Assembly (NCBI GenBank): GCA_004292515.1
Contig: RDXB01000074.1
Span: forward strand, 1-64,000
DNA: 64,000 nucleotides
Direction: 5' to 3'
From: Oscillatoriales cyanobacterium
GTDB taxonomy: Bacteria > Cyanobacteriota > Cyanobacteriia > CACIAM-69d
The notes under the pieces were generated by a model that worked only from the letters and a program-made list of their open reading frames with translations, was not told where the DNA came from and did not search any database. The position numbers and the translations under genes are program-made. Of the stretch, positions 1 through 64,000 are shown piece by piece (the first letter of the stretch is position 1; each line of letters opens with the position of its first letter).

Positions 1-282
1 GCCGGGGCGATCGTCTTTGGCATCAGTACCGACGATGCCAAGGCCCACCAAAAATTCTCAACCAAGTTCGAGTTGCCCTTCCCGCTCCTATGCGATCGCG
101 ATGGCGAGGTGGCTGCGGCCTATGGCAGCTACGGCCCCAAGAAATTCATGGGCAAGGAATATATCGGGGTCTTTCGGCATACGTTTGTGATTGACCCGGA
201 CGGACGGATCGAGCGGATCTATCGCAAGGTCAAGCCCGAACTCCATGCCGCCGAAGTACTGCATGATCTGGTATCACCCTAG
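1..282 (+). CDS. Peroxiredoxin (Bcp/PrxQ-like), 3' part
   Basis: The reading frame is open from the first base, so the N-terminal part, including the peroxidatic cysteine, lies outside the window. The visible 93 residues have the AhpC/TSA C-terminal pattern: a VFGISTDD strand, then KFELPFPLLCDRDGEVAAAYG, then a strand ending FVIDPDGRIERIYRKVKP. The family reduces hydroperoxides with electrons from thioredoxin. PLLCDRDGEVAAAYG is typical of the PrxQ/BCP group. A Nudix gene follows 15 bases downstream on the same strand, suggesting co-transcription. Confidence 0.85.
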   Translation, partial: AGAIVFGISTDDAKAHQKFSTKFELPFPLLCDRDGEVAAAYGSYGPKKFMGKEYIGVFRHTFVIDPDGRIERIYRKVKPELHAAEVLHDLVSP

Positions 283-297
283 GCAGGACTGACACCC

Positions 298-771
298 ATG
301 AGTGGTTTTCGCCCGTTTGCGCAAATCTGGCGATATGTCAAAACTGTAATGGGCGTTATTTTTCGTCACCCCTTGGTTGGCGTGACGCTCATTCCAGTTT
401 TGCCAGATGGCCGGCTGGTTCTGGTCAAACGGCGCGATAATGGACTTTGGTCGCTTCCCGGTGGCTTAATCGACTGGGGTGATAGCCTCCCTAGTACTAT
501 TAGTCGCGAGTTATCAGAGGAAACCGGATTAACACTAGTCCGGATTGGGCGATTGGTCGGGGTGTATTCGTCTTTCAATCGCGATCCAAGGGTGCATTCG
601 GTCGCTGTCGCAGTCGAAATTGAAGTCTCGGGTACTATGGCACCCACAGACAATCTAGAGATTGCTGAAATCGGCGCGTTTGCATCGAGTTCGCTACTGG
701 GGATGCAGTTAGCACACGATCATGCGGAACAACTTCAGGATTATCTCAGGGGCCGAACCGTTGTGGACTGA
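298..771 (+). CDS. Nudix hydrolase
   Basis: 157-residue Nudix protein. The Nudix box starts at about residue 58 as GGLIDWGDS and continues to RELSEETGL, giving the metal-binding RE and EE pairs. The glutamate expected after GX5 is an aspartate here, a conservative change, so activity is plausible. Members hydrolyse nucleoside diphosphates linked to another moiety; the substrate cannot be read from sequence. It starts at an ATG 15 bases after the peroxiredoxin stop. Its last 50 bases overlap the longest version of the next open frame, but that gene may start further downstream. Confidence 0.88.
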   Translation: MSGFRPFAQIWRYVKTVMGVIFRHPLVGVTLIPVLPDGRLVLVKRRDNGLWSLPGGLIDWGDSLPSTISRELSEETGLTLVRIGRLVGVYSSFNRDPRVHSVAVAVEIEVSGTMAPTDNLEIAEIGAFASSSLLGMQLAHDHAEQLQDYLRGRTVVD

Positions 772-1564
772 ACCGGTTTCGGCGGCTCGGGTGGTGCGCA
801 ATGCTCGGATGCGTCTATCGCTCGGGGAATGGTTTTGGCGAGAGGCGGGCGGTGGTTCCTCAGTGGTGGCCTGCCTGCATGGACTGGGCCAGGATAGTGG
901 CCAGTGGCAACCCCTCTTGGAATGTTTGGGCAAGTCTTGCCACTGCATTGCGCCGGACTGGCCGGGGGTGGGTGGATCGGCGCGATCGCGGGCTGATTCC
1001 TTGCCGGTGTTGATGGCGGGGCTAGATGAATGGCTAGATGCTTTGCGGGTCGATCGCCTATGGCTGCTAGGGGCTGACTTGGGGGCTTGGCTAGCGATTC
1101 GTTACGCGCTCTATCGGCCCCAACGGGTGTTGGGCGTGGTGTTGGTGGCCCCGGAAGCGGCGCTTCAGGGGAGATCACCCCTGAAGCCTTGGCCATGGAT
1201 GCATTCCCAGCGCCGAGCACCGCGCCCAACGGCCTATCCGTTTTTGACAAGGGCCGATCGCTCGGCCAAGCCGGAACAATCCACAACCTTGGCGACGATT
1301 CAGTCCGATGCCATGCAGCCGGATTCCCTAGCGGGTTTGAGCTGTCCGGTGTGGACGTTACGCGGCACGACCGAGTCGGCCGAGCCGGTTGCGGGTGGGC
1401 GATCAACCCCCAGCCCCCATGCGGAATGGCTAGCCAAGACAAGGCAAGCCTTTGTACCCGCAACCGGCAGTCAGTGGTTGCAGGATTCGCCAGCGGCGGT
1501 GGCCAAGGCGATCGAGCGCACCATGATTGATCCCCGGTTTCCGGTGTTGCAGCTTGACCTATAG
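722..1564 (+). CDS. Alpha/beta hydrolase-fold protein, catalytic residues degenerate
   Basis: 280 residues in the longest form. The fold is recognisable from HGLGQDSGQW (oxyanion loop, about residue 53), the nucleophile elbow LLGADLGAW (about 116-123) and the strand VVLVAPEA. The elbow is GADLG rather than GxSxG, so the nucleophile position is Asp119. The C-terminal site where the catalytic histidine normally lies reads GSQWLQ, placing Gln251 there. A Ser/Asp/His triad is therefore not intact and the protein may be a pseudo-hydrolase or binding protein. The ATG at 722 overlaps the Nudix gene by 50 bases. The ATG at 809 (MRLSLGEWFWREAG) removes the overlap and fits the fold start better. Confidence 0.7.
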   Translation: MRNNFRIISGAEPLWTEPVSAARVVRNARMRLSLGEWFWREAGGGSSVVACLHGLGQDSGQWQPLLECLGKSCHCIAPDWPGVGGSARSRADSLPVLMAGLDEWLDALRVDRLWLLGADLGAWLAIRYALYRPQRVLGVVLVAPEAALQGRSPLKPWPWMHSQRRAPRPTAYPFLTRADRSAKPEQSTTLATIQSDAMQPDSLAGLSCPVWTLRGTTESAEPVAGGRSTPSPHAEWLAKTRQAFVPATGSQWLQDSPAAVAKAIERTMIDPRFPVLQLDL

Positions 1565-1621
1565 GCTGCTAGAGTGGCTGCCCCGTTCATTGGCCTATTA
1601 AGCGAATAGGCAACTTGCTGC

Positions 1622-2404
1622 ATGGAGGATTTGAAACGGCTGCTGGAAGCAGTGGCTGCGGGCCAAGTTGCGCCCGACCAGGCTATGCATACCCTCAAAG
1701 GCTCTGGCTTTTTTGCCGTTGAGGGCTTTGCGAAGGTGGATTGGCAGCGAGAACGCCGCACGGGGTTTCCAGAAGTGATTTGGGGCCAGGGTAAGACCCC
1801 GGAACAAATCGCGGCGATCGCCCTGGCCATGCGCGATCGTGGGGCCTCGGTGATCATGGCCACGCGAGTCGATCAGCCGGCCTACGATCAGATCGCCAAG
1901 ATTATGCCGGATTTGTACTATCACCCCTTGGCGCGGATCTGTGCTTGGCAGTCACCCGAGTCCCTGCGCCGTCAGCCCCGACCCGGAACGATCGCCCTAG
2001 TGTCAGCGGGCACGGCAGACTTACCCGTGGCCGAAGAAGCGGCAATCACGGCGGAGTTGATGGGCTGCCGGGTCGATCGGTTGTGGGATGTGGGTATTGC
2101 GGGCATTCATCGCCTGTTTGCCCATCGCGATCGCCTGTCACAAGCCGATGTGTTGATTGTGGTGGCGGGCATGGAGGGGGCGCTGCCCAGCGTAGTAGCG
2201 GGCTTGGTGGATGTGCCGGTGGTGGCCGTACCGACCAGCGTGGGCTATGGAGCCAGCTTTGATGGCCTTGCGCCCCTGCTGACCATGCTCAATTCCTGTG
2301 CAGCGGGCGTGGGCGTGGTCAACATTGACAATGGCTTCGGGGCCGCGATTCTGGCTGGTCAGATTCTCCGCACGGCGGCACGCATTCCCACCAGTAGAGA
2401 CTGA
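1622..2404 (+). CDS. larB: LarB-like pyridinium-3,5-biscarboxylic acid mononucleotide synthase
   Basis: 260-residue protein with a PurE/AIR-carboxylase-like C-terminal domain (LVSAGTADLPVAEEAA, then VAGMEGALPSVVAGLVDVPVVAVPTSVGYGASF) and the LarB N-terminal region (GFPEVIWGQGKTPEQI). LarB carboxylates and hydrolyses nicotinic acid adenine dinucleotide in the first step of the nickel-pincer cofactor pathway. No larC or larE is in the window, so the pathway is either completed elsewhere or this protein has a related role. ATG start; it is convergent with the phospholipase D-like gene and a hairpin lies between them. Confidence 0.9.
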   Translation: MEDLKRLLEAVAAGQVAPDQAMHTLKGSGFFAVEGFAKVDWQRERRTGFPEVIWGQGKTPEQIAAIALAMRDRGASVIMATRVDQPAYDQIAKIMPDLYYHPLARICAWQSPESLRRQPRPGTIALVSAGTADLPVAEEAAITAELMGCRVDRLWDVGIAGIHRLFAHRDRLSQADVLIVVAGMEGALPSVVAGLVDVPVVAVPTSVGYGASFDGLAPLLTMLNSCAAGVGVVNIDNGFGAAILAGQILRTAARIPTSRD

Positions 2405-2437
2405 CACAAACACCATAGCGCTGGCTGCTAGTCAGCT

Positions 2438-2469
2438 AGTCAGCGAGAGAATTAGTCAGCGAGAGAATA
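2438..2469. repeat. 16-bp direct repeat, two copies
   Basis: AGTCAGCGAGAGAATT at 2438-2453 is followed immediately by AGTCAGCGAGAGAATA at 2454-2469, just after the larB stop codon. Looks like slippage-type duplication in non-coding DNA. Confidence 0.8.
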
Positions 2470-2517
2470 TGGTCGATCGCGGCAGTTGAGATTGTCCGCG
2501 CAACGGATGAGGGATCT

Positions 2518-2549
2518 TGCCCCTAGCCACGGCGCAATGACTAGGGGCA
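2518..2549. terminator. Hairpin between convergent genes, possible bidirectional terminator
   Basis: TGCCCCTAG (2518-2526) pairs perfectly with CTAGGGGCA (2541-2549) across a 14-base loop. It lies between larB and the oppositely oriented phospholipase D-like gene, whose stop codon is inside the right arm. No U-rich tail is present on either strand, so rho-independent termination is not proven. Confidence 0.4.
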
Positions 2550-4049
2550 GCGGGCCCGATCCTCATTGATGCGGGTTTGGAGTTTGGGGGTAATACCTGT
2601 GGTGGCGGTTTGCCAGAGCCGATCGAACTCGCGCTGAAACAGGGTGGCGACTGTCCCCTGTTGCACCAGCAGCAAGGTTTCGTCGTTGTTGGTGTCGGCG
2701 GCGGCTGACCAGTTGTGGGAGCCGGTGATTACGGTTTGGCCATCGACGATCGCGAATTTGTGGTGCAACAGGTCGCCGGGGGGCAAGTCCGGCGCGCCCA
2801 CGGTGGTGATCGGTGGATTCCAAGGGCGCTGGCCCGGTTCCACTTGGCAGTTGTTGCGCCGCAGGGTCACGCCCAGCAGATCCAGCGCTTCGCTGTAGTC
2901 CCGCAGCAAAAAGCTGGGATCGATGAGCACCCGCACTTGGGAGCCTTGGCGGTGACTCCGTTCGAGGGCATCGGCGATCGCCTGCTCCGAAAACACAAAC
3001 AGGGCCGCATCGATCGAGCGCTTGGCCTGCCCAACCTGCTGGGTGATCGTGCCATTGGTGCGTTGCTCAAAGGGCACTTGTTTTTTCAGGGGCGAAAACT
3101 GGACGGCGATGGTGCTGTTGCCCACTTGGGTCGATCGCAGGGGGCGGACGGGCTTTTGGGCCCCAAATAAGCTGTTAGGTTGACCGCCGGGCCCATCGCC
3201 CCACATCAGGTTGAACTCCTCTAGCAACCAGTCGGCGACTACGGGGCTGTCGATCGTCAGTAAGTTGTTGGGATTGCCGCGACTAGCGGGGCGGGCCATG
3301 TCGCCATGCACATCGCTGAGGGTGAAGTTGGCGGAGGCAATGATCGATCGCTGACCATCAACCACAATGAATTTGTGATGCATCAGCCCCGTACCCTTCG
3401 TGCCGTCGGCGGTGTCATCAAGCCAGGGCACCCCTGCGCGATCAAGCATCACCAGGGCATCGGTTTGCAGCACCTCGGCTTCCGTGACTAGGCCATTGCC
3501 GTCGCGATCGCCCAGCCGCCAATAGTCCTGAATGCGCGATCGCTCCCGCTCATCCATGGCCGCCAGCTCTGTGGGGCTGTAGTCACTCCAGGGGCGGCTG
3601 TTGTTGTTATCCACAATCACCCGGACTTTCACACCGGCTTGGTGGCGATCGACCAAGGCGGCGGCCACGGCCGGCAACCGCAGCTCAAATGCGGCCAGCT
3701 CCACGGTCGATCGGGCGCTTCGGATCAGCTCAACCAACTTGGCTTCTAGGTCATTCCCGGGGCGATCGAACTGCCGATAGGGATCGCGATATTGAGCCGC
3801 TTGGTTTTGATTAAAAAAAGCTTGTACCGGGCCACTTTGGGCGATCGGGGTGGGCTTGGGAGCCGGATCTCCAGCCTTGCCCTGGGGAGACTGGGCGGCG
3901 GGCGGCGGTAAGGTGCTGCCTTGGAATTGTGGCCCCTTGGCCGCGCAACCAATCAGGGCGATCGCCCCCAACAGTCCCGCCCAACCAACGATCCATCCGC
4001 GATTTCGGCCGCGATTTCGGCCGCGATTTCGGCCGCGATTTCGGTTCAT
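2541..4049 (-). CDS. Phospholipase D-like lipoprotein with internal EF-hand-like loop
   Basis: About 502 residues from the ATG at 4049; a longer TTG start at 4085 is possible. The N-terminus has an unusual Arg/Asn-rich NRGR repeat, a hydrophobic stretch and a lipobox LIGC, so it is a predicted lipoprotein. Two HKD motifs define the PLD fold: HHKFIVVD near residue 224 and HHKFAIVD in the C-terminal half, each followed by S/G-x-x-N-x-S/T. Between the first strands and the first HKD sits DRDGNGLVTEAE (about 181-192), which matches the canonical EF-hand calcium loop (D at 1 and 3, N at 5, G at 6, E at 12). It is probably an envelope phosphodiesterase or nuclease; the substrate is unknown. It is transcribed towards larB. 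Confidence 0.85.
   Translation of the reverse strand: MNRNRGRNRGRNRGRNRGWIVGWAGLLGAIALIGCAAKGPQFQGSTLPPPAAQSPQGKAGDPAPKPTPIAQSGPVQAFFNQNQAAQYRDPYRQFDRPGNDLEAKLVELIRSARSTVELAAFELRLPAVAAALVDRHQAGVKVRVIVDNNNSRPWSDYSPTELAAMDERERSRIQDYWRLGDRDGNGLVTEAEVLQTDALVMLDRAGVPWLDDTADGTKGTGLMHHKFIVVDGQRSIIASANFTLSDVHGDMARPASRGNPNNLLTIDSPVVADWLLEEFNLMWGDGPGGQPNSLFGAQKPVRPLRSTQVGNSTIAVQFSPLKKQVPFEQRTNGTITQQVGQAKRSIDAALFVFSEQAIADALERSHRQGSQVRVLIDPSFLLRDYSEALDLLGVTLRRNNCQVEPGQRPWNPPITTVGAPDLPPGDLLHHKFAIVDGQTVITGSHNWSAAADTNNDETLLLVQQGTVATLFQREFDRLWQTATTGITPKLQTRINEDRARCP
3998..4045. repeat. 12-bp tandem repeat coding NRGR, four units
   Basis: Four head-to-tail copies of CGCGATTTCGGC (the last degenerate at its end) encode the repeated Asn-Arg-Gly-Arg of the lipoprotein n-region. 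Twelve-base units keep frame, so copy-number changes would alter only the positive charge of the signal peptide. Confidence 0.9.
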
Positions 4050-4138
4050 AGCAACACCATTCGCACGAATCCGAACGCCATCCAAATTCCAGCCTAGAAG
4101 TAGCCCAGTCGGTCAATTGCAGGAGGGGCAGTAGTCCA

Positions 4139-4221
4139 GTAGGTTGGGTTGAGGAATGAAACCCAACACCAGCAAGCGTTGCATGGATTGCGTTGGGTTT
4201 CGCAAGCTCAACCCAACCTAC
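4139..4221. repeat. 83-bp inverted-repeat element, copy 1
   Basis: Begins GTAGGTTGGGTTGAGGAA and ends CTCAACCCAACCTAC, so the ends are complementary for about 14 bases; inner segments (AAACCCAAC / GTTGGGTTT) pair as well. A second copy of exactly the same length lies at 26411-26493 in the opposite orientation, with only a few differences. Non-coding, between the lipoprotein start and ppa. It resembles short palindromic repeats common in cyanobacterial intergenic DNA; no transposase is associated. Confidence 0.9.
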
Positions 4222-4277
4222 GGCTACTACGGCTACGGCTCAGACCACCAATGGGCTAGGGATGTGGATTGGGACGC

Positions 4278-4787
4278 TTACTTATGGGCAGCCACGCAAG
4301 TCGCCACCAGTGCCGCCACCTTGTCGGCCTCTTGCCAACCCAAAATCTCCGTCACTTTCTTTTCCAGGTTCTTGTAAGTGCGGAAGAATTCAGCGATTTC
4401 TTCGAGGCGGTGCGGGTGAATATCCGCTAAAGAATTCACGCCAGCATAGCGGGGATCAGCGGCCGGCACACAGAGGATCTTCTCGTCGCGATCGCCCCCG
4501 TCTACCATTTCCAAAAAGCCGATCGGGCGAGCCGCAATCACACAGCCGGGGAACGTCGGCTCATCCATAATCACCATGCCATCGAGGGGGTCGCCGTCAT
4601 CGGCCAGGGTGTTGGGGATGAAACCATAGTCAAACGGGTAGCGCACCGATGCAAACAGCACGCGATCGAGCGCGAAGGCTTGCATATCCTTGTCAAACTC
4701 GTACTTGTTCTTGCTGCCGCCGGGAATTTCCACCAGCACGTTGACAATGCCGGGTTTGGGTTGGGCGGGAATGCGCGACAAATCCAT
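4278..4787 (-). CDS. ppa: Inorganic pyrophosphatase (family I)
   Basis: 169 residues, the normal bacterial family I length. The signature [10 protein letters not shown] (about 63-72) supplies the metal-binding aspartates of the D-x-D-P-x-D motif, preceded by [11 protein letters not shown] and by the [11 protein letters not shown] region that binds substrate. It hydrolyses PPi to orthophosphate in the cytosol and pulls biosynthetic reactions forward. ATG start, stand-alone transcription; about 730 bases of non-coding DNA lie upstream. Confidence 0.97.
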
Positions 4788-5516
4788 GGTTGAGGCTCGC
4801 TCCTAAAAACTTGCTTGCACCAAAACGAATCGCGCCGCACGTTGTGCTTGAAGGTGCAGGCCAGGTCAGGCACGGGTTGGGGCGACCCGTTTGGCCCTCC
4901 AATAATTGCACGGAGAGCGGCCGCTGGGCTAGCAACCGTTGATCAACCCCGATCGATCGCCCCCAGTCTAGCGATCGGGTCTTGGTGTGGGCCGGGTTGA
5001 TGTGGGCCGCGTCGCGATCGATCTAACTCCCCCCACCGGGCCGGGCGCATTGCTGTGGGCCAGCGGATCTACTACCCTGCGGCTCCACTACCCTGCAGCT
5101 CTACCTGCTAAATTTTGGCCAATTCAATCGGATTTGTAGGGCGATCGGGGGCGTGATTGTGCTGCTATGGTGGCTGAATTGGGGGTCGATCGCCCTCTTG
5201 CTGGGGGCGCAACTGAAACGTTACCCTAGCTCGACTGCGGCCTTAAGTTCATTGGTAGATCAGTACGGAATCGAATCGAAATTTCATTAAAATTAGTTCA
5301 GAATTTACTCCCTATATATTTGCATTCCTCACGTTTGAATCGGTTGAAATTGGCCACTCCCTTGCTCGCTTAGACCCTGACTTTTGCAGTCTCTAGATCT
5401 CGGATCTAAATTTATTGTATAGATGCAGTAGCCATCCCCATATTCCCAACAACAACATATTCCCAACAACAACCCCTCGCCTCATCTTTTCTCAAACACA
5501 CTTTTCCTGACAAGCA
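4788..5516. other. 729-base non-coding region between ppa and tsaE
   Basis: No convincing coding frame. The left half (to about 5200) is GC-rich with many CGATCG words. The right half is distinctly AT-rich (5270-5440) and presumably holds the tsaE promoter, but no -35/-10 pair with good spacing could be fixed. The only structured element is the short tandem repeat at 5439-5472. Confidence 0.5.
5439..5472. repeat. 17-bp tandem repeat, two copies
   Basis: CATATTCCCAACAACAA occurs twice in succession about 45 bases upstream of the tsaE start, in the probable 5' leader. Confidence 0.8.
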
Positions 5517-6020
5517 ATGACTCTGGAACTTTTTTTGGCAGATGCCGCCGCTACCCAAGCCCTGGGCCGGGCGATCGGGCAAATCACTGAACCCGGCACG
5601 GTGATCTTGCTAGATGGTGACTTGGGTGCAGGTAAAACAACGCTGGTTCAAGGTTTGGCTATGGGTTTGGGGATTGGGGAGCCGGTAGTCAGTCCCACGT
5701 TTGTATTAGTGAATGAATATTTGGAAGGACGTATTCCCCTATACCACTTTGATCTCTATCGGCTAAGTCCCGAGGAGGTGGAACCCCTAGCCCCAGATCG
5801 ATATTGGGAAGGGGATGGGCAGGGGAGTGAAGTGGAGCCAGGAATTGTGGCGATCGAGTGGTCGGAACGACTGCCGGAGCTGCCCTTGAACTATTTACGA
5901 GTGAATTTGCGGGATGATTGTGAGGGACGGCGGGCCGTTTTGACAACCGCTGGTGAAAGTGCGCCGATCAATCAAGCCCAATTCCAAAAACTCTTAGCGC
6001 AATTGCATCCCGAAGGCTGA
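5517..6020 (+). CDS. tsaE: tRNA threonylcarbamoyladenosine biosynthesis ATPase TsaE
   Basis: 167 residues. Walker A GDLGAGKTT (about 35-43) is followed by VSPTFVLVNEY and the Walker B-like strand PLYHFDLYRL, the standard TsaE order. TsaE is the ATPase that helps the TsaB-TsaD complex make the universal t6A37 modification of ANN-decoding tRNAs. An acidic insertion, YWEGDGQGSEVEPG, precedes the conserved IEWSERLPE segment. ATG start; monocistronic as far as can be seen. Confidence 0.93.
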   Translation: MTLELFLADAAATQALGRAIGQITEPGTVILLDGDLGAGKTTLVQGLAMGLGIGEPVVSPTFVLVNEYLEGRIPLYHFDLYRLSPEEVEPLAPDRYWEGDGQGSEVEPGIVAIEWSERLPELPLNYLRVNLRDDCEGRRAVLTTAGESAPINQAQFQKLLAQLHPEG

Positions 6021-6341
6021 GTTGCAGTTCATGATGGATAGACTGAGCGGATGTCTGATGCCAGTTTCGATGACCGATGCTACAAATCCTGCGCTGAAAC
6101 CTTTGTCAGACCAGAATCTCGAGTAGTGTCAATTCACGAAATTGGGATGACAAGGATCTTTCAGCACGAACTAAGCACCAACTATCGTGGCAGCAAGGGG
6201 CTGAAGTCCCTGGTTTCCGTCGATCAACGGGGCATCTAGAGTATCAACTTGGGCTGTTCAGATTTGGCTTTTCAGACATCCTCTGAGCACCGCGTGCTGG
6301 CCAGTCTTTCTCAGCCTTATTCTTGGTGAGCTTTTCAACTT
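6021..6341. other. 321-base gap with a miniature element and a degenerate palindrome
   Basis: Holds the 89-bp element at 6059-6147 and a degraded palindrome, CAAGGGGCTGAAGTCCCTGG, at 6194-6213. The small open frames here are made of repeat sequence and are not regarded as genes. Confidence 0.6.
6059..6147. mobile_element. 89-bp MITE-like element, copy 1, flanked by TGA duplication
   Basis: Termini TGCCAGTTTCG and CGAAATTGGGA are imperfect inverted repeats. TGA flanks the element on both sides (6056-6058 and 6148-6150), which reads as a 3-bp target duplication. The interior (CTACAAATCCTGCGCTGAAA) is shared almost exactly with the copy at 44816-44904, which has the same 89-base length and a TAA duplication. 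It has no coding capacity and would be mobilised only in trans. Confidence 0.85.
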
Positions 6342-7463
6342 GTGGTGCAATTTTTATTCAAACATTTAAATTGGCACCGATCGCTCCCTGCTCGCTTGGG
6401 TTGGGCAGTGATGGGCGTGGTGGCAATCAGTTGGTGTCTCTGGGCAGTTTCCATCCACTACTTCTTGCCCCATTTTTGGGCCTGGTTAATCGGATCGAGT
6501 GTGTTGGCAGGGGTGACAGCGGCTTGGGTTTGTAGTCGATCGCTAGATGCCGTGCGGTTGGCATTATTGGTTTTGGTGCAACTCAATGAAGAATCGCTGC
6601 GGTCTAAGCAGGGGACAGACCCCATAGCGCATCTCACGAACATTCAGGGCCAGGATGATTGTGCGCGGCTGGCTCGGATGTCGGGGCAATTGCTAAACCG
6701 TTATGGGGAGAAACTGCGGGTTCTAGATGGTCAGCGGTTGGCCCTGGAGTCTTGGTTGCAATCCCAAGCCGATCGCCTCATCCATGTGGAGCGAGAATGC
6801 GAACAACTCAAGCTAGCCTTGACGGCTGCCCATACTCGCATTGAGCAACTGGAAGGCATTGATCCAACCACGGGCCTGGCCAATCGCTACCGGTTTGATG
6901 GGGTGGTGCAGCAAGCATGGCGACAGGCGTTGCGATCGCACCAGGTTTTGTCGATTGTGGCCTGTGCGATCGATCAGCCCGCTGCTCCCCCTGATTCTCG
7001 ATCGCCCAACGCCCTCGAACAGGGCGGCCGGCCACCCGTCTTTGAATCCTTAACTCGCGTAATTCAGCGACAGGCCCAGCGGGACACGGATTTGGTGGCT
7101 TGCGACCACGATGGATGTTTTTTGTTGTTACTGCCAAATACCGACGCGATCGGTGCTTTGGCGGTGGCTGAGTCCATTCGCACGCAGGCGAAACGACTGT
7201 TTGCGGTGATGGTGATACCGGCTCCGAATAGCCAACCAGCGGGCTTGGCTGCCAATAGTCCCACGGCTTCTACGCCAATCACCGCTGCGGTTTCGGAGCA
7301 TGGGGCCGACACGACGCACCCCCTCACCCTGTCCTTGGGCATTGGCACCCTCACACCCAGTCACCAGCAGTCGCCTGAGGCACTCCTGATGGGCGCACGC
7401 CGGGCGCTGGAGCGGGCCCAGCGGAATGGGGGCGATCGGATCGATTTGGATGGGGTGGACTGA
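6342..7463 (+). CDS. Membrane protein with degenerate GGDEF domain
   Basis: 373 residues from a GTG start. Two N-terminal hydrophobic helices (about 21-65) precede a helical/coiled segment (about 100-170) and a GGDEF-type domain that opens with DPTTGLANRYRFD (174-186). The active-site loop is HDGCF (256-260) in place of GGDEF, so diguanylate cyclase chemistry is unlikely. The inhibitory-site motif RxxD survives as RDTD (247-250), six residues before the loop as in active enzymes. A linker rich in Ala, Pro and Ser interrupts the C-terminal part (about 290-320), and SLGIGTLTP marks the last core strand. It may sense c-di-GMP rather than make it; that is inference. Confidence 0.75.
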   Translation: MVQFLFKHLNWHRSLPARLGWAVMGVVAISWCLWAVSIHYFLPHFWAWLIGSSVLAGVTAAWVCSRSLDAVRLALLVLVQLNEESLRSKQGTDPIAHLTNIQGQDDCARLARMSGQLLNRYGEKLRVLDGQRLALESWLQSQADRLIHVERECEQLKLALTAAHTRIEQLEGIDPTTGLANRYRFDGVVQQAWRQALRSHQVLSIVACAIDQPAAPPDSRSPNALEQGGRPPVFESLTRVIQRQAQRDTDLVACDHDGCFLLLLPNTDAIGALAVAESIRTQAKRLFAVMVIPAPNSQPAGLAANSPTASTPITAAVSEHGADTTHPLTLSLGIGTLTPSHQQSPEALLMGARRALERAQRNGGDRIDLDGVD

Positions 7464-7530
7464 ACTGTTGATTAACCGATCCCGATCGCAGAATGCCAGA
7501 TGGGGCTCTGTGGGGGTGAGAAGGTTGCGG

Positions 7531-8856
7531 TTAATGCAGGCGGCGAATTCGGATGCGATCGATTCTGGCTCCGTTGACCGCTTCGATTTCAAACTCCAGC
7601 CCCTCATGGCGGAAGGTTTCGCCCACTTTGGGGACGCGCTGCAACCGGGACAACACAAAGCCCGCCAGGGTTTGGTAGCCTTCGCCCTCGGGAATGGTCA
7701 GCCCCAAACGACTGTTGACCTCATCGATCGTGGTCTGGGCCGGGACGCAGGCCGTTTGCTCGTCGATCGACTCGATCGCGTTGTCGTCATCGGTGGCCAG
7801 GGGGCCCACGATTTCCTCAGCCACATCGGTGAGGGTGACTAAGCCTGCCGTGTTGCCAAACTCATCGACCACCACGGCCATTGGCAAGCCAGCCCGCCGC
7901 AGCGATCGCAACAAATCGGCCGTGGTGGCCACTTCCGGCACAAAGCACACGGGCTGCACCCAGGCGCTCAGGGGCGTGGAAAGGCTCAACTCACCGGCCG
8001 CCAGGGGGGTGGCCAGATCTTTGAAGCGCACCAGGCCCACGATGTCATCGATCGACTCGCCCATCACTGGGTAGCGCAGGTGGCCCGTTTGCCCCACCGC
8101 CGCCAGCAAATCCGCCACCGAATCGGTGCTGGCCAGGGCCACCATTTGGGTGCGCGGAATCATGACCTCGCGGGCGGTGACGGCCCGGAAGGCCAGGACG
8201 TTTTGCAACAGGCGGCGCTCATCGGCTTCTAGATCAGGCGACTCGGTGGAATTGCGGACGATCGATTGCAGCTCCGATAGGTCGATCGGGCTAGACCAAG
8301 GCCGATCGCTCGATCGCAGCCCCAGCCCGGCCAGCACCCATTGGGTCGATCGCTCCAAAGCCCACACAATCGGCTGCAAAAACCGGGCGATCGTCAAGCT
8401 TGGTGGCCCCAACATCAAGGCCACCTGTTCTGAATGGCGCAGGGCCAGGGATTTGGGGCCCAGTTCTCCCAGCACGATTTGCAGATAGGCCACCAATAGA
8501 AAAGCGGTTCCCACAGCCACCGCTTGGATCACGGCTCGATCGGCTAAATCGGGCCAAGTGCGCACCGCCCAGGCCACCAAGGGCGCAGCCAACACCGACT
8601 GACCCAACCAACCGAGGGTCAAGCCCGCCAACGTAATCCCAAATTGCGTGGTGGACAGTAGGCGATCGACGTGCTGCTGAAGGTATTGGACGCTGCGGGC
8701 CGCTGGATCGCCCCGATCGACCAGTTGGTTAATGCGCGATCGCCGCACGGCCACCATCGAAAACTCCGCCGCCACAAAAAACGCATTCAGCGTTGTGGGC
8801 AACAGCAACACCAACAAACTGAGCGCCCAGCCTCGATCGCCCGCCACCTCCAACAT
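7531..8856 (-). CDS. CorC/HlyC-family membrane protein (CNNM-CBS-CorC_HlyC)
   Basis: 441 residues in the usual family order. A DUF21/CNNM transmembrane domain (about 1-190) contains FFVAAEFSMVAVRRSRI and the conserved LGELGPKSLALRH. It is followed by two CBS domains (about 210-335, opening with VMIPRTQMVAL and ending VVDEFGNTAGLVTLTDVAEEIVG). A C-terminal CorC_HlyC domain ends at about 440. Members are linked to Mg/Co transport or efflux; the family was once called haemolysin without good reason. Tail-to-tail with the GGDEF gene, 67 bases apart. Confidence 0.92.
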   Translation of the reverse strand: MLEVAGDRGWALSLLVLLLPTTLNAFFVAAEFSMVAVRRSRINQLVDRGDPAARSVQYLQQHVDRLLSTTQFGITLAGLTLGWLGQSVLAAPLVAWAVRTWPDLADRAVIQAVAVGTAFLLVAYLQIVLGELGPKSLALRHSEQVALMLGPPSLTIARFLQPIVWALERSTQWVLAGLGLRSSDRPWSSPIDLSELQSIVRNSTESPDLEADERRLLQNVLAFRAVTAREVMIPRTQMVALASTDSVADLLAAVGQTGHLRYPVMGESIDDIVGLVRFKDLATPLAAGELSLSTPLSAWVQPVCFVPEVATTADLLRSLRRAGLPMAVVVDEFGNTAGLVTLTDVAEEIVGPLATDDDNAIESIDEQTACVPAQTTIDEVNSRLGLTIPEGEGYQTLAGFVLSRLQRVPKVGETFRHEGLEFEIEAVNGARIDRIRIRRLH

Positions 8857-8936
8857 TCACCCACCCTATTGCCTAACCTGCACAACATCAAACCCAAGCT
8901 CACCCGGCACGCGACCAGGCGACCCCGCGCGATCGC

Positions 8937-9608
8937 CTAGCGAACCGGAATACCCACCACCTGCAACTGCAACTGGCGATCGGGATAATCCGTCAGGGAC
9001 AACTGCAACGATCGCACCCCTTCGAGCAACACCGCCGGGACGATCGCCTTACCCCGCACCGTCGCCCCATCGGCCGGCAAATCGCTGGGCAAATCTTCAA
9101 CGATCGCACTGATCGGATCGCCCTGATCATCCGCCACCTCTAAAAAACTGTAGAGAAACTGCACGGGGCGATCGCCTTTATTCCGCAACGTCACTTCAAA
9201 AACCAGTGAATCACCCACCCGGCTGGCCCCCACCACCGTCAGGGTCACACCCTTATCCATCACGCTCAAAGGCAACTTAGCCACGGCCTTGCGCGACAGG
9301 GGCGAGGCTTGGGGCTGCACCTGAGTCAAGGCCGGATCAACCGGTTCCGGGGGTTTCTTGCCCGTGGCGGGTGCTTGCGTTGCGGCCTTGGTTTTGGCGA
9401 TCAGTTGCGCCTCGTTAATCAGCTTCAGGGGAGCCGGTTCCGGCCGCTTGCCGCCCTGGCCCGACGAGTCCGCCGTGGGCCGAAAATCGGGCTGCACAAT
9501 CCCTTTGAGGGCTTCTCGGCCGAGATTGTAGCCCCAGGAGGTGCTAGCCACACCCGCACCAGCCATCAACAGCAACAACAAAATGGTTAGACCAGCGCTG
9601 GGATTCAC
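8937..9608 (-). CDS. Membrane-anchored protein of unknown function
   Basis: 223 residues from a GTG start. A single hydrophobic segment, GLTILLLLLMAGAGVAS (about 6-22), lacks a lipobox and probably acts as an N-terminal anchor. A Pro/Lys/Ala-rich linker (about 45-105) leads to a beta-rich C-terminal domain (about 110-220) with alternating strands such as VTLTVVGASRVGDSLVFEV and PVQFLYSFLEV, resembling DUF4352-like immunoglobulin-type folds. It follows the CorC-like gene by 80 bases on the same strand order and may be co-transcribed with it. Function unknown. Confidence 0.75.
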   Translation of the reverse strand: MNPSAGLTILLLLLMAGAGVASTSWGYNLGREALKGIVQPDFRPTADSSGQGGKRPEPAPLKLINEAQLIAKTKAATQAPATGKKPPEPVDPALTQVQPQASPLSRKAVAKLPLSVMDKGVTLTVVGASRVGDSLVFEVTLRNKGDRPVQFLYSFLEVADDQGDPISAIVEDLPSDLPADGATVRGKAIVPAVLLEGVRSLQLSLTDYPDRQLQLQVVGIPVR

Positions 9609-10107
9609 AACAGAAACAGGGTGAATGGGTTGAAAGAGTTAAGGCTTATCGTCATGTCTTGGGGCCAGTTGAGACAGTTGGTTGCCTATGCCCCAATCGC
9701 TGTAACAAGGGGCTTAGGGCGTGTCATCCAATGGGCTTGATTGGGGCTGAAACGACCCATTTTCCTAGCCCAACCGCCCTAGACGAGGGGCTTAAGCCCC
9801 TTGCTGCCCCACGATCCGCTAATGATGGAATCAGCGTTTCGGGCGATTGTAACGATAGTTCTGCAGTCAACAGGTTGGATCAACTCGCCTCCAGCCTAAG
9901 AGGATGCGGGCCGGGTCGCAAGCCGCATCCCGGCCCGCAACCCACGCAGCAACGCCGATCGCCCCAACCCCAGACCAGAGTTGCTCGATTATGCTGGAAA
10001 CTACGCTAGCAGCAAGCTAAACCGCGATCGCCCCCCAAATGATCGTGGGGCCTGCTGGCAGTTGATCTCCACCTCTTGATCTCCACCTTTGGAACGTAAG
10101 GGCAAGC
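9609..10107. other. 499-base divergent intergenic region with palindromes
   Basis: Lies between two divergently transcribed genes. It holds a partial palindrome copy (around 9706), the palindrome AGGGGCTTAAGCCCCT at 9786-9801, and a strong 10-bp hairpin: GCGGGCCGGG at 9906-9915 pairs with CCCGGCCCGC at 9929-9938. No gene is seen. Promoters for both flanking genes should be here but none could be fixed. Confidence 0.6.
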
Positions 10108-11799
10108 ATGAATCACAGGGAGCAGGCAAACCACGCCCGATCGTCTTGGCCAGCCGCGATCGGGCAGCATTTCCCACGGAATTTCCCACAGACTTTCCCA
10201 CGGAGAACGATCGGTTGGGCCCTTGGCCAGTGGCTGGGATGCGTCGCCCTCGTCGTCCTGTGCTGGAGCCTGAGCGGTTGGGGCTGGGGGGTGCGGGCCG
10301 AGTCGATCGAGCCGATCGCCCCCGCCAATGGGGCCGTGCCGATCGCCAATCCAGACGCTCGACCCAAGGCCGCTTCGATTAAGCCCTACCTCGATCGGGT
10401 GCAACGGCAAATCAGCGAATTTAGCCTGAACAACGGCATGAAATTCATTGTGATGGAGCGCCATGCAGCCCCGGTGGTGTCTTTCATGATCCATGCCAAC
10501 GTGGGCGGACTGGAAGAACCCGACGGCAAAACCGGCGTGGCCCACTTTTTGGAGCACATGGCCTTTAAGGGATCGAGTCGGATTGGAACGACGGATTTTG
10601 TGGCCGAAAAAGCGATTCTCGATCAGATGGATGGGCTGATGGCCGCATACGAAACGGCTCGCACCAGCGGCAAAACAGCCGAAGCGGCCCAGTTGCGCCA
10701 ACAGTTGTTGGAGTTGGAAAAAGCCGCCCAGCCCTATGTGAAGCAAAACGAATTTGGGCGGATTGTGGAGCAATCGGGCGGCGTGGGGCTGAATGCCACC
10801 ACCGGAGCCGATGCCACCCGCTATTTCTATAGCCTTCCGGCCAACAAGCTGGAACTGTGGATGTCTTTGGAGTCGGAGCGGTTTTTAGATCCGGTGTTCC
10901 GCGAGTTCTACAAAGAACAGGATGTGATTTTGGAAGAGCGGCGGATGCGGACGGATAATTCCCCGATCGGGAAGGCTGTTGAAGTCTTTCTGGAAGAGGC
11001 TTTTAAGGTGCATCCCTACCATCGGCCGGTGATTGGCTATGACGAAGATATTCGCAACCTGACCCGGCTGGATGTGCGCAAGTTCTACGAGGATCATTAC
11101 CCGCCGAATAACTTGACTGTGGCGATCGTTGGCGATGTGAACCCCCGCGAGGTGAAGCGGTTGGCTCAGACCTATTTCGGGCGATTCCAGCGGCGATCGT
11201 TGCCGAATTTGACCATTCCGGCGGAACCGGCCCAAACGGCCCCGCGCGAAGTGACGATCCAACTGGAATCGCAGCCCTGGTATCTGGAGGGCTACCACGC
11301 GCCGGCCAAGACCGACCCGGACTATGTGGTGTATGAGACGATCGCCAGTTTGCTCTCTAGTGGTCGCACGTCGCGGTTGTATAAGTCGGTGGTGGAAGAG
11401 CAGCGCTTGGCTCTGTCGATCGCGGGTCTCTATGGCTTTCCGGGCGATCGAGCGCCAACCTTGATGTTGTTCTATGCCCTGAGCGCGCCGGGTCACACGG
11501 TGGAAGAGATCGCCACGGAACTGCATCGCCAGCTCGATCGCCTGAAGCGAGAACCCGTGAGCCAAGCGGAACTCGATCGGGTGAAAACCCAAGCCCGCGC
11601 CGGTCAATTGCAGGCGATCGACTCCAACTCCACCATGGCTTCCCTATTGGCGGAATACCAAGCCAAAACGGGCAATTGGCGCAACCTGTTCCGCGAACTC
11701 GATCGCACCAGCGCCATCACGCCCGTCGATATTCAACGGGTGGCCCAACGCACCTTTGTGCCCGAAAACCGCACGGTGCTGAAGTTGCTGTCGAAATAG
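10108..11799 (+). CDS. M16 family zinc peptidase, catalytic subunit type
   Basis: 563 residues. A long positively charged N-terminus precedes a hydrophobic signal/anchor (about 36-60), so the protein is probably exported. The zinc motif HFLEH is at 146-150, followed by a helical insertion (about 165-215) and FGRIVEQSGGVGLNATTGAD. The second M16 half (about 300-560) carries the usual GDVNPREVKRLAQTYFG and SSGRTSRLYKSVVEEQRLA segments. It forms a tandem pair with the next M16 gene (52 bases apart), the arrangement of heterodimeric processing peptidases in which one partner is catalytic and the other binds substrate. Confidence 0.93.
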   Translation: MNHREQANHARSSWPAAIGQHFPRNFPQTFPRRTIGWALGQWLGCVALVVLCWSLSGWGWGVRAESIEPIAPANGAVPIANPDARPKAASIKPYLDRVQRQISEFSLNNGMKFIVMERHAAPVVSFMIHANVGGLEEPDGKTGVAHFLEHMAFKGSSRIGTTDFVAEKAILDQMDGLMAAYETARTSGKTAEAAQLRQQLLELEKAAQPYVKQNEFGRIVEQSGGVGLNATTGADATRYFYSLPANKLELWMSLESERFLDPVFREFYKEQDVILEERRMRTDNSPIGKAVEVFLEEAFKVHPYHRPVIGYDEDIRNLTRLDVRKFYEDHYPPNNLTVAIVGDVNPREVKRLAQTYFGRFQRRSLPNLTIPAEPAQTAPREVTIQLESQPWYLEGYHAPAKTDPDYVVYETIASLLSSGRTSRLYKSVVEEQRLALSIAGLYGFPGDRAPTLMLFYALSAPGHTVEEIATELHRQLDRLKREPVSQAELDRVKTQARAGQLQAIDSNSTMASLLAEYQAKTGNWRNLFRELDRTSAITPVDIQRVAQRTFVPENRTVLKLLSK

Positions 11800-11851
11800 A
11801 TCGAAACAGTCCGTACAGTCCGTTGATTTATCCCCATCAGGTCAAGGATTC

Positions 11852-13354
11852 ATGAAGGTTTTTCGTTCAAGCGGGATCGGTGCTCAGGTTGGGTCGGGAG
11901 GGCGATCGCGCTGGAGGCGTTGGGTGGCGATCGCCCTCTTGGCTGTGGCGATCGTCTTGGGGGTGCGGCAGCCGGCCCAGGCCGATACGCCCAAACATTA
12001 CACAGAGCTGCAATTGCCCCCACCGCCCGAGGTGAAGCTGCCAAACTACGATCGGTTCCAACTGGCCAATGGCTTGTTGGTCTATTTGGTGGAAGATCAC
12101 GAGCTGCCCCTGGTCAGCGGCGAGGCCCTGATTCGGGTGGGCGATCGGCTGGAGCCGGCCGAGCTGACGGGCTTGGCCAGTGTGGTGGGGACGGTGTTGC
12201 GATCGGGTGGGACGGTGCAGCACGATGCGGCCACGCTCGATCGGCTGTTGGAAGATCGGGCCGCTTCGATCGAGGCTGGCATTGGCACGGCTTCCGGGAG
12301 CGTCAGTTTTGATGCTTTGAGCGAAGATCTCGAATCGGTCTTTGGCTGGTTTACGGAGGTGTTGCGATCGCCCGCCTTTGCCCAAGCCAAAATCGACCTG
12401 ACCAAAACCCAAATTCGGGGTGGCATTGCCCGCCGCAACGACGACCCAGACGACATTGCCAGCCGTGAATTTGACAAACTAATTTACGGCTCCACCAGCC
12501 CCTACGCCCGCACGGTGGAATACGAGACGATCGCGCCGATTTCCCGCGAGGCCATCGTCCAGTTCTATCAACGCCATTTCCAACCCCAGAACGTGATCTT
12601 GGGCATTTCTGGCGACTTCGATCGGGCGGCCATGCGCCAATTGATTGAAGCCAAGTTGGGCGATTGGCGAGGATCGGCCAGCGAACCGCCGCCGTTGCCG
12701 GCCGTGGCCCAAGTGCAAACCGGCGGCGTGTTTCTGGTCGATCGCCCCCAACTAACCCAAAGCTCCGTGCTGATGGGTCACCTGGGCGGCTTGGCCAACA
12801 GCGCCGACTATCCGGCCCTGATGGTGATGAATGATTTGCTGAATGGCTTTGGCGGCCGGTTGTTTAACGAGTTGCGATCGCGCCAGGGCTTGGCCTACTC
12901 GGTCTATGGCTACTGGGGCGCAAACTACGATTTTCCGGGGCTGTTCCGGGCCGGCGGCCAAACCCGCACCGATGGCACTGTGCCGCTGATCCAGGGGTTG
13001 CGCCAGGAAATCCAAAAACTGCGGGAATCCCCGATCGACCCCCAAGAGCTGAGTTTTGCCAAGGAATCGGCCCTCAACTCGTTTATCTTCCGGTTTGCCG
13101 ACCCGGCCCAAACCCTGTCGCGGCTGATGACCTACGACTACTACGGCTATCCGGCAGACTTCATCTTCCGCTACCAAAAGGCGGTGCAAGCCACAACAGT
13201 GGATGATGTGCAGCGGGCGGCCAAGACCTATTTGCAACCCGATCGGCTAGTCACGCTGGTGGTGGGTAACGGCCAGGAGATGCGCCAGGCGCTGTCGCAG
13301 TTGGGTGAACCGGTACAGGCGATCGATGTGACGATTCCCGGCAGTAAGGCTTAG
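11852..13354 (+). CDS. M16 family peptidase-like protein, non-catalytic partner
   Basis: 500 residues. The ATG is preceded by AAGGATT. A signal peptide (RRWVAIALLAVAIVLG, then PAQA) indicates export. The M16 fold is clear: LPNYDRFQLANGLLVYLVEDHELP and later YSVYGYWGANYDFPGLFRAGGQT. At the position of HxxEH it reads GLASVVGTVLRSGGT, so the zinc ligands are absent. This matches the inactive subunit of paired M16 proteases. The catalytic partner is immediately upstream and the two are almost certainly one operon and one complex. Confidence 0.92.
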   Translation: MKVFRSSGIGAQVGSGGRSRWRRWVAIALLAVAIVLGVRQPAQADTPKHYTELQLPPPPEVKLPNYDRFQLANGLLVYLVEDHELPLVSGEALIRVGDRLEPAELTGLASVVGTVLRSGGTVQHDAATLDRLLEDRAASIEAGIGTASGSVSFDALSEDLESVFGWFTEVLRSPAFAQAKIDLTKTQIRGGIARRNDDPDDIASREFDKLIYGSTSPYARTVEYETIAPISREAIVQFYQRHFQPQNVILGISGDFDRAAMRQLIEAKLGDWRGSASEPPPLPAVAQVQTGGVFLVDRPQLTQSSVLMGHLGGLANSADYPALMVMNDLLNGFGGRLFNELRSRQGLAYSVYGYWGANYDFPGLFRAGGQTRTDGTVPLIQGLRQEIQKLRESPIDPQELSFAKESALNSFIFRFADPAQTLSRLMTYDYYGYPADFIFRYQKAVQATTVDDVQRAAKTYLQPDRLVTLVVGNGQEMRQALSQLGEPVQAIDVTIPGSKA

Positions 13355-13358
13355 GGGT

Positions 13359-13430
13359 TGTCGTCAAATCGTCTGAAACCCTCACTCTGCCGTTACGAGA
13401 TCGTGGGGGGCAAGGGGCTTAAGCCCCTTG
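13359..13430. repeat. Dispersed repeat ending in palindrome CAAGGGGCTTAAGCCCCTTG
   Basis: Starts with TGTCGTCAAATC and TCTGAAACCC and ends with a perfect 20-bp palindrome at 13411-13430. Similar left parts precede the palindrome near 42000-42064 and reappear at the 3' end of speA (46957-47020). It sits between two convergent genes and can act as a hairpin at transcript ends. Confidence 0.85.
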
Positions 13431-13462
13431 TCTGTGAGGGTTGGGGCAGAGGCAATCAACCG

Positions 13463-15562
13463 CTAGCCTTGGGCTTGGCGCAGCAGTTCCCAGAGTCGAT
13501 CGCGATCGATGGCGGCCGGCAAGCAGGTCAACCCCTGACAAACCAGGGCGATCGCCCCATCCGGCAGCTGATCGTCCAGCCGCAACAGGGTGGTGGGTAG
13601 GTAATGTTGGGCCAGTTCGGCCAGGGTCGCCGCCCCCGCCCGCACCAACACGGGCCGCTGGAAGCAGTCGAGGGCCGATAGCAAGCTGGGGCAAGCGCGG
13701 GGATGTTCCTTAAGCAAGCTGTAGAAGGCTTTCAACCCCTGTTCGGCGCGATCGAGATAGGCTAAATCCTCCGTTAGCAGGGCCAGCCGAACCAAGTTTT
13801 GCAGGGCCGTGCCGTTGGGGGCTGGGGTGGCATTGTCGATCGTGCTGCGTTCCCGCACGATCAAGTCTGCGCCCGTTTCCGCATTGAAATAGCCGCCGGT
13901 GGCCGCGTCCCACAGGTGGTGATCGAACTCGGTTTGGAGTTTTTGAGCCAACGCCAGCCAATCGGCCGCCTCGGCCGGGGTGGCTCCCCCGATCGCCACC
14001 AGGGCCGTGGCCGCTTGCTGGAGTTCCAACAGGGCGCGAATCGCTTCGGCGTAGTCCTCGGCTTGGGCGGCGATCGTCGGTTGGCCGTCGTAGGCCAAGC
14101 GGTGGAACCGATCGCCCACCCACTGCCGATCGCGCCAAGGAGCCACCGCCCCCACCGCCAACCGATAGACCGCCGGATCTTGAAACACGGCCGCCACCCG
14201 CGCCAACCCCGCCACCATCAGCCCGTTCCAAGCGACGATCGCTTTGGTGTCGGTCACGGGGGGAATCCGGCCGGGCCAAGGGCTGGTCTTGGCTTCGGTG
14301 GCGTTGCGGGCCGGTGGAAACTGGCTGAGGGTCGATCGCGCCTGGCCATAGCGGGCCACGAATAGTTGATCGAGGGCAGCCAAGACCCGATCGCTCAACA
14401 CCCCATTCGATCGCCGCTGCAACACATTGGCTTCCTCGAAATTCCCCGGCACCGACACCGTAAAGGTTTCAGCCAGTGCCGACAGGGTTTCGGGGTCGAG
14501 CAACTGCTCCAGTTCCACCCACCGCCAGGCATAAAACGCGCCTTCCTCCGGTTCCGCCGCCTTGGCCTCCGTGAAGTTGTCCGCATCTTGGGCCGCGTAG
14601 AAGCTGCCATCGGCGGCGGTCATTTCCCGTTTCAGCCAGTCGATCGCCCCAAAAATCCCCGATCGCAGGGCCGGATCTTGGGCCCCCGCGCTCCACAAAT
14701 CCGCCAACAGCCGCACGATTTGGCCATTGTCGTAGAGCATCTTTTCAAAGTGGGGCACTGTCCAAGTGGGATCGACCGTGTAGCGATGGAAGCCGCCGCC
14801 CACATGGTCGTTGATCCCTCCCAAGGCCAAACAGAGACCCCGTTGCAAACTGGGCTGTAACGTGGGCGGGATTTCCGTCTCATCCCCCACTTCGGGCCAA
14901 GGCTCGGGACTGGCCACCCGGTAGCCCCGCAGCAAAAAATCGGTGTAGGGAATCATCGGAAAGCGATTGCTCGATCGGCTATCCTCCAACACCGTGGCAT
15001 TGGCCCGCCAGCCGTGGAGAATGATGGAGCGATCGAACAGATCCCCCGCCTCCGCAGCCGTCGTCGCTTGCAGGGCCGCCAAAATCTGCGACTTCACCTC
15101 ACCCATCTGTTCCGGCTGCGTATCGTAGTGCTCACGCAGGGCCTGCAAAATCCGCAAAAAGCCCGGCCGACCATAGCGCGCATCCACCGAAAAATAGGTG
15201 CCACCATAGAAGGGCACTAAATCATGGGGGTCGAGCCAAATATTCAGGGGCCAACCTCCTTGGGCCACCATCATTTGCAGTGCTTGCATGTAGATGCTGT
15301 CGAGGTCGGGGCGTTCTTCGCGATCAACCTTAATCGGCACAAAATGACTGTTCAAATAGTCCGCAATCTCTGGATCGGAGAAGGCCTCGCCTTCCATTAC
15401 CGTGCACCAATGGCAACTGGAATAGCCGATCGACAAAAAAATCGGTTTCTGGTCGCGTTTGGCCGTTGCCAGGGCTTCAGCACACCAGGGCCACCAGTCG
15501 ATCGGGTTGTGGGCGTGCTTTTGCAAGTAGAGGCTTTGGCTGCTGGCAAGACGATTAGGCAT
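13463..15562 (-). CDS. Thioredoxin-domain protein, YyaL/DUF255 family
   Basis: 699 residues, the normal length for this family. The N-terminal thioredoxin-like domain carries [12 protein letters not shown] with the CxxC pair at Cys50 and Cys53, next to HNPIDWWPW and [15 protein letters not shown], the family hallmarks. The remainder (about 200-690) is an (alpha/alpha)6-barrel related to N-acylglucosamine epimerases, with [24 protein letters not shown] as a typical stretch. Bacterial function is not established. Convergent with the M16 operon; divergent from acpS. Confidence 0.92.
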
Positions 15563-15625
15563 GACGATCGCACAGGTGGCGGAAAATGAGCAACGACCAG
15601 TTCGGTTGGGGTTGGGGGGCTATCC

Positions 15626-16084
15626 TTGTTGTATCTCGGAACTGATTTAGTGCATATTCCCAGGATTCGGGACGCACTCGATCGCTTTGGTCCGCGTTTT
15701 TTGGAGCGGGTTTACACGCCAGCAGAGCAGCGTGCCTGTTGGCGATCAGTGGTGGTTGAGGATTGTCACACGACCCTTGAGCGGGGCTGGGGCGACCTGT
15801 TGCCGGTTGATGTGGTCAATCGGCTGGCGGGGCGCTGGGCGGCCAAGGAGGCGATCGTCAAGGCCCTGGGCACGGGCTGGGCGGGCGTGGGCTACCGGGA
15901 TGTGGCGATCGAGCGGTTGCCGACCGGAGAACCGCTGGTTCAATTAACCGGCCGGGCGCTCGCGGCCCTCGATCAACGATTGCCGCCGGCCCATCGACCG
16001 ATTTGGCAGGTTAGTTTCAGCCACGATCGGGACTACGCGATCGCCTCAGCAGTGTTGCTCTGCTGGCCGATCCAGACGGGTTAA
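15626..16084 (+). CDS. acpS: Holo-[acyl-carrier-protein] synthase
   Basis: 152 residues. LGTDLVHIPRI at the N-terminus gives the Mg-binding Asp, and GRWAAKEAIVKALGTG (about 68-83) is the second conserved motif with the catalytic Glu/Lys. SFSHDRDYAIASAV is the usual C-terminal strand. The enzyme transfers 4'-phosphopantetheine from CoA to apo-ACP. The start is TTG at 15626 or 15629, preceded by a G-rich stretch; no ATG fits. An insertion (CHTTLERGWGDLLPVDV) before the second motif makes it longer than the typical ~125 residues. Confidence 0.92.
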   Translation: MLYLGTDLVHIPRIRDALDRFGPRFLERVYTPAEQRACWRSVVVEDCHTTLERGWGDLLPVDVVNRLAGRWAAKEAIVKALGTGWAGVGYRDVAIERLPTGEPLVQLTGRALAALDQRLPPAHRPIWQVSFSHDRDYAIASAVLLCWPIQTG

Positions 16085-16247
16085 GGTTGCCCCCAAATCC
16101 GTCCATTCCCGCAGGGGCGCATCGCCATAGGTCTGACGATACGCGAGATGTTCGCAATCCCATCTATGGCAACCCCTGGCAAAGGGTGTACGGCGGTAAG
16201 TCCCTACCCGATCGCCCAACCACTGATACGCGATCGCGATGGAAAAT

Positions 16248-16499
16248 TCATTTCCGCAGATCGCCCCGGCTGGAGTCCAGCAGTTTCAAGCGTTTGCCAG
16301 ATCGCTTCCAGTCCGGGCGCTGATATTGCAGGACCTCCTCGATCGTCAGGGGGCGCGAGTCGGGTGCTTCATAGAAGTCCACGGTTTGGTCGCGCCAATG
16401 GAAACAGCGGGGGCAGCGCCTAGTGGGCCCTTCGATATGTTCGTGGCCGCATTCGGGGCAGTTCCAAAACAGCAGGATCAACTCGTCAGGCTTGGCCAT
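16248..16499 (-). CDS. Small zinc-ribbon protein
   Basis: 83 residues from the ATG at 16499; a TTG five codons upstream is also open. CPECGHEHIEGPTRRCPRC near the N-terminus gives two CxxC knuckles typical of a zinc ribbon. A charged tail contains SRPLTIEEVLQYQRPDWKRSGKRLKLLD. No enzyme motif. It follows the cellulose-synthase-like gene by 33 bases on the same strand and could be co-transcribed. Function unknown. Confidence 0.7.
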   Translation of the reverse strand: MAKPDELILLFWNCPECGHEHIEGPTRRCPRCFHWRDQTVDFYEAPDSRPLTIEEVLQYQRPDWKRSGKRLKLLDSSRGDLRK

Positions 16500-16532
16500 G
16501 GGGCAATGCCTCAAACGATAGCTTGAACAGCC

Positions 16533-18914
16533 CTAGGGCAAGGCGATCGCCTCGGCCGATCGCCGATCGGTTCGCCAAAAACGGGGCCGCAGCCAACAGC
16601 GTAACAAGAGCCACAGGGAAACCATTTCCCCCGGCGCTTCCCGAATTTGCCATTGGCCGGGCTGGCAATACAGCCACTGCACAAGCGATCGCTGTTGAGC
16701 CAAGGTCAGCGGCTCCCAGGCTAGTTCCACGGTCACGTCACCGGTTTGTCGATCGCGATCGCCGATTGCAACAATCTGCATCGGCAACCGGAGGGAGTCC
16801 GTGCGGGTTTGACCTGGGTTGGGCTGATCCTGCAGTTCCAGCCAGCCCCGATCGCCCACCTGGGGCCAAACCGCACCGGGTGCAAACAAAACCAGCGCGC
16901 CGGTTTCTGACACCAACTGCGATCGCACCGGGGCTGCTGCTGGGCGATCGTTCCACCCAAACCGGCCCGCCCGTTGCCGCTGAAACCACTCATGGCGGTG
17001 GGGTTTGGGTGCATCCACACAAGCGCGCAGGGCTGTGCTCACCACCAGCAGGTTGTAGCTCAACCACACCAGGTTTAACCGCACCCCCACTAGGCGATCG
17101 GGTTCCACGGGCCACCAGCCCATCACCCCCGCCAGAGACCAAACCCAAGCGCCTAGGCTCAAGGCAACAATGCCCACCAGCCAGCCACCGGGCATCAGAT
17201 TAAACACAGCGCGATCGCGGGCCATGCCCTTGGGGGTGACCCGAAAGGCCCGCCCAAAGGGTCGCCACAGGGTTTGCCACACGGTCAGGGCGATCGGCAC
17301 ACAACCGACGATCGCATACAGATCCCCCACCAACGCCGAGCACGATCGCCGATTCAGCCAATGGCTGGTGGCCAAATAGGCCCCGTAGAGCGGCAAAAAC
17401 CAGAGCATCCATTCCAGCCAGCCGGTTTTGAAGGGCGTTAAACCCAACAGGGCGATCGGCACCGGCATCACCAAGAACAACAGCCGGGGCCAGGTCGAAA
17501 CCCAATGAATCCAGCCCTGGGTGCAATGCAGCCGCTGAAGCAGGGTTAGTCCCCGCAGAGTCATCGGGTTTTCGCGAATGAAAAAGCCCTGCATCGTGCC
17601 CGCCGCCCAGCGCTGCTGTTGGGCAATGTAGGCGGACATACTTTCGGGCGAGAGACCGGCGCTCAGGGGTTCATTCACATACAGCACCTCATAGCCCGCC
17701 GCCATCAGGGTCAGCCCCGTGAAGTAGTCCTCGCAGAGCGTGTGGGTGACAAAACCGCCCACCTGCTCTAGGGCACTGCGGCGCACCACAAAGGACGAGC
17801 CATAGCAAATGGCCGCGGCAGCTCCATCGCGCATCGGTTCGATGTAGTGGCTAAAGGCGACGCGGTTGGTGGTCAGGCGATCGGCGAGTCCCAGGTTGTA
17901 GACGATCGGATCGGGGTTAAAAAAATGCTGGTGGGTTTGCACCAAGCCCACTCGCCAATCGGTGAAGAACCCCACCGTGCGCTGCAAAAAATTCTGTGTG
18001 GGCACAAAGTCCGCATCGAAGCAAACAATCAGTTGACCGTGGGTTTTGCCGATCGCATGGTTCAGGTTGCCGGCCTTGGCGTGGCGATTGTCCGGTCGGG
18101 TTAGATAGCCACAGCCCAGCTCTGCGGCCAGGTCACGCACCTCCAATCGCCGCCCGTCATCGAGCAAATACACCTTGACCGGCCCGGCATAATCCAAAGC
18201 TTGGCAACCGATCACCGTTCGCCGCAACACCGTCACCGGCTCGCCATAGGTGGGAATCCAAATATCCACGGAGGGATGGTAGCCCGCCGCCACTCGGGTT
18301 TCGGCGCGATCGGTCTCGGCGTGCCGCTCCCGCAACCGCAACATCAAGGCCAACTCCAGCAGACTGTTGCCCCACAGCAGCAGCTCGCACAGCAACAGCA
18401 CGATGCCCAATACACCATCGGCGATCGTGCTGAAGTTGAGGGTTGCTGTCACCCGCCAAGCCAGATAGCGCAGGATCAAGGCTGCCAAAATCGCCACGAT
18501 CGCCGCGCGCGATCGCCGCCCCGGCAAGCGCTTGAATCGTGGAATCGTAACCACCACCACCAACAGACTGCCGATAATCGCCGCCAGCAACCGTTGATAT
18601 TCCAGGCGATCGGGTAGAGCTTCGACCCCCAGCCAGCCGGAAAGCCAGTGCCAATCAAAGGCCAACAAACTTTCCCAGTCACAGTGGGTTAGCGACAGTG
18701 CCAAGACAACGATCGGGACGATCGCCCCCGCAAACAAGCCCAACCACTGCCCCCAATTTCGCCAACGCGGGAAATTCGGCTGAATTCGACGCAATGCAGA
18801 AGGGGTCATAATTCCAGACAAAATTCCAGACAACCGATCACGAAAACAGCTCCAAAATCTCCAACCATCCCAGGGGCTGAACGCCAGCGAAGACGATTGA
18901 TCGTCAACATTCAT
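16533..18914 (-). CDS. Cellulose-synthase-like family 2 glycosyltransferase (BcsA type)
   Basis: 793 residues. N-terminal transmembrane helices (about 55-190) precede a GT-A domain with all processive GT2 motifs: LLDDG (250-254), FDAD (299-302), CED (394-396) and QQQRW (432-436). More membrane helices follow (about 455-640). The C-terminal region (about 650-760) sits where BcsA has its PilZ domain, but the RxxxR and D/NxSxxG motifs are incomplete, so c-di-GMP control is uncertain. It probably polymerises UDP-glucose into cellulose or a related glycan across the inner membrane. No bcsB or cellulase gene is in the window. Confidence 0.88.
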   Translation of the reverse strand: MNVDDQSSSLAFSPWDGWRFWSCFRDRLSGILSGIMTPSALRRIQPNFPRWRNWGQWLGLFAGAIVPIVVLALSLTHCDWESLLAFDWHWLSGWLGVEALPDRLEYQRLLAAIIGSLLVVVVTIPRFKRLPGRRSRAAIVAILAALILRYLAWRVTATLNFSTIADGVLGIVLLLCELLLWGNSLLELALMLRLRERHAETDRAETRVAAGYHPSVDIWIPTYGEPVTVLRRTVIGCQALDYAGPVKVYLLDDGRRLEVRDLAAELGCGYLTRPDNRHAKAGNLNHAIGKTHGQLIVCFDADFVPTQNFLQRTVGFFTDWRVGLVQTHQHFFNPDPIVYNLGLADRLTTNRVAFSHYIEPMRDGAAAAICYGSSFVVRRSALEQVGGFVTHTLCEDYFTGLTLMAAGYEVLYVNEPLSAGLSPESMSAYIAQQQRWAAGTMQGFFIRENPMTLRGLTLLQRLHCTQGWIHWVSTWPRLLFLVMPVPIALLGLTPFKTGWLEWMLWFLPLYGAYLATSHWLNRRSCSALVGDLYAIVGCVPIALTVWQTLWRPFGRAFRVTPKGMARDRAVFNLMPGGWLVGIVALSLGAWVWSLAGVMGWWPVEPDRLVGVRLNLVWLSYNLLVVSTALRACVDAPKPHRHEWFQRQRAGRFGWNDRPAAAPVRSQLVSETGALVLFAPGAVWPQVGDRGWLELQDQPNPGQTRTDSLRLPMQIVAIGDRDRQTGDVTVELAWEPLTLAQQRSLVQWLYCQPGQWQIREAPGEMVSLWLLLRCWLRPRFWRTDRRSAEAIALP

Positions 18915-18965
18915 CGCTTGTCAGCAGATGACCAAAATACCTCTTTGTTAGGGTAACGAGTCTAG

Positions 18966-19047
18966 ATGAATTTGCGGTGAGTCTCCGATGAATTTGCCAT
19001 GAACTTGCCATCAATTAGCCCTGAATCTGCCGTGAATTTGCCCTGAA
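18966..19047. repeat. Degenerate 11-12 bp tandem array (TGAATTTGCC)
   Basis: About six drifting copies of ATGAATTTGCC / TGAACTTGCC / TGAATCTGCC in the 289-base space between the divergent cellulose-synthase-like and DUF4079 genes. Open in one frame for part of its length but not judged coding. Confidence 0.75.
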
Positions 19048-19203
19048 GTGAGGACAACTGCGTTAGTTTCTGAGCATACGATCACGGTCACTGGGTGGCC
19101 AACCAACCGTAGCCCACTCACAAACGCCATTTGCTACACTCAGCGCAGATTGAAGCGATGGAAAATACGCGATCAATTGCCAGCCAATTCACTGATTCAG
19201 ATC

Positions 19204-19953
19204 ATGACTTTGCAAGATGTTTTAGGGATTCTGCATCCAGCGATCGCCGTGGCCTTCGTGTTTCCACTGATTGGCGTTGTGTCGCGCGCCGCTTGGCAAG
19301 TGCGTCAGCGCCGCCTAGCCGTCGCCAATGGCCAAAAGAGTAAAATCCCACCGGCCGTTGGGCCAGAACATGTGGAAATTGGGCGCTGGCTCACGGGTTC
19401 CGTTGTGGGTGTTTCGTTGGTGGCCCTTGCCTTCGTTTTATTCGTGGCCAAACAGAATATTCTCGATCCAAAAGCCTGGGCAGATAAAGGGAGTTTGCTA
19501 GCCTTACAACTTGCTTTTTTTGCTGTGACGATCGCAGCTTTTGTTTGTCTTTATCGCTCAACAGCTAAACATTGGCGGGCAATTTTCGCCACCCTGTCGG
19601 GCATGGGCTTTACGATCATTTCTGCCCAAGAGGGAATTTATCGGCGCGATCAGGAATGGTGGGTGTCGCATTTTTACTACGGGACGATTGCCACATTGTT
19701 GATGATTTTTGCTCTGTCCATTCTGCCGGAAATTTATCGCAGCAAAACCTGGCGCAATGTGCATATTGCTGCCAATATTGTTGCACTATTGCTCTTCATT
19801 GGCTTGGGATTTACGGGATCTCGCGACTTGCTGGAATTGCCCCTCAGTTGGCAACGCGATTTCGTGTTTGGTAATTGCAATGATGCAACCAAAACCTGCA
19901 CGGCTCCTGCGCCCCAGCCACCCACAGCCCCCGCGCCCGCTGGCTCGAATTGA
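19204..19953 (+). CDS. DUF4079 family membrane protein
   Basis: 249 residues from the ATG at 19204 (MTLQDVLGILHPAIAV); the frame is open further upstream but that part is repeat-like. About six hydrophobic helices are seen, with histidines near membrane borders (LHPAIAV, WWVSHFYYG, NVHIAANIVAL) as in b561-type cytochromes. WYRR-like and EGIYRRDQEWW segments lie between helices. DUF4079 is largely cyanobacterial; a haem-binding membrane role is inferred from the histidine pattern only. The C-terminus is a Pro/Ala-rich tail (APAPQPPTAPAPAGSN). Confidence 0.8.
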   Translation: MTLQDVLGILHPAIAVAFVFPLIGVVSRAAWQVRQRRLAVANGQKSKIPPAVGPEHVEIGRWLTGSVVGVSLVALAFVLFVAKQNILDPKAWADKGSLLALQLAFFAVTIAAFVCLYRSTAKHWRAIFATLSGMGFTIISAQEGIYRRDQEWWVSHFYYGTIATLLMIFALSILPEIYRSKTWRNVHIAANIVALLLFIGLGFTGSRDLLELPLSWQRDFVFGNCNDATKTCTAPAPQPPTAPAPAGSN

Positions 19954-20043
19954 TCATTAATCGGTTGATGGTGCACTGGCCACACCGTAGGGGCGCGGCT
20001 GTCTTAATTTACTGGGTCACAGTCGCGAAGTTAGTCGTAGTAA

Positions 20044-20155
20044 CAAGGGGCTGAAGCCCCTTGCTGCCTAACGATCTGGAGATGGCAACAGTCATTTGAT
20101 TTGGCCTATCAAGATCAGCTTGACGCGCCAGTACGGGCAGGTTTGAAACCTGCCC
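20044..20155. repeat. Two palindromes between convergent genes
   Basis: CAAGGGGCTGAAGCCCCTTG at 20044-20063 belongs to the dispersed palindrome family. GGGCAGGTTT/AAACCTGCCC at 20135-20155 is a second palindrome type, also present at 28503-28529. Both lie between the DUF4079 gene and the oppositely oriented aspartic protease gene and could act as transcript-end hairpins. Confidence 0.8.
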
Positions 20156-20187
20156 TCCCCAGGATTGTGGGATGGTTTGAGCATTCG

Positions 20188-21213
20188 CTAGCGGGCGTGA
20201 AATTCCACTTGGTTGCTGCGGATGGTGACATCGTAGGCCCCAAAGAAGTTTTGCCCCAGCAAGCCCACTTCCATGGTGGGGGCGATCGCCACTTCTAGGT
20301 TGTTCAGCACCAAGCGGTCTACCTGCACGCTGTCCACCCGTGCCACCTCAAACTGCACAGCGCGATCGCTCGGAGTCGTCACCGTTACTTTGTCGTGGGG
20401 CTGCAATCCCAAAGCCGAAGCCATTCGCCTGGTCACCACCGTGGAGCTGGCTCCCGTGTCCAGCATCATCGGAAACGATCGCCCGTTAAATTTCACCTCA
20501 ATCACTGGAATCCCACTCAGGCGGCCAATGATGGGTGCTTGGGCCACCATCGGCCCCGCCCCCTTGGGCTGCGACCCGTTGGGCGACTCGCCACCATTCC
20601 CGCTGGGGTCGCCAGCACCAGGGGCAGGAGCCGCCGCTGGGCCGCCGCCAGCACTCTCGCCAGGGGCCGCCCCTGGGGAACCGTTCCCGGCTGGTGCGCT
20701 CCCGGCGGCCGGCACAGCGCTCATGGGCTGCATGGCGATCGTGCTGGGCGGGGCGGTGACTGGTTGGGTCGATCGCTGGGTGGCGTAGGCGAGATTGCTT
20801 TGGTATTCGCGAATTTTAGTCTGGGCCTGGGCGTAGTTGGGGCTATTGGCCGGCAAGGTTTTCAGCAGCTCGATCGCCTCTTGCCAGCGGGACATCACAA
20901 ACTGCCAATCCGCCGGAATTTGGGCCGATTGGGTCAGTTTGGCGGCGCTATAGGCGCGATCGAGCGCGGTCTGGAAGGTTTCTGCCGCGTTCACCACCGG
21001 TTGGGTTGGGGGCGGTGGGCTGGCGGCCACCGGAGCCGATTGGGCCGAGGCCGGCTGGGCTGAAGGGCTTGGCTCGACGGGGCGATCGGCCGGGGCGATC
21101 GGCAGTCCCTGGCAACCGCTGAGGGCGATCGCTCCCAAGGTGAGCCAGCTCCACGGCCCTCCCAGCCCTTGCCATCCCAGCCCTTGCCATCCCAGCTCTT
21201 GTTGTTGTCTCAT
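20188..21213 (-). CDS. Retropepsin-like aspartic protease, lipoprotein
   Basis: 341 residues from the ATG at 21213. The N-terminus carries a duplicated GWQGL pentapeptide and then the lipobox LSGC, so membrane anchoring by lipid is predicted. After a Pro/Ser/Ala-rich linker there is a short helical, TPR-like stretch (ALDRAYSAAKLTQ...NYAQAQTKIREYQ) and a Gly/Pro/Ala low-complexity segment. The C-terminal domain holds the single active-site motif MMLDTGASSTVV and later VGLLGQNFFGAYDV, as in clan AA retropepsin-like proteases that act as dimers. Substrate unknown. Confidence 0.85.
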   Translation of the reverse strand: MRQQQELGWQGLGWQGLGGPWSWLTLGAIALSGCQGLPIAPADRPVEPSPSAQPASAQSAPVAASPPPPTQPVVNAAETFQTALDRAYSAAKLTQSAQIPADWQFVMSRWQEAIELLKTLPANSPNYAQAQTKIREYQSNLAYATQRSTQPVTAPPSTIAMQPMSAVPAAGSAPAGNGSPGAAPGESAGGGPAAAPAPGAGDPSGNGGESPNGSQPKGAGPMVAQAPIIGRLSGIPVIEVKFNGRSFPMMLDTGASSTVVTRRMASALGLQPHDKVTVTTPSDRAVQFEVARVDSVQVDRLVLNNLEVAIAPTMEVGLLGQNFFGAYDVTIRSNQVEFHAR

Positions 21214-21440
21214 GACGATCGGGGTTAATTCGTCCGCAAGCAGCAAAATCGTCTGATATCCAGCGACCGAATGTGACCCAGGGGCAACCGCCACCCGCCC
21301 AGGGAGCCACATTCTCCGAAAACATCTGGAAGATTTCTAGAAAACTGTCGTATTTGATAGCACTGGTGAGCCAGAAATGGTTCCATATACAGTTGATTTT
21401 ATGCCCATCTTGATTGACTGCCCCAAGAGCGCTTTTCACC

Positions 21441-22616
21441 ATGTCCTCAATTTCCGATCGCCCAGCACTGCTCGTCCTCGCTGATGGAAGTGCCTACATG
21501 GGTCGCAGTTTCGGATCGATCGACACCACCGTTGGCGAAGTCGTCTTCAACACCGGGATGACGGGCTACCAAGAAGTATTGACCGATCCGAGCTATTGCG
21601 GGCAAATCGTGTTGTTCACCTACCCCGAACTCGGCAACGTCGGCATCAACCCCGAAGATGAGGAAGCCGATCGCCCCTACGTGCGCGGGGTGATTACCCG
21701 TAACATTTGCCGCCGACCCAGCAACTGGCGATCGACTGAGGCCCTACCGGACTACATGGCCCGCCACGAAATCCCCGGGATTTATGGTGTGGATACGCGG
21801 GCGATCGTCCGCAAAATCCGCGCAGTTGGGGCCATGAATGGCGCAATCTCTACGGAAATTCTCGACCCGATCGACCTGCTGCGTCTGGTGCAACAAACCC
21901 CCAGCATGGCCGGTTTGAACCTGGTTAGGGAAGTGACGACCGGCGAGATCTATGAGTGGACGGAATCTACCCCCACCCCGTGGGAGTTCAACCCCGCCAC
22001 CGAAGCTGCCCGCGCCACCACGGGCGATCGACCCCTAACCGTTGTTGCCCTCGACTTTGGCGTAAAGCGCAACATCCTGCGCCGTTTGGCCAGCTTTGGT
22101 TGCCGAATCATTGTTGTGCCCGCTAGCACGGCGATCGAGAAAATCCTCGAATTTGAACCCGATGGCATTTTCCTGTCCAACGGGCCGGGCGATCCCTCGG
22201 CCGTCACCGACGGGATTTCCACCGTGCAGCAGTTGCTCAATGCCAACAAACCAATGTTTGGCATCTGCATGGGCCACCAAATTTTGGGCCTGGCCATGGG
22301 CGCGGAAACCTTCAAACTGAAATTTGGCCATCGGGGGCTAAATCAGCCCGCCGGCCTGGCCGGTGAGCAAGTGGAGATCACCAGCCAAAACCACAGCTTT
22401 GCCATTTCCGAAGGTTCCCTGAACCCAGAGTCGGTGCAGGTGACGCACTTGAACCTGAACGATCGAACGATCGCCGGGTTGCGCCACCGGGAGCTACCGC
22501 TGTTTTCGGTGCAATATCACCCGGAAGCCAGCCCCGGCCCCCACGATGCCGATTACTTGTTTGAAAAATTTGTGCGATCGATGCAGGATGCTCGCCGCCA
22601 AAAAGCCACGGTTTAA
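21441..22616 (+). CDS. carA: Carbamoyl-phosphate synthase small subunit
   Basis: 391 residues from the ATG at 21441. N-terminal CPSase small-subunit domain (about 8-150) with [21 protein letters not shown], then a class I glutamine amidotransferase domain (about 198-385) with [11 protein letters not shown] (nucleophile Cys276) and [12 protein letters not shown] (His360, Glu362). It supplies ammonia from glutamine to the large subunit to make carbamoyl phosphate for arginine and pyrimidines. carB is not in the window, as is common in cyanobacteria. Divergent from the aspartic protease gene. Confidence 0.97.
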
Positions 22617-22708
22617 CCGTCACAGTAGGGGCGTACGGCCGTAGGGACTGTCATCATCTCCCGTAATGGGTCTGAAATCCTTGATCTTTCATGCCCCAAT
22701 CGTCGTAA

Positions 22709-22778
22709 CAAGGGGCTTAAGCCCCTTGCTACCCACGATCTCGTCACGCACGATCTCGTCACGCACGATCTCGTCACG
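22709..22778. repeat. Palindrome plus 15-bp tandem repeat (x3)
   Basis: CAAGGGGCTTAAGCCCCTTG at 22709-22728 is followed by three perfect copies of CACGATCTCGTCACG at 22734-22778. Between the convergent carA and DUF6464 genes. The tandem unit resembles the ACGAGATCG words flanking other copies of the palindrome, as if the flank had been amplified. Confidence 0.9.
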
Positions 22779-22812
22779 CCTACTCAGATCTTGGCCCTCA
22801 AGAATTGAGTGC

Positions 22813-23256
22813 TCAAGAAAGGGATCGAAAATCATTCGACTCGTGGTTCTCTTTCGGGGCAATTTTTTTAGGCATCAGCTCAAACGATCGACAGCCCACA
22901 CAAGGGCCAGAGGGGTTGACCGCACAGCGCAACAGCTCCGATCGCGCATTAAACCGACAGCGCGCATCCCCAATAATCCACTGACCTTGAAACCAGTTTT
23001 GCTCGGACGGGCGCTGCGTGGCTTGCACGTGCAAGGCAATCTTGCAGAGATGGTAGCGACCCGATCGCAACTGGTAGCGGTGATGGCGCTCCAGCACGGC
23101 GTAGGTTTTGCCCGCCAAGTCTAAATAGCTCCCCGGCTGAGGATGCCAGTCTAACTGCACATCGCCGAGGGACTCACGCGGGTGCGTCACAATCACTTCC
23201 GTGGGCAATGAAGGTGGATCTTGTTGCATGGGCGGCATAGGGGGCGTGGCTTGCAT
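22813..23256 (-). CDS. DUF6464 family protein
   Basis: 147 residues. Conserved features of this cyanobacterial family are visible: PTEVIVTHPRESLGDVQLDWHPQPGSYLDLAGKTYAVLERHHRYQ, then GDARCRFNARSELLRCAVNPSGPCVGC with several cysteines. No known catalytic motif; the Cys cluster could bind metal. A Pro-rich N-terminus and a Lys/Asn/Ser tail flank the core. Function unknown. Divergent from rpsD. Confidence 0.82.
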   Translation of the reverse strand: MQATPPMPPMQQDPPSLPTEVIVTHPRESLGDVQLDWHPQPGSYLDLAGKTYAVLERHHRYQLRSGRYHLCKIALHVQATQRPSEQNWFQGQWIIGDARCRFNARSELLRCAVNPSGPCVGCRSFELMPKKIAPKENHESNDFRSLS

Positions 23257-23545
23257 GGCAGCTTTCCTATCCTAGCCTGCACCCGCGATTGGTTGAGGGG
23301 CGATCGCGGCGCATGGCCAACCCAGGCCACCGGCCGCAACCCCCATAACGCAAACCCCACAAAAAGCTAGGCGCGATCGCAACTTGTCCTGTACAATGAC
23401 GAGTCTGGAAACGAATGCCGCGGCTGGCACGTTTGTCACCGGCTTTCGACTTAGAAAGCTAACGTTGCTTGATCTCCAACCGTCCTTCCCGTTGTTGATT
23501 GGCTGCAACAAAACCACCACAACGAAAGGAATTTTTACCAGTACT

Positions 23546-24154
23546 ATGTCTCGATACAGAGGTCCGCGTCTCCGCATTACCCGCCGCCTGGGTGAACTAC
23601 CGGGTTTGACCCGCAAAAGCGCCAAGCGTGCTTACCCACCGGGACAACACGGCCAAAACCGTAAGAAGCGCTCGGAATATGCAGTCCGCTTGGAAGAAAA
23701 GCAAAAGCTGCGGTTCAACTACGGCGTGAGCGAGCGTCAAATGCTGCGCTACGTCCGCAAAGCCCGCCGGGCCGCTGGTTCCACCGGAACTGTGCTGTTA
23801 CAACTGCTGGAAATGCGGTTGGACAACACGATCTTCCGCTTGGGCATGGCTCCCACGATTCCCGCTGCCCGCCAAATGGTGAACCACGGTCACATCATGG
23901 TCAATGGCCGTCGCGTGGACGTGGCTAGCTACCAGTGCCGCCCCGGTGACGTGATCACCGTGCGTCCGAAGGATCAATCGCGCAAGATTGTCGAAACCAA
24001 CCTGCAATTCCCCGGTTTGGCGAATATGCCCAGCCACTTGGAATTTGATAAGGAAAAGATGATCGGCAAGGTCAACAGCGTGATCGATCGCGAATGGGTG
24101 GCTCTGCAAATCAACGAACTGTTGGTGGTTGAGTATTACTCACGTCAAGCTTAA
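23546..24154 (+). CDS. rpsD: 30S ribosomal protein S4
   Basis: 202 residues from the ATG at 23546 ([22 protein letters not shown]), the exact bacterial/plastid start; the frame is open upstream but that part is leader. It contains the S4 N-terminal domain and the S4 RNA-binding domain ([35 protein letters not shown]). It binds 16S rRNA early in assembly and in many bacteria represses its own translation. AAAGGA lies in the leader. Monocistronic, as in other cyanobacteria. Confidence 0.98.
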
Positions 24155-24273
24155 TTGTCTCCAGCCGGTGGGCGATTGATGCCGACTGAGCTTTGTCTGT
24201 AATCCAATAATCCGATCGCGGTTGGTCAACTGCTGCTGATGGCAGTCCTGATCAACCCGGTCGGATTTTTGTT

Positions 24274-24306
24274 GGGGATTTTTGCCGGGGATTTTTGCCG
24301 GGGATT
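24274..24306. repeat. 13-bp tandem repeat, about 2.5 units
   Basis: GGGGATTTTTGCC is repeated at 24274-24286 and 24287-24299 with a third partial unit, about 80 bases upstream of the glycosyltransferase start. Confidence 0.75.
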
Positions 24307-24386
24307 AGTAATTTGAGCGTTTCTCGGTACACTCAGAGCGGCGAAACAGCGGCGCACAGCCCCAAGCAGCAGGTAAGGCAGCAAGC

Positions 24387-26267
24387 ATGGCAATTTCCCA
24401 GGTAGCAAGTTGGCCCGGACGAGCGATCCGACTTTGGCGGCGGGGCGGCGCTGGGGCAATCATCCAAAAGCTGCGAACCAAGGTGCGGCGGCGCTTGCTG
24501 GGCGATCGCGCGCAACTGGCGGCCTGGACGCAATACCAACGGGGCCTGTCGCCCGAAAATCGTCGCCGATTTCAAGCGCGGGTGGCGGCCCTCAGCAATC
24601 CGCCGCAGATTTCGATCATTATGCCGGTCTACAACACGCCGGAACGCTGGCTGGTGGAGGCGATCGAGTCGGTGCGATCGCAGCTCTATCCCCATTGGGA
24701 GCTGTGCATTGCCGATGATCGATCGCCCGATCCGCAGGTGCGGGCCACGCTCGATCGGCTAGCGGCCAGTGATGCGCGAATCAAAGTGGCTTACCGCCCC
24801 ACAAATGGCGGCATTTCGGCGGCTTCCAACACGGCTTTGCAGTTGGCCACCAGTGATTTTGTGGTGTTGATGGATCATGACGATCGGCTGCCGGAACAGG
24901 CCCTGTTGCGGGTGGCAGAGACGATTTTGAGTGATGATCCTGACCTGTTTTATTCCGATGAAGTGTTGGTGACACCTGAGGGCGAACCGATCGAGTTTGC
25001 CTTTCGTCCGGCGTTTTCCTTGGAATTGCTGCGATCGCACCCCTACATTGTGCATTTGGTCGGGTTTCGGCGGCAATTGCTATTAGAGATTGGCGGGTTT
25101 CGGGAGTTCCTAACGGTTTCCCAAGATTACGACTTGATTTTGCGGGCCAGCGAGCGGGCCGATCGCATTAGCCACATTCCCGAAATTCTCTATTTGTGGC
25201 GACAACATAGCACCAGCACCGGCAACCAACGGCGATCGGATGTGTTGGAAATTTCTCGCACGGTTCTAAGCGAGCATTTGGTGCGATCGGGCGAATTGGG
25301 CGAGGTGCAAACGGGTTTTCGCTTTAACTATTTCCGGGTGCGCTATCCGATCCAAGCGCCCGTCAAAATTGCGATTATTATTCCCACCAAAAATTACGGT
25401 AATCTGGTGAAGCAATGCATTGAAAGTATTGCCGAAACCGTCAGCAATGTTGACTATGAAATTGTCGTGATTGATCACGATTCTAATGATCCTGAATCCA
25501 TTCGCTATTTTCGCTCGATCCGCGATCGCTGCACGGTTTTAAACTATTCCGGCTCCTTTAATTTCTCGGCGATTAATAATTGGGCTGTTCAGCAATTACC
25601 GCCCGATCGCTTCACCCATTACTTATTTTGTAATAACGACATTGAGGCGATCGAGGCTGGCTGGCTAGAACGAATGACGGAATTTGCCCAAAAGCCCGAT
25701 ATTGGGATCGTGGGTGCAAAGTTGCTCTATCCCGATCACTGCTCAATTCAACACGCAGGTGTGTGCGTAGGGATGCATGGGATGGCGGAGCATTTCGGTA
25801 AATTTATGCGCGATTCGCTGCCCACAGGCGAGGCAGAACCGGGCTATTTGGGGGCGCTAATTTCCTGTCGGGAAATGTCGTCGGTGACGGCGGCCTGTTT
25901 GTTGATGCGCCGCGACACCTTCGAGGAAATTGGCGGTTATGATGAAACTTTGGCGGTGGGATTCGGTGATGTGGATTTGTGTTTGCGATCGCGCGCGGCG
26001 GGCTATCGGGTGATTTTTTGTGCCGATGTGACGCTCATTCACCATGAGTCCTACACACGCGGCAAAACCTTTAGCGGCGATCCCCATCCCGAAGATTCCG
26101 CGAAGTTTTTCCAGCGTTGGCAATCGGTGATCAAAGCGATCGACCCGTTCTACAATCCCAACTTAGATATTACGCGCCAAGATTGGGCCATGAATGATTT
26201 AGCAATTCCCACAGAGGTGCGATCGCGCTGTTACGATCGCAAAACCCATCAGTTTTTATCGTTGTAA
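24387..26267 (+). CDS. Glycosyltransferase with two GT2 domains
   Basis: 626 residues. First GT-A domain (about 70-290): SIIMPVYNTPERWL, IADDRSPD and VVLMDHDDRLPE. Second GT-A domain (about 325-580): IAIIIPTKNYGNLV, IVVIDHDSND, FCNNDIEAIEAGWLE and the acceptor-type GFGDVDLCLR. No membrane helix, so it is cytosolic or peripheral. Bidomain GT2 proteins of this kind build O-antigen or exopolysaccharide and may add two different sugars. Codon use becomes more AT-rich in the second half. It is a single gene with no polysaccharide cluster next to it. Confidence 0.9.
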   Translation: MAISQVASWPGRAIRLWRRGGAGAIIQKLRTKVRRRLLGDRAQLAAWTQYQRGLSPENRRRFQARVAALSNPPQISIIMPVYNTPERWLVEAIESVRSQLYPHWELCIADDRSPDPQVRATLDRLAASDARIKVAYRPTNGGISAASNTALQLATSDFVVLMDHDDRLPEQALLRVAETILSDDPDLFYSDEVLVTPEGEPIEFAFRPAFSLELLRSHPYIVHLVGFRRQLLLEIGGFREFLTVSQDYDLILRASERADRISHIPEILYLWRQHSTSTGNQRRSDVLEISRTVLSEHLVRSGELGEVQTGFRFNYFRVRYPIQAPVKIAIIIPTKNYGNLVKQCIESIAETVSNVDYEIVVIDHDSNDPESIRYFRSIRDRCTVLNYSGSFNFSAINNWAVQQLPPDRFTHYLFCNNDIEAIEAGWLERMTEFAQKPDIGIVGAKLLYPDHCSIQHAGVCVGMHGMAEHFGKFMRDSLPTGEAEPGYLGALISCREMSSVTAACLLMRRDTFEEIGGYDETLAVGFGDVDLCLRSRAAGYRVIFCADVTLIHHESYTRGKTFSGDPHPEDSAKFFQRWQSVIKAIDPFYNPNLDITRQDWAMNDLAIPTEVRSRCYDRKTHQFLSL

Positions 26268-26665
26268 TTGAGCCGCAAACATTGCTCAAAAAATTGACTT
26301 TGATCGGTCAGATCGTGATTACGAGATCGTTAGGAGCAAGGGGCTTAAGCCCCTTGTCCAACACGATTGATTTCGCACAATTAACCCAGTGAATTAGAGC
26401 AGTTGCGCCAGTAGGTTGGGTAGAGCTTGCGAAACCCAACGCGATCCATGCGAACTTGGCTGGTGTTGGGTTTCGTTCCTCAACCCAACCTACTGATATA
26501 ACTGATTTTGATCGGTTAGTTTATCGGTCAATTCAAATCACCCTCACCGTTACAAAATTGTCAGGGAGCAAGGGGATTAAGCCCCTTGTCTGACAGGGCT
26601 GATTTAATCGGTTTGCTCGCAAAATTGGGGCGGATTTACGGTAGCATTTTGGCTCAAACCCCACG
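26268..26665. other. 398-base intergenic region packed with repeats
   Basis: Contains palindromes of the dispersed family at 26337-26356 and 26569-26588 (the latter with an A/T change in the loop), and between them the second 83-bp inverted-repeat element. No coding frame. The ABC transporter promoter must lie within or just after the repeats. Confidence 0.8.
26411..26493. repeat. 83-bp inverted-repeat element, copy 2 (reverse orientation)
   Basis: Same 83-base length as the element at 4139-4221 but inverted. Ends GTAGGTTGGGTAGAGCTTGC and CCTCAACCCAACCTAC. The differences are concentrated in the central loop; the paired arms are kept, which is what structural constraint would produce. Confidence 0.9.
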
Positions 26666-28420
26666 ATGAATAGACCTATGACCCAAACGGAAAAAGGGCG
26701 ATCGCGCTATTGGCAACTGTTGCCATTGGTGCGGGCAGAATGGCGAACAATTGCCCTAGCTTTGGCTTGCACCGTGGGGTTCACAGCCTTTTGGCCCGTG
26801 CTGGCTTGGTTGCCGGGTCAGTTAGCGGAACCGATCGGTAAAGGCCAGCCCAACCAAATTTTGCAACTGGCGGGCCTGGCTGCCCTGATTTTTTTGGTAC
26901 GCGGCGCATTTCAATATGGCCAAGACACGCTGATGGCCCAGGCAGCCTTGCGAATTGCCACCCAATTGCGGGTGCGGCTCTACGGCCATTTGCAAACTCT
27001 GAGTCTGGATTATTTTGAGCGATCGCAGGTGGGCGACTTGGCCTATCGGTTGACCGGTGATGTTGATCGGGTTGGGGAAGCCGTGGGCAAGGTGTTTCAC
27101 CAATTTGTGCCTTGCCTGCTGCAATTGATTGTCGTGTTGAGCTACATGATTTACCTCAACTGGCAGCTCACCCTGGCCACCTTTGCGATCGCCCCGTTGA
27201 TTGCGGTGCTGATTGCCTGGTTTGGCGATCGGCTGTTGAGTTTTGCCCGCCGCAGCCAAGACCGAATTGCCGGCCTCTCCGCCACGATCGCGGAAATTCT
27301 GGGCGGCATTCGGTTGATCCAAGCCTTCGGAGCCGAAACCACCGAACTCGATCGGTTTGCCCAGGAAGCCGAAGCCGCCCGCCGAGCCAAGCTGCAAGCC
27401 GCCCAAGCGAAAGCCGCCCAATTCGTGATCGTCGGCTTTTTGGAAGCCATGAGTGTGTTGGTGCTGTTTTGGTTGGGTAGTTGGCAAATCGGCGCAGGCA
27501 ACCTGACCGGCGCGGGCTTCATCAGCTACGTGACGGCGGTGGCGCTGCTGATCGACCCAATTTCAATCACCACCAGCAATTACAACGAATTCAAAGAAAG
27601 CGAAGCCTCGGTCGATCGGCTGTTTGAACTGATGGCCGTGCCGCCCACCGTGCGCGATCGCCCCGATGCCAAAGTGCTGCCCCGCGTCAGGGGCCGACTC
27701 GATTACCAGGCGATCGATTTTGCCTACCCCAGTCAAGATCAGCCGGTTTTACAGGGATTGGATCTGACTGTGGAACCGGGGGAAGCGATCGCCCTGGTCG
27801 GTGCTTCCGGCGCGGGCAAAAGCACAATCGTCAATTTGCTGCTGCGGTTTTATGATCCGCGATCGGGCAAAATCTGCATCGACGGCATTGATCTACGCGA
27901 TGCCACCCTCGCCAGCCTGCGCCAACAAATCGCGATCGTCCCCCAAGAAACGATCCTATTTTCTGGTTCGATCGCCCACAACATCGCCCTCGGTCAGCCC
28001 AACGTCAGCCTAGCCGAGATCCAGCGCGCCGCCGAAATTGCCAACGCCCACGACTTCATCAGTCAATTTTCCGAGGGCTACCACACCTGGGTTGGCGAGC
28101 GGGGCACGAACCTGTCAGGCGGCCAACGCCAACGGATTGCGATCGCCCGAGCTGTGTTGCGCGACCCCCGCATTTTGATTTTGGATGAAGCCACCAGCGC
28201 CCTCGACTCGGAATCCGAAAGCCTGGTGCAAGAAGCCCTCGATCGACTACGGCGCGATCGCACCACCCTGACAATCGCCCACCGCCTGGCCACCGTGCGC
28301 GGAGCTGATCGAATTTTAGTCGTCGAAAAAGGGCAAATCGTTGAGTCAGGAACCCACGAGGATTTGCTATCCCAAAATGGTCGCTACGCTGCCTATTATG
28401 CACGCCAATTTCGGGATTAA
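26666..28420 (+). CDS. ABC exporter (MsbA-like, half-transporter)
   Basis: 584 residues. Six-helix transmembrane domain (about 25-310), then a nucleotide-binding domain: Walker A VGASGAGKST, Q-loop IVPQETILF, signature NLSGGQRQRIAIARA, Walker B ILILDEATSALD and the switch His in TIAHRLATV. The TMD-NBD fusion works as a homodimer exporting lipids, peptides or glycolipids; substrate not readable. HepA/MsbA-type exporters are frequent in cyanobacteria. MNRPMTQTEKGRSRYWQ precedes the first helix; ATG start. Confidence 0.92.
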   Translation: MNRPMTQTEKGRSRYWQLLPLVRAEWRTIALALACTVGFTAFWPVLAWLPGQLAEPIGKGQPNQILQLAGLAALIFLVRGAFQYGQDTLMAQAALRIATQLRVRLYGHLQTLSLDYFERSQVGDLAYRLTGDVDRVGEAVGKVFHQFVPCLLQLIVVLSYMIYLNWQLTLATFAIAPLIAVLIAWFGDRLLSFARRSQDRIAGLSATIAEILGGIRLIQAFGAETTELDRFAQEAEAARRAKLQAAQAKAAQFVIVGFLEAMSVLVLFWLGSWQIGAGNLTGAGFISYVTAVALLIDPISITTSNYNEFKESEASVDRLFELMAVPPTVRDRPDAKVLPRVRGRLDYQAIDFAYPSQDQPVLQGLDLTVEPGEAIALVGASGAGKSTIVNLLLRFYDPRSGKICIDGIDLRDATLASLRQQIAIVPQETILFSGSIAHNIALGQPNVSLAEIQRAAEIANAHDFISQFSEGYHTWVGERGTNLSGGQRQRIAIARAVLRDPRILILDEATSALDSESESLVQEALDRLRRDRTTLTIAHRLATVRGADRILVVEKGQIVESGTHEDLLSQNGRYAAYYARQFRD

Positions 28421-28502
28421 TTCACCATCAATCCAATCATGATTTAGGTGTTTTGCAGGATAAAGCGATCGCCCAAATTATTCTATGAAATTACGATCAT
28501 CA

Positions 28503-28529
28503 TAGGGGCAGGTTTCAAACCTGCCCCTA
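28503..28529. repeat. Palindrome TAGGGGCAGGTTT / AAACCTGCCCCTA
   Basis: Thirteen-base perfect arms around one central base, 82 bases after the ABC transporter stop. A shorter relative is at 20135-20155. A widespread type of cyanobacterial intergenic repeat; possibly serves as the transporter's terminator hairpin. Confidence 0.85.
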
Positions 28530-28630
28530 CCCAAATTGATTGATTTCACCGGAATGTGATCGAAAAATTTAGAGGCTTTCGTATTAAGGAATGGTTCAGG
28601 CGATTGCCTCTCGATTCCTTCGTTAGAATG

Positions 28631-28645
28631 ATCAAGGTTCTTGAT
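28631..28645. promoter_or_regulatory. Inverted repeat upstream of ene-reductase, possible operator
   Basis: ATCAAG-GTT-CTTGAT, six-base arms with a three-base spacer, ends 29 bases before the start codon. Its position suits a repressor or activator site, as ene-reductase genes are often controlled by small redox or xenobiotic regulators. No regulator gene is adjacent, so this remains a suggestion. Confidence 0.3.
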
Positions 28646-28674
28646 ATCTCAATCGTTAAAGGATTCGCATCCCC

Positions 28675-29775
28675 ATGACTGTATCCCCTCATTTGCTTAG
28701 TCCCTTTTCGATCGGCGATCGCACCCTCAAAAATCGCGTCGTCTTGGCTCCCCTCACCCGCGCTCGTGCCGGTGTGGAACGAATGCCCAACGCCCTGATG
28801 GCCGAATATTACGCCCAGCGATCGAACGCCGGTCTATTGATCAGCGAAGCCACGGTGGTTTCTGAACAGGGCATCGGCTGGCAAAACTCCCCCGGCATCT
28901 ACACCGACGCACAAGCCGACGCTTGGCAACCAGTCACCCAAGCCGTCCACGATCGCGACAGTCAGATTTTCTTGCAACTGTGGCATTGCGGCCGGGCTTC
29001 CCACAGCAGTTTCTTTGCCGATGGTTCCCTGCCCGTGTCCGCATCGGCGATCGCGATCGCCAATGACCACATCCACACGCCCACCGGCAAACATCCCTAC
29101 GAAACGCCCCGCGCCCTGGAAACCGAGGAAGTCGCCGCCGTGGTTGAAGACTATCGCCGCGCCGCCGAACGGGCCAAAGCCGCCGGGTTTGATGGCGTTG
29201 AAGTCCATGCCGCCAATGGTTATTTAATCGATCAATTCCTACAATCCAAAACCAACCAGCGAAGCGATCACTACGGCGGCAGTTTAGAAAATCGCTATCA
29301 ATTTTTGAGTGAAATTTTAGCAGCCGTGCTGACGGTTCTCCCAGCCGATCGCGTAGGGGTTCGCCTTTCACCCAACGGCGTTTTTAATGACATGGGATCA
29401 CCCGATTACCGCGAAACATTTACCTACGTTGCCCAGCAGTTAAACGCCCTAAACTTGGGCTATTTACACGTGATGGATGGGCTGGCTTTTGGGTTTCATC
29501 AACTGGGTGAACCGATGACCCTTACCGAATTTCGGGCTGTGTTTGCTGGTTGCTTGATCGGCAACTGTGGCTACACCCAAGACACCGCCGAAGCCGCGAT
29601 CGCCTCGGGCCAAGCAGACCTGATCGCCTTCGGTCGGCCCTTCATCAGCAACCCCGATTTAGTCGATCGGTTTGCCAACGGTTGGCCCCTCGCGCCCGAA
29701 GCCCCCATGGCCGACTGGTACTCCTTTGAGCCAGCCGGTTACGCAGACTTCCCCGCCTATCAAGCCTCCGCTTAA
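28675..29775 (+). CDS. Alkene reductase, Old Yellow Enzyme family
   Basis: 366 residues with an FMN-dependent TIM barrel. Seen: LLSPFSIGDRTLKNRVVLAPLTRARA at the N-terminus, QIFLQLWHCGRASH, GFDGVEVHAANGYLIDQFLQSKTNQRSDHYGGSLENR (the family signature) and ADLIAFGRPFISNPDLVDR near the phosphate site. Such enzymes reduce activated C=C bonds or nitro groups with NAD(P)H. AAAGGA lies 10-15 bases upstream of the ATG. Convergent with the large CHAT gene. Confidence 0.94.
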   Translation: MTVSPHLLSPFSIGDRTLKNRVVLAPLTRARAGVERMPNALMAEYYAQRSNAGLLISEATVVSEQGIGWQNSPGIYTDAQADAWQPVTQAVHDRDSQIFLQLWHCGRASHSSFFADGSLPVSASAIAIANDHIHTPTGKHPYETPRALETEEVAAVVEDYRRAAERAKAAGFDGVEVHAANGYLIDQFLQSKTNQRSDHYGGSLENRYQFLSEILAAVLTVLPADRVGVRLSPNGVFNDMGSPDYRETFTYVAQQLNALNLGYLHVMDGLAFGFHQLGEPMTLTEFRAVFAGCLIGNCGYTQDTAEAAIASGQADLIAFGRPFISNPDLVDRFANGWPLAPEAPMADWYSFEPAGYADFPAYQASA

Positions 29776-29793
29776 CGGCTCGCCAACGCTCCT

Positions 29794-29819
29794 AGACAAG
29801 GGGTTGAAACCCCTTGTCT
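29794..29819. terminator. Palindrome AGACAAGGGG / CCCCTTGTCT between convergent genes
   Basis: Perfect 10-base arms separated by TTGAAA, placed 18 bases after the ene-reductase stop and 8 bases beyond the stop of the opposing CHAT gene. A member of the dispersed palindrome family, here sited as a bidirectional transcript-end hairpin; there is no T-run. Confidence 0.5.
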
Positions 29820-29827
29820 GGTTGGGG

Positions 29828-32800
29828 TCAGTGGGTGTCGCCGATCAGGGTGAAGGCAGCCCAGTCGATCGGGTCGGGGTATTGCTGCATCGTCGCCAAG
29901 GTCGCCTGCCGCAGGGCCGCTGCCTTGTCGAGACCTTGCCCCAAGAACTCGTAAAACCGCGTCATCAGGGCCGCCGTGGGCGCATCGGGCACGGCCCATT
30001 GGGTGACGATCGCACTCGGGGCCCCGGCCGCCAGCAGCGATCGTGACAGACCCACAATCCCATCCCCCGACAAAGCACCCTGGCCCGTGTTGCAAGCACT
30101 CAGCACCACCAACTGGGCGTTCAAATCCAAATTCAGCAACTCCCGCGCCGTCAGCCAGCCGTCGTTCCCGTCACTGCCGGGAGCCAGGGCGATCGCACTG
30201 TCTAGCCCCCGTTTCGAGTCCAACAGCCCGTGAGTCGCCAGGTGGATCACGCTGGCTTGCTGAATCCGATCGAGCACCGCCGCCTTAGTCGCCGCATCCC
30301 CCGTCAAGGGTTGCGTATTCAGCATTTGGGCCACGGCCACCGCCTCCGCCTCCGCGTTGGGCAAGGGGGCCAGTTGCGATCGCGTATTGTTGCTGCGGCG
30401 ACTGGGCAACACCGGCATCGTTGGGTTGCCCACAATCAAGGGACGATCGCCCAGCTTCACCCCCCGATCGCGCAACTGTTGGGCCTGTTGGGTGGTGCGA
30501 TCGAGCACTTGAATCGACGGAGCCGTGGCCAGGCTGTAGCGCTCAATCAGGTAACGACCTTGGGCATCTTGCAGCGCCGAAAAGGGCACGAGAAACAAAT
30601 CCTGCTGGGGCATGACAATCAGTTGGTCGCCCTCCCGAGTGGGCAGCAAATCGGCGATCGGGGTGATTAACAGGTCATGCAGTTGCCGCAACCCCGGAAC
30701 CACCGATCGCACCAAGTCCGTACCGACTTCGCCCGATCGATTCGCCTGCCGCGCGCTCAAAAACACCCGCAACAACGGCAACTGATCTTTCAAAAACTGG
30801 TAGTTAGGCAGGTTCACTCGCCGGAACTGCACCGACCCCGAAGGCTGCACCACCCAAATATTCACGCCCAAATCCGTCAGTTGGCGCTGACCATCGATGT
30901 CCATCACCTCCCGCTCGATCGAATAAGACACGAGGGTGGCTGACTGTGCCCGGGCCACTTGCCGGATTCGATCGATGTCGATCGGTTCCACAGGGTTGGT
31001 GGCCGGCTTGGCTCCTCCTCCCGCCTGGGGGCGATCGCGCCAGTTGCTCTCTTCCGCCAGCAGTTTCAAGAGCGCTTGCGATCGGCTGCGTTCATTAATT
31101 TCCAGGGCAAGTTCTGGCTGTTGAGCCGCCAGCAACACGGTCTGCAAGGTGCTGTAGGTAGTTTCCTGGGTTTCAAAAATCGCCAGCCTAGCCCCGTCGT
31201 TGGTCAGGTTTTCCCGCAAGCGCTCCCAAGCGGCGATCGCCTGTTGCAAGTGGTCGATCGATTGGTCAAACTGCTTCAGTTGATATTGCGTATCTCCCAA
31301 GTTGCTCAGGACTCGGGCTTCTGCATGGCGATCGCCCAATTCCCGAGTCAGGGCCAGGGCCCGGGTTTGGGCCGCCGCCGCCGCCTGGTAATTTTCCCGG
31401 CCATACTCCACCAGCCCCAAGTTATCCAAAATGCGAGCGATCGCCCGGCGATCGTGCACTTGCTCTGCCAAAGTCAGCGCCTCCGTTTGGGCTGCCATGG
31501 CGGCGGTGTAGTCCGTGTTTTGATAATGCAGCAGACCCAATTGGGTCAGGGCCCGGGCCTGGGCACTGGGGTTTTGTTGCTGCTGGGCAATCACTAGGGC
31601 CTGTTCTTGATAGCGTTTGGCTTGGGCAAAGTCCTTTTGCTTAGACGCAATCAGCCCCAAGTTATTCAGCACCTGGCTTTCGAGGGCTGGCAGTTGGTGC
31701 GATCGCGCCAGTTTCAAAGCCCGCTGGTAATGCTCCGTGGATTCGGCAAATTGCCCCAACGCCCCATAAACATTCCCCAGCTCACTTTCGGCGATCGCCT
31801 CCAACACCGGCTGGTTGTGGCCCAGGGCCAATAACCGCGCTTCTTCGTAGGCTTTGAGTGCATCGCCATATTCCCCAGCTTGGTAGTGGATCTGACCGAG
31901 CTGATAAAGGGCCCGTTGCAGAGCCGGTCTGTCTTGATCGGCACGCGCCCAAGCAACCGCCTTGCGCTCACAGTCCAACCAATGATTGGGGTGACAAACT
32001 TCGATCGCCACCCCAGCCGCGATCACATTGGGCAGCGAACCCACCATTGGATCTAACATCCGATCCAGCATCTGATCAGTCCACGGCAACGCCCCACGCG
32101 CCGAGGCCTCGTCCGGCAAGCCAGTCCCTATTTTGTCCGACTCGATCGCCACCGATGCAACCGGCAACGACGGAGTCCACAGCCGTTCCAGGGTTTGACC
32201 CTCATCCCCCGCTGCCACCACCACACCCGCCATCCAATCCACCCGACTGCGGCCAAACCCCACCCCGCGACCGCCAACGCTTTCCCGGCCCAAACCCAGA
32301 GCCAATGGCTTCAGGGGACTGGTCGCCCGTTCCGCACTGAGGCTCAAGCTCCAGGGAGAAGAGGCCACCGGCAAGCTGACGGCTCGCCGAACAATTTCAA
32401 TCCCCGCCGAATTCCGCAAGGCCTGCAAATCTAGCACCTGGCCCGGATCGGCGATCGCCTGATCATCAAGCTGTGACCCGGCCGGTTTGGCATTCACCCA
32501 AGTTCCAGAATTAACCCCCGGAGTCACGAGATTCGTGGGCGATCCATTCCCTGAGCCGATCGACCCGGAGCCACCCGGCCGCAGCGAGCTTGGGTTCTGG
32601 CCACCGCTGATCGGAGTTGGCAAAGAGGGCACACCCACAACCTGAATCCCAGCACCAGCAGGATTTGGCGCGGAATTGACGGGAACGCCAGAACTGCTGC
32701 CAATCCCGCCCACGTCGGGCCGCCCAGGCAAAGCACCACTAGCACCATTCAAACCCGCTTGGCTGATGCCCGCCCGCTGCAAAATCGCCGACGAGTTCAC

Positions 32801-34891
32801 CCCAGAATTGAGCGCTGTTCCCAAATCGGGCGATCGGGGAATTGCACTGCCCGCCCCAGGATTAGCATTGGGAGCTGCTCCAGGCGCACTCCCCACAGAT
32901 GGCAGGTTGCCGGGATTGGTTGAATTGGGCAAGGCCGCTGCCCCTGTATTTGTTCCTGTGTTTATCCCTGTATTTGTCCCTGGATTAGTCCCGGTGGGCG
33001 CAGCAGCCAGACCCAGATCAATCAAGTCATTCACATTGGTTAGCCAGGGGGCCGACGAAGCGGGCTGCTTGACTGACCAAGCCGTTCCCGGTGCAGCGGG
33101 AGCAGTGAATGCACCCAAGCCACCCGTGTTATTTATCCCTGGATTATTGGTGGTTGGATTATTGGTGGTTGGATTGAGGGTGAGCGTTGTGGTGCTGGCG
33201 ATCGCTGGCAGCGACAAAGACTCGTCATCCTGCTCACTGGTCGTGGTGATGCCGCTAGAACCAGTCAGGTTGACCGTATTCAACGGCGTGGTGCTGAATG
33301 AGGTCGATGGGCTGGCATTCGTTGCGCCACTGGTCGGCTGAATGGGGGTGACCGGAATCAGAACAGGAGCCAGATTAGGCGTGGCACTAGTCAGCGTGGG
33401 TTGACCGGTTAGGCTGGTAATTGCGGTTGTGGTGCTCACCGAAGTGGGCGTAATGGTCACAGTGGGCGTAATGGTCGGCGTAATGGTTGGCGTGACGGTC
33501 GGGGCTGGGGACGGAGACGGTGGAATTAAAACTAGGCGGTTGTTGCGAACCGGAGTTTGACTAAAACTCAGAGTTGTGGCGTTGTTGGTTTGGCTGAGGG
33601 CGGGTTGATAGGTGCTGCGAAAGGCGGCGGGGCCACCGGTGGGTGTCGTCAAAAACAGTTGACCGCCGGTTTGCAAGGGCATATCCCCGGCGATCGCCCC
33701 GGAGCTGACCACAAACAGGTTGCCCTGACTGCTGAGGCGACTGGCAGGATCATGCAAGCTATACAAATCCACAGCCCGATCGCCCCACAGGGTCAACTGT
33801 CCGCCGGCCGTCGCCTGCAAAGGCCGGCCCGGCGCATCCCGGCCGATCGCCCCATTCCCCGCCAGCAAGTGGAGATCGCCCGTGGTTTGCAACTGGCTGG
33901 CTAACAAAATCAAGTGATTGACCGCCGACAGGGTGGCCGTGCCCGCTTGGGCCGACTGCACCGCCAGATCGCCCGGTTGCAACGTCCCCTGGGAATGGCT
34001 AATCGACACGCTGCCATTGGGATTGACCGTCAGGCCGTTGGCCGTCACCGGCTGACCCGCCAGCAACTCAGGAATCGATCGCGGCCAAATTGGCCCGATC
34101 GCCCCGGTTCCCGACTCCAGGCCCGACCGCCCCGCGATCGGCAAATCGATCGCCAACACCGACCCCGCCGGGGTGAACCGCACGTGGCGATCGCCCGGCA
34201 CTGCCGCCACCGTCAGTCGCCCACCGGGGGCCACCAGCTCCCCCAGACTGACCACCGAGCCACCCACCAGGCTGAGGCTCTGGCCCGACGGCACAGCCAA
34301 CAGTCCTTGATTCAGAATCCCCGCCGGTTGACTCAGCGCAAAACTCAGTCCACTCGGGTCGCCCCACAAGTTGGCATAGTCATTAACCCCAGCCAGATTG
34401 AGCCAGCGATCGCCCCCATCTCCAAAGCTCACGCCCGTTGCCGTGGTTGCCGTAAACGCGGCCGGCACATTCAAGCGCGCCTCGGGGCCAAACACAATCC
34501 CCGCCGGGTTGATCAAAAATAGATTCGGACTGCCACCCACCACCTGAATCAGGCCGTTAATTTGGGACGGGTCGCCGCCCACCACCTGACCCAGAATGTT
34601 GCGTAGATCCGGCGTGGCTAAAAAATTAGCAATTTCGTTGGCATTCAGGTTAAACCGCTGAAAGCTGTGAAAGAGATTAGACCCATCACTCGATCGACTG
34701 CCGCCGCCAATCTCGATTCGGTTGCCCTCGATCGTCACCCGCGTGCCCGTGCCGTCGGGTGCTGGGGCGATCGACTCAGCCTGGGCGATCGATCCCATCA
34801 GCAGCCACCATGTCGCCACTCCCCAACCCAATGACCAAGGCGATCGGCCCGCTGGAGTTCGCTTCCGTCTCAGCAGTTCACTCGGTTTCAT
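29828..34891 (-). CDS. Giant two-partner-secretion exoprotein with TPR repeats and C-terminal CHAT protease
   Basis: About 1687 residues from the ATG at 34891; a GTG 11 codons upstream is also open and residue numbers here count from it. A signal peptide (WGVATWWLLMGSIAQA) leads into a haemagglutination-activity/TPS domain (about 50-330) with FHSFQRFNLNANEIANFL and SPNLFLINPAGIVFGPEARLNV. A Thr/Pro/Asn/Gly low-complexity linker (about 460-850) includes PTITPT and NTGINTGTNTG runs. TPR repeats span about 990-1240. The CHAT domain (about 1330-1698) has the caspase-like dyad in HLATHG (His1565) and LSACNTG (Cys1611). It is predicted to be exported through an Omp85-type TpsB pore; no TpsB gene is in the window. 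Substrate unknown. Confidence 0.88.
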   Translation of the reverse strand: MKPSELLRRKRTPAGRSPWSLGWGVATWWLLMGSIAQAESIAPAPDGTGTRVTIEGNRIEIGGGSRSSDGSNLFHSFQRFNLNANEIANFLATPDLRNILGQVVGGDPSQINGLIQVVGGSPNLFLINPAGIVFGPEARLNVPAAFTATTATGVSFGDGGDRWLNLAGVNDYANLWGDPSGLSFALSQPAGILNQGLLAVPSGQSLSLVGGSVVSLGELVAPGGRLTVAAVPGDRHVRFTPAGSVLAIDLPIAGRSGLESGTGAIGPIWPRSIPELLAGQPVTANGLTVNPNGSVSISHSQGTLQPGDLAVQSAQAGTATLSAVNHLILLASQLQTTGDLHLLAGNGAIGRDAPGRPLQATAGGQLTLWGDRAVDLYSLHDPASRLSSQGNLFVVSSGAIAGDMPLQTGGQLFLTTPTGGPAAFRSTYQPALSQTNNATTLSFSQTPVRNNRLVLIPPSPSPAPTVTPTITPTITPTVTITPTSVSTTTAITSLTGQPTLTSATPNLAPVLIPVTPIQPTSGATNASPSTSFSTTPLNTVNLTGSSGITTTSEQDDESLSLPAIASTTTLTLNPTTNNPTTNNPGINNTGGLGAFTAPAAPGTAWSVKQPASSAPWLTNVNDLIDLGLAAAPTGTNPGTNTGINTGTNTGAAALPNSTNPGNLPSVGSAPGAAPNANPGAGSAIPRSPDLGTALNSGVNSSAILQRAGISQAGLNGASGALPGRPDVGGIGSSSGVPVNSAPNPAGAGIQVVGVPSLPTPISGGQNPSSLRPGGSGSIGSGNGSPTNLVTPGVNSGTWVNAKPAGSQLDDQAIADPGQVLDLQALRNSAGIEIVRRAVSLPVASSPWSLSLSAERATSPLKPLALGLGRESVGGRGVGFGRSRVDWMAGVVVAAGDEGQTLERLWTPSLPVASVAIESDKIGTGLPDEASARGALPWTDQMLDRMLDPMVGSLPNVIAAGVAIEVCHPNHWLDCERKAVAWARADQDRPALQRALYQLGQIHYQAGEYGDALKAYEEARLLALGHNQPVLEAIAESELGNVYGALGQFAESTEHYQRALKLARSHQLPALESQVLNNLGLIASKQKDFAQAKRYQEQALVIAQQQQNPSAQARALTQLGLLHYQNTDYTAAMAAQTEALTLAEQVHDRRAIARILDNLGLVEYGRENYQAAAAAQTRALALTRELGDRHAEARVLSNLGDTQYQLKQFDQSIDHLQQAIAAWERLRENLTNDGARLAIFETQETTYSTLQTVLLAAQQPELALEINERSRSQALLKLLAEESNWRDRPQAGGGAKPATNPVEPIDIDRIRQVARAQSATLVSYSIEREVMDIDGQRQLTDLGVNIWVVQPSGSVQFRRVNLPNYQFLKDQLPLLRVFLSARQANRSGEVGTDLVRSVVPGLRQLHDLLITPIADLLPTREGDQLIVMPQQDLFLVPFSALQDAQGRYLIERYSLATAPSIQVLDRTTQQAQQLRDRGVKLGDRPLIVGNPTMPVLPSRRSNNTRSQLAPLPNAEAEAVAVAQMLNTQPLTGDAATKAAVLDRIQQASVIHLATHGLLDSKRGLDSAIALAPGSDGNDGWLTARELLNLDLNAQLVVLSACNTGQGALSGDGIVGLSRSLLAAGAPSAIVTQWAVPDAPTAALMTRFYEFLGQGLDKAAALRQATLATMQQYPDPIDWAAFTLIGDTH

Positions 34892-35281
34892 GGTCAGCAG
34901 CATGGTGCAGATCATCTTCTTCACTGAGCAGGTTTCGAGCCAATCCTTTGTCCAAATGCCCCCAATTTAGAGACACCCTCGATCGCCACCCTATAATCAC
35001 CACCCTGACCCCACCGCCAGCCAAGATGATCGCCACCGGTCGCTATACATGGTAGCCAGCGACGGTCGCCAAAAACGGTAGCCAGTGATAGTCACCACCC
35101 AGGTTACGACTGATCTAGCGATCGCCGCCCCGCTCCATAACCATCAGCATCCCGCATCAGGGCGATCGTCCACCCATGAGCCATCGGCCCTTGCGCGATC
35201 GATACCATCCCCCATTTCATGTCCATCCCCCATTTCATGTCCATCCCCTATTTCCCATCCATCACCCCCAACCATCGATCA
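34892..35281. other. 390-base divergent region with tandem repeats
   Basis: Between the CHAT exoprotein and sulfotransferase genes. CATCCCCCATTTCATGTC is repeated at 35206-35223 and 35224-35241 with a third partial copy to 35254. An imperfect 20-base duplication beginning GGTAGCCAG lies near 35050-35100. No additional gene is seen; the in-frame extension of the sulfotransferase frame through the repeats is not counted. Confidence 0.6.
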
Positions 35282-35989
35282 ATGTCTCACACCATTCCCA
35301 ACCATGCCTATGTCCTGATTATCGGCACGATGAAAGCAGGAACAACTTCCTTATTTCGCTACTTGCAAGATCACCCGGAAATCTGCCCCGCTTCGATCAA
35401 AGAAGCAGAGTTTTTTTCGCGTCACCAGGAACATAAAGCTGCTCTAAATCATTATTCAGATCTTTGGGATTTTAAACCCGAAGTTCACAAATACGCCCTA
35501 GAAGCCTCTACGGGCTACAGTAAATATCCAATGGAAATGTCTGTTCCCCAAGCTATTTTTGAGTATGGTTTGCAGCCTAAGTTCATTTATGTTGTTAGAA
35601 ATCCCTTTGACCGAATTGAATCACACCTAAACTTCATTAGTCCGTGGGATGAAACCAAGCGCAAGGTGATCTATCGCCATGCAATTCGGGTTAGCCAGTA
35701 TATGACCCAACTGGAGCGCTATTTTGCGTATTTCTCACGGGATCAATTTCTGATCTTGGACTTTGATCAGCTTTGCCACGATCCAGCATCCCTCCTGAAA
35801 CAGATTTATGATTTCTTAGAAATTTCCGATCACTACTTTCCAGAAACTTACACAATTGAAAATATTACGCCAACCAAGAAACGTCGCCTTTCCGTGATGG
35901 AGCGAGCGATGATTTCTGACACCTTGAAGCTGGATATGTATCGGTTCCAAAAGCACTATGGCTTTGATATTCAGAAGTGGGGATTCTAG
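35282..35989 (+). CDS. Sulfotransferase domain protein
   Basis: 235 residues from the ATG at 35282. IIGTMKAGTTSLFRYL (about 13-28) is the 5'-phosphosulfate loop and YVVRNPFDRIESHLNF is the 3'-phosphate motif of PAPS-dependent sulfotransferases. FLEISDHYFPETY and the C-terminal RFQKHYGFDIQKWGF fit this bacterial family. Predicted to sulfate a small molecule, lipid or sugar; acceptor unknown. The gene is clearly more AT-rich than its neighbours, suggesting recent acquisition. No PAPS-synthesis genes are nearby. Confidence 0.88.
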   Translation: MSHTIPNHAYVLIIGTMKAGTTSLFRYLQDHPEICPASIKEAEFFSRHQEHKAALNHYSDLWDFKPEVHKYALEASTGYSKYPMEMSVPQAIFEYGLQPKFIYVVRNPFDRIESHLNFISPWDETKRKVIYRHAIRVSQYMTQLERYFAYFSRDQFLILDFDQLCHDPASLLKQIYDFLEISDHYFPETYTIENITPTKKRRLSVMERAMISDTLKLDMYRFQKHYGFDIQKWGF

Positions 35990-36161
35990 GGACTATGATC
36001 CAATGATCGGCGACTCTGATCCCACCATCATGGGACTGTAGAGCCAAGGGATTTAGGTTTTTTTGGGTTGGATCACCCTCTGGTCAGGGGGTTGATCAAC
36101 AGATCATTAGCTAGATCATTAGCTCGTTTTTGGCTATTCGATTGGATGATTGGTTCACATT

Positions 36162-37541
36162 ATGATTCCCACCCTTGTGATTGCTGGAACCCATAGTGGT
36201 GTGGGCAAAACCTCTGTAGCGATCGCCCTGATGCGAGCCTGGACAAGACGGGGATTGGTGGTGCAGCCCTTCAAAGTTGGGCCAGACTTCATTGATCCGG
36301 GTCATCACCACCGGGCGACGGGCCGGATTTCTCACAATCTAGATGGCTGGATGCTGTCGCGATCGACCAACCAAGCCCTGTTTGATCGGGCAGCGATCGG
36401 GGCCGATGTGGCTGTGATTGAGGGGGCCATGGGTCTCTTTGATGGTCATGGCGACAGCGAGGCCGGCAGCACTGCTCAGTTAGCAAAATGGCTGAATGCG
36501 CCGGTTTTGTTGGTGTTGGACGGTCGGGGATTGTCGCGCAGTGGGGCGGCGCTGCTGTTGGGCTATGGCCGGTTCGATCCAGAGGTGTCGTTTTTGGGCG
36601 CGATTTGCAATCATGTCGGCAGCGCCTCCCATCTGGAACGGATTGTCAGCGCGGCCCGATCGACCGTTGAGTTTCCGATTTTGGGTGGCATTCCTCGCGA
36701 TCAATCGGTGGTGATCGATCGCCGCCATTTGGGACTCAAAATGGCCGATGAAGATCAACTGGGCGAAGGCTACATCGATCGATTGGCCGATCTACTGGAA
36801 ACCCATCTAGATTTGGATCAGCTTTGGCAACAGTTGCGATCGACCAACCACCCCGCCACCTCTGAGGCGATCCCCCCCACCACGGCCCCGAGTCGATCGC
36901 CCTGCAAAATTGGGATTGCGCGCGATCGGGCCTTTTGTTTTTATTACGAAGCGAATTTGGATTTCCTGCGCGATCGGGGGGCGGAGTTGGTGGAATTTTC
37001 GCCCTTGGTGGAGCCGCCACCGGCCGATTGTGATGCGCTCTATTTGGGCGGCGGCTACCCGGAGCTATACCTAGACCAGCTCGCCGATAATGCCGCTTGC
37101 CTCGATGCGATTCGCCAAATGGCGGCGGCGGGCAAACCGATCTATGGCGAATGCGGTGGTTTGATCTATCTGTGCGATCGCCTGATGTTGGCCGATGGTA
37201 CGGGGCGATCGCTGCTGGGGTTGTTGCCACTGCAAATTCAAATGACCCGCCGCCCCAATCTGGGTTATGTGGAAGCCACCATCGGGCCCGGCGGCCCGCT
37301 CCCCCCCGGCGCAACCATTCGCGGCCACCGCTTCCACTATTCCGAAGTGGCGAACCCGGAAGCAGCCGAGGCGATCGCCCAGTGCTATCACCTATTAACC
37401 TCTCGGGGCGATCGGCTCACGGAAGGCTACTGCGTCGGCTCTGTCTTGGGCAGTTATGTGCATTTGCATTTCGCCAGCAATCCCGAGGTGATGGAAACCT
37501 GGCTCGATCGCCCCACAATCAATCACACCACGATGTTATGA
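36162..37541 (+). CDS. cobB: Cobyrinate a,c-diamide synthase
   Basis: 459 residues from the ATG at 36162. N-terminal dethiobiotin-synthetase-like ATPase domain with P-loop GTHSGVGKTS (9-18), FKVGPDFIDPGHH and VIEGAMGLFDG. C-terminal class I-like glutaminase domain with YGECGGLIYL (nucleophile Cys331) and a closing YVHLHFAS. It amidates the a and c side chains of cobyrinate with glutamine and ATP in B12 synthesis. No cobalamin riboswitch was recognised upstream and no other cob genes adjoin. Confidence 0.96.
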   Translation: MIPTLVIAGTHSGVGKTSVAIALMRAWTRRGLVVQPFKVGPDFIDPGHHHRATGRISHNLDGWMLSRSTNQALFDRAAIGADVAVIEGAMGLFDGHGDSEAGSTAQLAKWLNAPVLLVLDGRGLSRSGAALLLGYGRFDPEVSFLGAICNHVGSASHLERIVSAARSTVEFPILGGIPRDQSVVIDRRHLGLKMADEDQLGEGYIDRLADLLETHLDLDQLWQQLRSTNHPATSEAIPPTTAPSRSPCKIGIARDRAFCFYYEANLDFLRDRGAELVEFSPLVEPPPADCDALYLGGGYPELYLDQLADNAACLDAIRQMAAAGKPIYGECGGLIYLCDRLMLADGTGRSLLGLLPLQIQMTRRPNLGYVEATIGPGGPLPPGATIRGHRFHYSEVANPEAAEAIAQCYHLLTSRGDRLTEGYCVGSVLGSYVHLHFASNPEVMETWLDRPTINHTTML

Positions 37542-37574
37542 GTTGAGTTGGATCTTGACTCACCCGTGTTGATT

Positions 37575-38096
37575 TCAATTGGGTGGATGCCGATCAAGCT
37601 TGACCCATAATTTTCTGACGGCCACCAAAGCCGGTCGGTTGACCTGCAAAGCCACCATAGTTGCTCGACCGATAGCTGTTTTCCCGGCTATTTGGCTGGC
37701 ATCATTGATCCAACTGAAATGTTCGATCCAAATCTGTTTTTGAGGATGAAATAACGACACTATTTCACCACTATCTGGATCGACTGCTGTTTGTCGAGAC
37801 CCTTTATAACGGTTACAACTAGGGCAAGCGAGGCAAAGGTTATCAAGCCTGGTTAATCCACCAGCAGCTTGAGGTTGAATATGTTCAACTTCGAGGTTAA
37901 TCGCCATCAAATCAGCAGCGCTACGGCAATAGGCACAACAATTTCCAAATTGGGTAGTGCCGTAATTCAGTAATGATGAGCTAGTGAAAGCCTTACGGTG
38001 TAAGCGATCTTTTTCCAAAAAGCATCACCTCACAGGCACTACCCCAAATTGATCACGCAGCTTTCGACGTAATTCAACTGCAATATACTCGCTCAT
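37575..38096 (-). pseudogene. HNH endonuclease gene interrupted by a 91-bp miniature element
   Basis: The original start is the ATG at 38096 (MSEYIAVELRRKLRDQFG), overlapping the upstream gene's stop as ATGA. After 18 codons a 91-bp element plus its 8-bp duplication adds 99 bases, so frame is kept but one TGA is introduced. Beyond it the HNH domain is intact: GNCCAYCR, VEHIQPQAAGG and NLCLACPSCNRYKGS, with zinc cysteines and the catalytic His. Translation could restart at the TTG at 38018, giving a 147-residue protein whose first 18 or so residues are element-derived. It is either a pseudogene or a gene with a remodelled N-terminus. Confidence 0.8.
37953..38043. mobile_element. 91-bp MITE with GGTAGTGCC inverted ends and 8-bp target duplication
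   Basis: GGTAGTGCC (37953-37961) and GGCACTACC (38035-38043) are perfect terminal inverted repeats. CCAAATTG occurs directly on both sides (37945-37952 and 38044-38051), a clean 8-bp duplication of the HNH gene's own sequence. The 8-bp size and GGT-type ends would suit mobilisation by an IS1-like transposase, which is inference. The element carries no gene. Confidence 0.93.
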
Positions 38097-38497
38097 ACCA
38101 CTGCGATAGACTGTAAGCGTTGAAGGGTATAAAGCGCTTTAGCTTTCAGCAGGTTTAATTGATCAATTTCAGTCAATATCTCGTCTAATCGCATCTGCTC
38201 ATCACTGCTTAAGCTATTGATCTCCTGACAGTTACGAGATAACAGTTCACTTAGCTCTACTTGCTGATCGCTCGTGAGTTGACTGTGGGCTAAGGTGGTT
38301 AATTCTGTGGAATTCAGCCCTGCTAAACAGTCTGGATCTTGCAATAAAACATAGCGCTGCAATAAAACATGGCGCTGAAAATGATTCGCTTCTTTTCCAA
38401 AGTCATGAATCAGAGCCTGCATGAGCCGATCGAGGAGGTCTAACCGATCGCCCTCAGGCAGTTGCAGAATCGCTTCGAGAAGCTGGGATTCAGTCAT
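38093..38497 (-). CDS. Small helical protein coupled to the HNH gene
   Basis: 134 residues, predicted all-helical and rich in Leu, Gln and Glu, with heptad-like patterns (LEAILQLPEGDRLDLLDRLMQALI; QLTSDQQVELSELLSRN; MRLDEILTEIDQLNLLKAKALYTLQRLQ). Its stop overlaps the original HNH start by four bases (ATGA), so the two were translationally coupled and probably act together. A short internal duplication, VLLQRYVLLQ, is visible. No known domain could be named; a regulatory or antitoxin-like role for the nuclease is only a possibility. Confidence 0.7.
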   Translation of the reverse strand: MTESQLLEAILQLPEGDRLDLLDRLMQALIHDFGKEANHFQRHVLLQRYVLLQDPDCLAGLNSTELTTLAHSQLTSDQQVELSELLSRNCQEINSLSSDEQMRLDEILTEIDQLNLLKAKALYTLQRLQSIAVV

Positions 38498-38591
38498 GGT
38501 CTAGGGTATGAATCTTACATGGAGCCTGATCGATCTCACTCTAGCTTGCCTTCAGGACTGTTGATCATTAGCCGATCGCCATTGTTGTCCA

Positions 38592-39737
38592 CTACGGCCG
38601 GAGCTGGGGCGATCGTCCTGGCGGACTTGGCATCGGCTGGCGAAAATCGATCGACAGTCTTACCCGATCCATCAGTGCGGGAACGTAGCCATAGAAGCGA
38701 TCGTGGCGGAGTTGGATTGCGTCGATCGAGCAACTGCCGCAATGCATCCCCTCGGGCGGCACGGCCACCTGATGCACTACCTGATCTGACACACCCACCC
38801 AGGGCAGGTGGCCCACCGGAGCCTGGAGCGAATAGGTCAACTCCGACTCGTTGCGCCAATCGCTGCTGATGAAGTCCACCTCCGGCCGAGGCGCAGGGAT
38901 TTTCCAACCCACAAGATCGCGGAAGGCATTCACCGCCGCTTCCAGATTGTTGGGGTGCGCCGCCCGGGCCGCCCGCCAAAGCTGCCATTGGATACTCAGG
39001 CCAAACCGGCCGTTGCTGGCCGTTAGCCAGGCCCGATCTAGCTCGCGGATCACCTCCGGCCGCACGGAGACGGAACGCGCAGGCGGCATGAACACAGACT
39101 CGGGTGCTAGCAGCCGCCGGGTTTCGCGATCGGCGGCGGCCCAGTCTTGGGCTTGCAGGCGGTCTTGGATGAGGGCTAGTTGTTGCCGAATGGCTGCATC
39201 CTCGCTGCCCACTTCGATTTGGCAATTGCCTGGGGTCGATCGCACAAACTGGCCCGACCCCAAGTAGTGCAACACCTGGATCTGTTGAGGCTGACCCAAG
39301 GCAGGACGCAGGCTGATGTAGAGACCATTTAACGAAGCCGGTGCGGCATAGAGGCGATCGCCCTGGTTGGGCTGGCCGCGAAACTCGCTATCAAAAGGTA
39401 GTTTGGAAAAGTCCGCATCGGGAGCCAACTGGGCATAGTCCTGCAACAGCGACTCATCTAGCAGGACTTGGCTATTGCCCTGCCGGTTTTGCCACTGCAC
39501 AGTCAGGCGCAAGCTGGTGCCGATCGGGTTTTGAGGGACAGCCCCAGTGGTGGCTTGGGGCAAGCTCCCAGTGACACGATAGGTGAGGGTCGCGTCCTGG
39601 TTCGCCGATGCCACGGTTTGGCAAGTGACATACAGGGGGCGAGCTTGGGCTGCCCCGGGCAGACTCGGAATCGCGGCCAGGGCCCCGATCAAGGCAACAG
39701 CAAACGGCGATCGCATCGGTTGTGAAAACATAAGCAA
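38592..39737 (-). CDS. Exported protein with GUN4-like domain
   Basis: 381 residues. A signal peptide (SPFAVALIGALAAIPSLPGAAQA, start at Met1, 3 or 8) is followed by a beta-rich N-terminal domain (about 35-175, with a Cys pair at 39 and 172). A GUN4-type segment follows (about 190-315): LQAQDWAAADRETRRLL, LDRAWLTASNGRFGLSIQWQLW, FRDLVGWKI and LTYSLQAPVGHLPW match the order of the GUN4 core. GUN4 proteins bind porphyrins and stimulate Mg-chelatase in the cytosol or plastid. An exported version would sit in the periplasm or lumen, so its role is unclear. Confidence 0.75.
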   Translation of the reverse strand: MLMFSQPMRSPFAVALIGALAAIPSLPGAAQARPLYVTCQTVASANQDATLTYRVTGSLPQATTGAVPQNPIGTSLRLTVQWQNRQGNSQVLLDESLLQDYAQLAPDADFSKLPFDSEFRGQPNQGDRLYAAPASLNGLYISLRPALGQPQQIQVLHYLGSGQFVRSTPGNCQIEVGSEDAAIRQQLALIQDRLQAQDWAAADRETRRLLAPESVFMPPARSVSVRPEVIRELDRAWLTASNGRFGLSIQWQLWRAARAAHPNNLEAAVNAFRDLVGWKIPAPRPEVDFISSDWRNESELTYSLQAPVGHLPWVGVSDQVVHQVAVPPEGMHCGSCSIDAIQLRHDRFYGYVPALMDRVRLSIDFRQPMPSPPGRSPQLRP

Positions 39738-39843
39738 ACCTAGCCAGAGGAGCAGCCAGCAAAACAGGCGCTGTTGGGATCAAGCTAGCGCTGTCGGCTT
39801 TGGGCGGCGGGTGGCGGTTGTGCCGGTTGCTCGATCGGGGTGG

Positions 39844-41109
39844 CTAACGGGCGATCGGGGGCAAGTTGCCAAAATAGCTGTGGGCCGTGCGAGAAAAATC
39901 GCGAATCGCTTCAGCGGCCTTGGGATCATTGGGTGCACGCTCGGCCAAAACCGCAATCCCATAACGGCGGCCGTTGGGCAAATCGACCAAGCCGGTGTCG
40001 GCCAGCAGCTTGGCCAATGTGCCAGTTTTGTGGGCGATGTCGCTGTCCTTGCCGATGCCCTTGGGGAGCAGGCTGGTGGAAGCGGTGTTGCGCATGATGG
40101 TGAGCAGCCGATCGCGCGATCGCATCGACACCAATTCCCCCCGATGAATCAGCGCCGCCAACTGCACCAAATCCCGCGCCGTCGTGCGATTGAGACCCGC
40201 CAAATCCGGTAAGAGGTCTTGAATTGAAGTCCCTTGTAGCCCCCAAGACTTGAAGCGCTGGTTTAGGGGCCCCGAGCCGCCCGTGCGAGCCAGCACCATG
40301 TTGGTGGCGGTGTTGTCGCTGATCACGATCATTTGGCGGGCCGTGTCGATCGCTGAGAATTTTTGCCCCGGTTTTTGATATTGCATCGTGCCCGCTTCCG
40401 GCGCGACAAACCGGGCTTCCATGGTCAGCATCTCATCAAGGCGGATTTTGCCCGCATCCACATCCTGAAAAAACGCCACCAGAATGGGCACTTTAATCGT
40501 GCTGGCAGCGGCGACCGATCGCGTGTCATTCCAGGCGGCAAAGTCCCCTGAGTCCAGATCCAGCGCTGCTGCCTGTAAAGTCAATCCCGGATAGCGCGCG
40601 GCCACCTGCTGAAACCGTTGATTCAACACCGCGATCGGCTGGCGGAAGGCCAACCCCGGTGGCGGCAAGGGCGCACTAGCTAGCTGCTTTTGGCTGTTGC
40701 GGACGGCTTGGTTAATTTGCACGCCTGCCGGTGTGGCCGATTGGCGCAGGGAGGGATCGAAGGCCATCAGCACTGTGCCAACGATCGCCCCCAAGCCAGC
40801 CCCAATAATTAAAGTCCGCACCGCCTGGAGCCACAGGGGATCGCCCTTGCGACGCGGCGCGATCGGGGGTGGCGGTGCAATGGTCGATCGTCCTGGGGTT
40901 GGGCGGCGCGATCGGCCCGAGCGGCCCGCTGCTTGGCCCGGTTCCCATCCGGCGGGCCGCATCAGTCGGTCAAGGGTGGTTTGCAGCCAATTGCCCGTTG
41001 GTGAGGCGGGCCGGCGGGTCGATGGGCGGGGCGGCCGGGCCGGTGGCGGCACTGCTGCTAGGGGGCGGGGGGCAGATAGGGGACGCGGACGATCGGGCGG
41101 TTGGGACAT
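39844..41109 (-). CDS. Class A beta-lactamase-fold serine hydrolase
   Basis: 421 residues. A Pro/Arg-rich cytosolic N-terminus (1-90), one transmembrane helix (about 98-117) and an extracytoplasmic penicillin-recognising domain. STIK (203-206), SDN (264-266) and KTG (361-363) supply the acylation machinery. The omega-loop position of the deacylating Glu (ExxLN) reads LAGLN (303-307), so that Glu is missing. The protein may bind or slowly turn over beta-lactams, or act on peptidoglycan, rather than being a true beta-lactamase. It lies 106 bases upstream of the GUN4-like gene on the same strand. Confidence 0.85.
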   Translation of the reverse strand: MSQPPDRPRPLSAPRPLAAVPPPARPPRPSTRRPASPTGNWLQTTLDRLMRPAGWEPGQAAGRSGRSRRPTPGRSTIAPPPPIAPRRKGDPLWLQAVRTLIIGAGLGAIVGTVLMAFDPSLRQSATPAGVQINQAVRNSQKQLASAPLPPPGLAFRQPIAVLNQRFQQVAARYPGLTLQAAALDLDSGDFAAWNDTRSVAAASTIKVPILVAFFQDVDAGKIRLDEMLTMEARFVAPEAGTMQYQKPGQKFSAIDTARQMIVISDNTATNMVLARTGGSGPLNQRFKSWGLQGTSIQDLLPDLAGLNRTTARDLVQLAALIHRGELVSMRSRDRLLTIMRNTASTSLLPKGIGKDSDIAHKTGTLAKLLADTGLVDLPNGRRYGIAVLAERAPNDPKAAEAIRDFSRTAHSYFGNLPPIAR

Positions 41110-41172
41110 GGCGATCAGGCTCTCGGCGGCATGGATCCCGAACCGATCGAGGGCGGCGGGATGGCAGGCATT

Positions 41173-41922
41173 TTAATAGTCGGAGTCCGGGCGCGGCAAA
41201 TGGTCGATCGCCCACTTCAGTTGTTTAATCGCTCCCCAAAGCAACGCCAGATCGTTGGGGGACGGGTTCGATCGCTGCAAAACCCGCCGCAGCTTTTCCA
41301 TCCGACTCGCAGCCGTGTGGGGATACAAAAACCCCGATCGCAACAGCAGCGCCTCAAGATCCCGGTGAAAATACTCCACCTGTTCAAAGGGCGCAAGGTC
41401 GATCGGTTCCGGGGCGATCGCGCTGGCCGCCGGAACCTCAGCCGCCACCGGTTCGCGCGCCCACTCGTAGGCACAAACCGCCACCGCCTGCGCCAAATTC
41501 ATTGAGGGATAAGCATCACTGGTGGGAATTCGAATCAGGCGTTGGGCATATTTCAGCTCATCGTTGGTCAAGCCCCGGTCTTCGCGCCCAAAGATCAAGG
41601 CCGGCGATCGCCCGGCCCGCAACCAAGGCAAGGCCGCCGCCGGAGCCTGCACCGGCACGGGCGAATCCCAGTCGCGCCCAAAGGTGGCCCCCACGCGATC
41701 GCACCCAACCAAGGCCTGGGGCAAATCTGCCACCTCGATCGCCCCTTCCAGCAAGTCCCGCGCGTGAATCGCCATTTGCAGCGCCTGCCGTCCCAGCCGA
41801 TCGCATTGGGGATTCACCAACACCAACCGCGACAACCCAAAATTTTTCATCACCCGTGCCACCGACCCCACATTCAGCGGGCCGGCCGGTTCCACCAGCA
41901 CGATCGTTAAAGGAGAGGTCAT
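41173..41922 (-). CDS. TrmJ-like tRNA/rRNA 2'-O-methyltransferase (SPOUT)
   Basis: 249 residues from the ATG at 41922. SPOUT motifs: LVEPAGPLNVGSVARVMKNFG (motif 1), ALIFGREDRGLTNDELKYA (motif 2) and IPTSDAYPSMNLAQAVAVCAYEW (motif 3), which form the trefoil-knot SAM site. The C-terminal helices (FHRDLEALLLRSGFLYPHTAASRMEKLRRVLQRSNPSPNDLALLWG) are those of TrmJ, which methylates the ribose at position 32 of tRNAs. Substrate assignment by family only. Confidence 0.9.
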   Translation of the reverse strand: MTSPLTIVLVEPAGPLNVGSVARVMKNFGLSRLVLVNPQCDRLGRQALQMAIHARDLLEGAIEVADLPQALVGCDRVGATFGRDWDSPVPVQAPAAALPWLRAGRSPALIFGREDRGLTNDELKYAQRLIRIPTSDAYPSMNLAQAVAVCAYEWAREPVAAEVPAASAIAPEPIDLAPFEQVEYFHRDLEALLLRSGFLYPHTAASRMEKLRRVLQRSNPSPNDLALLWGAIKQLKWAIDHLPRPDSDY

Positions 41923-41999
41923 ACCAGCCGCATCAAGCACGCAATCAGCACAATTGAGTCAACATCCAAAGTCAAAATCCCAAAATGGAGCGATTGTCA

Positions 42000-42064
42000 A
42001 ATGATCCGAAACCCTGATTCCACCGCGATCGAATCGTTGGGCAGCAAGGGGCTTAAGCCCCTTG
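42000..42064. repeat. Dispersed repeat with palindrome CAAGGGGCTTAAGCCCCTTG
   Basis: CAAATGATCCGAAACCCTGATTC-like left part followed by the perfect palindrome at 42045-42064. Closest in form to 13359-13430 and to the repeat at the 3' end of speA. It lies between the TrmJ gene start and the end of a Tic22 gene on the same strand. Confidence 0.85.
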
Positions 42065-42128
42065 TTACGACGACTGAGGGACGGAAAATCATCGTTTCAG
42101 TCTTCCTCAAAACAGTCACCACAGCCCA

Positions 42129-42854
42129 TTAGGGACGAGGCGGCTGGGTTTCAAAGAAGTTTTGGGCCGCCGTCGAAGGCAAAATGCGCACCCGCGTCAA
42201 CCACTCATCATCGCGATCGGACAGCACCGCCAAAAACTCATCCAAATCCACCACCTGAATCTGTACCGTCGCCGCCAAGTCCGGCACTTGCTCGGCAAAT
42301 TCCCGGGCCACCACTTCCGCCTGGGCCCGATCCATAAAGAACTGAATTTCTTCGACCCCGTCGCGATCGACCGTCACGTAGGTTGGGGCGCTGCCGTCGC
42401 TAGCCGTCACCAAAAATAGTGGAATTCCTTGCAATTTTTCCTGGGGCTGTTGGTTGCGATCGAGTAATTCGCGCGCCAACTTCACCTCATTCAAGTCAGG
42501 AATCAGTTGCAATTGATAATCCTGAGACGGCTTCTGCAACAGCTCATAGATCGCCGACAGGGGAACCGCACTCACTCGCAGGGCATTGGGTGCGTTGGGG
42601 GTGCTGGCCTTGAGTCGATCGAGCCAGGCGATCGCATCCTGGGGGCTGACAAACATCCGCGCCACTGTTCGGCGCTGCCCCGCGCGATCGCCCACCTCCA
42701 CCAAGGCCGGTGCGCCCTGAGCGTCAGTCAGCGTAAACACCGGCACAGTTTCCAGCTTCTTGGCAATCTCTTCCGGCGGCAGTGCGATCGCCCCTCCCGC
42801 CGCCAACAGACTCCCCAACACCCCGATCGCCAGCCGACTCACCCAACGCCGCAT
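42129..42854 (-). CDS. Tic22 family protein, paralogue 1
   Basis: 241 residues from the ATG at 42854. Signal peptide VSRLAIGVLGSLLAAGGAIA, then two repeated Tic22-type modules: VPVFTLTDAQGAPALV with MFVSPQDAIAWLDRL, and IPLFLVTASDGSAPTYVTVDRDGVEEIQFFMDRAQAEVVA. Cyanobacterial Tic22 is a periplasmic/thylakoid-lumen protein linked to outer-membrane biogenesis and related to the chloroplast intermembrane-space Tic22. It is followed upstream by a second Tic22 gene 152 bases away. Confidence 0.88.
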   Translation of the reverse strand: MRRWVSRLAIGVLGSLLAAGGAIALPPEEIAKKLETVPVFTLTDAQGAPALVEVGDRAGQRRTVARMFVSPQDAIAWLDRLKASTPNAPNALRVSAVPLSAIYELLQKPSQDYQLQLIPDLNEVKLARELLDRNQQPQEKLQGIPLFLVTASDGSAPTYVTVDRDGVEEIQFFMDRAQAEVVAREFAEQVPDLAATVQIQVVDLDEFLAVLSDRDDEWLTRVRILPSTAAQNFFETQPPRP

Positions 42855-43006
42855 ACCTGAACCCTCCAAAAGCCGCCCGACAAAATAAGTGGGCCACCGC
42901 TGGTTGTTTTCCCCGCAGCCGAGAACACAACCCGCGATCGCCCTTAACACCGATCTATCCCATCAACCCAACCGCCTCAGCCACCCGAGAGAGGGTTAGC
43001 GTCAGG

Positions 43007-43891
43007 TTAGCGATTGGCCGGAGCCGGTCGTTGACCGCCACCAAGACCCGCCGCCCCACCGGCCGGAGCCGCATTATTCGGACGGGCACCCTGACCATTT
43101 GCACCGCCCTGCTGGGAAGCCTGCATTGCCCGCACGTAGAACGCCGCGGCCTGCGACGACGGAATCAACCGCACACTCGCCACCAAGGAATTAGGATCAG
43201 TCGCTTTTTTCAGCTCCTCGATCAGTCCATCCAGGGTAAACACCCGCAACTGAGCGCGGTTGATAATATCCGGCTGGCGAGCCTTGTAGTCATCCAACAT
43301 CGCCTGCAAATCGCGCTTGCTGAAGAAGAAGGGCACTACCTCACGGTTATCAGCCTTGAGAGTCAGGGGCGCATCGCCGGCCTGCGGATCGACCGCATAG
43401 AACAGCGGAATTCCGTTGAAGCGCTCAACGGTTTGACCCTGTTGCTTCAGGATGGCGATCGCCGCTTCCACATCCTCTTTACTGGGGTTCACCACCAAGC
43501 TCGGCATTTCGGGCTGGCTTTGGGTTTCCGTCCACATCCGATAGAACTGCCCCAGCGTCAACAGGGCCAGATTGACTTTTTTGGATGGATCGGGGGCTTC
43601 GCGCTGAACTCGGTTCGCAAAGTCCCGCACATCCCCAGGGTCCACGAAGTGCAAAATTGCGCCGTCTGCGGGTTTCGGTTCAGCAGGAGCTTGCCCCGGC
43701 TGCTTCGGAAACACCAAAATCGGCTGTCCATTTTCCTGGGTCACCGAAAACACGGGCACGACATCCAAACGACGCACGATTTCGTCAGTGCTGAGGGCCT
43801 GCACGATCCCGGGAAAACAGACCGCCGAACTCAGCACCGCACTGATGGTCGCTAGGGTCGCGGCTGAAGCGCGAGAAAACAACGATTTCAC
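43007..43891 (-). CDS. Tic22 family protein, paralogue 2
   Basis: 294 residues from the GTG at 43891, chosen because a perfect AGGAGG ends 6 bases upstream; the frame is open further up to 44041. Signal peptide LFSRASAATLATISAVLSSAVCFPGIVQA. Modules VPVFSVTQENGQPILVF with HFVDPGDVRDFANRV, and IPLFYAVDPQAGDAPLTL with VPFFFSKRDLQAMLDDY. The C-terminus adds a Gly/Ala/Pro/Asn-rich tail (GGANGQGARPNNAAPAGG). The length and tail distinguish it from paralogue 1, so the two copies have diverged. Confidence 0.88.
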   Translation of the reverse strand: MKSLFSRASAATLATISAVLSSAVCFPGIVQALSTDEIVRRLDVVPVFSVTQENGQPILVFPKQPGQAPAEPKPADGAILHFVDPGDVRDFANRVQREAPDPSKKVNLALLTLGQFYRMWTETQSQPEMPSLVVNPSKEDVEAAIAILKQQGQTVERFNGIPLFYAVDPQAGDAPLTLKADNREVVPFFFSKRDLQAMLDDYKARQPDIINRAQLRVFTLDGLIEELKKATDPNSLVASVRLIPSSQAAAFYVRAMQASQQGGANGQGARPNNAAPAGGAAGLGGGQRPAPANR

Positions 43892-44446
43892 GAAAAGCCT
43901 CCTGAGTCTCGGAAAACGACGACCATCAACATCGATATCAACATCAACATCAATAGCCATCGGAATGAAGCGCATGGATCCACAGCAAGCAATGGAACAA
44001 GTCGATCGCGGTGTTGCGCCGTCGCTGGGGCGCTCTGACACCCTTTACACCAGAACGCAGGCCTGTTCGGGTCGATCGCGCTTGGGGTTCACAGCAAATT
44101 GCCTCATCATGATACGCCTTCTTGCCGATGTTGAAGTTTTCCAAGGATTTGGAAATATCGTCGTGCCAGTTTGTTAATTGACCGGGGGGAATTATGCGGA
44201 TGATTGCAAGGGTCAAATCGCCCAAAGGCTTTTCAAGAAAGGATTTTCAGTAAATTGTCCGGTTCGCAAACTGATCAACTTCGATCGTCGTCTAAGGATC
44301 GGTTGCTGAAGTGAAAATCTCACCCCTTACATCCATTTTCAGTGGCTCTACTGTCATGTCCAGAGCAATTGGATGCGACTTATCCCGAAATGACAACTCG
44401 CACCCGAAAGAAGAACTAGAGACACTGAAATATTCCGTGAGGTTGT
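43892..44446. other. 555-base region upstream of tic22 paralogue 2
   Basis: No supported gene. It includes a short simple repeat of CAACAT/CGATAT words (43928-43960) and an AT-rich stretch around 44150-44330 that should contain divergent promoters for the Tic22 gene and the small exported protein. No tRNA or known structured RNA was recognised. Confidence 0.5.
43898..43903 (-). promoter_or_regulatory. Shine-Dalgarno AGGAGG fixing a GTG start
   Basis: AGGAGG on the minus strand, 6 bases before the GTG at 43891. It decides the start of the second Tic22 gene against longer in-frame options containing a DVDVDIDVD stretch encoded by repeated CATCAACAT words. Confidence 0.8.
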
Positions 44447-44677
44447 ATGACTCGGACTTTGTTGCCCCTTGGTTCCCACCGATCACTGGTCTGCGCTGGA
44501 GCAGCGATCGCTACCGGATTTGCAACCCTCGCCATTGTTAGCTCCCTGCTTCCCGGAACCGCCAGCCTGGCCGATCGGGGCCCATCCCTACAAAGACAGT
44601 CCACCGATGCGAGCCTAACCGCCCGAGCCGTTAGCAATCAGGATCCGCCACGCCGGGGTGATGAGCGACGCGGCTAA
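44447..44677 (+). CDS. Small exported protein, unknown
   Basis: 76 residues. GAGG lies about 6 bases before the ATG. The N-terminus has a positive start, a hydrophobic core (SLVCAGAAIATGFATLAIVSSLL) and a likely cleavage site PGTASLA, leaving a polar 35-residue mature peptide (DRGPSLQRQSTDASLTARAVSNQ...). No known family recognised. An alternative frame from 44311 overlaps it but has no signal or domain. Moderately supported by the ribosome-binding site and signal peptide together. Confidence 0.45.
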   Translation: MTRTLLPLGSHRSLVCAGAAIATGFATLAIVSSLLPGTASLADRGPSLQRQSTDASLTARAVSNQDPPRRGDERRG

Positions 44678-44783
44678 CTTGCTCCTAATCAAGCGTTACC
44701 CCACCAGTGAGCCTCAGCCCTAGTCATTCCTGCGCTCAAGCCCGTGGTAGGGGAGTGCAAATCGATGCTTAATTCAGGACAGC

Positions 44784-44961
44784 AGCCTGCAGGGTGGGCA
44801 TTGCCCACCGACTAATACCAATTTCGATTACCCATGCTACAAATCCTGCGCTGAAACCCTTGTCGGATAAAAATCTTGAGTAGCATCAATTCACAAAATT
44901 GGTATAACAGCTTCATAGCATCGGCGATCTGATGTACCGATCGCTTGAGGTAAAGGCTGTA
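44784..44961. repeat. 86-bp composite repeat, copy A, split by the 89-bp element
   Basis: AGCCTGCAGGGTGGGCAT... with the GGTGGGCA/TGCCCACC palindrome, then CAGCTTCATAGCA to AAAGGCTGTA. Without the 89-bp insert and its duplicated TAA it is 86 bases and matches 57628-57713 closely. It lies in the 384-base gap 44678-45061; the other contents of that gap are the insert and the 46-bp duplication. Confidence 0.88.
44816..44904. mobile_element. 89-bp MITE-like element, copy 2, with TAA duplication and known empty site
   Basis: Ends TACCAATTTCG and AAATTGGTA are inverted repeats. TAA flanks it at 44813-44815 and 44905-44907. The paralogous repeat at 57628-57713 has a single TAA at the same place (ACTAACAGC), i.e. 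the uninterrupted site. Length equals the copy at 6059-6147. 3-bp TNA duplications are known for some IS5-group elements; the mobilising family is inferred. Confidence 0.93.
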
Positions 44962-44991
44962 TTGCAGATTGAAGCTGTATCGCAGATTGAA

Positions 44992-45083
44992 GATGATCGA
45001 TCGACTCTTGCCCTCATGATTGAAGCCGAGCATGAACGATGATTGATCGACTCCTGCCCTCATGATTGAAGACGAGCATGAAC
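44992..45083. repeat. 46-bp tandem duplication across the DUF6714 start
   Basis: 44992-45037 and 45038-45083 are 46 bases each and nearly identical (GATGAT-CGATCGACTC... to GAGCATGAAC). Both contain ATGATTGAA. The upstream copy would make an eight-residue peptide ending at TGA (MIEAEHER); the downstream copy starts the real gene. Confidence 0.9.
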
Positions 45084-45625
45084 TCAATCCTGAGCAGGCA
45101 TTTACGATGCGGCGCGATCGCCTAATTGAAGCGATCGCCCTAGCCTTTCGAGATGTCCAGTTAGAAGACGGCATCACGCTGCATCAAGCGATCGTGCTGG
45201 ATGATTACGGCACGCCAGCAGAAGAACAACGGGCGCGATTACTGGATACAGAAACGGATTGGCGAGATATATCCGATCGCAACCTGTTGGATTGTCCTTC
45301 TGCTTTGTCATTTCTGGATCAGAAGGGATTTTTGTTTTACTTACCCGCATTGATGACCCTGGGATTGCGGCATTTTTATGCTGATCCGCAGGGGATTCGA
45401 TCGTCCTGTGAATATCATTTAACCCGCGACTATCCACAAGGCTTGCGGCGATCGCAACCGGCCAAGATTGCCCAAAAGCGAGGGTTTTCGCCAGCCCAGG
45501 TGGCCGTGGTGGCGCAGTTTTTGCGGTTGGTGGCGGATGTTGATTTGGGTCATGAAGGGGTGTCGTTTGTGGAGGCGGTGGAGCGGTGGGAAGCCCTGGC
45601 CGATCGCCTCAATCCACCCTCATGA
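45062..45625 (+). CDS. DUF6714 family protein
   Basis: 187 residues. Family features: AIALAFRDVQLEDGITLHQAIVLDDYG, then ARLLDTETDWRDISDRNLLDCPSALSFLDQKGFLFYLPALMTLGLRHFY. Acidic, no signal peptide, no catalytic motif identified. The start lies in the second copy of a 46-bp duplication; MIEDEHELNPEQAF follows the ATG, and an internal ATG (MRRDRLIEAIA) is an alternative. Convergent with the downstream glycosyltransferase, overlapping by six bases. Function unknown. Confidence 0.8.
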   Translation: MIEDEHELNPEQAFTMRRDRLIEAIALAFRDVQLEDGITLHQAIVLDDYGTPAEEQRARLLDTETDWRDISDRNLLDCPSALSFLDQKGFLFYLPALMTLGLRHFYADPQGIRSSCEYHLTRDYPQGLRRSQPAKIAQKRGFSPAQVAVVAQFLRLVADVDLGHEGVSFVEAVERWEALADRLNPPS

Positions 45626-46825
45626 GCTGGCGAGCGATCGCCCGCGCCAAGTCCAGCCCCAGCCCGTTTCGGTTTTGACGATCGACGTGAGGGCGATCGC
45701 CAACACCAGCGCCCCGCCCAGCCCCATCAGCCACCAATATTTCGGTTGGGCATCCACGCGCCGATCGATGATGTGACGCATCCAGCAAAGGGCGATCGTC
45801 GTGGCGATCGTCAGCCCCAAGGACAACTCGCCCAACAACGACGGCCCCCACCAACCCAGGGCGATCGCCGCCGCCAACACCCCCAACCAAGGCAGCGAAA
45901 ACACCGAAAATAGCCCAAAGCAGCCGTATAGGGTGGGAATCAGTTGGCGATCATTGCCGAGATACCAATTTTTCGTCCAGCCTTCCCAGAGGGCGGCGAA
46001 GTTTTGATACATTCGCACCCGCACCAGGCCCAACCCCAACAGGCAATAGAGCCGATGGCCTTGATCTTTAATCCGTTGACCCAGGGCCATGTCTTCCACT
46101 AGGTCATCGGCCACGGACGCATGGCCCCCGATCGACTCATAAGCCGATCGCCGAAACAGCATGAACGGCCCGGCTGCAAACCCCTTGGGATTCGCCGGGT
46201 CATTCAGGGAGGGAAAATCAAAGCCCACCGCGATCGCCCCCATGATGATCGGCTGCACCAACCATTCCGACAGGCAACCGCAAACCACCTCGGGGGCGCA
46301 ACTGAGCAAATCCGTTTGGCGGCGATCGGCCTCGGTCAGGGCCGCCGCGATCGCCCCCGGAGTCAGCCGCACATCCGCATCGATAAACAACAAATAATCG
46401 CAACCCCCGTCTGCTGCTGCCACCTGTTGGGCCCAATGGCAGGCCCAGTTTTTGCCCCGCCAGACTTCGCCCGTCGGTCGCGGGGGCACGGGCAACACCC
46501 GTAGCCGGGGTTCTTGGGTTGCTAGGTTGGCAGCGATCGCCAAGGTGCGATCGGTCGATTGGTCATCGGCAACCCACACCTGCAACGTCACCGAGTTCGG
46601 CAGCTCGCTGGCCAGGGCGGCGCGGGCACAGGCTTCAATATTGATTTCTTCGTTGTAGGCGGGGATGATCACGGCGATCGAGCGGGCGGGCACTTCGTCC
46701 GCCGCCACCGGTTGCAACCGAGGTGCACCATCGAGCGATCGATTAAACCGCGTGCCAAAAATGCCGATGCCCAACAACGACACCAGCATCGCCCCATCCA
46801 ACGCCAACCAACCGATCATGGCCAT
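45620..46825 (-). CDS. GT2 glycosyltransferase, membrane-associated
   Basis: 401 residues. N-terminal hydrophobic helix, GT-A domain with VAVIIPAYNEEINIE-type start, VADDQSTDRT, LLFIDADVRLTPGAI and the acceptor-side VADDLVEDMALGQRIKDQGH, then three or four C-terminal membrane helices (about 295-385). Resembles cyanobacterial enzymes that glycosylate carotenoids (CruG-like) or hopanoid/lipid acceptors; sequence alone does not decide. Two ATGs (46825 and 46819) are possible. Confidence 0.85.
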   Translation of the reverse strand: MAMIGWLALDGAMLVSLLGIGIFGTRFNRSLDGAPRLQPVAADEVPARSIAVIIPAYNEEINIEACARAALASELPNSVTLQVWVADDQSTDRTLAIAANLATQEPRLRVLPVPPRPTGEVWRGKNWACHWAQQVAAADGGCDYLLFIDADVRLTPGAIAAALTEADRRQTDLLSCAPEVVCGCLSEWLVQPIIMGAIAVGFDFPSLNDPANPKGFAAGPFMLFRRSAYESIGGHASVADDLVEDMALGQRIKDQGHRLYCLLGLGLVRVRMYQNFAALWEGWTKNWYLGNDRQLIPTLYGCFGLFSVFSLPWLGVLAAAIALGWWGPSLLGELSLGLTIATTIALCWMRHIIDRRVDAQPKYWWLMGLGGALVLAIALTSIVKTETGWGWTWRGRSLASS

Positions 46826-46890
46826 CTCAACCCCAATTCACAAAATCAACAGCCACAAGGGTTACAAGCAATTCATCAAACGGTTACAGA

Positions 46891-47031
46891 CAAGGGGCTT
46901 GAGCGTCTTGCCCCCCCGCGATCTGAATCACGGTCGATCAATCGATCCGGTAGGGGTGTCGTCAAATCACCTGAAACCTTGATTCCACCGTGATCAGATC
47001 GCGAGGCAGCAAATCGGATCGCGAGGCAGCA
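46891..47031. repeat. Dispersed repeat copies at the 3' end of speA
   Basis: A degenerate palindrome (CAAGGGGCTT/GAGCGTCTTG) lies at 46891-46910. GTGTCGTCAAATCAC with TGAAACCTTGATTCCACC at 46957 onward matches the left part of the repeats at 13359 and 42000. ATCGCGAGGCAGCAA is duplicated near 47000-47030. The speA stop codon falls inside this repeat. Confidence 0.8.
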
Positions 47032-49163
47032 AGGTAGGTGTAGCCCTGCAAGCTGCGCTCGTAGTTTTGCAACAACAATTGCGACTCGCGCAGGGAAATG
47101 TGGTTTTCCTGCATCGCCTGTTCCGCTTGGCGGCGGATGCTTTCCACCAAATCATCCGTGTCGTATTGCACGTAGCTAAGGGCTTCTTTCATGGTGTCGC
47201 CCTTCACTACATGTTCAATCCGGTAGCCCTTGGGCGTGAGGTGAATGTGCACCGTGTTGGTGTCGCCAAACAGGTTGTGCAAGCTGCCCATAATTTCCTG
47301 ATAGGCCCCGTTCAGGAACATCCCCAGATAGTAGGGCTTGTAGTCCCGATCGCCGTAGGTATCTTGCTCCGCAGGATCGATCGGCTTCAGGCTATGCAGT
47401 TCCAAAACATTTTTCACATCGCGCAGATCGATGAACTGGTCGATTTTGCCATCGCTGTCGCAAGTGAGATCGGCCAAGATTCCCCGCTCCGTTGGCTCTT
47501 CGTCCAGGCGGTGAATCGGGGCGATCGGGAACAACTGCCCGATCGCCCAGGTATCGGGAGCCGACTGGAACACCGACATGTTGATGTAGTAAATCGACGA
47601 CATCATCTGTTCGAGATATTCCAAATCGTCGGGCACGTAGTCTTCCTTGCGGACAATTTCCCGAATCTTGGTGCAGCAGGCCCAATAGAGCCGCTCGATC
47701 TTGGCGCGATCGGGCAGACTCAGATAGCCAAAGCTAAACAAGCTGAGGGCCTCATCCCGCGTTTGGGTCGCATCGTGGAACATCTCCTGGTAGTTGTCCC
47801 GATCGATCGACGAGTAGGTTTCGTACAAGCTCTTGAGGGCCGCATGATCGCCAGGTTCCGACTGCTCCGGCTCCGTAAAGGCCATGCGGCTAATACTCAA
47901 CACATCAAACACCAACACCGACTGGTGAGAAGCCACAGCCCGACCGCTTTCACTGATCAGCGTCGGCACCGGTACCCCCCGCCCAGCACAGGTGTCATTC
48001 ACCGCCGCCACAATGTCGTCGGCGTAGTTTTGCAGCGTGTAGTTGGTGGAAGCGTGGAAGTTGGTTTTGGAGCCGTCGTAGTCGATGCCCAAGCCGCCGC
48101 CCACATCCAGATATTGCATCCCCGCCCCCAGCTCATGTAGTTCCACATAGATTTGGCTGGCTTCCCGAATCGCGTCTTTGATCACGCTGATCGAAGAAAT
48201 TTGCGAACCAATGTGGAAATGCAGTAGCTGCAAGCAGTCGAGCATATTCGCTTGGCGAAGCTGCTCCACGGCCCCCAGGATTTCGGGAATGGTGAGGCCA
48301 AACTTAGCCCGATCGCCCGCCGAATCGCCCCAACGGCCCACACCCTTGGCATTCAGCTTGGCCCGCACACCCAAAATCGGTTTGATGCCTAGGCGCTGGC
48401 TCGCGGAAATGGCCAGCTTCACCTCTTCCACTTGCTCCAGCACAATCACGGGGGTTTTGCCCAGGCGCTGGGCCAGGATCGCCGTTTCGATATATTCGCG
48501 ATCCTTGTAGCCATTGCAAATCAGCATGGCTCCCGGCGTGGTCAGCATGGCCAGGGCAATCATTAATTCCGGCTTGGAACCCGCTTCTAGACCGAATTGG
48601 TAGGGCTGACCAAACTCCACCAAATCTTCGATCAGGTGGCGCTGCTGGTTGCATTTCACGGGAAAAACGCCCTTGTAGCCCCCGGCATATTTGTATTTGG
48701 CGATCGCCTTGGCAAACACTGCCGTTAGTCGCTCGATTCGATCGGCCAAAATGTCCGTAAACCGAATCAACAATGGCAGACCCAAATTGCGCTGCTTGAG
48801 GGCTTCGACTAGTTCAAACAAATCGATCGCCCCGCCCCGTTCGGCCTTAGGCGACACCGTGACATGACCCGCCGCATTAATCGAAAAGTACGGCTCACCC
48901 CAAGCGCGAATCCGATAGGTGGCTTCGCTGTCCTCGATCGTCCAGGGCCGTTCACCCGTCACGCTATTCGTTTTCTGTGCCAATTCCGTTAAACCCTGAA
49001 TTGCCATCCGTGAATCGGTTTGGAAACCACGCTTGCGTCGGCCACCTCGGGCGCTGCGCATGGCCATATCCTGCTCGGCAGCCGACCCGTCCACTATCGG
49101 ACTCACGGTCTGGGCGATCGTCGATTCCACCAACGTAGTTTCGACCGTCGAATCGATCCCCAT
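46962..49163 (-). CDS. speA: Biosynthetic arginine decarboxylase
   Basis: 733 residues. PLP fold III barrel with FPVKCNQQRHLIEDLVEFG (Lys of the Schiff base), LQLLHFHIGSQISS and YLDVGGGLGIDYDGS. The C-terminal beta domain contains the active-site cysteine region before FNLFQSAPD-like NMSVFQSAPDTWAIGQLFPIAPIHRLDEEP. The enzyme makes agmatine from arginine, the entry to polyamines. An N-terminal extension (about 60 residues) includes a GGRRKRGFQ basic patch. The last about 20 residues (ASRSDLLPRDLITVESRFQVI) come from an intergenic repeat. Divergent from ndk. Confidence 0.96.
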   Translation of the reverse strand: MGIDSTVETTLVESTIAQTVSPIVDGSAAEQDMAMRSARGGRRKRGFQTDSRMAIQGLTELAQKTNSVTGERPWTIEDSEATYRIRAWGEPYFSINAAGHVTVSPKAERGGAIDLFELVEALKQRNLGLPLLIRFTDILADRIERLTAVFAKAIAKYKYAGGYKGVFPVKCNQQRHLIEDLVEFGQPYQFGLEAGSKPELMIALAMLTTPGAMLICNGYKDREYIETAILAQRLGKTPVIVLEQVEEVKLAISASQRLGIKPILGVRAKLNAKGVGRWGDSAGDRAKFGLTIPEILGAVEQLRQANMLDCLQLLHFHIGSQISSISVIKDAIREASQIYVELHELGAGMQYLDVGGGLGIDYDGSKTNFHASTNYTLQNYADDIVAAVNDTCAGRGVPVPTLISESGRAVASHQSVLVFDVLSISRMAFTEPEQSEPGDHAALKSLYETYSSIDRDNYQEMFHDATQTRDEALSLFSFGYLSLPDRAKIERLYWACCTKIREIVRKEDYVPDDLEYLEQMMSSIYYINMSVFQSAPDTWAIGQLFPIAPIHRLDEEPTERGILADLTCDSDGKIDQFIDLRDVKNVLELHSLKPIDPAEQDTYGDRDYKPYYLGMFLNGAYQEIMGSLHNLFGDTNTVHIHLTPKGYRIEHVVKGDTMKEALSYVQYDTDDLVESIRRQAEQAMQENHISLRESQLLLQNYERSLQGYTYLAASRSDLLPRDLITVESRFQVI

Positions 49164-49531
49164 CTTTCGTCAACCTCCAGACGACAGTCCAGCTAGTAGC
49201 GGGTCTAATGTTTGCAATTACCCAAGTTTGAAATCACCCAATGTTGCATCGCCCAACTTGGGCGTGATTGGGCACGACTAGATGGGTTAAACCAGTGTCT
49301 CAGTGTATCGCATTCCACTCAAATGCACGTCAATCCTAACTAGGGTAAGGATTTGGTTAACTTTGGGTTATTGTTCCAGTGCAATCACCCGATGATCATG
49401 ACCCCAGCGCGATCGTCCGTCGCCCCAACTCCCCGGACAGCGCTTTACAACGGGCCCATTTCTCCGCAGCATTAGAAAGGCAAAATTTGCACCGTCCCCT
49501 TTTATCGTCTTTGTACCGAGGATTGCACCCC
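49164..49531. other. 368-base divergent region speA/ndk
   Basis: Contains GCCCAACTTGGGC near 49252-49265, an imperfect hairpin, and AT-rich DNA around 49310-49380 likely to hold the ndk promoter. The frame open upstream of ndk from 49379 is not counted as coding because the conserved kinase start is at 49532. Confidence 0.5.
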
Positions 49532-49981
49532 GTGGAACGTACCTTCATTGCCATCAAGCCCGATGGCGTTCAGCGCGGCCTAGTTGGCGACATTATCAAG
49601 CGCTTTGAAACTAAAGGGTTCACCCTGGTGGGGCTAAAGCTCCTCAACGTCAGCCGTGAGCTGGCAGAAGCCCACTACGGCGTTCACCGTGAGCGTCCGT
49701 TCTTTGGCAGCTTGGTAGATTTCATTACCTCCAGCCCGGTGGTGGCGATGGTTTGGGAAGGTGACGGCGTGGTGGCTTCGGCCCGCAACATCATTGGTGC
49801 AACCAATCCGCTAACGGCGGCTCCCGGCACGATTCGCGGTGACTACGGCGTGAGCATTGGTCGCAACTTGATCCATGGTTCCGATGCGATCGAAACGGCC
49901 CAGACCGAAATTGCCCTTTGGTTCAAGCCCGAGGAGCTGGCCAACTGGTCGCCGACGATCGCCCCTTGGTTGTACGAGTAG
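49532..49981 (+). CDS. ndk: Nucleoside diphosphate kinase
   Basis: 149 residues, the standard length, from the GTG at 49532 ([19 protein letters not shown]). Contains the active-site region [20 protein letters not shown] with the phosphorylated His. It transfers phosphate from ATP to other NDPs. The upstream reading frame would add 51 residues not found in the family. Followed by a clear hairpin terminator. Confidence 0.97.
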
Positions 49982-50042
49982 GCATGATTTTGGCTGCCAA
50001 GTCCTAATTTCAGACTGATTGCAGGCTGATTCAGGGCAAGCA

Positions 50043-50084
50043 AGAACCGGCTCCCGATCGCGATCGAGGGCCGGTTCTGTTTTG
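50043..50084 (+). terminator. Intrinsic terminator of ndk
   Basis: AGAACCGGC (50043-50051) pairs with GCCGGTTCT (50070-50078), followed by GTTTTG. The loop includes CGATCGCGATCG, itself self-complementary. It lies 61 bases after the ndk stop, before the convergent 2TM gene. Confidence 0.75.
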
Positions 50085-50116
50085 GGTGCGTTGGCAACGG
50101 GGGCGATCGCCCAATC

Positions 50117-50374
50117 CTAGGCGGAGGAGTCGGAAGAGTCTGAATAGTCGGCGATCGCGAAGATGTAGATGCCGTGCAAGGTCAGTGCGCCCAGCCAGCC
50201 CAGCGTGACCCAAACGGCCCAGGAATCGCTAGCTCGGTTCAGGGTTTCAAAAAACCAGAGACCGGAGTTGCTGGCGGCAAAAATGGCGACGTGGGTGGCG
50301 AAATTCATCCGATCGTCTAGCTTCCGATAGTCAGCATCGGCGCGATCGGGCTTGCGGGGCCAACGGGGAGGCAT
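50117..50374 (-). CDS. 2TM domain protein
   Basis: 85 residues from the ATG at 50374. A charged N-terminus (MPPRWPRKPDRADADYRKLDDRMNF) precedes two hydrophobic helices (ATHVAIFAASNSGLWFFETL and WAVWVTLGWLGALTLHGIYIF), matching the small 2TM family. The tail DYSDSSDSSA is short and acidic. Function unknown. Convergent with ndk. Confidence 0.8.
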   Translation of the reverse strand: MPPRWPRKPDRADADYRKLDDRMNFATHVAIFAASNSGLWFFETLNRASDSWAVWVTLGWLGALTLHGIYIFAIADYSDSSDSSA

Positions 50375-50647
50375 AAACAATCACCGGGTTGCGATCCGGG
50401 GCAGAAAACCGGTTCCCATTCTGCCATGCTCTGCCGGGGCGATCGCGCTTACTCCTCAACTGCCTCAGCTCGTCCAAGCCAGTCTGTTAGCTTTGCCATT
50501 CACGCCATCTAGCCCAGAACCAGTGCTGACGACTCGGGCTGCAAGCGCAATTTCCCGGGCCGCAAAACTGGGCGGCATTTGTGGCGATCGGGGATACGAA
50601 CTCACCCTAAATCATTGTGCTGACTGTTGCCACAGGGGGATTGCCAA

Positions 50648-50917
50648 CTAATGTTGGTGATCCTGATCCAGGTGATCGCTCAATTTGGAACGAGGCTCGC
50701 CATAACCTTCTAGGTAGGCGGGATTCGTTGATAGATCTGCGGGCCCATCACCAACACCCACAAATGGTTGGAGAACATCCAACACTGATCGCGCTTTCGG
50801 TGGCTGAACTTGAGCCGATCGCCTGCCCAACGATCGCACTAGTTGCCAGATCAACAGCAGCCGATCGCGCCAGGAGAGTTGCTGGGCTTGCTCACTTAAG
50901 GATTGCCAAGTCACCAT
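50648..50917 (-). CDS. Small hypothetical protein, antitoxin-like N-terminus
   Basis: 89 residues. VTWQSLSEQAQQLSWRDRLLLIWQLVRSL resembles the helical N-terminal region of short cyanobacterial antitoxin-type proteins (WxxLxxQxxxLSxxDrLxLI). The rest (ARSVLDVLQPFVGVGDGPADLSTNPAYLEGYGEPRSK) resembles linkers of such proteins but no toxin gene adjoins on either side. Orphan antitoxin or unrelated protein. Confidence 0.55.
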   Translation of the reverse strand: MVTWQSLSEQAQQLSWRDRLLLIWQLVRSLGRRSAQVQPPKARSVLDVLQPFVGVGDGPADLSTNPAYLEGYGEPRSKLSDHLDQDHQH

Positions 50918-51124
50918 GATCGATCGCGCCCTGTCGGGGCCGGTGAAACTGCTGATTGCATTCTGCTAATTGCATTATGGATCGATCGCCCCTCAGTCCA
51001 ATCGGCCGTATGATGATTGGCTTGGGGTGTTTTCGCAGCACCGATGTGGTACTGAGATCGATCGCGCGACCCTCACTCGCCCCAGCCCTTCAACCCCCAC
51101 GCAACAAGCAAGGAAACTGACATC

Positions 51125-52408
51125 GTGACTCGCACGAACCTGGATTTTTTGGCCGAATCCGATCCCCTCGTGGCCGAAATTATCGGTCTCGAGTTACAGC
51201 GCCAGCGCGACCACCTCGAACTGATTGCTAGCGAAAACTTCACCTCCGCAGCGGTGATGGCAGCCCAAGGATCGGTGCTGACGAATAAATATGCGGAAGG
51301 CCTGCCCGCCAAGCGCTACTACGGCGGTTGTGAATTTGTCGATCGCGCGGAGCAGTTAGCAATCGATCGCGTGAAGGAACTGTTCGGCGCGGCCTGGGCC
51401 AACGTGCAACCCCACTCGGGCGCGCAAGCCAACTTCGCCGTGTTCCTGACCCTGCTGCAACCGGGCGACACAATCATGGGCATGGACTTGTCCCATGGTG
51501 GCCACTTGACCCACGGTTCCCCCGTGAACGTGTCTGGCAAGTGGTTCAAGGTGGTGCAATACGGCGTGAGTCCCGAGACCGAGCAACTGGACTTTGACTT
51601 GATCCGCAAGCTGGCGATCGAACACAAGCCTAAACTGCTGATCTGTGGCTATTCTGCCTATCCTCGGACGATCGACTTTGCCCAATTCCGGGCGATCGCC
51701 GATGAAGTGGGCGCATACCTGATGGCCGACATCGCCCACATTGCCGGGTTGGTGGCTGCGGGCCTGCATCCCAACCCCCTGCCCTACTGCGATGTGGTGA
51801 CCACCACCACCCACAAAACCCTGCGCGGCCCCCGTGGCGGTTTGATCCTCTGCCGCGATGAAGAGCTGGGTAAGAAGTTTGATAAATCGGTGTTCCCCGG
51901 CAGCCAAGGCGGCCCCTTAGAGCACGTGATTGCCGCCAAGGCTGTGGCCTTTGGGGAAGCCCTGCGCCCCGAGTTCAAAACCTACGCCGCCCAGGTGATT
52001 GCCAACGCCCAGGCCATGGGTGCTCAGTTGCAGGCGCGCGGCCTGAAGCTGGTTTCTGGCGGCACGGATAACCACTTGGTGTTGGTGGATCTGCGATCAA
52101 TCGAAATGACCGGCAAGGAAGCCGATCGCCTGTTGGGTGAAATCAACATCACCGCCAACAAGAACACCGTGCCGTTCGATCCGCAATCGCCGTTTGTCAC
52201 CAGCGGCATTCGCTTGGGTTCGCCGGCCATGACCACGCGCGGCATGGGCCAGCCAGAATTTACCGAAATTGGCGACATCATTGCCGAGCGGTTGATCAAC
52301 GCGGCCAGCGAATCGGTGGAAGAAGCCTGTCGCGATCGGGTGGCGGCCCTGTGCGATCGCTTCCCGCTCTATCCCCATCTGCGGGTGGGGCTGCCGGCCT
52401 TGGCCTAA
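51125..52408 (+). CDS. glyA: Serine hydroxymethyltransferase
   Basis: 427 residues from a GTG. PLP lysine in [16 protein letters not shown] (Lys231), with [24 protein letters not shown] and [18 protein letters not shown] all present. It interconverts serine and glycine with tetrahydrofolate, feeding C1 metabolism and photorespiration. The only other candidate start is downstream; length is normal. recJ follows 14 bases downstream on the same strand, suggesting a transcriptional unit. Confidence 0.98.
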
Positions 52409-52422
52409 TGGGCTAACGGTTT

Positions 52423-54768
52423 ATGACGCTCCCCGCCGATCGCCCCTGGCATTGCCCTGACGAACTGCCCCCCGCCGATTGGGTAGCGGCGGTGCGATCG
52501 ACCCTGGCCAGCTTGGGCGATCCAGGGCGGGGAGATTTTTTGGCGCGCGCTCTGTGGGCAAGAGGTTGGCGCGATCAGGCCGATTTGGCGGGTTGGCTCT
52601 CCCCCGATCGCCACCAGCCCACGGGCCCCGAGGGTTGGGGTGAAGAGTTGCAATGGGCGATCGCTCGGTTGGTGCAGGCGCGCGATCGGGGCGATCGAGT
52701 CGCTATTTGGGGCGACTTCGATGCGGATGGGGTGACGGCCACGGCGGTGTTGTGGGACGGGCTGGGGCAGTTTTTTGCCCAGGGCGATCGCCTCACTTAT
52801 TTCATCCCCAATCGGCTGACCGAGTCCCACGGCCTGTCGAGATCGGGTCTGGAGCAGTTGGCGGCCGAGAGCTGCGATCTGATCGTCACCTGTGATACGG
52901 GCAGCACCAACTTGGCTGAGTTGGCGATCGCCCAGGATCTTGGTTTGGACGTGATCATCACCGATCACCACAGCTTGCCGGATCAGCGCCCGGAAGTGGT
53001 GGCCCTGGTCAATCCCCGATCGCTGCCGGCCGAGTCGCCCTTGGCCACCCTGTCCGGCGTGGCGGTGGCCTACAAGCTCGTTGAGGCGCTCTATCAAGCG
53101 TTGCCCGATGTCCCCCAACGGCCCCTGTCGGCCTTGCTGGATTTGGTGGCGATCGGCTTGATTGCGGACTTGGTGGAGTTGCGGGGCGATACGCGCTACT
53201 TAGCCCAAATGGGCCTGAAGCAATTACAAAAAACCGATCGCCCCGGCTTGCAACTGCTGCTGGAACGTTGCAAAAAAACCGGCGATCGCCCCTCGGATAT
53301 TGCCTTTGGCATTGGGCCACGGATGAATGCGGCCAGTCGGATTTATGGGGATGCTAGCTTTTGCATTGACCTGCTGACCAGCCGCGATCGCGACTATTGT
53401 GCAACCCTCGCCGACAAGGTGGAAGCCGCCAACAGCCGCCGCAAAGCCCTGCAAAACGACCTGTTGTGGCGGGCCCGATCTCGCCTGGCCGGGGTGGATT
53501 GGTCAACGATGCCGGTGATTGTGCTGGCGGAACCGGGCTGGCCCGTGGGCGTGTTGGGGTTGGTGGCGGGGCAGTTGGTGCAGGAATTTAACCGCCCGGC
53601 CCTGTTGCTGACCATTGAAGGGGACATGGCGAAGGGGTCGGTGCGATCGCTGCCTGGCCTCGATTTCTATGACTTGCTGAAAACCCAAACCCACTTGCTC
53701 GATCGACTCGGGGGCCATCCCCTGGCGGCGGGCTTGGCGTTGCCGGTGGCCAACTTGGGATTGCTCACCCAAGCCCTAGAACGGGAATTGCGGGCCCGTT
53801 GTCCGGTGCGATCGCCCCAGCCGATTGGGGTGGATCTGGTGGTGACGGTGGCGGATTTGCTAGTCGATCGGGGGCGATCGCTCTTTCAGGAGTTGAAGTG
53901 GCTAGAACCCTGTGGCATGGGCAACCCTGCGCCCCGACTGTTGATTCAAAATGCCCAATTCACCGAGTTCAAAGTCCGACGACTCCAGGCCGGCCGCCAA
54001 CAACTGCGCTATTTCTACACGCTGTTTGACTTGAGGGATGAGTCCAGCGCGGAAACGTTTCCGGGCATTTGGTGGGAGACCCTACCGGAAGCAATCCCCA
54101 AAGGCCGTTGCGATCTGGTGGCGGAGTTGGATTTCAACAGCCGCGAGAAGATTTATCAACTGCGCCCCTTGGCCGTGCGATCGGTAGATGTGGCAGCTTC
54201 GGCCGCTGCGGGGGCGATCGCCATTTGGGACTATCGATCGCCCGATCCAGCATCCAATCTACCCGCTGACTTGCAAACAGCCGTGCGGGTCGATCGTTGC
54301 CCCACAAGCTGGGAAGACTGGCAACCCATTACCCGCGAAGCGATTACCGATCGCCGCCCGATCGCCCTCACCTATACACCACCCACAGAACCCAGCCCCG
54401 CCCAAACCTGGCAACAGTTCTTGGGGATGGCTAAATATTTGAGCCGCACGGGCCAGCCCGTCTCGATCGCCACCCTAGCCGATCGGCTGGCCCTCAGTCC
54501 CCAAGCAGTTAGGATCGGGCTGGCGGCCTTGGTGGCCCTGGGATTGACCGTTGATCCTGCCGGTGCAGATTCCGAGAGCGACATCGTTACAATCAGGCGA
54601 TCGTCCCCGGCCCCCGGGCCTGGTGATGACTCTGCCTGGATGATCCAGCAATTTTGGGCGATCGTGGCGGAAGAACGGTTCCATCACCGCTACTTTGCCA
54701 CCATGTCACCGCTGGCCCTACAAGATCTTGACCCGCGCCTGCAACTGGCGCAGCCTTGGCAGGGTTAG
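52423..54768 (+). CDS. recJ: Single-stranded-DNA exonuclease RecJ
   Basis: 781 residues, longer than the ~570 of E. coli RecJ. DHH-family motifs: WGDFDADGVTAT (Asp98, 100, 102), VTCDTGST (Asp158), ITDHHSLP (His182-183) and IGPRMNAASRI. The DHHA1-type segment (GHPLAAGLALP) and OB-like region follow. The C-terminal third has a helix-turn-helix-like stretch (PVSIATLADRLALSPQAVRIGLAALVALG). It degrades ssDNA 5'-3' in repair and recombination. Convergent with the histidine kinase, 3 bases apart. Confidence 0.95.
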   Translation: MTLPADRPWHCPDELPPADWVAAVRSTLASLGDPGRGDFLARALWARGWRDQADLAGWLSPDRHQPTGPEGWGEELQWAIARLVQARDRGDRVAIWGDFDADGVTATAVLWDGLGQFFAQGDRLTYFIPNRLTESHGLSRSGLEQLAAESCDLIVTCDTGSTNLAELAIAQDLGLDVIITDHHSLPDQRPEVVALVNPRSLPAESPLATLSGVAVAYKLVEALYQALPDVPQRPLSALLDLVAIGLIADLVELRGDTRYLAQMGLKQLQKTDRPGLQLLLERCKKTGDRPSDIAFGIGPRMNAASRIYGDASFCIDLLTSRDRDYCATLADKVEAANSRRKALQNDLLWRARSRLAGVDWSTMPVIVLAEPGWPVGVLGLVAGQLVQEFNRPALLLTIEGDMAKGSVRSLPGLDFYDLLKTQTHLLDRLGGHPLAAGLALPVANLGLLTQALERELRARCPVRSPQPIGVDLVVTVADLLVDRGRSLFQELKWLEPCGMGNPAPRLLIQNAQFTEFKVRRLQAGRQQLRYFYTLFDLRDESSAETFPGIWWETLPEAIPKGRCDLVAELDFNSREKIYQLRPLAVRSVDVAASAAAGAIAIWDYRSPDPASNLPADLQTAVRVDRCPTSWEDWQPITREAITDRRPIALTYTPPTEPSPAQTWQQFLGMAKYLSRTGQPVSIATLADRLALSPQAVRIGLAALVALGLTVDPAGADSESDIVTIRRSSPAPGPGDDSAWMIQQFWAIVAEERFHHRYFATMSPLALQDLDPRLQLAQPWQG

Positions 54769-54771
54769 TTT

Positions 54772-56076
54772 CTAGGATTCATGCTCCTGAGATTCCGTCA
54801 TCGGTAGCCACACGGTGAATGTTGTGCCCCGTTGCAATGCGCTTTCGAGGGTGATTTTGCCCTGGTGCAACTCGACGCACTGGGCCACAATGGCTAGACC
54901 CAAACCAGTCCCAGGAATATCAGACACATTGGAGCCGCGCGTGAACTGTTGAAATAGGCGCTCTTGATCGGCCGGAGCAATGCCGATACCGCGATCGCGC
55001 ACTTGCAGCATCAGTCGATTGTCCGTGCGCGACAAAAAGACCTCAATCAAACCACCGCTCGGCGAATATTTGACCGCATTGTCTAGCAGGTTGTTGGCAA
55101 TCAGGCGCAGGAGGCGTGTATCAACCCAAGCCCAGGGATCCGGCAAATAGTTTTGCAACACAATGCGACAGGGCGTGTGGGCAATTTGCTGACAGCGCTC
55201 GATCGTTTCTTGTAACAAACCAGCAATATCAATCCAGGTCGGATCAAACCGCAAGCGCCCAGCATCGGCTTCGATCAAGACTGTTAGGTCACCAAACTCT
55301 GCGAGCGTTTTTTCCGCTAGGCAGCCAATCCGTTTGACGTAGGCGAGCTGTTGCTCATCGGGCCAGCTCCCCCATAGGCGCTCCATTAGGTGAGAATAGG
55401 ACTGAATTGCGCCGATCGCACTGCGGGAGTCGTGAAGGGCGATCGCCACCAATTGATCGCGGTCAATCAGTTGTTGCTCAAGAACTAGCTGACGTTGGCG
55501 GGCTGATGTGGTGGTTAAGTACCGACTGATCACAGCCTCAAGCGCCGCCTGGTATTGATTTAAGCTACTACCCACCGCCACCGCACCCCAAATTCCTGGA
55601 TGTTTTAGGGGTGACACCAACAACAGCCGCTGATCCGCAATTACCACCAATGCTGGCCAGCTATGGGTTGTGTAGGTGCGATCGATCAATGCCAACGCCG
55701 CGCTGTGGTTGTCCGATGCCACAGCGACAATCAACAGCCTGACTAGGGAAAGATCCGTCAGTTGTCCGTGAAATTGAGGATCGGTATCGGGGAGACTCGA
55801 TCCCACGGGCGACGATTCCGCGAGACTTTGCGGGCCAGCAGCATCACTGACCTCACTTGCATCGAGCAAGTGCTTAAGAGATGAGATAGAACATGGGCCA
55901 AAACAGTGACAATCGAGCTTTTGGATGAGCAGTTGCCAACTCCCTCGATCGGGAAACTCATCAGAACTGACCAGCAAAATGGCCGGGGGTTCTGCGGCTC
56001 CAACGGCTCGATCGGTTTTGTAGTCCAGAGTCTTCGGCGAATGATTGACGTGATCAATTCGTTTGAAGGCGCTCAT
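54772..56076 (-). CDS. Sensor histidine kinase with divergent receiver-like N-terminus
   Basis: 434 residues, no membrane helix. The N-terminal ~185 residues have alternating strands and helices (AILLVSSDEF, LVRLLIVAVAS, LIDRTYTTHSWPALVVI) like a response-regulator fold, but the phosphoacceptor Asp is not recognisable. The H-box is ALHDSRSAIGAI (His215), HD rather than the usual HE. N-box NNLLDNAVKYSP, G1 VRDRGIGIAP, F LFQQFTRG and G2 GTGLGLAIV are intact, so ATP binding and autophosphorylation are likely. No response regulator gene adjoins. Confidence 0.88.
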   Translation of the reverse strand: MSAFKRIDHVNHSPKTLDYKTDRAVGAAEPPAILLVSSDEFPDRGSWQLLIQKLDCHCFGPCSISSLKHLLDASEVSDAAGPQSLAESSPVGSSLPDTDPQFHGQLTDLSLVRLLIVAVASDNHSAALALIDRTYTTHSWPALVVIADQRLLLVSPLKHPGIWGAVAVGSSLNQYQAALEAVISRYLTTTSARQRQLVLEQQLIDRDQLVAIALHDSRSAIGAIQSYSHLMERLWGSWPDEQQLAYVKRIGCLAEKTLAEFGDLTVLIEADAGRLRFDPTWIDIAGLLQETIERCQQIAHTPCRIVLQNYLPDPWAWVDTRLLRLIANNLLDNAVKYSPSGGLIEVFLSRTDNRLMLQVRDRGIGIAPADQERLFQQFTRGSNVSDIPGTGLGLAIVAQCVELHQGKITLESALQRGTTFTVWLPMTESQEHES

Positions 56077-56233
56077 GAACTTAGCTCAAGCGTGACGAAA
56101 AACAGTGATCGCCTTGCGTAACTGAACAAACAAACTGCGCCATAGCTTGGGATTTGATTAAGAATTCTCTTGTCTTAGTCAGCGATCGTCAAGGTTTAAC
56201 AGCCTAGCTAGCGATCGGTGGGCGCTCGAAGTC

Positions 56234-56896
56234 TCAGACAGGGCGATCGCTACTCCAGAACTGAATCACGTCATAGCCCAAGCGACTAAGCATCGTACGC
56301 AACAAAGGCAGGCTCAACCCAATCACGTTCATGTGGCAGCCCTCAATTCCCTCCACAAATAGACCTCCCCGGCCTTCGAGGGCAAAGCAACCCGCACATT
56401 GCATCGGCTCGCCTGTGGCCACATAGGCAGCAATTTGGGCATCGGTGGGCATCGCAAAGCGCACACGGGTTGTGCCCACTTCGATCGCCCAGCGATCGCT
56501 AGCTAAATCAATCAGGGCATGGCCCGTGTAGAGATCTCCCACCCGGCCGCGCATGGACTGCCAACGGGCGATCGCCTCAGCCGGTGAGTCGGGCTTGCCG
56601 TAGACTTCACCGTTAACCAACAACACTGAATCGCAACCCAGCACCACTGAATGAGTTAGGTGCTCGTCTCCCAGCAGCGATCGGCGAAAGGCTAGATCAT
56701 GATGGAGGCGATCGACCACCACCCGGGCCTTGCCCTCGGCCAGCACCTGCACAAGTTGTCCCGGGTCGAATACCTGTACGGCATCTTCATCAAACTGGCT
56801 GGGACAAACGATCGGCTCAATCCCCGCCATCCGCAGCAACTTGCGGCGGGCGGGCGAGGCTGAGGCTAGTACCAATCGAGCTGTAGTGTTCAACAT
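56234..56896 (-). CDS. maf: Maf-like nucleoside triphosphate pyrophosphatase
   Basis: 220 residues from the ATG at 56896; another ATG lies five codons upstream. [18 protein letters not shown] (substrate loop), [32 protein letters not shown] (catalytic Asp) and [13 protein letters not shown] match Maf proteins, which hydrolyse non-canonical dTTP/UTP-like nucleotides and affect septum formation. The length is slightly above the usual ~195 because of an insertion before LGCDS ([23 protein letters not shown]). Confidence 0.93.
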
Positions 56897-56983
56897 GCTG
56901 GGGCTAATCAACGGCTGAAACTAACAGGAACAGAATGCCCTTGCTGCTCAATAATCCCCTCACGATGGAGTTAGGGACTCAAG

Positions 56984-57142
56984 TAGTTTGACTAATTTGA
57001 AGTAATTTGACTAATTTGACGGCTAATTTGACTAATTTAGCGGCTAGTCCTCAGCTCCAGACTGCCCAACGATCCCGCCCAACGATCCCGCCCAACGATC
57101 CCGCTCAACGATTCCGCTCAACGATTCCGCTCAACGATTCCC
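56984..57142. repeat. Two tandem arrays upstream of maf
   Basis: 56984-57045: TTTGACTAA-type units with TTGAAGT / GACGGC spacers. 57067-57142: five full 13-bp units of CAACGATCCCGCC (or CAACGATTCCGCT) and a partial sixth. Together they fill most of the gap between maf and the IS remnant; no gene. Confidence 0.88.
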
Positions 57143-57201
57143 TCACGGTGGAAGCAGGAGTTAGGCAAGATTTCGGACAATTCGATGATCGGTCGGTCTT
57201 C

Positions 57202-57627
57202 TTGACATCCTCCCCGTCCTAAAGGAGCGGGGATTCCGGCCCTAGGCAAACAACCGAAGTTGCTCGACTAGACCACGGGTTGACGCTTCATCGGCTGCTA
57301 ATCGCTGCATTGATGTCGCGGTCATGAACCGCACCGCAGTGCAGACAAGTCCACTCACGCACATTCAACGGCTTTTTGCCGCCCAACTGACCACAAGCCG
57401 AACAACGCTGGCTAGTTGGCTCCCATCGGCTAATCACTTGGAAATCCCGCCCATAGCGGATTGATTTTCCTTCAAGCATCTGCCGAAAGCTGTACCAGCC
57501 AGCATCGCCAATTGCCCGTGACAGCTTGCGATTCTTGATCATCCCTGACACGTTTAGATCTTCCAGGACGAGATTGCTCCGCAAGGCTTGCGCCGACGCT
57601 TGGTTCTCGCGAACAATTCGGGTCGAT
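57202..57627 (-). mobile_element. IS200/IS605-family remnant with tnpB 3' fragment
   Basis: Right-end hairpin CCCCGTCCTAAAGGAGCGGGG lies at 57212-57232. The reading frame to 57288 is the C-terminal part of TnpB: LEDLNVSGMIKNRKLSRA (RuvC-II Glu), SQRCSACG...WTCLHCGAVHDRDINAAI (zinc ribbon and RuvC-III Asp). The N-terminal two thirds, including the first catalytic Asp and tnpA, are missing. The truncation point coincides with the start of the 86-bp composite repeat, which supplies a fake N-terminus (MKLLVGGHCPPYR). It is a dead relic. Confidence 0.88.
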
Positions 57628-57713
57628 AGCCTGTAGGGTGGGCAATGCCCACCAACTAACAGCTTCATAGCACCTGCGATCTGATGTACTAACCGTTTGA
57701 GGTAAAGGCTGTA
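57628..57713. repeat. 86-bp composite repeat, copy B (uninterrupted)
   Basis: Same repeat as 44784-44961 without the insert; ACTAACAGC at 57655-57663 is the empty site. It contains the palindrome GGTGGGCA/TGCCCACC. It abuts the truncated tnpB and precedes the psbP stop by about 26 bases. Confidence 0.88.
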
Positions 57714-57738
57714 GTCAACCGAACTTCATTAACCAAAC

Positions 57739-58305
57739 TTAGTCAACCGAGAAGGATTTCACCACGGTTTCAAACATCGATTTCACCTTGTCCCAGCGAC
57801 CTTCCAGGGCTGACACATTCAAGGTATACAGTTGACCCCGGCTGACTGCCACGCTAGCCAAGTTGTGGCGCTCTTGGTTGGGCAGCTTCACGGCATATTC
57901 CAAGAAGTAATAGGTCTTGCCATTGGCTTCTCGCGACTCGGCATTGACCAACTCAGCGGTGCGGCCAGAACCTGGCGGGGCGATCGCACTCTTCGAGAGT
58001 CGATAGCCTACGTCTGTGGGGCTACCCAAATCCGTCAAGGTTTTGTTAGACGGTACGGGGTTGATCACAACGCTGACATTCTCGGTTTCTTGGATCAAAT
58101 CGCGGAACACCACGTCGGGGCCCCCTGCGACTTTGACGGCCACCCACCCGATCGGGTAGAGGAAGCGATAGCCTTTGGTGGCATCGATGTAGGCTTTCAA
58201 GCCACTGGCCGGCGAAGAGCAGGCTTGCAACGCCACTACAACCGTCAGCACCAAAACAATGGCGAGACGTTTCCAAACGGAGCGAGACGGGGACGGGACT
58301 TGCAT
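57739..58305 (-). CDS. PsbP-like photosystem II lipoprotein (CyanoP)
   Basis: 188 residues. Signal peptide with lipobox LQAC, so lipid-anchored on the thylakoid lumenal side. PsbP fold: LKAYIDATKGYRFLYPIGWVAVKVAGGPDVVFRDLIQETENVSVVINPV, then ELVNAESREANGKTYYFLEYAVKLPNQERHNLASVAVSRGQLYTLNVSALEGRW and the closing KSMFETVVKSFSVD. Cyanobacterial PsbP helps photosystem II assembly. A convincing marker that the window is cyanobacterial. Confidence 0.96.
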   Translation of the reverse strand: MQVPSPSRSVWKRLAIVLVLTVVVALQACSSPASGLKAYIDATKGYRFLYPIGWVAVKVAGGPDVVFRDLIQETENVSVVINPVPSNKTLTDLGSPTDVGYRLSKSAIAPPGSGRTAELVNAESREANGKTYYFLEYAVKLPNQERHNLASVAVSRGQLYTLNVSALEGRWDKVKSMFETVVKSFSVD

Positions 58306-58913
58306 GGGATTCGATCGGGCGTTGCAAAAACAGTAGGCTGAAACAGGTGGGCTGCATGGCGAGGAGCCGTCAGCGATCCCATCTTAAACCGGGTCGGCCC
58401 TAGGCGATCGCGTGGACTGAAGGGTGGCCGATCGCCGCTATTGGTCTCGGATAGATCTCCTGTGGCAGTCTTCCTGGGCGATCTCTCGCAGCGGCCCCAA
58501 GGCAGTCTGGTACAGAACTCGCCACCAGAATGATGTGGCTGGCTTCGCCGATTTGCTCAGTACAGTTGAATGATTCAGATCGATTCAGATCGGTTTAAAT
58601 CATTTGAATCATTCGGTTAGATCATCATTTGGATTATTTGGGCTGATGATTGGGTGCAGTCCCAAGGGAGTGAGTCATTTGCCAGCAACCCTTCCAAGAT
58701 CGCTCAAAATTCACACCAAAAATGTGTTGCTGTTTGTGAAGCAAGCGGCTAACCTGACAGCTAAAGATTCTAAAAAATTGTTCTTCAAGAACAGTTTGCT
58801 ATCAACCCAAACGCTGAGACTAGGCTAACTATCCAGCCAAACGGGTGCTTCTACTGACCGTTGGCAACCCGTTTTCGCCCCTCCCGTCTGAACCACCCTC
58901 AACGCTGCCTCCG
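58306..58913. other. 608-base divergent region psbP/cphA
   Basis: No gene is supported. Notable: GATTCAGATC direct repeats near 58570-58590 and a near-perfect palindrome, TGTTCTTCAAGAACA, at 58779-58793, about 120 bases before the cphA start, possibly an operator. No cphB (cyanophycinase) gene is present upstream as is often seen in cyanobacteria. Confidence 0.5.
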
Positions 58914-61634
58914 ATGAAGATCTTGAAAGTTCAAACGCTCCGCGGCCCCAACTATTGGAGCATTCGCCGCCATAAGCTTGTCGTTTTGCGTTTGGATTTG
59001 GCGGACTTGGCCGATCGCCCGTCTAACGAGATTTCGGGATTTTATGAGGGGTTGGTTGAGGCGCTGCCTAGCTTGGTGGAACACCATTGCTCGCGGGGCA
59101 AACGGGGCGGCTTCCTCGAACGGGTCAGAGAAGGCACGATGATGGGGCACATCGTGGAGCATGTGGCTCTGGAGTTGCAGGAGCTGACAGGTATGCCGGT
59201 GGGGTTTGGGCGCACCCGCGAAACATCGGAGCCGGGCGTTTATTTGGTGGCAATCGAGTACGAAAACGAGCGGGCCGGTCGTTATGCAGCACGGGCGGCG
59301 GTGCGGTTGTGCCGCAGCATTGTTGATTCGGGCAGTTATCCGCTACAGGAGCTAGAGCAAGATCTACAAGATCTCGAAGAAATTCGCTCCGAGGAGGCCC
59401 TTGGACCCAGCACGGAATCTTTGGTGCGGGAGGCGGAGCGTCGCAATGTTCCTTGGCGGCAACTGTCGGCGCGATCGCTGATTCAGTTTGGTTATGGGGT
59501 GCGCCAAAAACGGGTGCAGGCGACCTTGAGCGATCGTACGGGCATTTTGGCGGTGGAGCTGGCCTGCGATAAGGATGGGACGAAGCGGATTTTGGCCGAT
59601 GCGGGGGTGCCGGTGCCGCGCGGAACAACGGTGCGCTACGCGGATGAACTTCAGGATGCGATCGACGATGTGGGCGGCTACCCGATTGCGATTAAGCCCC
59701 TGGATGGCAACCATGGCCGTGGCATCACTCTCGATATCGACTCCTGGGAAGCGGCCGAAGAAGCGCTGGAGATGGCCCTGGCCGAGTCCAAATCCCAGAC
59801 AACCTTGGTTGAGCGGTTTTATAAGGGAAATGACCACCGGGTGTTGGTGGTGAACGGTCAGGTGGTGGCTGTGGCGGAGCGGGTGCCAGCCCGGGTGATT
59901 GGCGATGGGCGATCGACCATTCAGGAGCTAATCGATGAAACCAACCGCGATCCTCGCCGGGGCAGTGGTCACGACAATGTATTGACCAAAATCGTGGTTG
60001 ATCGCTCCCTGGAGCAAATGCTCGATCGCCAGGATGTGGGTCTTGATACGGTGCTCGATCGCGGCGAAATCTGCTATCTGCGCGGCACTGCCAACCTGAG
60101 TACCGGCGGGATCGCAATTGATCGCACGGACGAAATCCACCCGGAAAATGTCTGGATCGCCCAACGAATCGTCAAGATTATTGGCTTAGATATCGCCGGG
60201 ATCGATATTGTCACGCCGGATATTTCCAAGCCCCTGCGCGAGGTAGGTGGCGTGGTGATTGAAGTGAATGCGGCTCCCGGATTTCGGATGCATGTGCAGC
60301 CCAGTGAGGGAATTCCGCGTAATGTGGCCGAGCCGGTGTTGGATATGCTGTTCCCGCCGGGATCGCCCGCACGAGTGCCGATCATTTCCGTGACAGGTAC
60401 CAACGGCAAAACCACTACAACCCGCCTGATTGCTCACATCTATCGCCAAACGGGCCAAGTGGTCGGCTACACCACCACCGATGGCACTTACATCGGCGAT
60501 TACCTCGTGGAGCAGGGCGACAACACCGGCCCCCAAAGCGCCAACCTGATCTTGCAAGATCCCACCGTGGAAGTGGCGATTTTGGAGACGGCCCGGGGTG
60601 GCATTTTGCGATCGGGCTTGGCCTTCGATCGCTCCGATGTGGGCGTGGTGCTGAACGTGGCAGCCGACCACTTGGGCTTGGGCGACATCGACACGATCGA
60701 GCAAATGGCCCGGGTTAAGTCTGTGGTGGCCGAAGCGGCTGCTCCCGATGGCTATGCAGTGCTGAATGCTGATGATCCGCTGGTGTCGGCCATGGCGGAA
60801 CAGGTGAAAGCCCAGGTCGCCTATTTTTCGATGAACCCCGAGAATCCGATCGTGCGGGATCACGCGCGGCAAGGGGGCCTAGCAGCGGTCTACGAGAACG
60901 GCTACCTATCGATCTTGAAGGGCGATTGGACCTTGCGGATCGATCGCGCCGAAAACATTCCCTTGACCCTGGGCGGCAAGGCTGGTTTCCAAATTGCCAA
61001 CGCCCTGGCCGCCAGTTTGGCCGCCTTTGCCCAAGGGGTGCGGATCGAAGCGATTCGTCAGGCTCTGATGACCTTTACCTCCAGCGCCAAGCAAACCCCT
61101 GGCCGAATGAACCTGTTTGATTTGGGTCGCTACCACGCCCTGGTGGACTACGCCCACAACCCGGCGGGCTACGAAGCAGTGGGTACGTTTGTCCAGAACT
61201 GGCCCGGAACACGGATCGGTGTGGTGGGGGGCCCGGGCGATCGACGGGACGAAGATTTCGTGCTGTTGGGGCAGTTGTCTGCCCAAATGTTCGACGAAAT
61301 CATCATCAAGGAAGATGACGACAATCGTGGTCGGACTCGGGGCAGTGCCGCTCGGGGAATCGAAGAGGGGATCGCGGCGGCTCGCAAGGTCGGCTCGGTG
61401 CGGGTGCGCCGGGTAGAAACCATCTTGGATGAAACCACTGCGGTGAATTCGGCGCTTGATCGCGCCGCCGATGGCAACCTGGTGGTGGTCTTTCCCGAAA
61501 TTGTCAGCCGGGCGATCGACTTGATCGAGCAGCGCGGCCCCCGCAATGCCGAGACCCAAACCAACGCCCCCGCCAGTCCGAATCCTCCCAACGTCGATCA
61601 CGCCAGCCTGCACGGCGAGGTGAAATCGGTCTAG
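58914..61634 (+). CDS. cphA: Cyanophycin synthetase
   Basis: 906 residues from the ATG at 58914 (MKILKVQTLRGPNYWSI), typical of CphA1. An N-terminal domain, an ATP-grasp domain (about 220-480; PIAIKPLDGNHGRGI, GGVVIEVNAAPGFRMH) and a Mur ligase-like domain (about 490-880; SVTGTNGKTTTTRL, NVAADHLGLGDI, DYAHNPAGYEAV) are in order. It builds multi-L-arginyl-poly-L-aspartate storage granules. The upstream in-frame 23 codons are not conserved. An M16 peptidase gene follows 45 bases downstream. Confidence 0.98.
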   Translation: MKILKVQTLRGPNYWSIRRHKLVVLRLDLADLADRPSNEISGFYEGLVEALPSLVEHHCSRGKRGGFLERVREGTMMGHIVEHVALELQELTGMPVGFGRTRETSEPGVYLVAIEYENERAGRYAARAAVRLCRSIVDSGSYPLQELEQDLQDLEEIRSEEALGPSTESLVREAERRNVPWRQLSARSLIQFGYGVRQKRVQATLSDRTGILAVELACDKDGTKRILADAGVPVPRGTTVRYADELQDAIDDVGGYPIAIKPLDGNHGRGITLDIDSWEAAEEALEMALAESKSQTTLVERFYKGNDHRVLVVNGQVVAVAERVPARVIGDGRSTIQELIDETNRDPRRGSGHDNVLTKIVVDRSLEQMLDRQDVGLDTVLDRGEICYLRGTANLSTGGIAIDRTDEIHPENVWIAQRIVKIIGLDIAGIDIVTPDISKPLREVGGVVIEVNAAPGFRMHVQPSEGIPRNVAEPVLDMLFPPGSPARVPIISVTGTNGKTTTTRLIAHIYRQTGQVVGYTTTDGTYIGDYLVEQGDNTGPQSANLILQDPTVEVAILETARGGILRSGLAFDRSDVGVVLNVAADHLGLGDIDTIEQMARVKSVVAEAAAPDGYAVLNADDPLVSAMAEQVKAQVAYFSMNPENPIVRDHARQGGLAAVYENGYLSILKGDWTLRIDRAENIPLTLGGKAGFQIANALAASLAAFAQGVRIEAIRQALMTFTSSAKQTPGRMNLFDLGRYHALVDYAHNPAGYEAVGTFVQNWPGTRIGVVGGPGDRRDEDFVLLGQLSAQMFDEIIIKEDDDNRGRTRGSAARGIEEGIAAARKVGSVRVRRVETILDETTAVNSALDRAADGNLVVVFPEIVSRAIDLIEQRGPRNAETQTNAPASPNPPNVDHASLHGEVKSV

Positions 61635-61679
61635 GCTATTAGAGGTTTAACAAACATTAACCTCCCACGAGCTGAGCTA

Positions 61680-62999
61680 ATGATGTCGCCAAGCTTGTTT
61701 GCCCCAGCCCTGCCGCCGATCGAGACCGTCCGTACTGGGCCGCTAATGCGGCGGTTAGACTGTGGCGCACTCGCGATTGTCGAACAGATGCCGGTGGAAG
61801 CAGTTAACCTCAGCCTCTGGGTGAATGCTGGATCGGCGATCGAACCCGACGCGATCAACGGCATGGCCCACTTCCTAGAGCACATGGTGTTTAAGGGCAG
61901 CGATCGGCTAGCCCTGGGTGAGTTTGAGCGGCGGATTGAGGCCTGTGGCGCTGTCACCAATGCCGCCACCAGCCAGGACTACACCCAGTTCTACTTGACG
62001 GCGGCTCCTCGGGATTTCGCGGCCCTAGCACCGCTACAGTTTGATGTGGCCCTGCGCCCACAACTTCCCGAGTCGGAGTTTCAGCGGGAACGGCACGTGG
62101 TGCTTGAGGAAATTCGCCGCAGTCACGATAACCCTCGTCGGCGCACCTTCCAGGCGGTGATGGAGCTGGCATTTGCAAACTTGCCCTACCGCCGACCGGT
62201 GCTGGGCCCCGAAAGCACGATCGCCGCCTTAGAAGTGCAGCAGATGCGCGATTTCCACGCCACTCACTATCGCCCGTCATCGGTGACAGCAGTGGCCGTG
62301 GGTAATTTGCCCCCGGAAGCCCTTTTTGAAACACTGGAATCGGGTTTAGCCGAAGTCTGGGCCAGCGATCGCCCTGAATCCCCCGACCGACCAGCGGCAG
62401 TGTGGCCCACCTTGGTTCCCGAAGTGCCGTTCGATCGCATTGAACGCCGCGAAATCGTTGACCCGTCCCTGCAACAAGCCCGATTGGTGATGTTGTGGCG
62501 GGTTCCGGGGATGCAAGATCTGCGCGAAACCTACCCCCTAGATGTGTTGGCGGCGGTGTTGGGCCATGGGCGCACCTCCCGCCTGGTACGCGACCTGCGG
62601 GAAGAGCGCCGCCTCGTGTCAAAAATCTCCGCCACCAACCTGACCTATCGCACCCAAGGCACGTTTTATATTGCGGTTCACTGCGATCCAGAACACTTGG
62701 CCACCGTTGAGTCCCTACTGGTCGAACATATCCAGCACATTGGCAGCGAACCTGTCAGCGTCGCTGAGGTCGATCGCGTGCGGGCGCGGGTGGCCAATGG
62801 CTTTGTGTTTGGCAACGAAACGCCGGCCAATCGGGCAAGTCTGTATGGCTATTACCAAACTTTGGTGGGCAACCTCGATGCGGCTTTGCGCTATCCCGAT
62901 GCGGTGCGCTGTCTAGAACCCGAGGACTTGCAGCAAGCGGCCCAACAGTACCTGAATCCAGAAGCCTACGGGTTGGTGGTGCTCCGTCCCAATGCTTGA
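61680..62999 (+). CDS. M16 family zinc peptidase, stand-alone
   Basis: 439 residues, no signal peptide. Zinc motif HFLEH (64-68) in GMAHFLEHMVFKGSDRL, with the second glutamate region RHVVLEEIRRSHDNPRR. The C-terminal half carries AVLGHGRTSRLVRDLREERRLV. Adjacent ATGs at 61680 and 61683. It is the third M16 protein in the window, cytosolic in type and closest to processing-peptidase/YmxG-like proteins. Probably co-transcribed with cphA, though a functional link is not established. Confidence 0.93.
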   Translation: MMSPSLFAPALPPIETVRTGPLMRRLDCGALAIVEQMPVEAVNLSLWVNAGSAIEPDAINGMAHFLEHMVFKGSDRLALGEFERRIEACGAVTNAATSQDYTQFYLTAAPRDFAALAPLQFDVALRPQLPESEFQRERHVVLEEIRRSHDNPRRRTFQAVMELAFANLPYRRPVLGPESTIAALEVQQMRDFHATHYRPSSVTAVAVGNLPPEALFETLESGLAEVWASDRPESPDRPAAVWPTLVPEVPFDRIERREIVDPSLQQARLVMLWRVPGMQDLRETYPLDVLAAVLGHGRTSRLVRDLREERRLVSKISATNLTYRTQGTFYIAVHCDPEHLATVESLLVEHIQHIGSEPVSVAEVDRVRARVANGFVFGNETPANRASLYGYYQTLVGNLDAALRYPDAVRCLEPEDLQQAAQQYLNPEAYGLVVLRPNA

Positions 63000-63019
63000 T
63001 CCGGTCGGGGGATGCGATC

Positions 63020-63052
63020 GGGCGATCGGGGAGGATACTCGCCCGATCGCCC
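63020..63052. terminator. Strong hairpin between convergent M16 and hisA genes
   Basis: GGGCGATCGGG (63020-63030) pairs perfectly with CCCGATCGCCC (63042-63052); the loop can add three further pairs. It lies 20 bases after the M16 stop and 10 bases beyond the hisA stop, on the right spot for a bidirectional terminator. No T-run. Confidence 0.55.
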
Positions 63053-63062
63053 TGGCTGATCC

Positions 63063-63863
63063 CTACCCGATCGCCTGCTGACCCAAATCGATCGGCACAT
63101 CCTGCCAACGGCCGGGGCCCACCGCTTGCAGGGCCTCTTGCAGATCCACATTGCCCGTATACAAGGCCCGCCCCACGATCGCGCCAGTCACGCCAACAGG
63201 TTCTAACGTCAGCAAGCTCAACAGATCCGTTACGGAACTCACGCCCCCCGAAGCAATTACCGGAATCGTCACCCCTTCGGCCAGCTCACGCAAGGCGGCT
63301 TGGTTGGGGCCGCTGAGAGTGCCATCGCGCTGAATATCGGTGTAGACAATGGCCGCTGCGCCCCAATCTTGCACCTGGCGAGCCAAATCCACGGCCCGAA
63401 CTTGGGAAGTTTCGAGCCAGCCGCGCGTGGCCACCCAACCCTCGCGCGCGTCAATGCCAATCACGATCCGCCCAGGAAATTCGGCGCACCAATCGGCCAC
63501 AACCGCCGGTTGCTCCACCGCCACCGTGCCAACGATCGCCCGTGTCACCCCCAAGTCAAACAGGGCCGCCGCCCGATCACGCGATCGAACCCCGCCCCCC
63601 ACTTGGATCTGCACAGATCGACCAGATTGATCGGATCGATCAGCCAATGCCTCAACAATCGCCGCGATCGCCGGCAAATTCACCGGCTCACCCGTTTTAG
63701 CCCCGTCCAGATCCACCAAGTGCAGCCAGCTAGCCCCCGCATCGGCCCAGCGCCGGGCCACGGCCGCCGGATCGTCGCCAAAGCTTTCCGCGCGATCGTA
63801 ATCCCCTTGGAACAGCCGGACGCAGTGCCCGCCCAACAAATCGATCGCCGGAAAGATATCCAT
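63063..63863 (-). CDS. hisA: ProFAR isomerase (HisA)
   Basis: 266 residues from the ATG at 63863 ([22 protein letters not shown]); the frame is open to 63977 but that is not conserved. TIM barrel with catalytic Asp8 and Asp138 ([16 protein letters not shown]), phosphate-binding IQVGGGVRS and IASGGVSS. It isomerises ProFAR to PRFAR in histidine synthesis. Stand-alone, as histidine genes usually are in cyanobacteria. The 137 bases beyond the start to the window end show only promoter-like AT-richer DNA and no further gene. Confidence 0.96.
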
Positions 63864-64000
63864 TAGTTGCCTCGCTGGATCAAAATCACGAAATGCACGA
63901 AAAGCACGACCAACAAAATACTCGATCGCCCTCCAAAACCCAAATCGCCCAGCCCCGAACAAATCAGGGTTGGGCAATTGAGTTTATGCATCGCAGTTCA

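Follow-up and report, generated by a model that had tools for sequence, protein, structure and literature searches.

The gene P0001 lies on the minus strand of the window (the whole stretch of DNA that was analysed, 64 kb in length) and joins a two-partner-secretion (TPS) domain, a long linker, TPRs and a CHAT domain in one protein. Its features are as follows:

29828–34891, minus strand: whole gene P0001, TPS–linker–TPR–CHAT, 1687 aa (open frame; orthologues).
34778–34891, minus strand: signal peptide, residues 1–38 (by eye and by a heuristic).
34160–34753, minus strand: TPS secretion domain, residues 47–244, with an NPAG motif and a predicted beta fold (Pfam PF05860, 2e-37; alignment; AlphaFold2 model).
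32042–33604, minus strand: low-complexity T/P/S/N/G-rich linker, about residues 430–950 (sequence composition; orthologue comparison).
31970–31996, minus strand: conserved pair Cys966/Cys974 (cysteine count; kept in L065 and L066).
31211–31990, minus strand: TPR array, about residues 968–1227, six to seven helix pairs (Pfam; AlphaFold2 model).
29837–30691, minus strand: CHAT caspase-like protease domain, residues 1401–1685 (Pfam PF12770, 2e-73; fold matches).
30230–30232, minus strand: predicted catalytic His1554 (HLATHG), invariant in 19/19 relatives.
30092–30094, minus strand: predicted catalytic Cys1600 (LSACNTG), invariant in 19/19 relatives.

The minus-strand frame runs through 1687 uninterrupted codons from the ATG at 34891 to the stop at 29828, and stops occur throughout the plus strand over 29828–34891; the single continuous reading frame of the original prediction, which gave no strand, is therefore real. 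A Pfam search of the protein returned the domains that had been named from the letters alone, i.e., TPS (PF05860), TPRs and CHAT (PF12770), and the AlphaFold2 model agrees with the expected number of about six TPRs. The catalytic dyad is intact, as had been claimed, and is numbered here from the ATG at 34891; the earlier numbering, His1565/Cys1611, was counted from a GTG at 34924, 33 bases upstream, and is replaced. The Thr/Pro/Asn/Gly linker is likewise present, T/P/S-rich first and G/A/P/N-rich after, with a length nearer 500 residues than the approximately 400 first given.

The predicted signal peptide, judged by eye, has an extended basic n-region with RRKR, then a hydrophobic core and a cleavage site between AQA and ES at residues 36–39. 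With a TPS domain directly behind this Sec signal, the N-terminus is that of a TpsA protein (Pfam; inspection and heuristic), as originally proposed. The C-terminal CHAT domain with its His/Cys dyad places P0001 among CHAT proteases (caspase-like, clan CD). Cys966 and Cys974 may form a disulfide. Scanning the locus for promoters and Rfam families gave nothing above chance on the gene's strand. A defence-system assignment was rejected, PADLOC having returned just a generic TPR match. Elsewhere in the window, positions 38595–39737 (minus strand) encode a GUN4-domain protein with a signal-peptide-like N-terminus.

The source assembly is a draft of 111 contigs, and a frameshift or assembly error joining two genes had been named as the finding that would overturn the prediction. 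Two congeneric genomes encode the full-length protein in a single frame, as orthologues of 1618 and 1607 aa, the TPR-CHAT part of P0001 being 68% identical in a congeneric orthologue. Identity to the first orthologue is 75% in the TPS domain, 60% in the TPRs and 80% in CHAT (dN/dS 0.21, 0.32 and 0.12, respectively); in the linker, identity drops to 37% and indels are numerous. By these sequence comparisons, purifying selection acts on either side of the join. The same TPS-TPR-CHAT order recurs in two other families, in G276 (1983 aa) and in G056, G029 and G043 (1329–1344 aa), and also in Argonema (3583 aa). Full-length orthologues, dN/dS values well below 1 over the whole protein and a domain order shared with distant genomes rule out the false join. 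That P0001 never leaves the cell, or that the fusion is an artefact of sequencing or assembly, is very improbable: the draft state of the genome and the lack of an adjacent TpsB gene speak for it, while the orthologues, the shared domain order, the dN/dS values and the near absence of non-catalytic cysteines all speak against it. Breaks in the assembly seem to fall at duplicated genes, since the left ends of its contigs C6 and C50 (L029, L023) begin inside near-identical CHAT frames (DATSIGDGGRIAVWADG...); these duplicates are possibly TPS-CHAT fusions cut at the contig end.

The TPS domain model (pLDDT 84.6) matched 21 PDB entries at E ≤ 0.001, and all 21 are TpsA secretion domains or proteins, including EtpA, HpmA, HMW1, HxuA and FHA. 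A TpsB gene usually adjoins its TpsA gene in TPS operons, which is a common rather than a defining feature. No TpsB gene was found near P0001 within the 64-kb window, in agreement with the original prediction, nor did one adjoin any fusion viewed in six genomes of its family; such adjacency was seen in Nostocales and other relatives. A search of the whole genome for the missing partner, proposed at the outset, found two complete TpsB genes, each with ShlB and POTRA_2 domains, on the distant contigs C91 and C46. Neither adjoins a TPS gene in the stretches read around them, and the genome contains six TPS-domain matches. Among 194 cyanobacterial genomes, TPS was detected in 147 and TpsB in 159, and by a hand count of the listed genomes only G022 and G158 had TPS without a TpsB match, a co-occurrence that takes no account of shared ancestry.

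Full-length P0001 used as a query against genome contigs found no relative; an alignment of the TPS domain as query did. Of the 80 cyanobacterial loci nearest to the P0001 TPS domain, a best-match rather than a random set, 57 encode TPS and CHAT as a single-frame fusion, and in a further 8 a CHAT frame stands next to the TPS frame. Judged from these sequences, the P0001 fusion is not isolated and TPS-CHAT fusions are widespread in cyanobacteria. In seven Nostocales fusions (L090, L091, L097, L098, L099, L107 and L151), TpsB lies divergently upstream on the opposite strand, and in L085 it lies downstream. Pfam confirms TPS and CHAT in the L090 fusion and ShlB and POTRA_2 in its TpsB; it also confirms L166, where an adhesin-like cadherin/Big domain stands between TPS and CHAT. 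In some Nostocales TPS-CHAT frames, roughly 240 residues from a family 2 glycosyltransferase come first, in frame ahead of a signal-peptide-like segment and the TPS domain (L090:2073-7112, with PF00535 at 2e-33, and L097:9071-14605); L091, L098 and L099 share this layout, judged by the position of the TPS domain. This is an odd topology, and an internal start is possible.

The association also holds when approached from TpsB. One TpsB gene per genome was taken from 40 genomes, hand-picked rather than drawn at random from the top-scoring TpsB list, and about 10 kb was read on each side. CHAT occurred in 14 of these 40 neighbourhoods and in 1 of 20 controls (Fisher p = 0.009); for TPS the figures were 18 of 40 and 1 of 20 (Fisher p = 0.001). 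The controls were arbitrary stretches of the same kind of genomes, and the one control that carried TPS itself adjoins a TpsB gene. The binomial probability of the CHAT count is 3e-8 against the CHAT density of the window's genome and 0.0014 against an assumed 15% per site. CHAT genes number 12 in that 4 Mb genome and 22 or more in many others. Three of the neighbourhoods hold TPS-CHAT fusions, and gene runs include TpsB-CHAT-TPS (L181), TpsB-TPS-CHAT (L163) and TPS-TpsB-CHAT with overlapping frames (L199).

The pairing extends to plasmids of Sphingomonadales. In Sphingomonas (L290), a frame with sub-threshold TpsB matches is followed by TPS and, 8 bases on, by CHAT; in Sphingobium (L289), the order is CHAT, CHASE2-cyclase, ShlB. 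The Sphingomonas parapaucimobilis genes (L290/L291) are flanked by type VI secretion genes, tssG and tssH on one side and tssK, tssL and tssM on the other. Genes for CHASE2 with a nucleotide cyclase stand next to TpsB or CHAT genes in cyanobacteria as well as in Sphingobium (L184:10598-12877 and L289:14630-16672), and genes for DUF1822 and DUF928 are among others in the vicinity (L021, L286).

A careful tree of 45 CHAT domains places that of P0001 in a mostly unfused TPR-CHAT lineage, the common TPS-CHAT fusions forming a separate one. Membership of P0001 in the widespread fusion lineage is rejected by this tree, and a single clade of all TPS-fused CHATs is rejected by the AU test (p = 0.0016); one origin for all TPS-TPR-CHAT fusions is not rejected (AU p = 0.124). 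On this phylogeny, the union of TPS with CHAT took place in two or more distinct CHAT lineages, and fusions that had swapped their CHAT ends would produce this tree as well. That this pair of domains was brought together repeatedly suggests that TPS and CHAT cooperate.

Cysteine content bears on the compartment in which they would do so. P0001 has only three cysteines in 1687 residues, the 966/974 pair and the catalytic one. The median cysteine content is 0.17% in the 57 fusions and 0.97% in other frames of the same loci, and exactly one cysteine was counted in 68/74 fused and 40/42 unfused CHAT domains. In a further set of 40 loci, the C-terminal 290 residues contain one cysteine in 39/39 frames classified as fused, signal-bearing or signal-less; one frame cut by a contig end, with three cysteines, stands outside this count. 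Signal-less distant CHATs from Streptomyces, Rhodococcus and Deinococcus have two to six cysteines in four of five cases, a small control. The pattern suits an oxidising compartment in which the catalytic cysteine is kept, and enzymes with a reactive cysteine may have other grounds for avoiding extra ones.

The original prediction had treated CHAT proteases as usually cytosolic. That premise fails in the cyanobacteria examined, most of whose unfused CHATs carry signal peptides: 24/30 frames with a complete N-terminus in the 40-locus set score as signal-bearing, with three more by eye, and 10 of the 11 unfused CHATs in the 40 TpsB neighbourhoods have a probable signal peptide. The heuristic fires on 34% of background frames, so inspection and cysteine content were used alongside it. 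The predicted export by two-partner secretion, by contrast, is strengthened by the genome's own TpsB genes, by TpsB beside relatives, by the cysteine pattern and by the matches of the TPS model; P0001 is very probably exported, to the surface or to the periplasm.

We hypothesize that P0001 is an exported TpsA-type protein with a built-in extracytoplasmic TPR-CHAT protease, most likely serving the maturation or release of secreted stalks, and give this reading a probability of roughly 0.55. The chain would cross the inner membrane by Sec, and its TPS domain would dock on an FhaC/ShlB-type TpsB pore, presumably that encoded on C91 or C46, which would then be shared by several dispersed TpsA genes. 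The flexible linker could then reach away from the pore, leaving the C-terminal TPR-CHAT part as a putative His/Cys protease outside the cytoplasm, whether outside the cell or in the periplasm. Its likeliest job would be to mature or release TpsA stalks, its own or neighbouring ones, in cis or in trans, with the TPRs binding or sensing a trigger or substrate. Maturation is favoured because CHAT occurs both inside TpsA and as an exported protein of its own, encoded next to TpsA. Several observations count against this reading: a TpsB gene adjoins neither P0001 nor the other fusions viewed in its family; no conserved cleavage site was seen in the linker when P0001 was compared with its orthologue, and the linker is poorly conserved; CHAT sits at the extreme C-terminus, whereas processing peptidases of polymorphic toxins usually stand directly before the released part (PMC3482391); and a folded TPR-CHAT might obstruct passage through TpsB.

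Caspase-like domains in exported proteins have been described both as processing peptidases and as toxins (PMC3482391), and CHAT might instead be cargo directed at other cells or at proteins outside the cell, in the manner of the effector end of a contact-dependent inhibition (CDI) protein. The C-terminal position of CHAT fits this, as C-terminal caspase-like domains can be toxins (PMC3482391), and so do the tandem paralogues in the family of P0001 (L068, L072) and the adhesin-like domain within L166. However, no immunity gene accompanies P0001, the next gene downstream being convergent on the other strand, and the CHAT end, far from being a variable cassette, is more strongly conserved than any other part of the protein; on these grounds a CDI or polymorphic toxin was rejected. 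The many unfused signal-bearing CHATs beside TpsA also suit maturation better than delivery, and we consider an effector role unlikely.

Equally doubtful, to our mind, is a signalling role in the envelope, with a periplasmic CHAT, the TPS stalk as a surface sensor, and contact or damage triggering cleavage of an envelope or anti-sigma target. DdvA, a CHAT-containing protein that the PDB describes as a transmembrane anti-sigma factor, is the top solved structural match over the whole TPR-CHAT part (8rot, 8rw5), CHASE2-cyclase sensor genes occur in TpsB/CHAT neighbourhoods (L184, L289), and unfused signal-bearing CHATs probably act in the periplasm. The fit to DdvA reaches only TM 0.52, however, and no sigma or anti-sigma gene was noticed beside P0001.

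Returning to maturation by an exported protease, a broader version has, we estimate, slightly less than an even chance: in cyanobacteria and some Sphingomonadales, an exported TPR-CHAT protease acting on or with TpsA would form a dedicated third component of two-partner secretion, encoded beside TpsA/TpsB or fused, the fusion having arisen independently at least twice.

Discussion of CHAT proteases centres on intracellular effectors of death or defence. Among the cyanobacteria examined, most CHATs lie in exported proteins and are tied to type Vb secretion by gene order and repeated fusion. If this is true, a large unexplained family of cyanobacterial CHATs gains a compartment and a partner, and whether CHAT cuts TpsA becomes a testable question. 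P0001 is a conserved protease-TpsA fusion, one of many, and a pointer to this wider coupling. In the literature searched, mostly open-access papers, no paper pairing 'CHAT domain' with 'two-partner secretion' was found, nor one joining 'CHAT domain', 'hemagglutinin' and 'cyanobacter', nor a published function for the pairing. An exoproteome paper on Anabaena 7120 mentions neither CHAT nor haemagglutinin. In proteomics of a Nostoc water extract, the peptide SLSLLGGTVV was assigned to a 'CHAT domain-containing protein' (PMC9895726). In alignment it looks like the GQSLSLVGGSVVS stretch within the TPS domain, a hint that this Nostoc protein could be a TPS-CHAT fusion, but only a single non-tryptic peptide is involved and the extract is no clean exoproteome.

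Among known systems, the TpsA exoproteins of type Vb secretion (FHA, HMW1, HxuA, HpmA and EtpA) share with P0001 the signal peptide, the N-terminal TPS domain with its NPxG motif, the predicted fold and the presence of TpsB in the genome. Their passenger is a long adhesin or cytolysin, whereas that of P0001 is a low-complexity linker with TPR-CHAT, and the P0001 gene lacks an adjoining TpsB. The AlphaFold2 model of residues 953–1687 (pLDDT 82.8, pTM 0.82) shows TPR helix pairs followed by a CHAT fold that resembles DdvA, Csx29/TPR-CHAT and separase. Csx29, the TPR-CHAT protein of the type III-E CRISPR Craspase, has the same TPR-CHAT order, His/Cys dyad and overall fold, at 11–13% identity in structural alignments; it partners a crRNA complex, whereas P0001 is predicted to be exported, and nothing CRISPR-like, neither Cas7-11/gRAMP nor Csx30, was noticed among the neighbouring genes. 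DdvA is 17% identical, and its description includes no TPS domain. HetF of Anabaena is likewise a cyanobacterial putative protease with CHAT and TPR, but its CHAT lies in the N-terminal 555 residues of a midcell membrane protein that has a transmembrane segment and no TPS domain (PMC8406250). The possible working analogues are the maturation pairs CdrA/LapG and FHA/SphB1, in which a TpsA protein is released by an extracytoplasmic protease (PMC5422565). Those proteases are unfused and belong to other families, and a 2017 review of two-partner secretion notes that maturation protease genes appear to be absent from TPS operons (PMC5422565), so a CHAT protease encoded beside or within TpsA would be a new layout.
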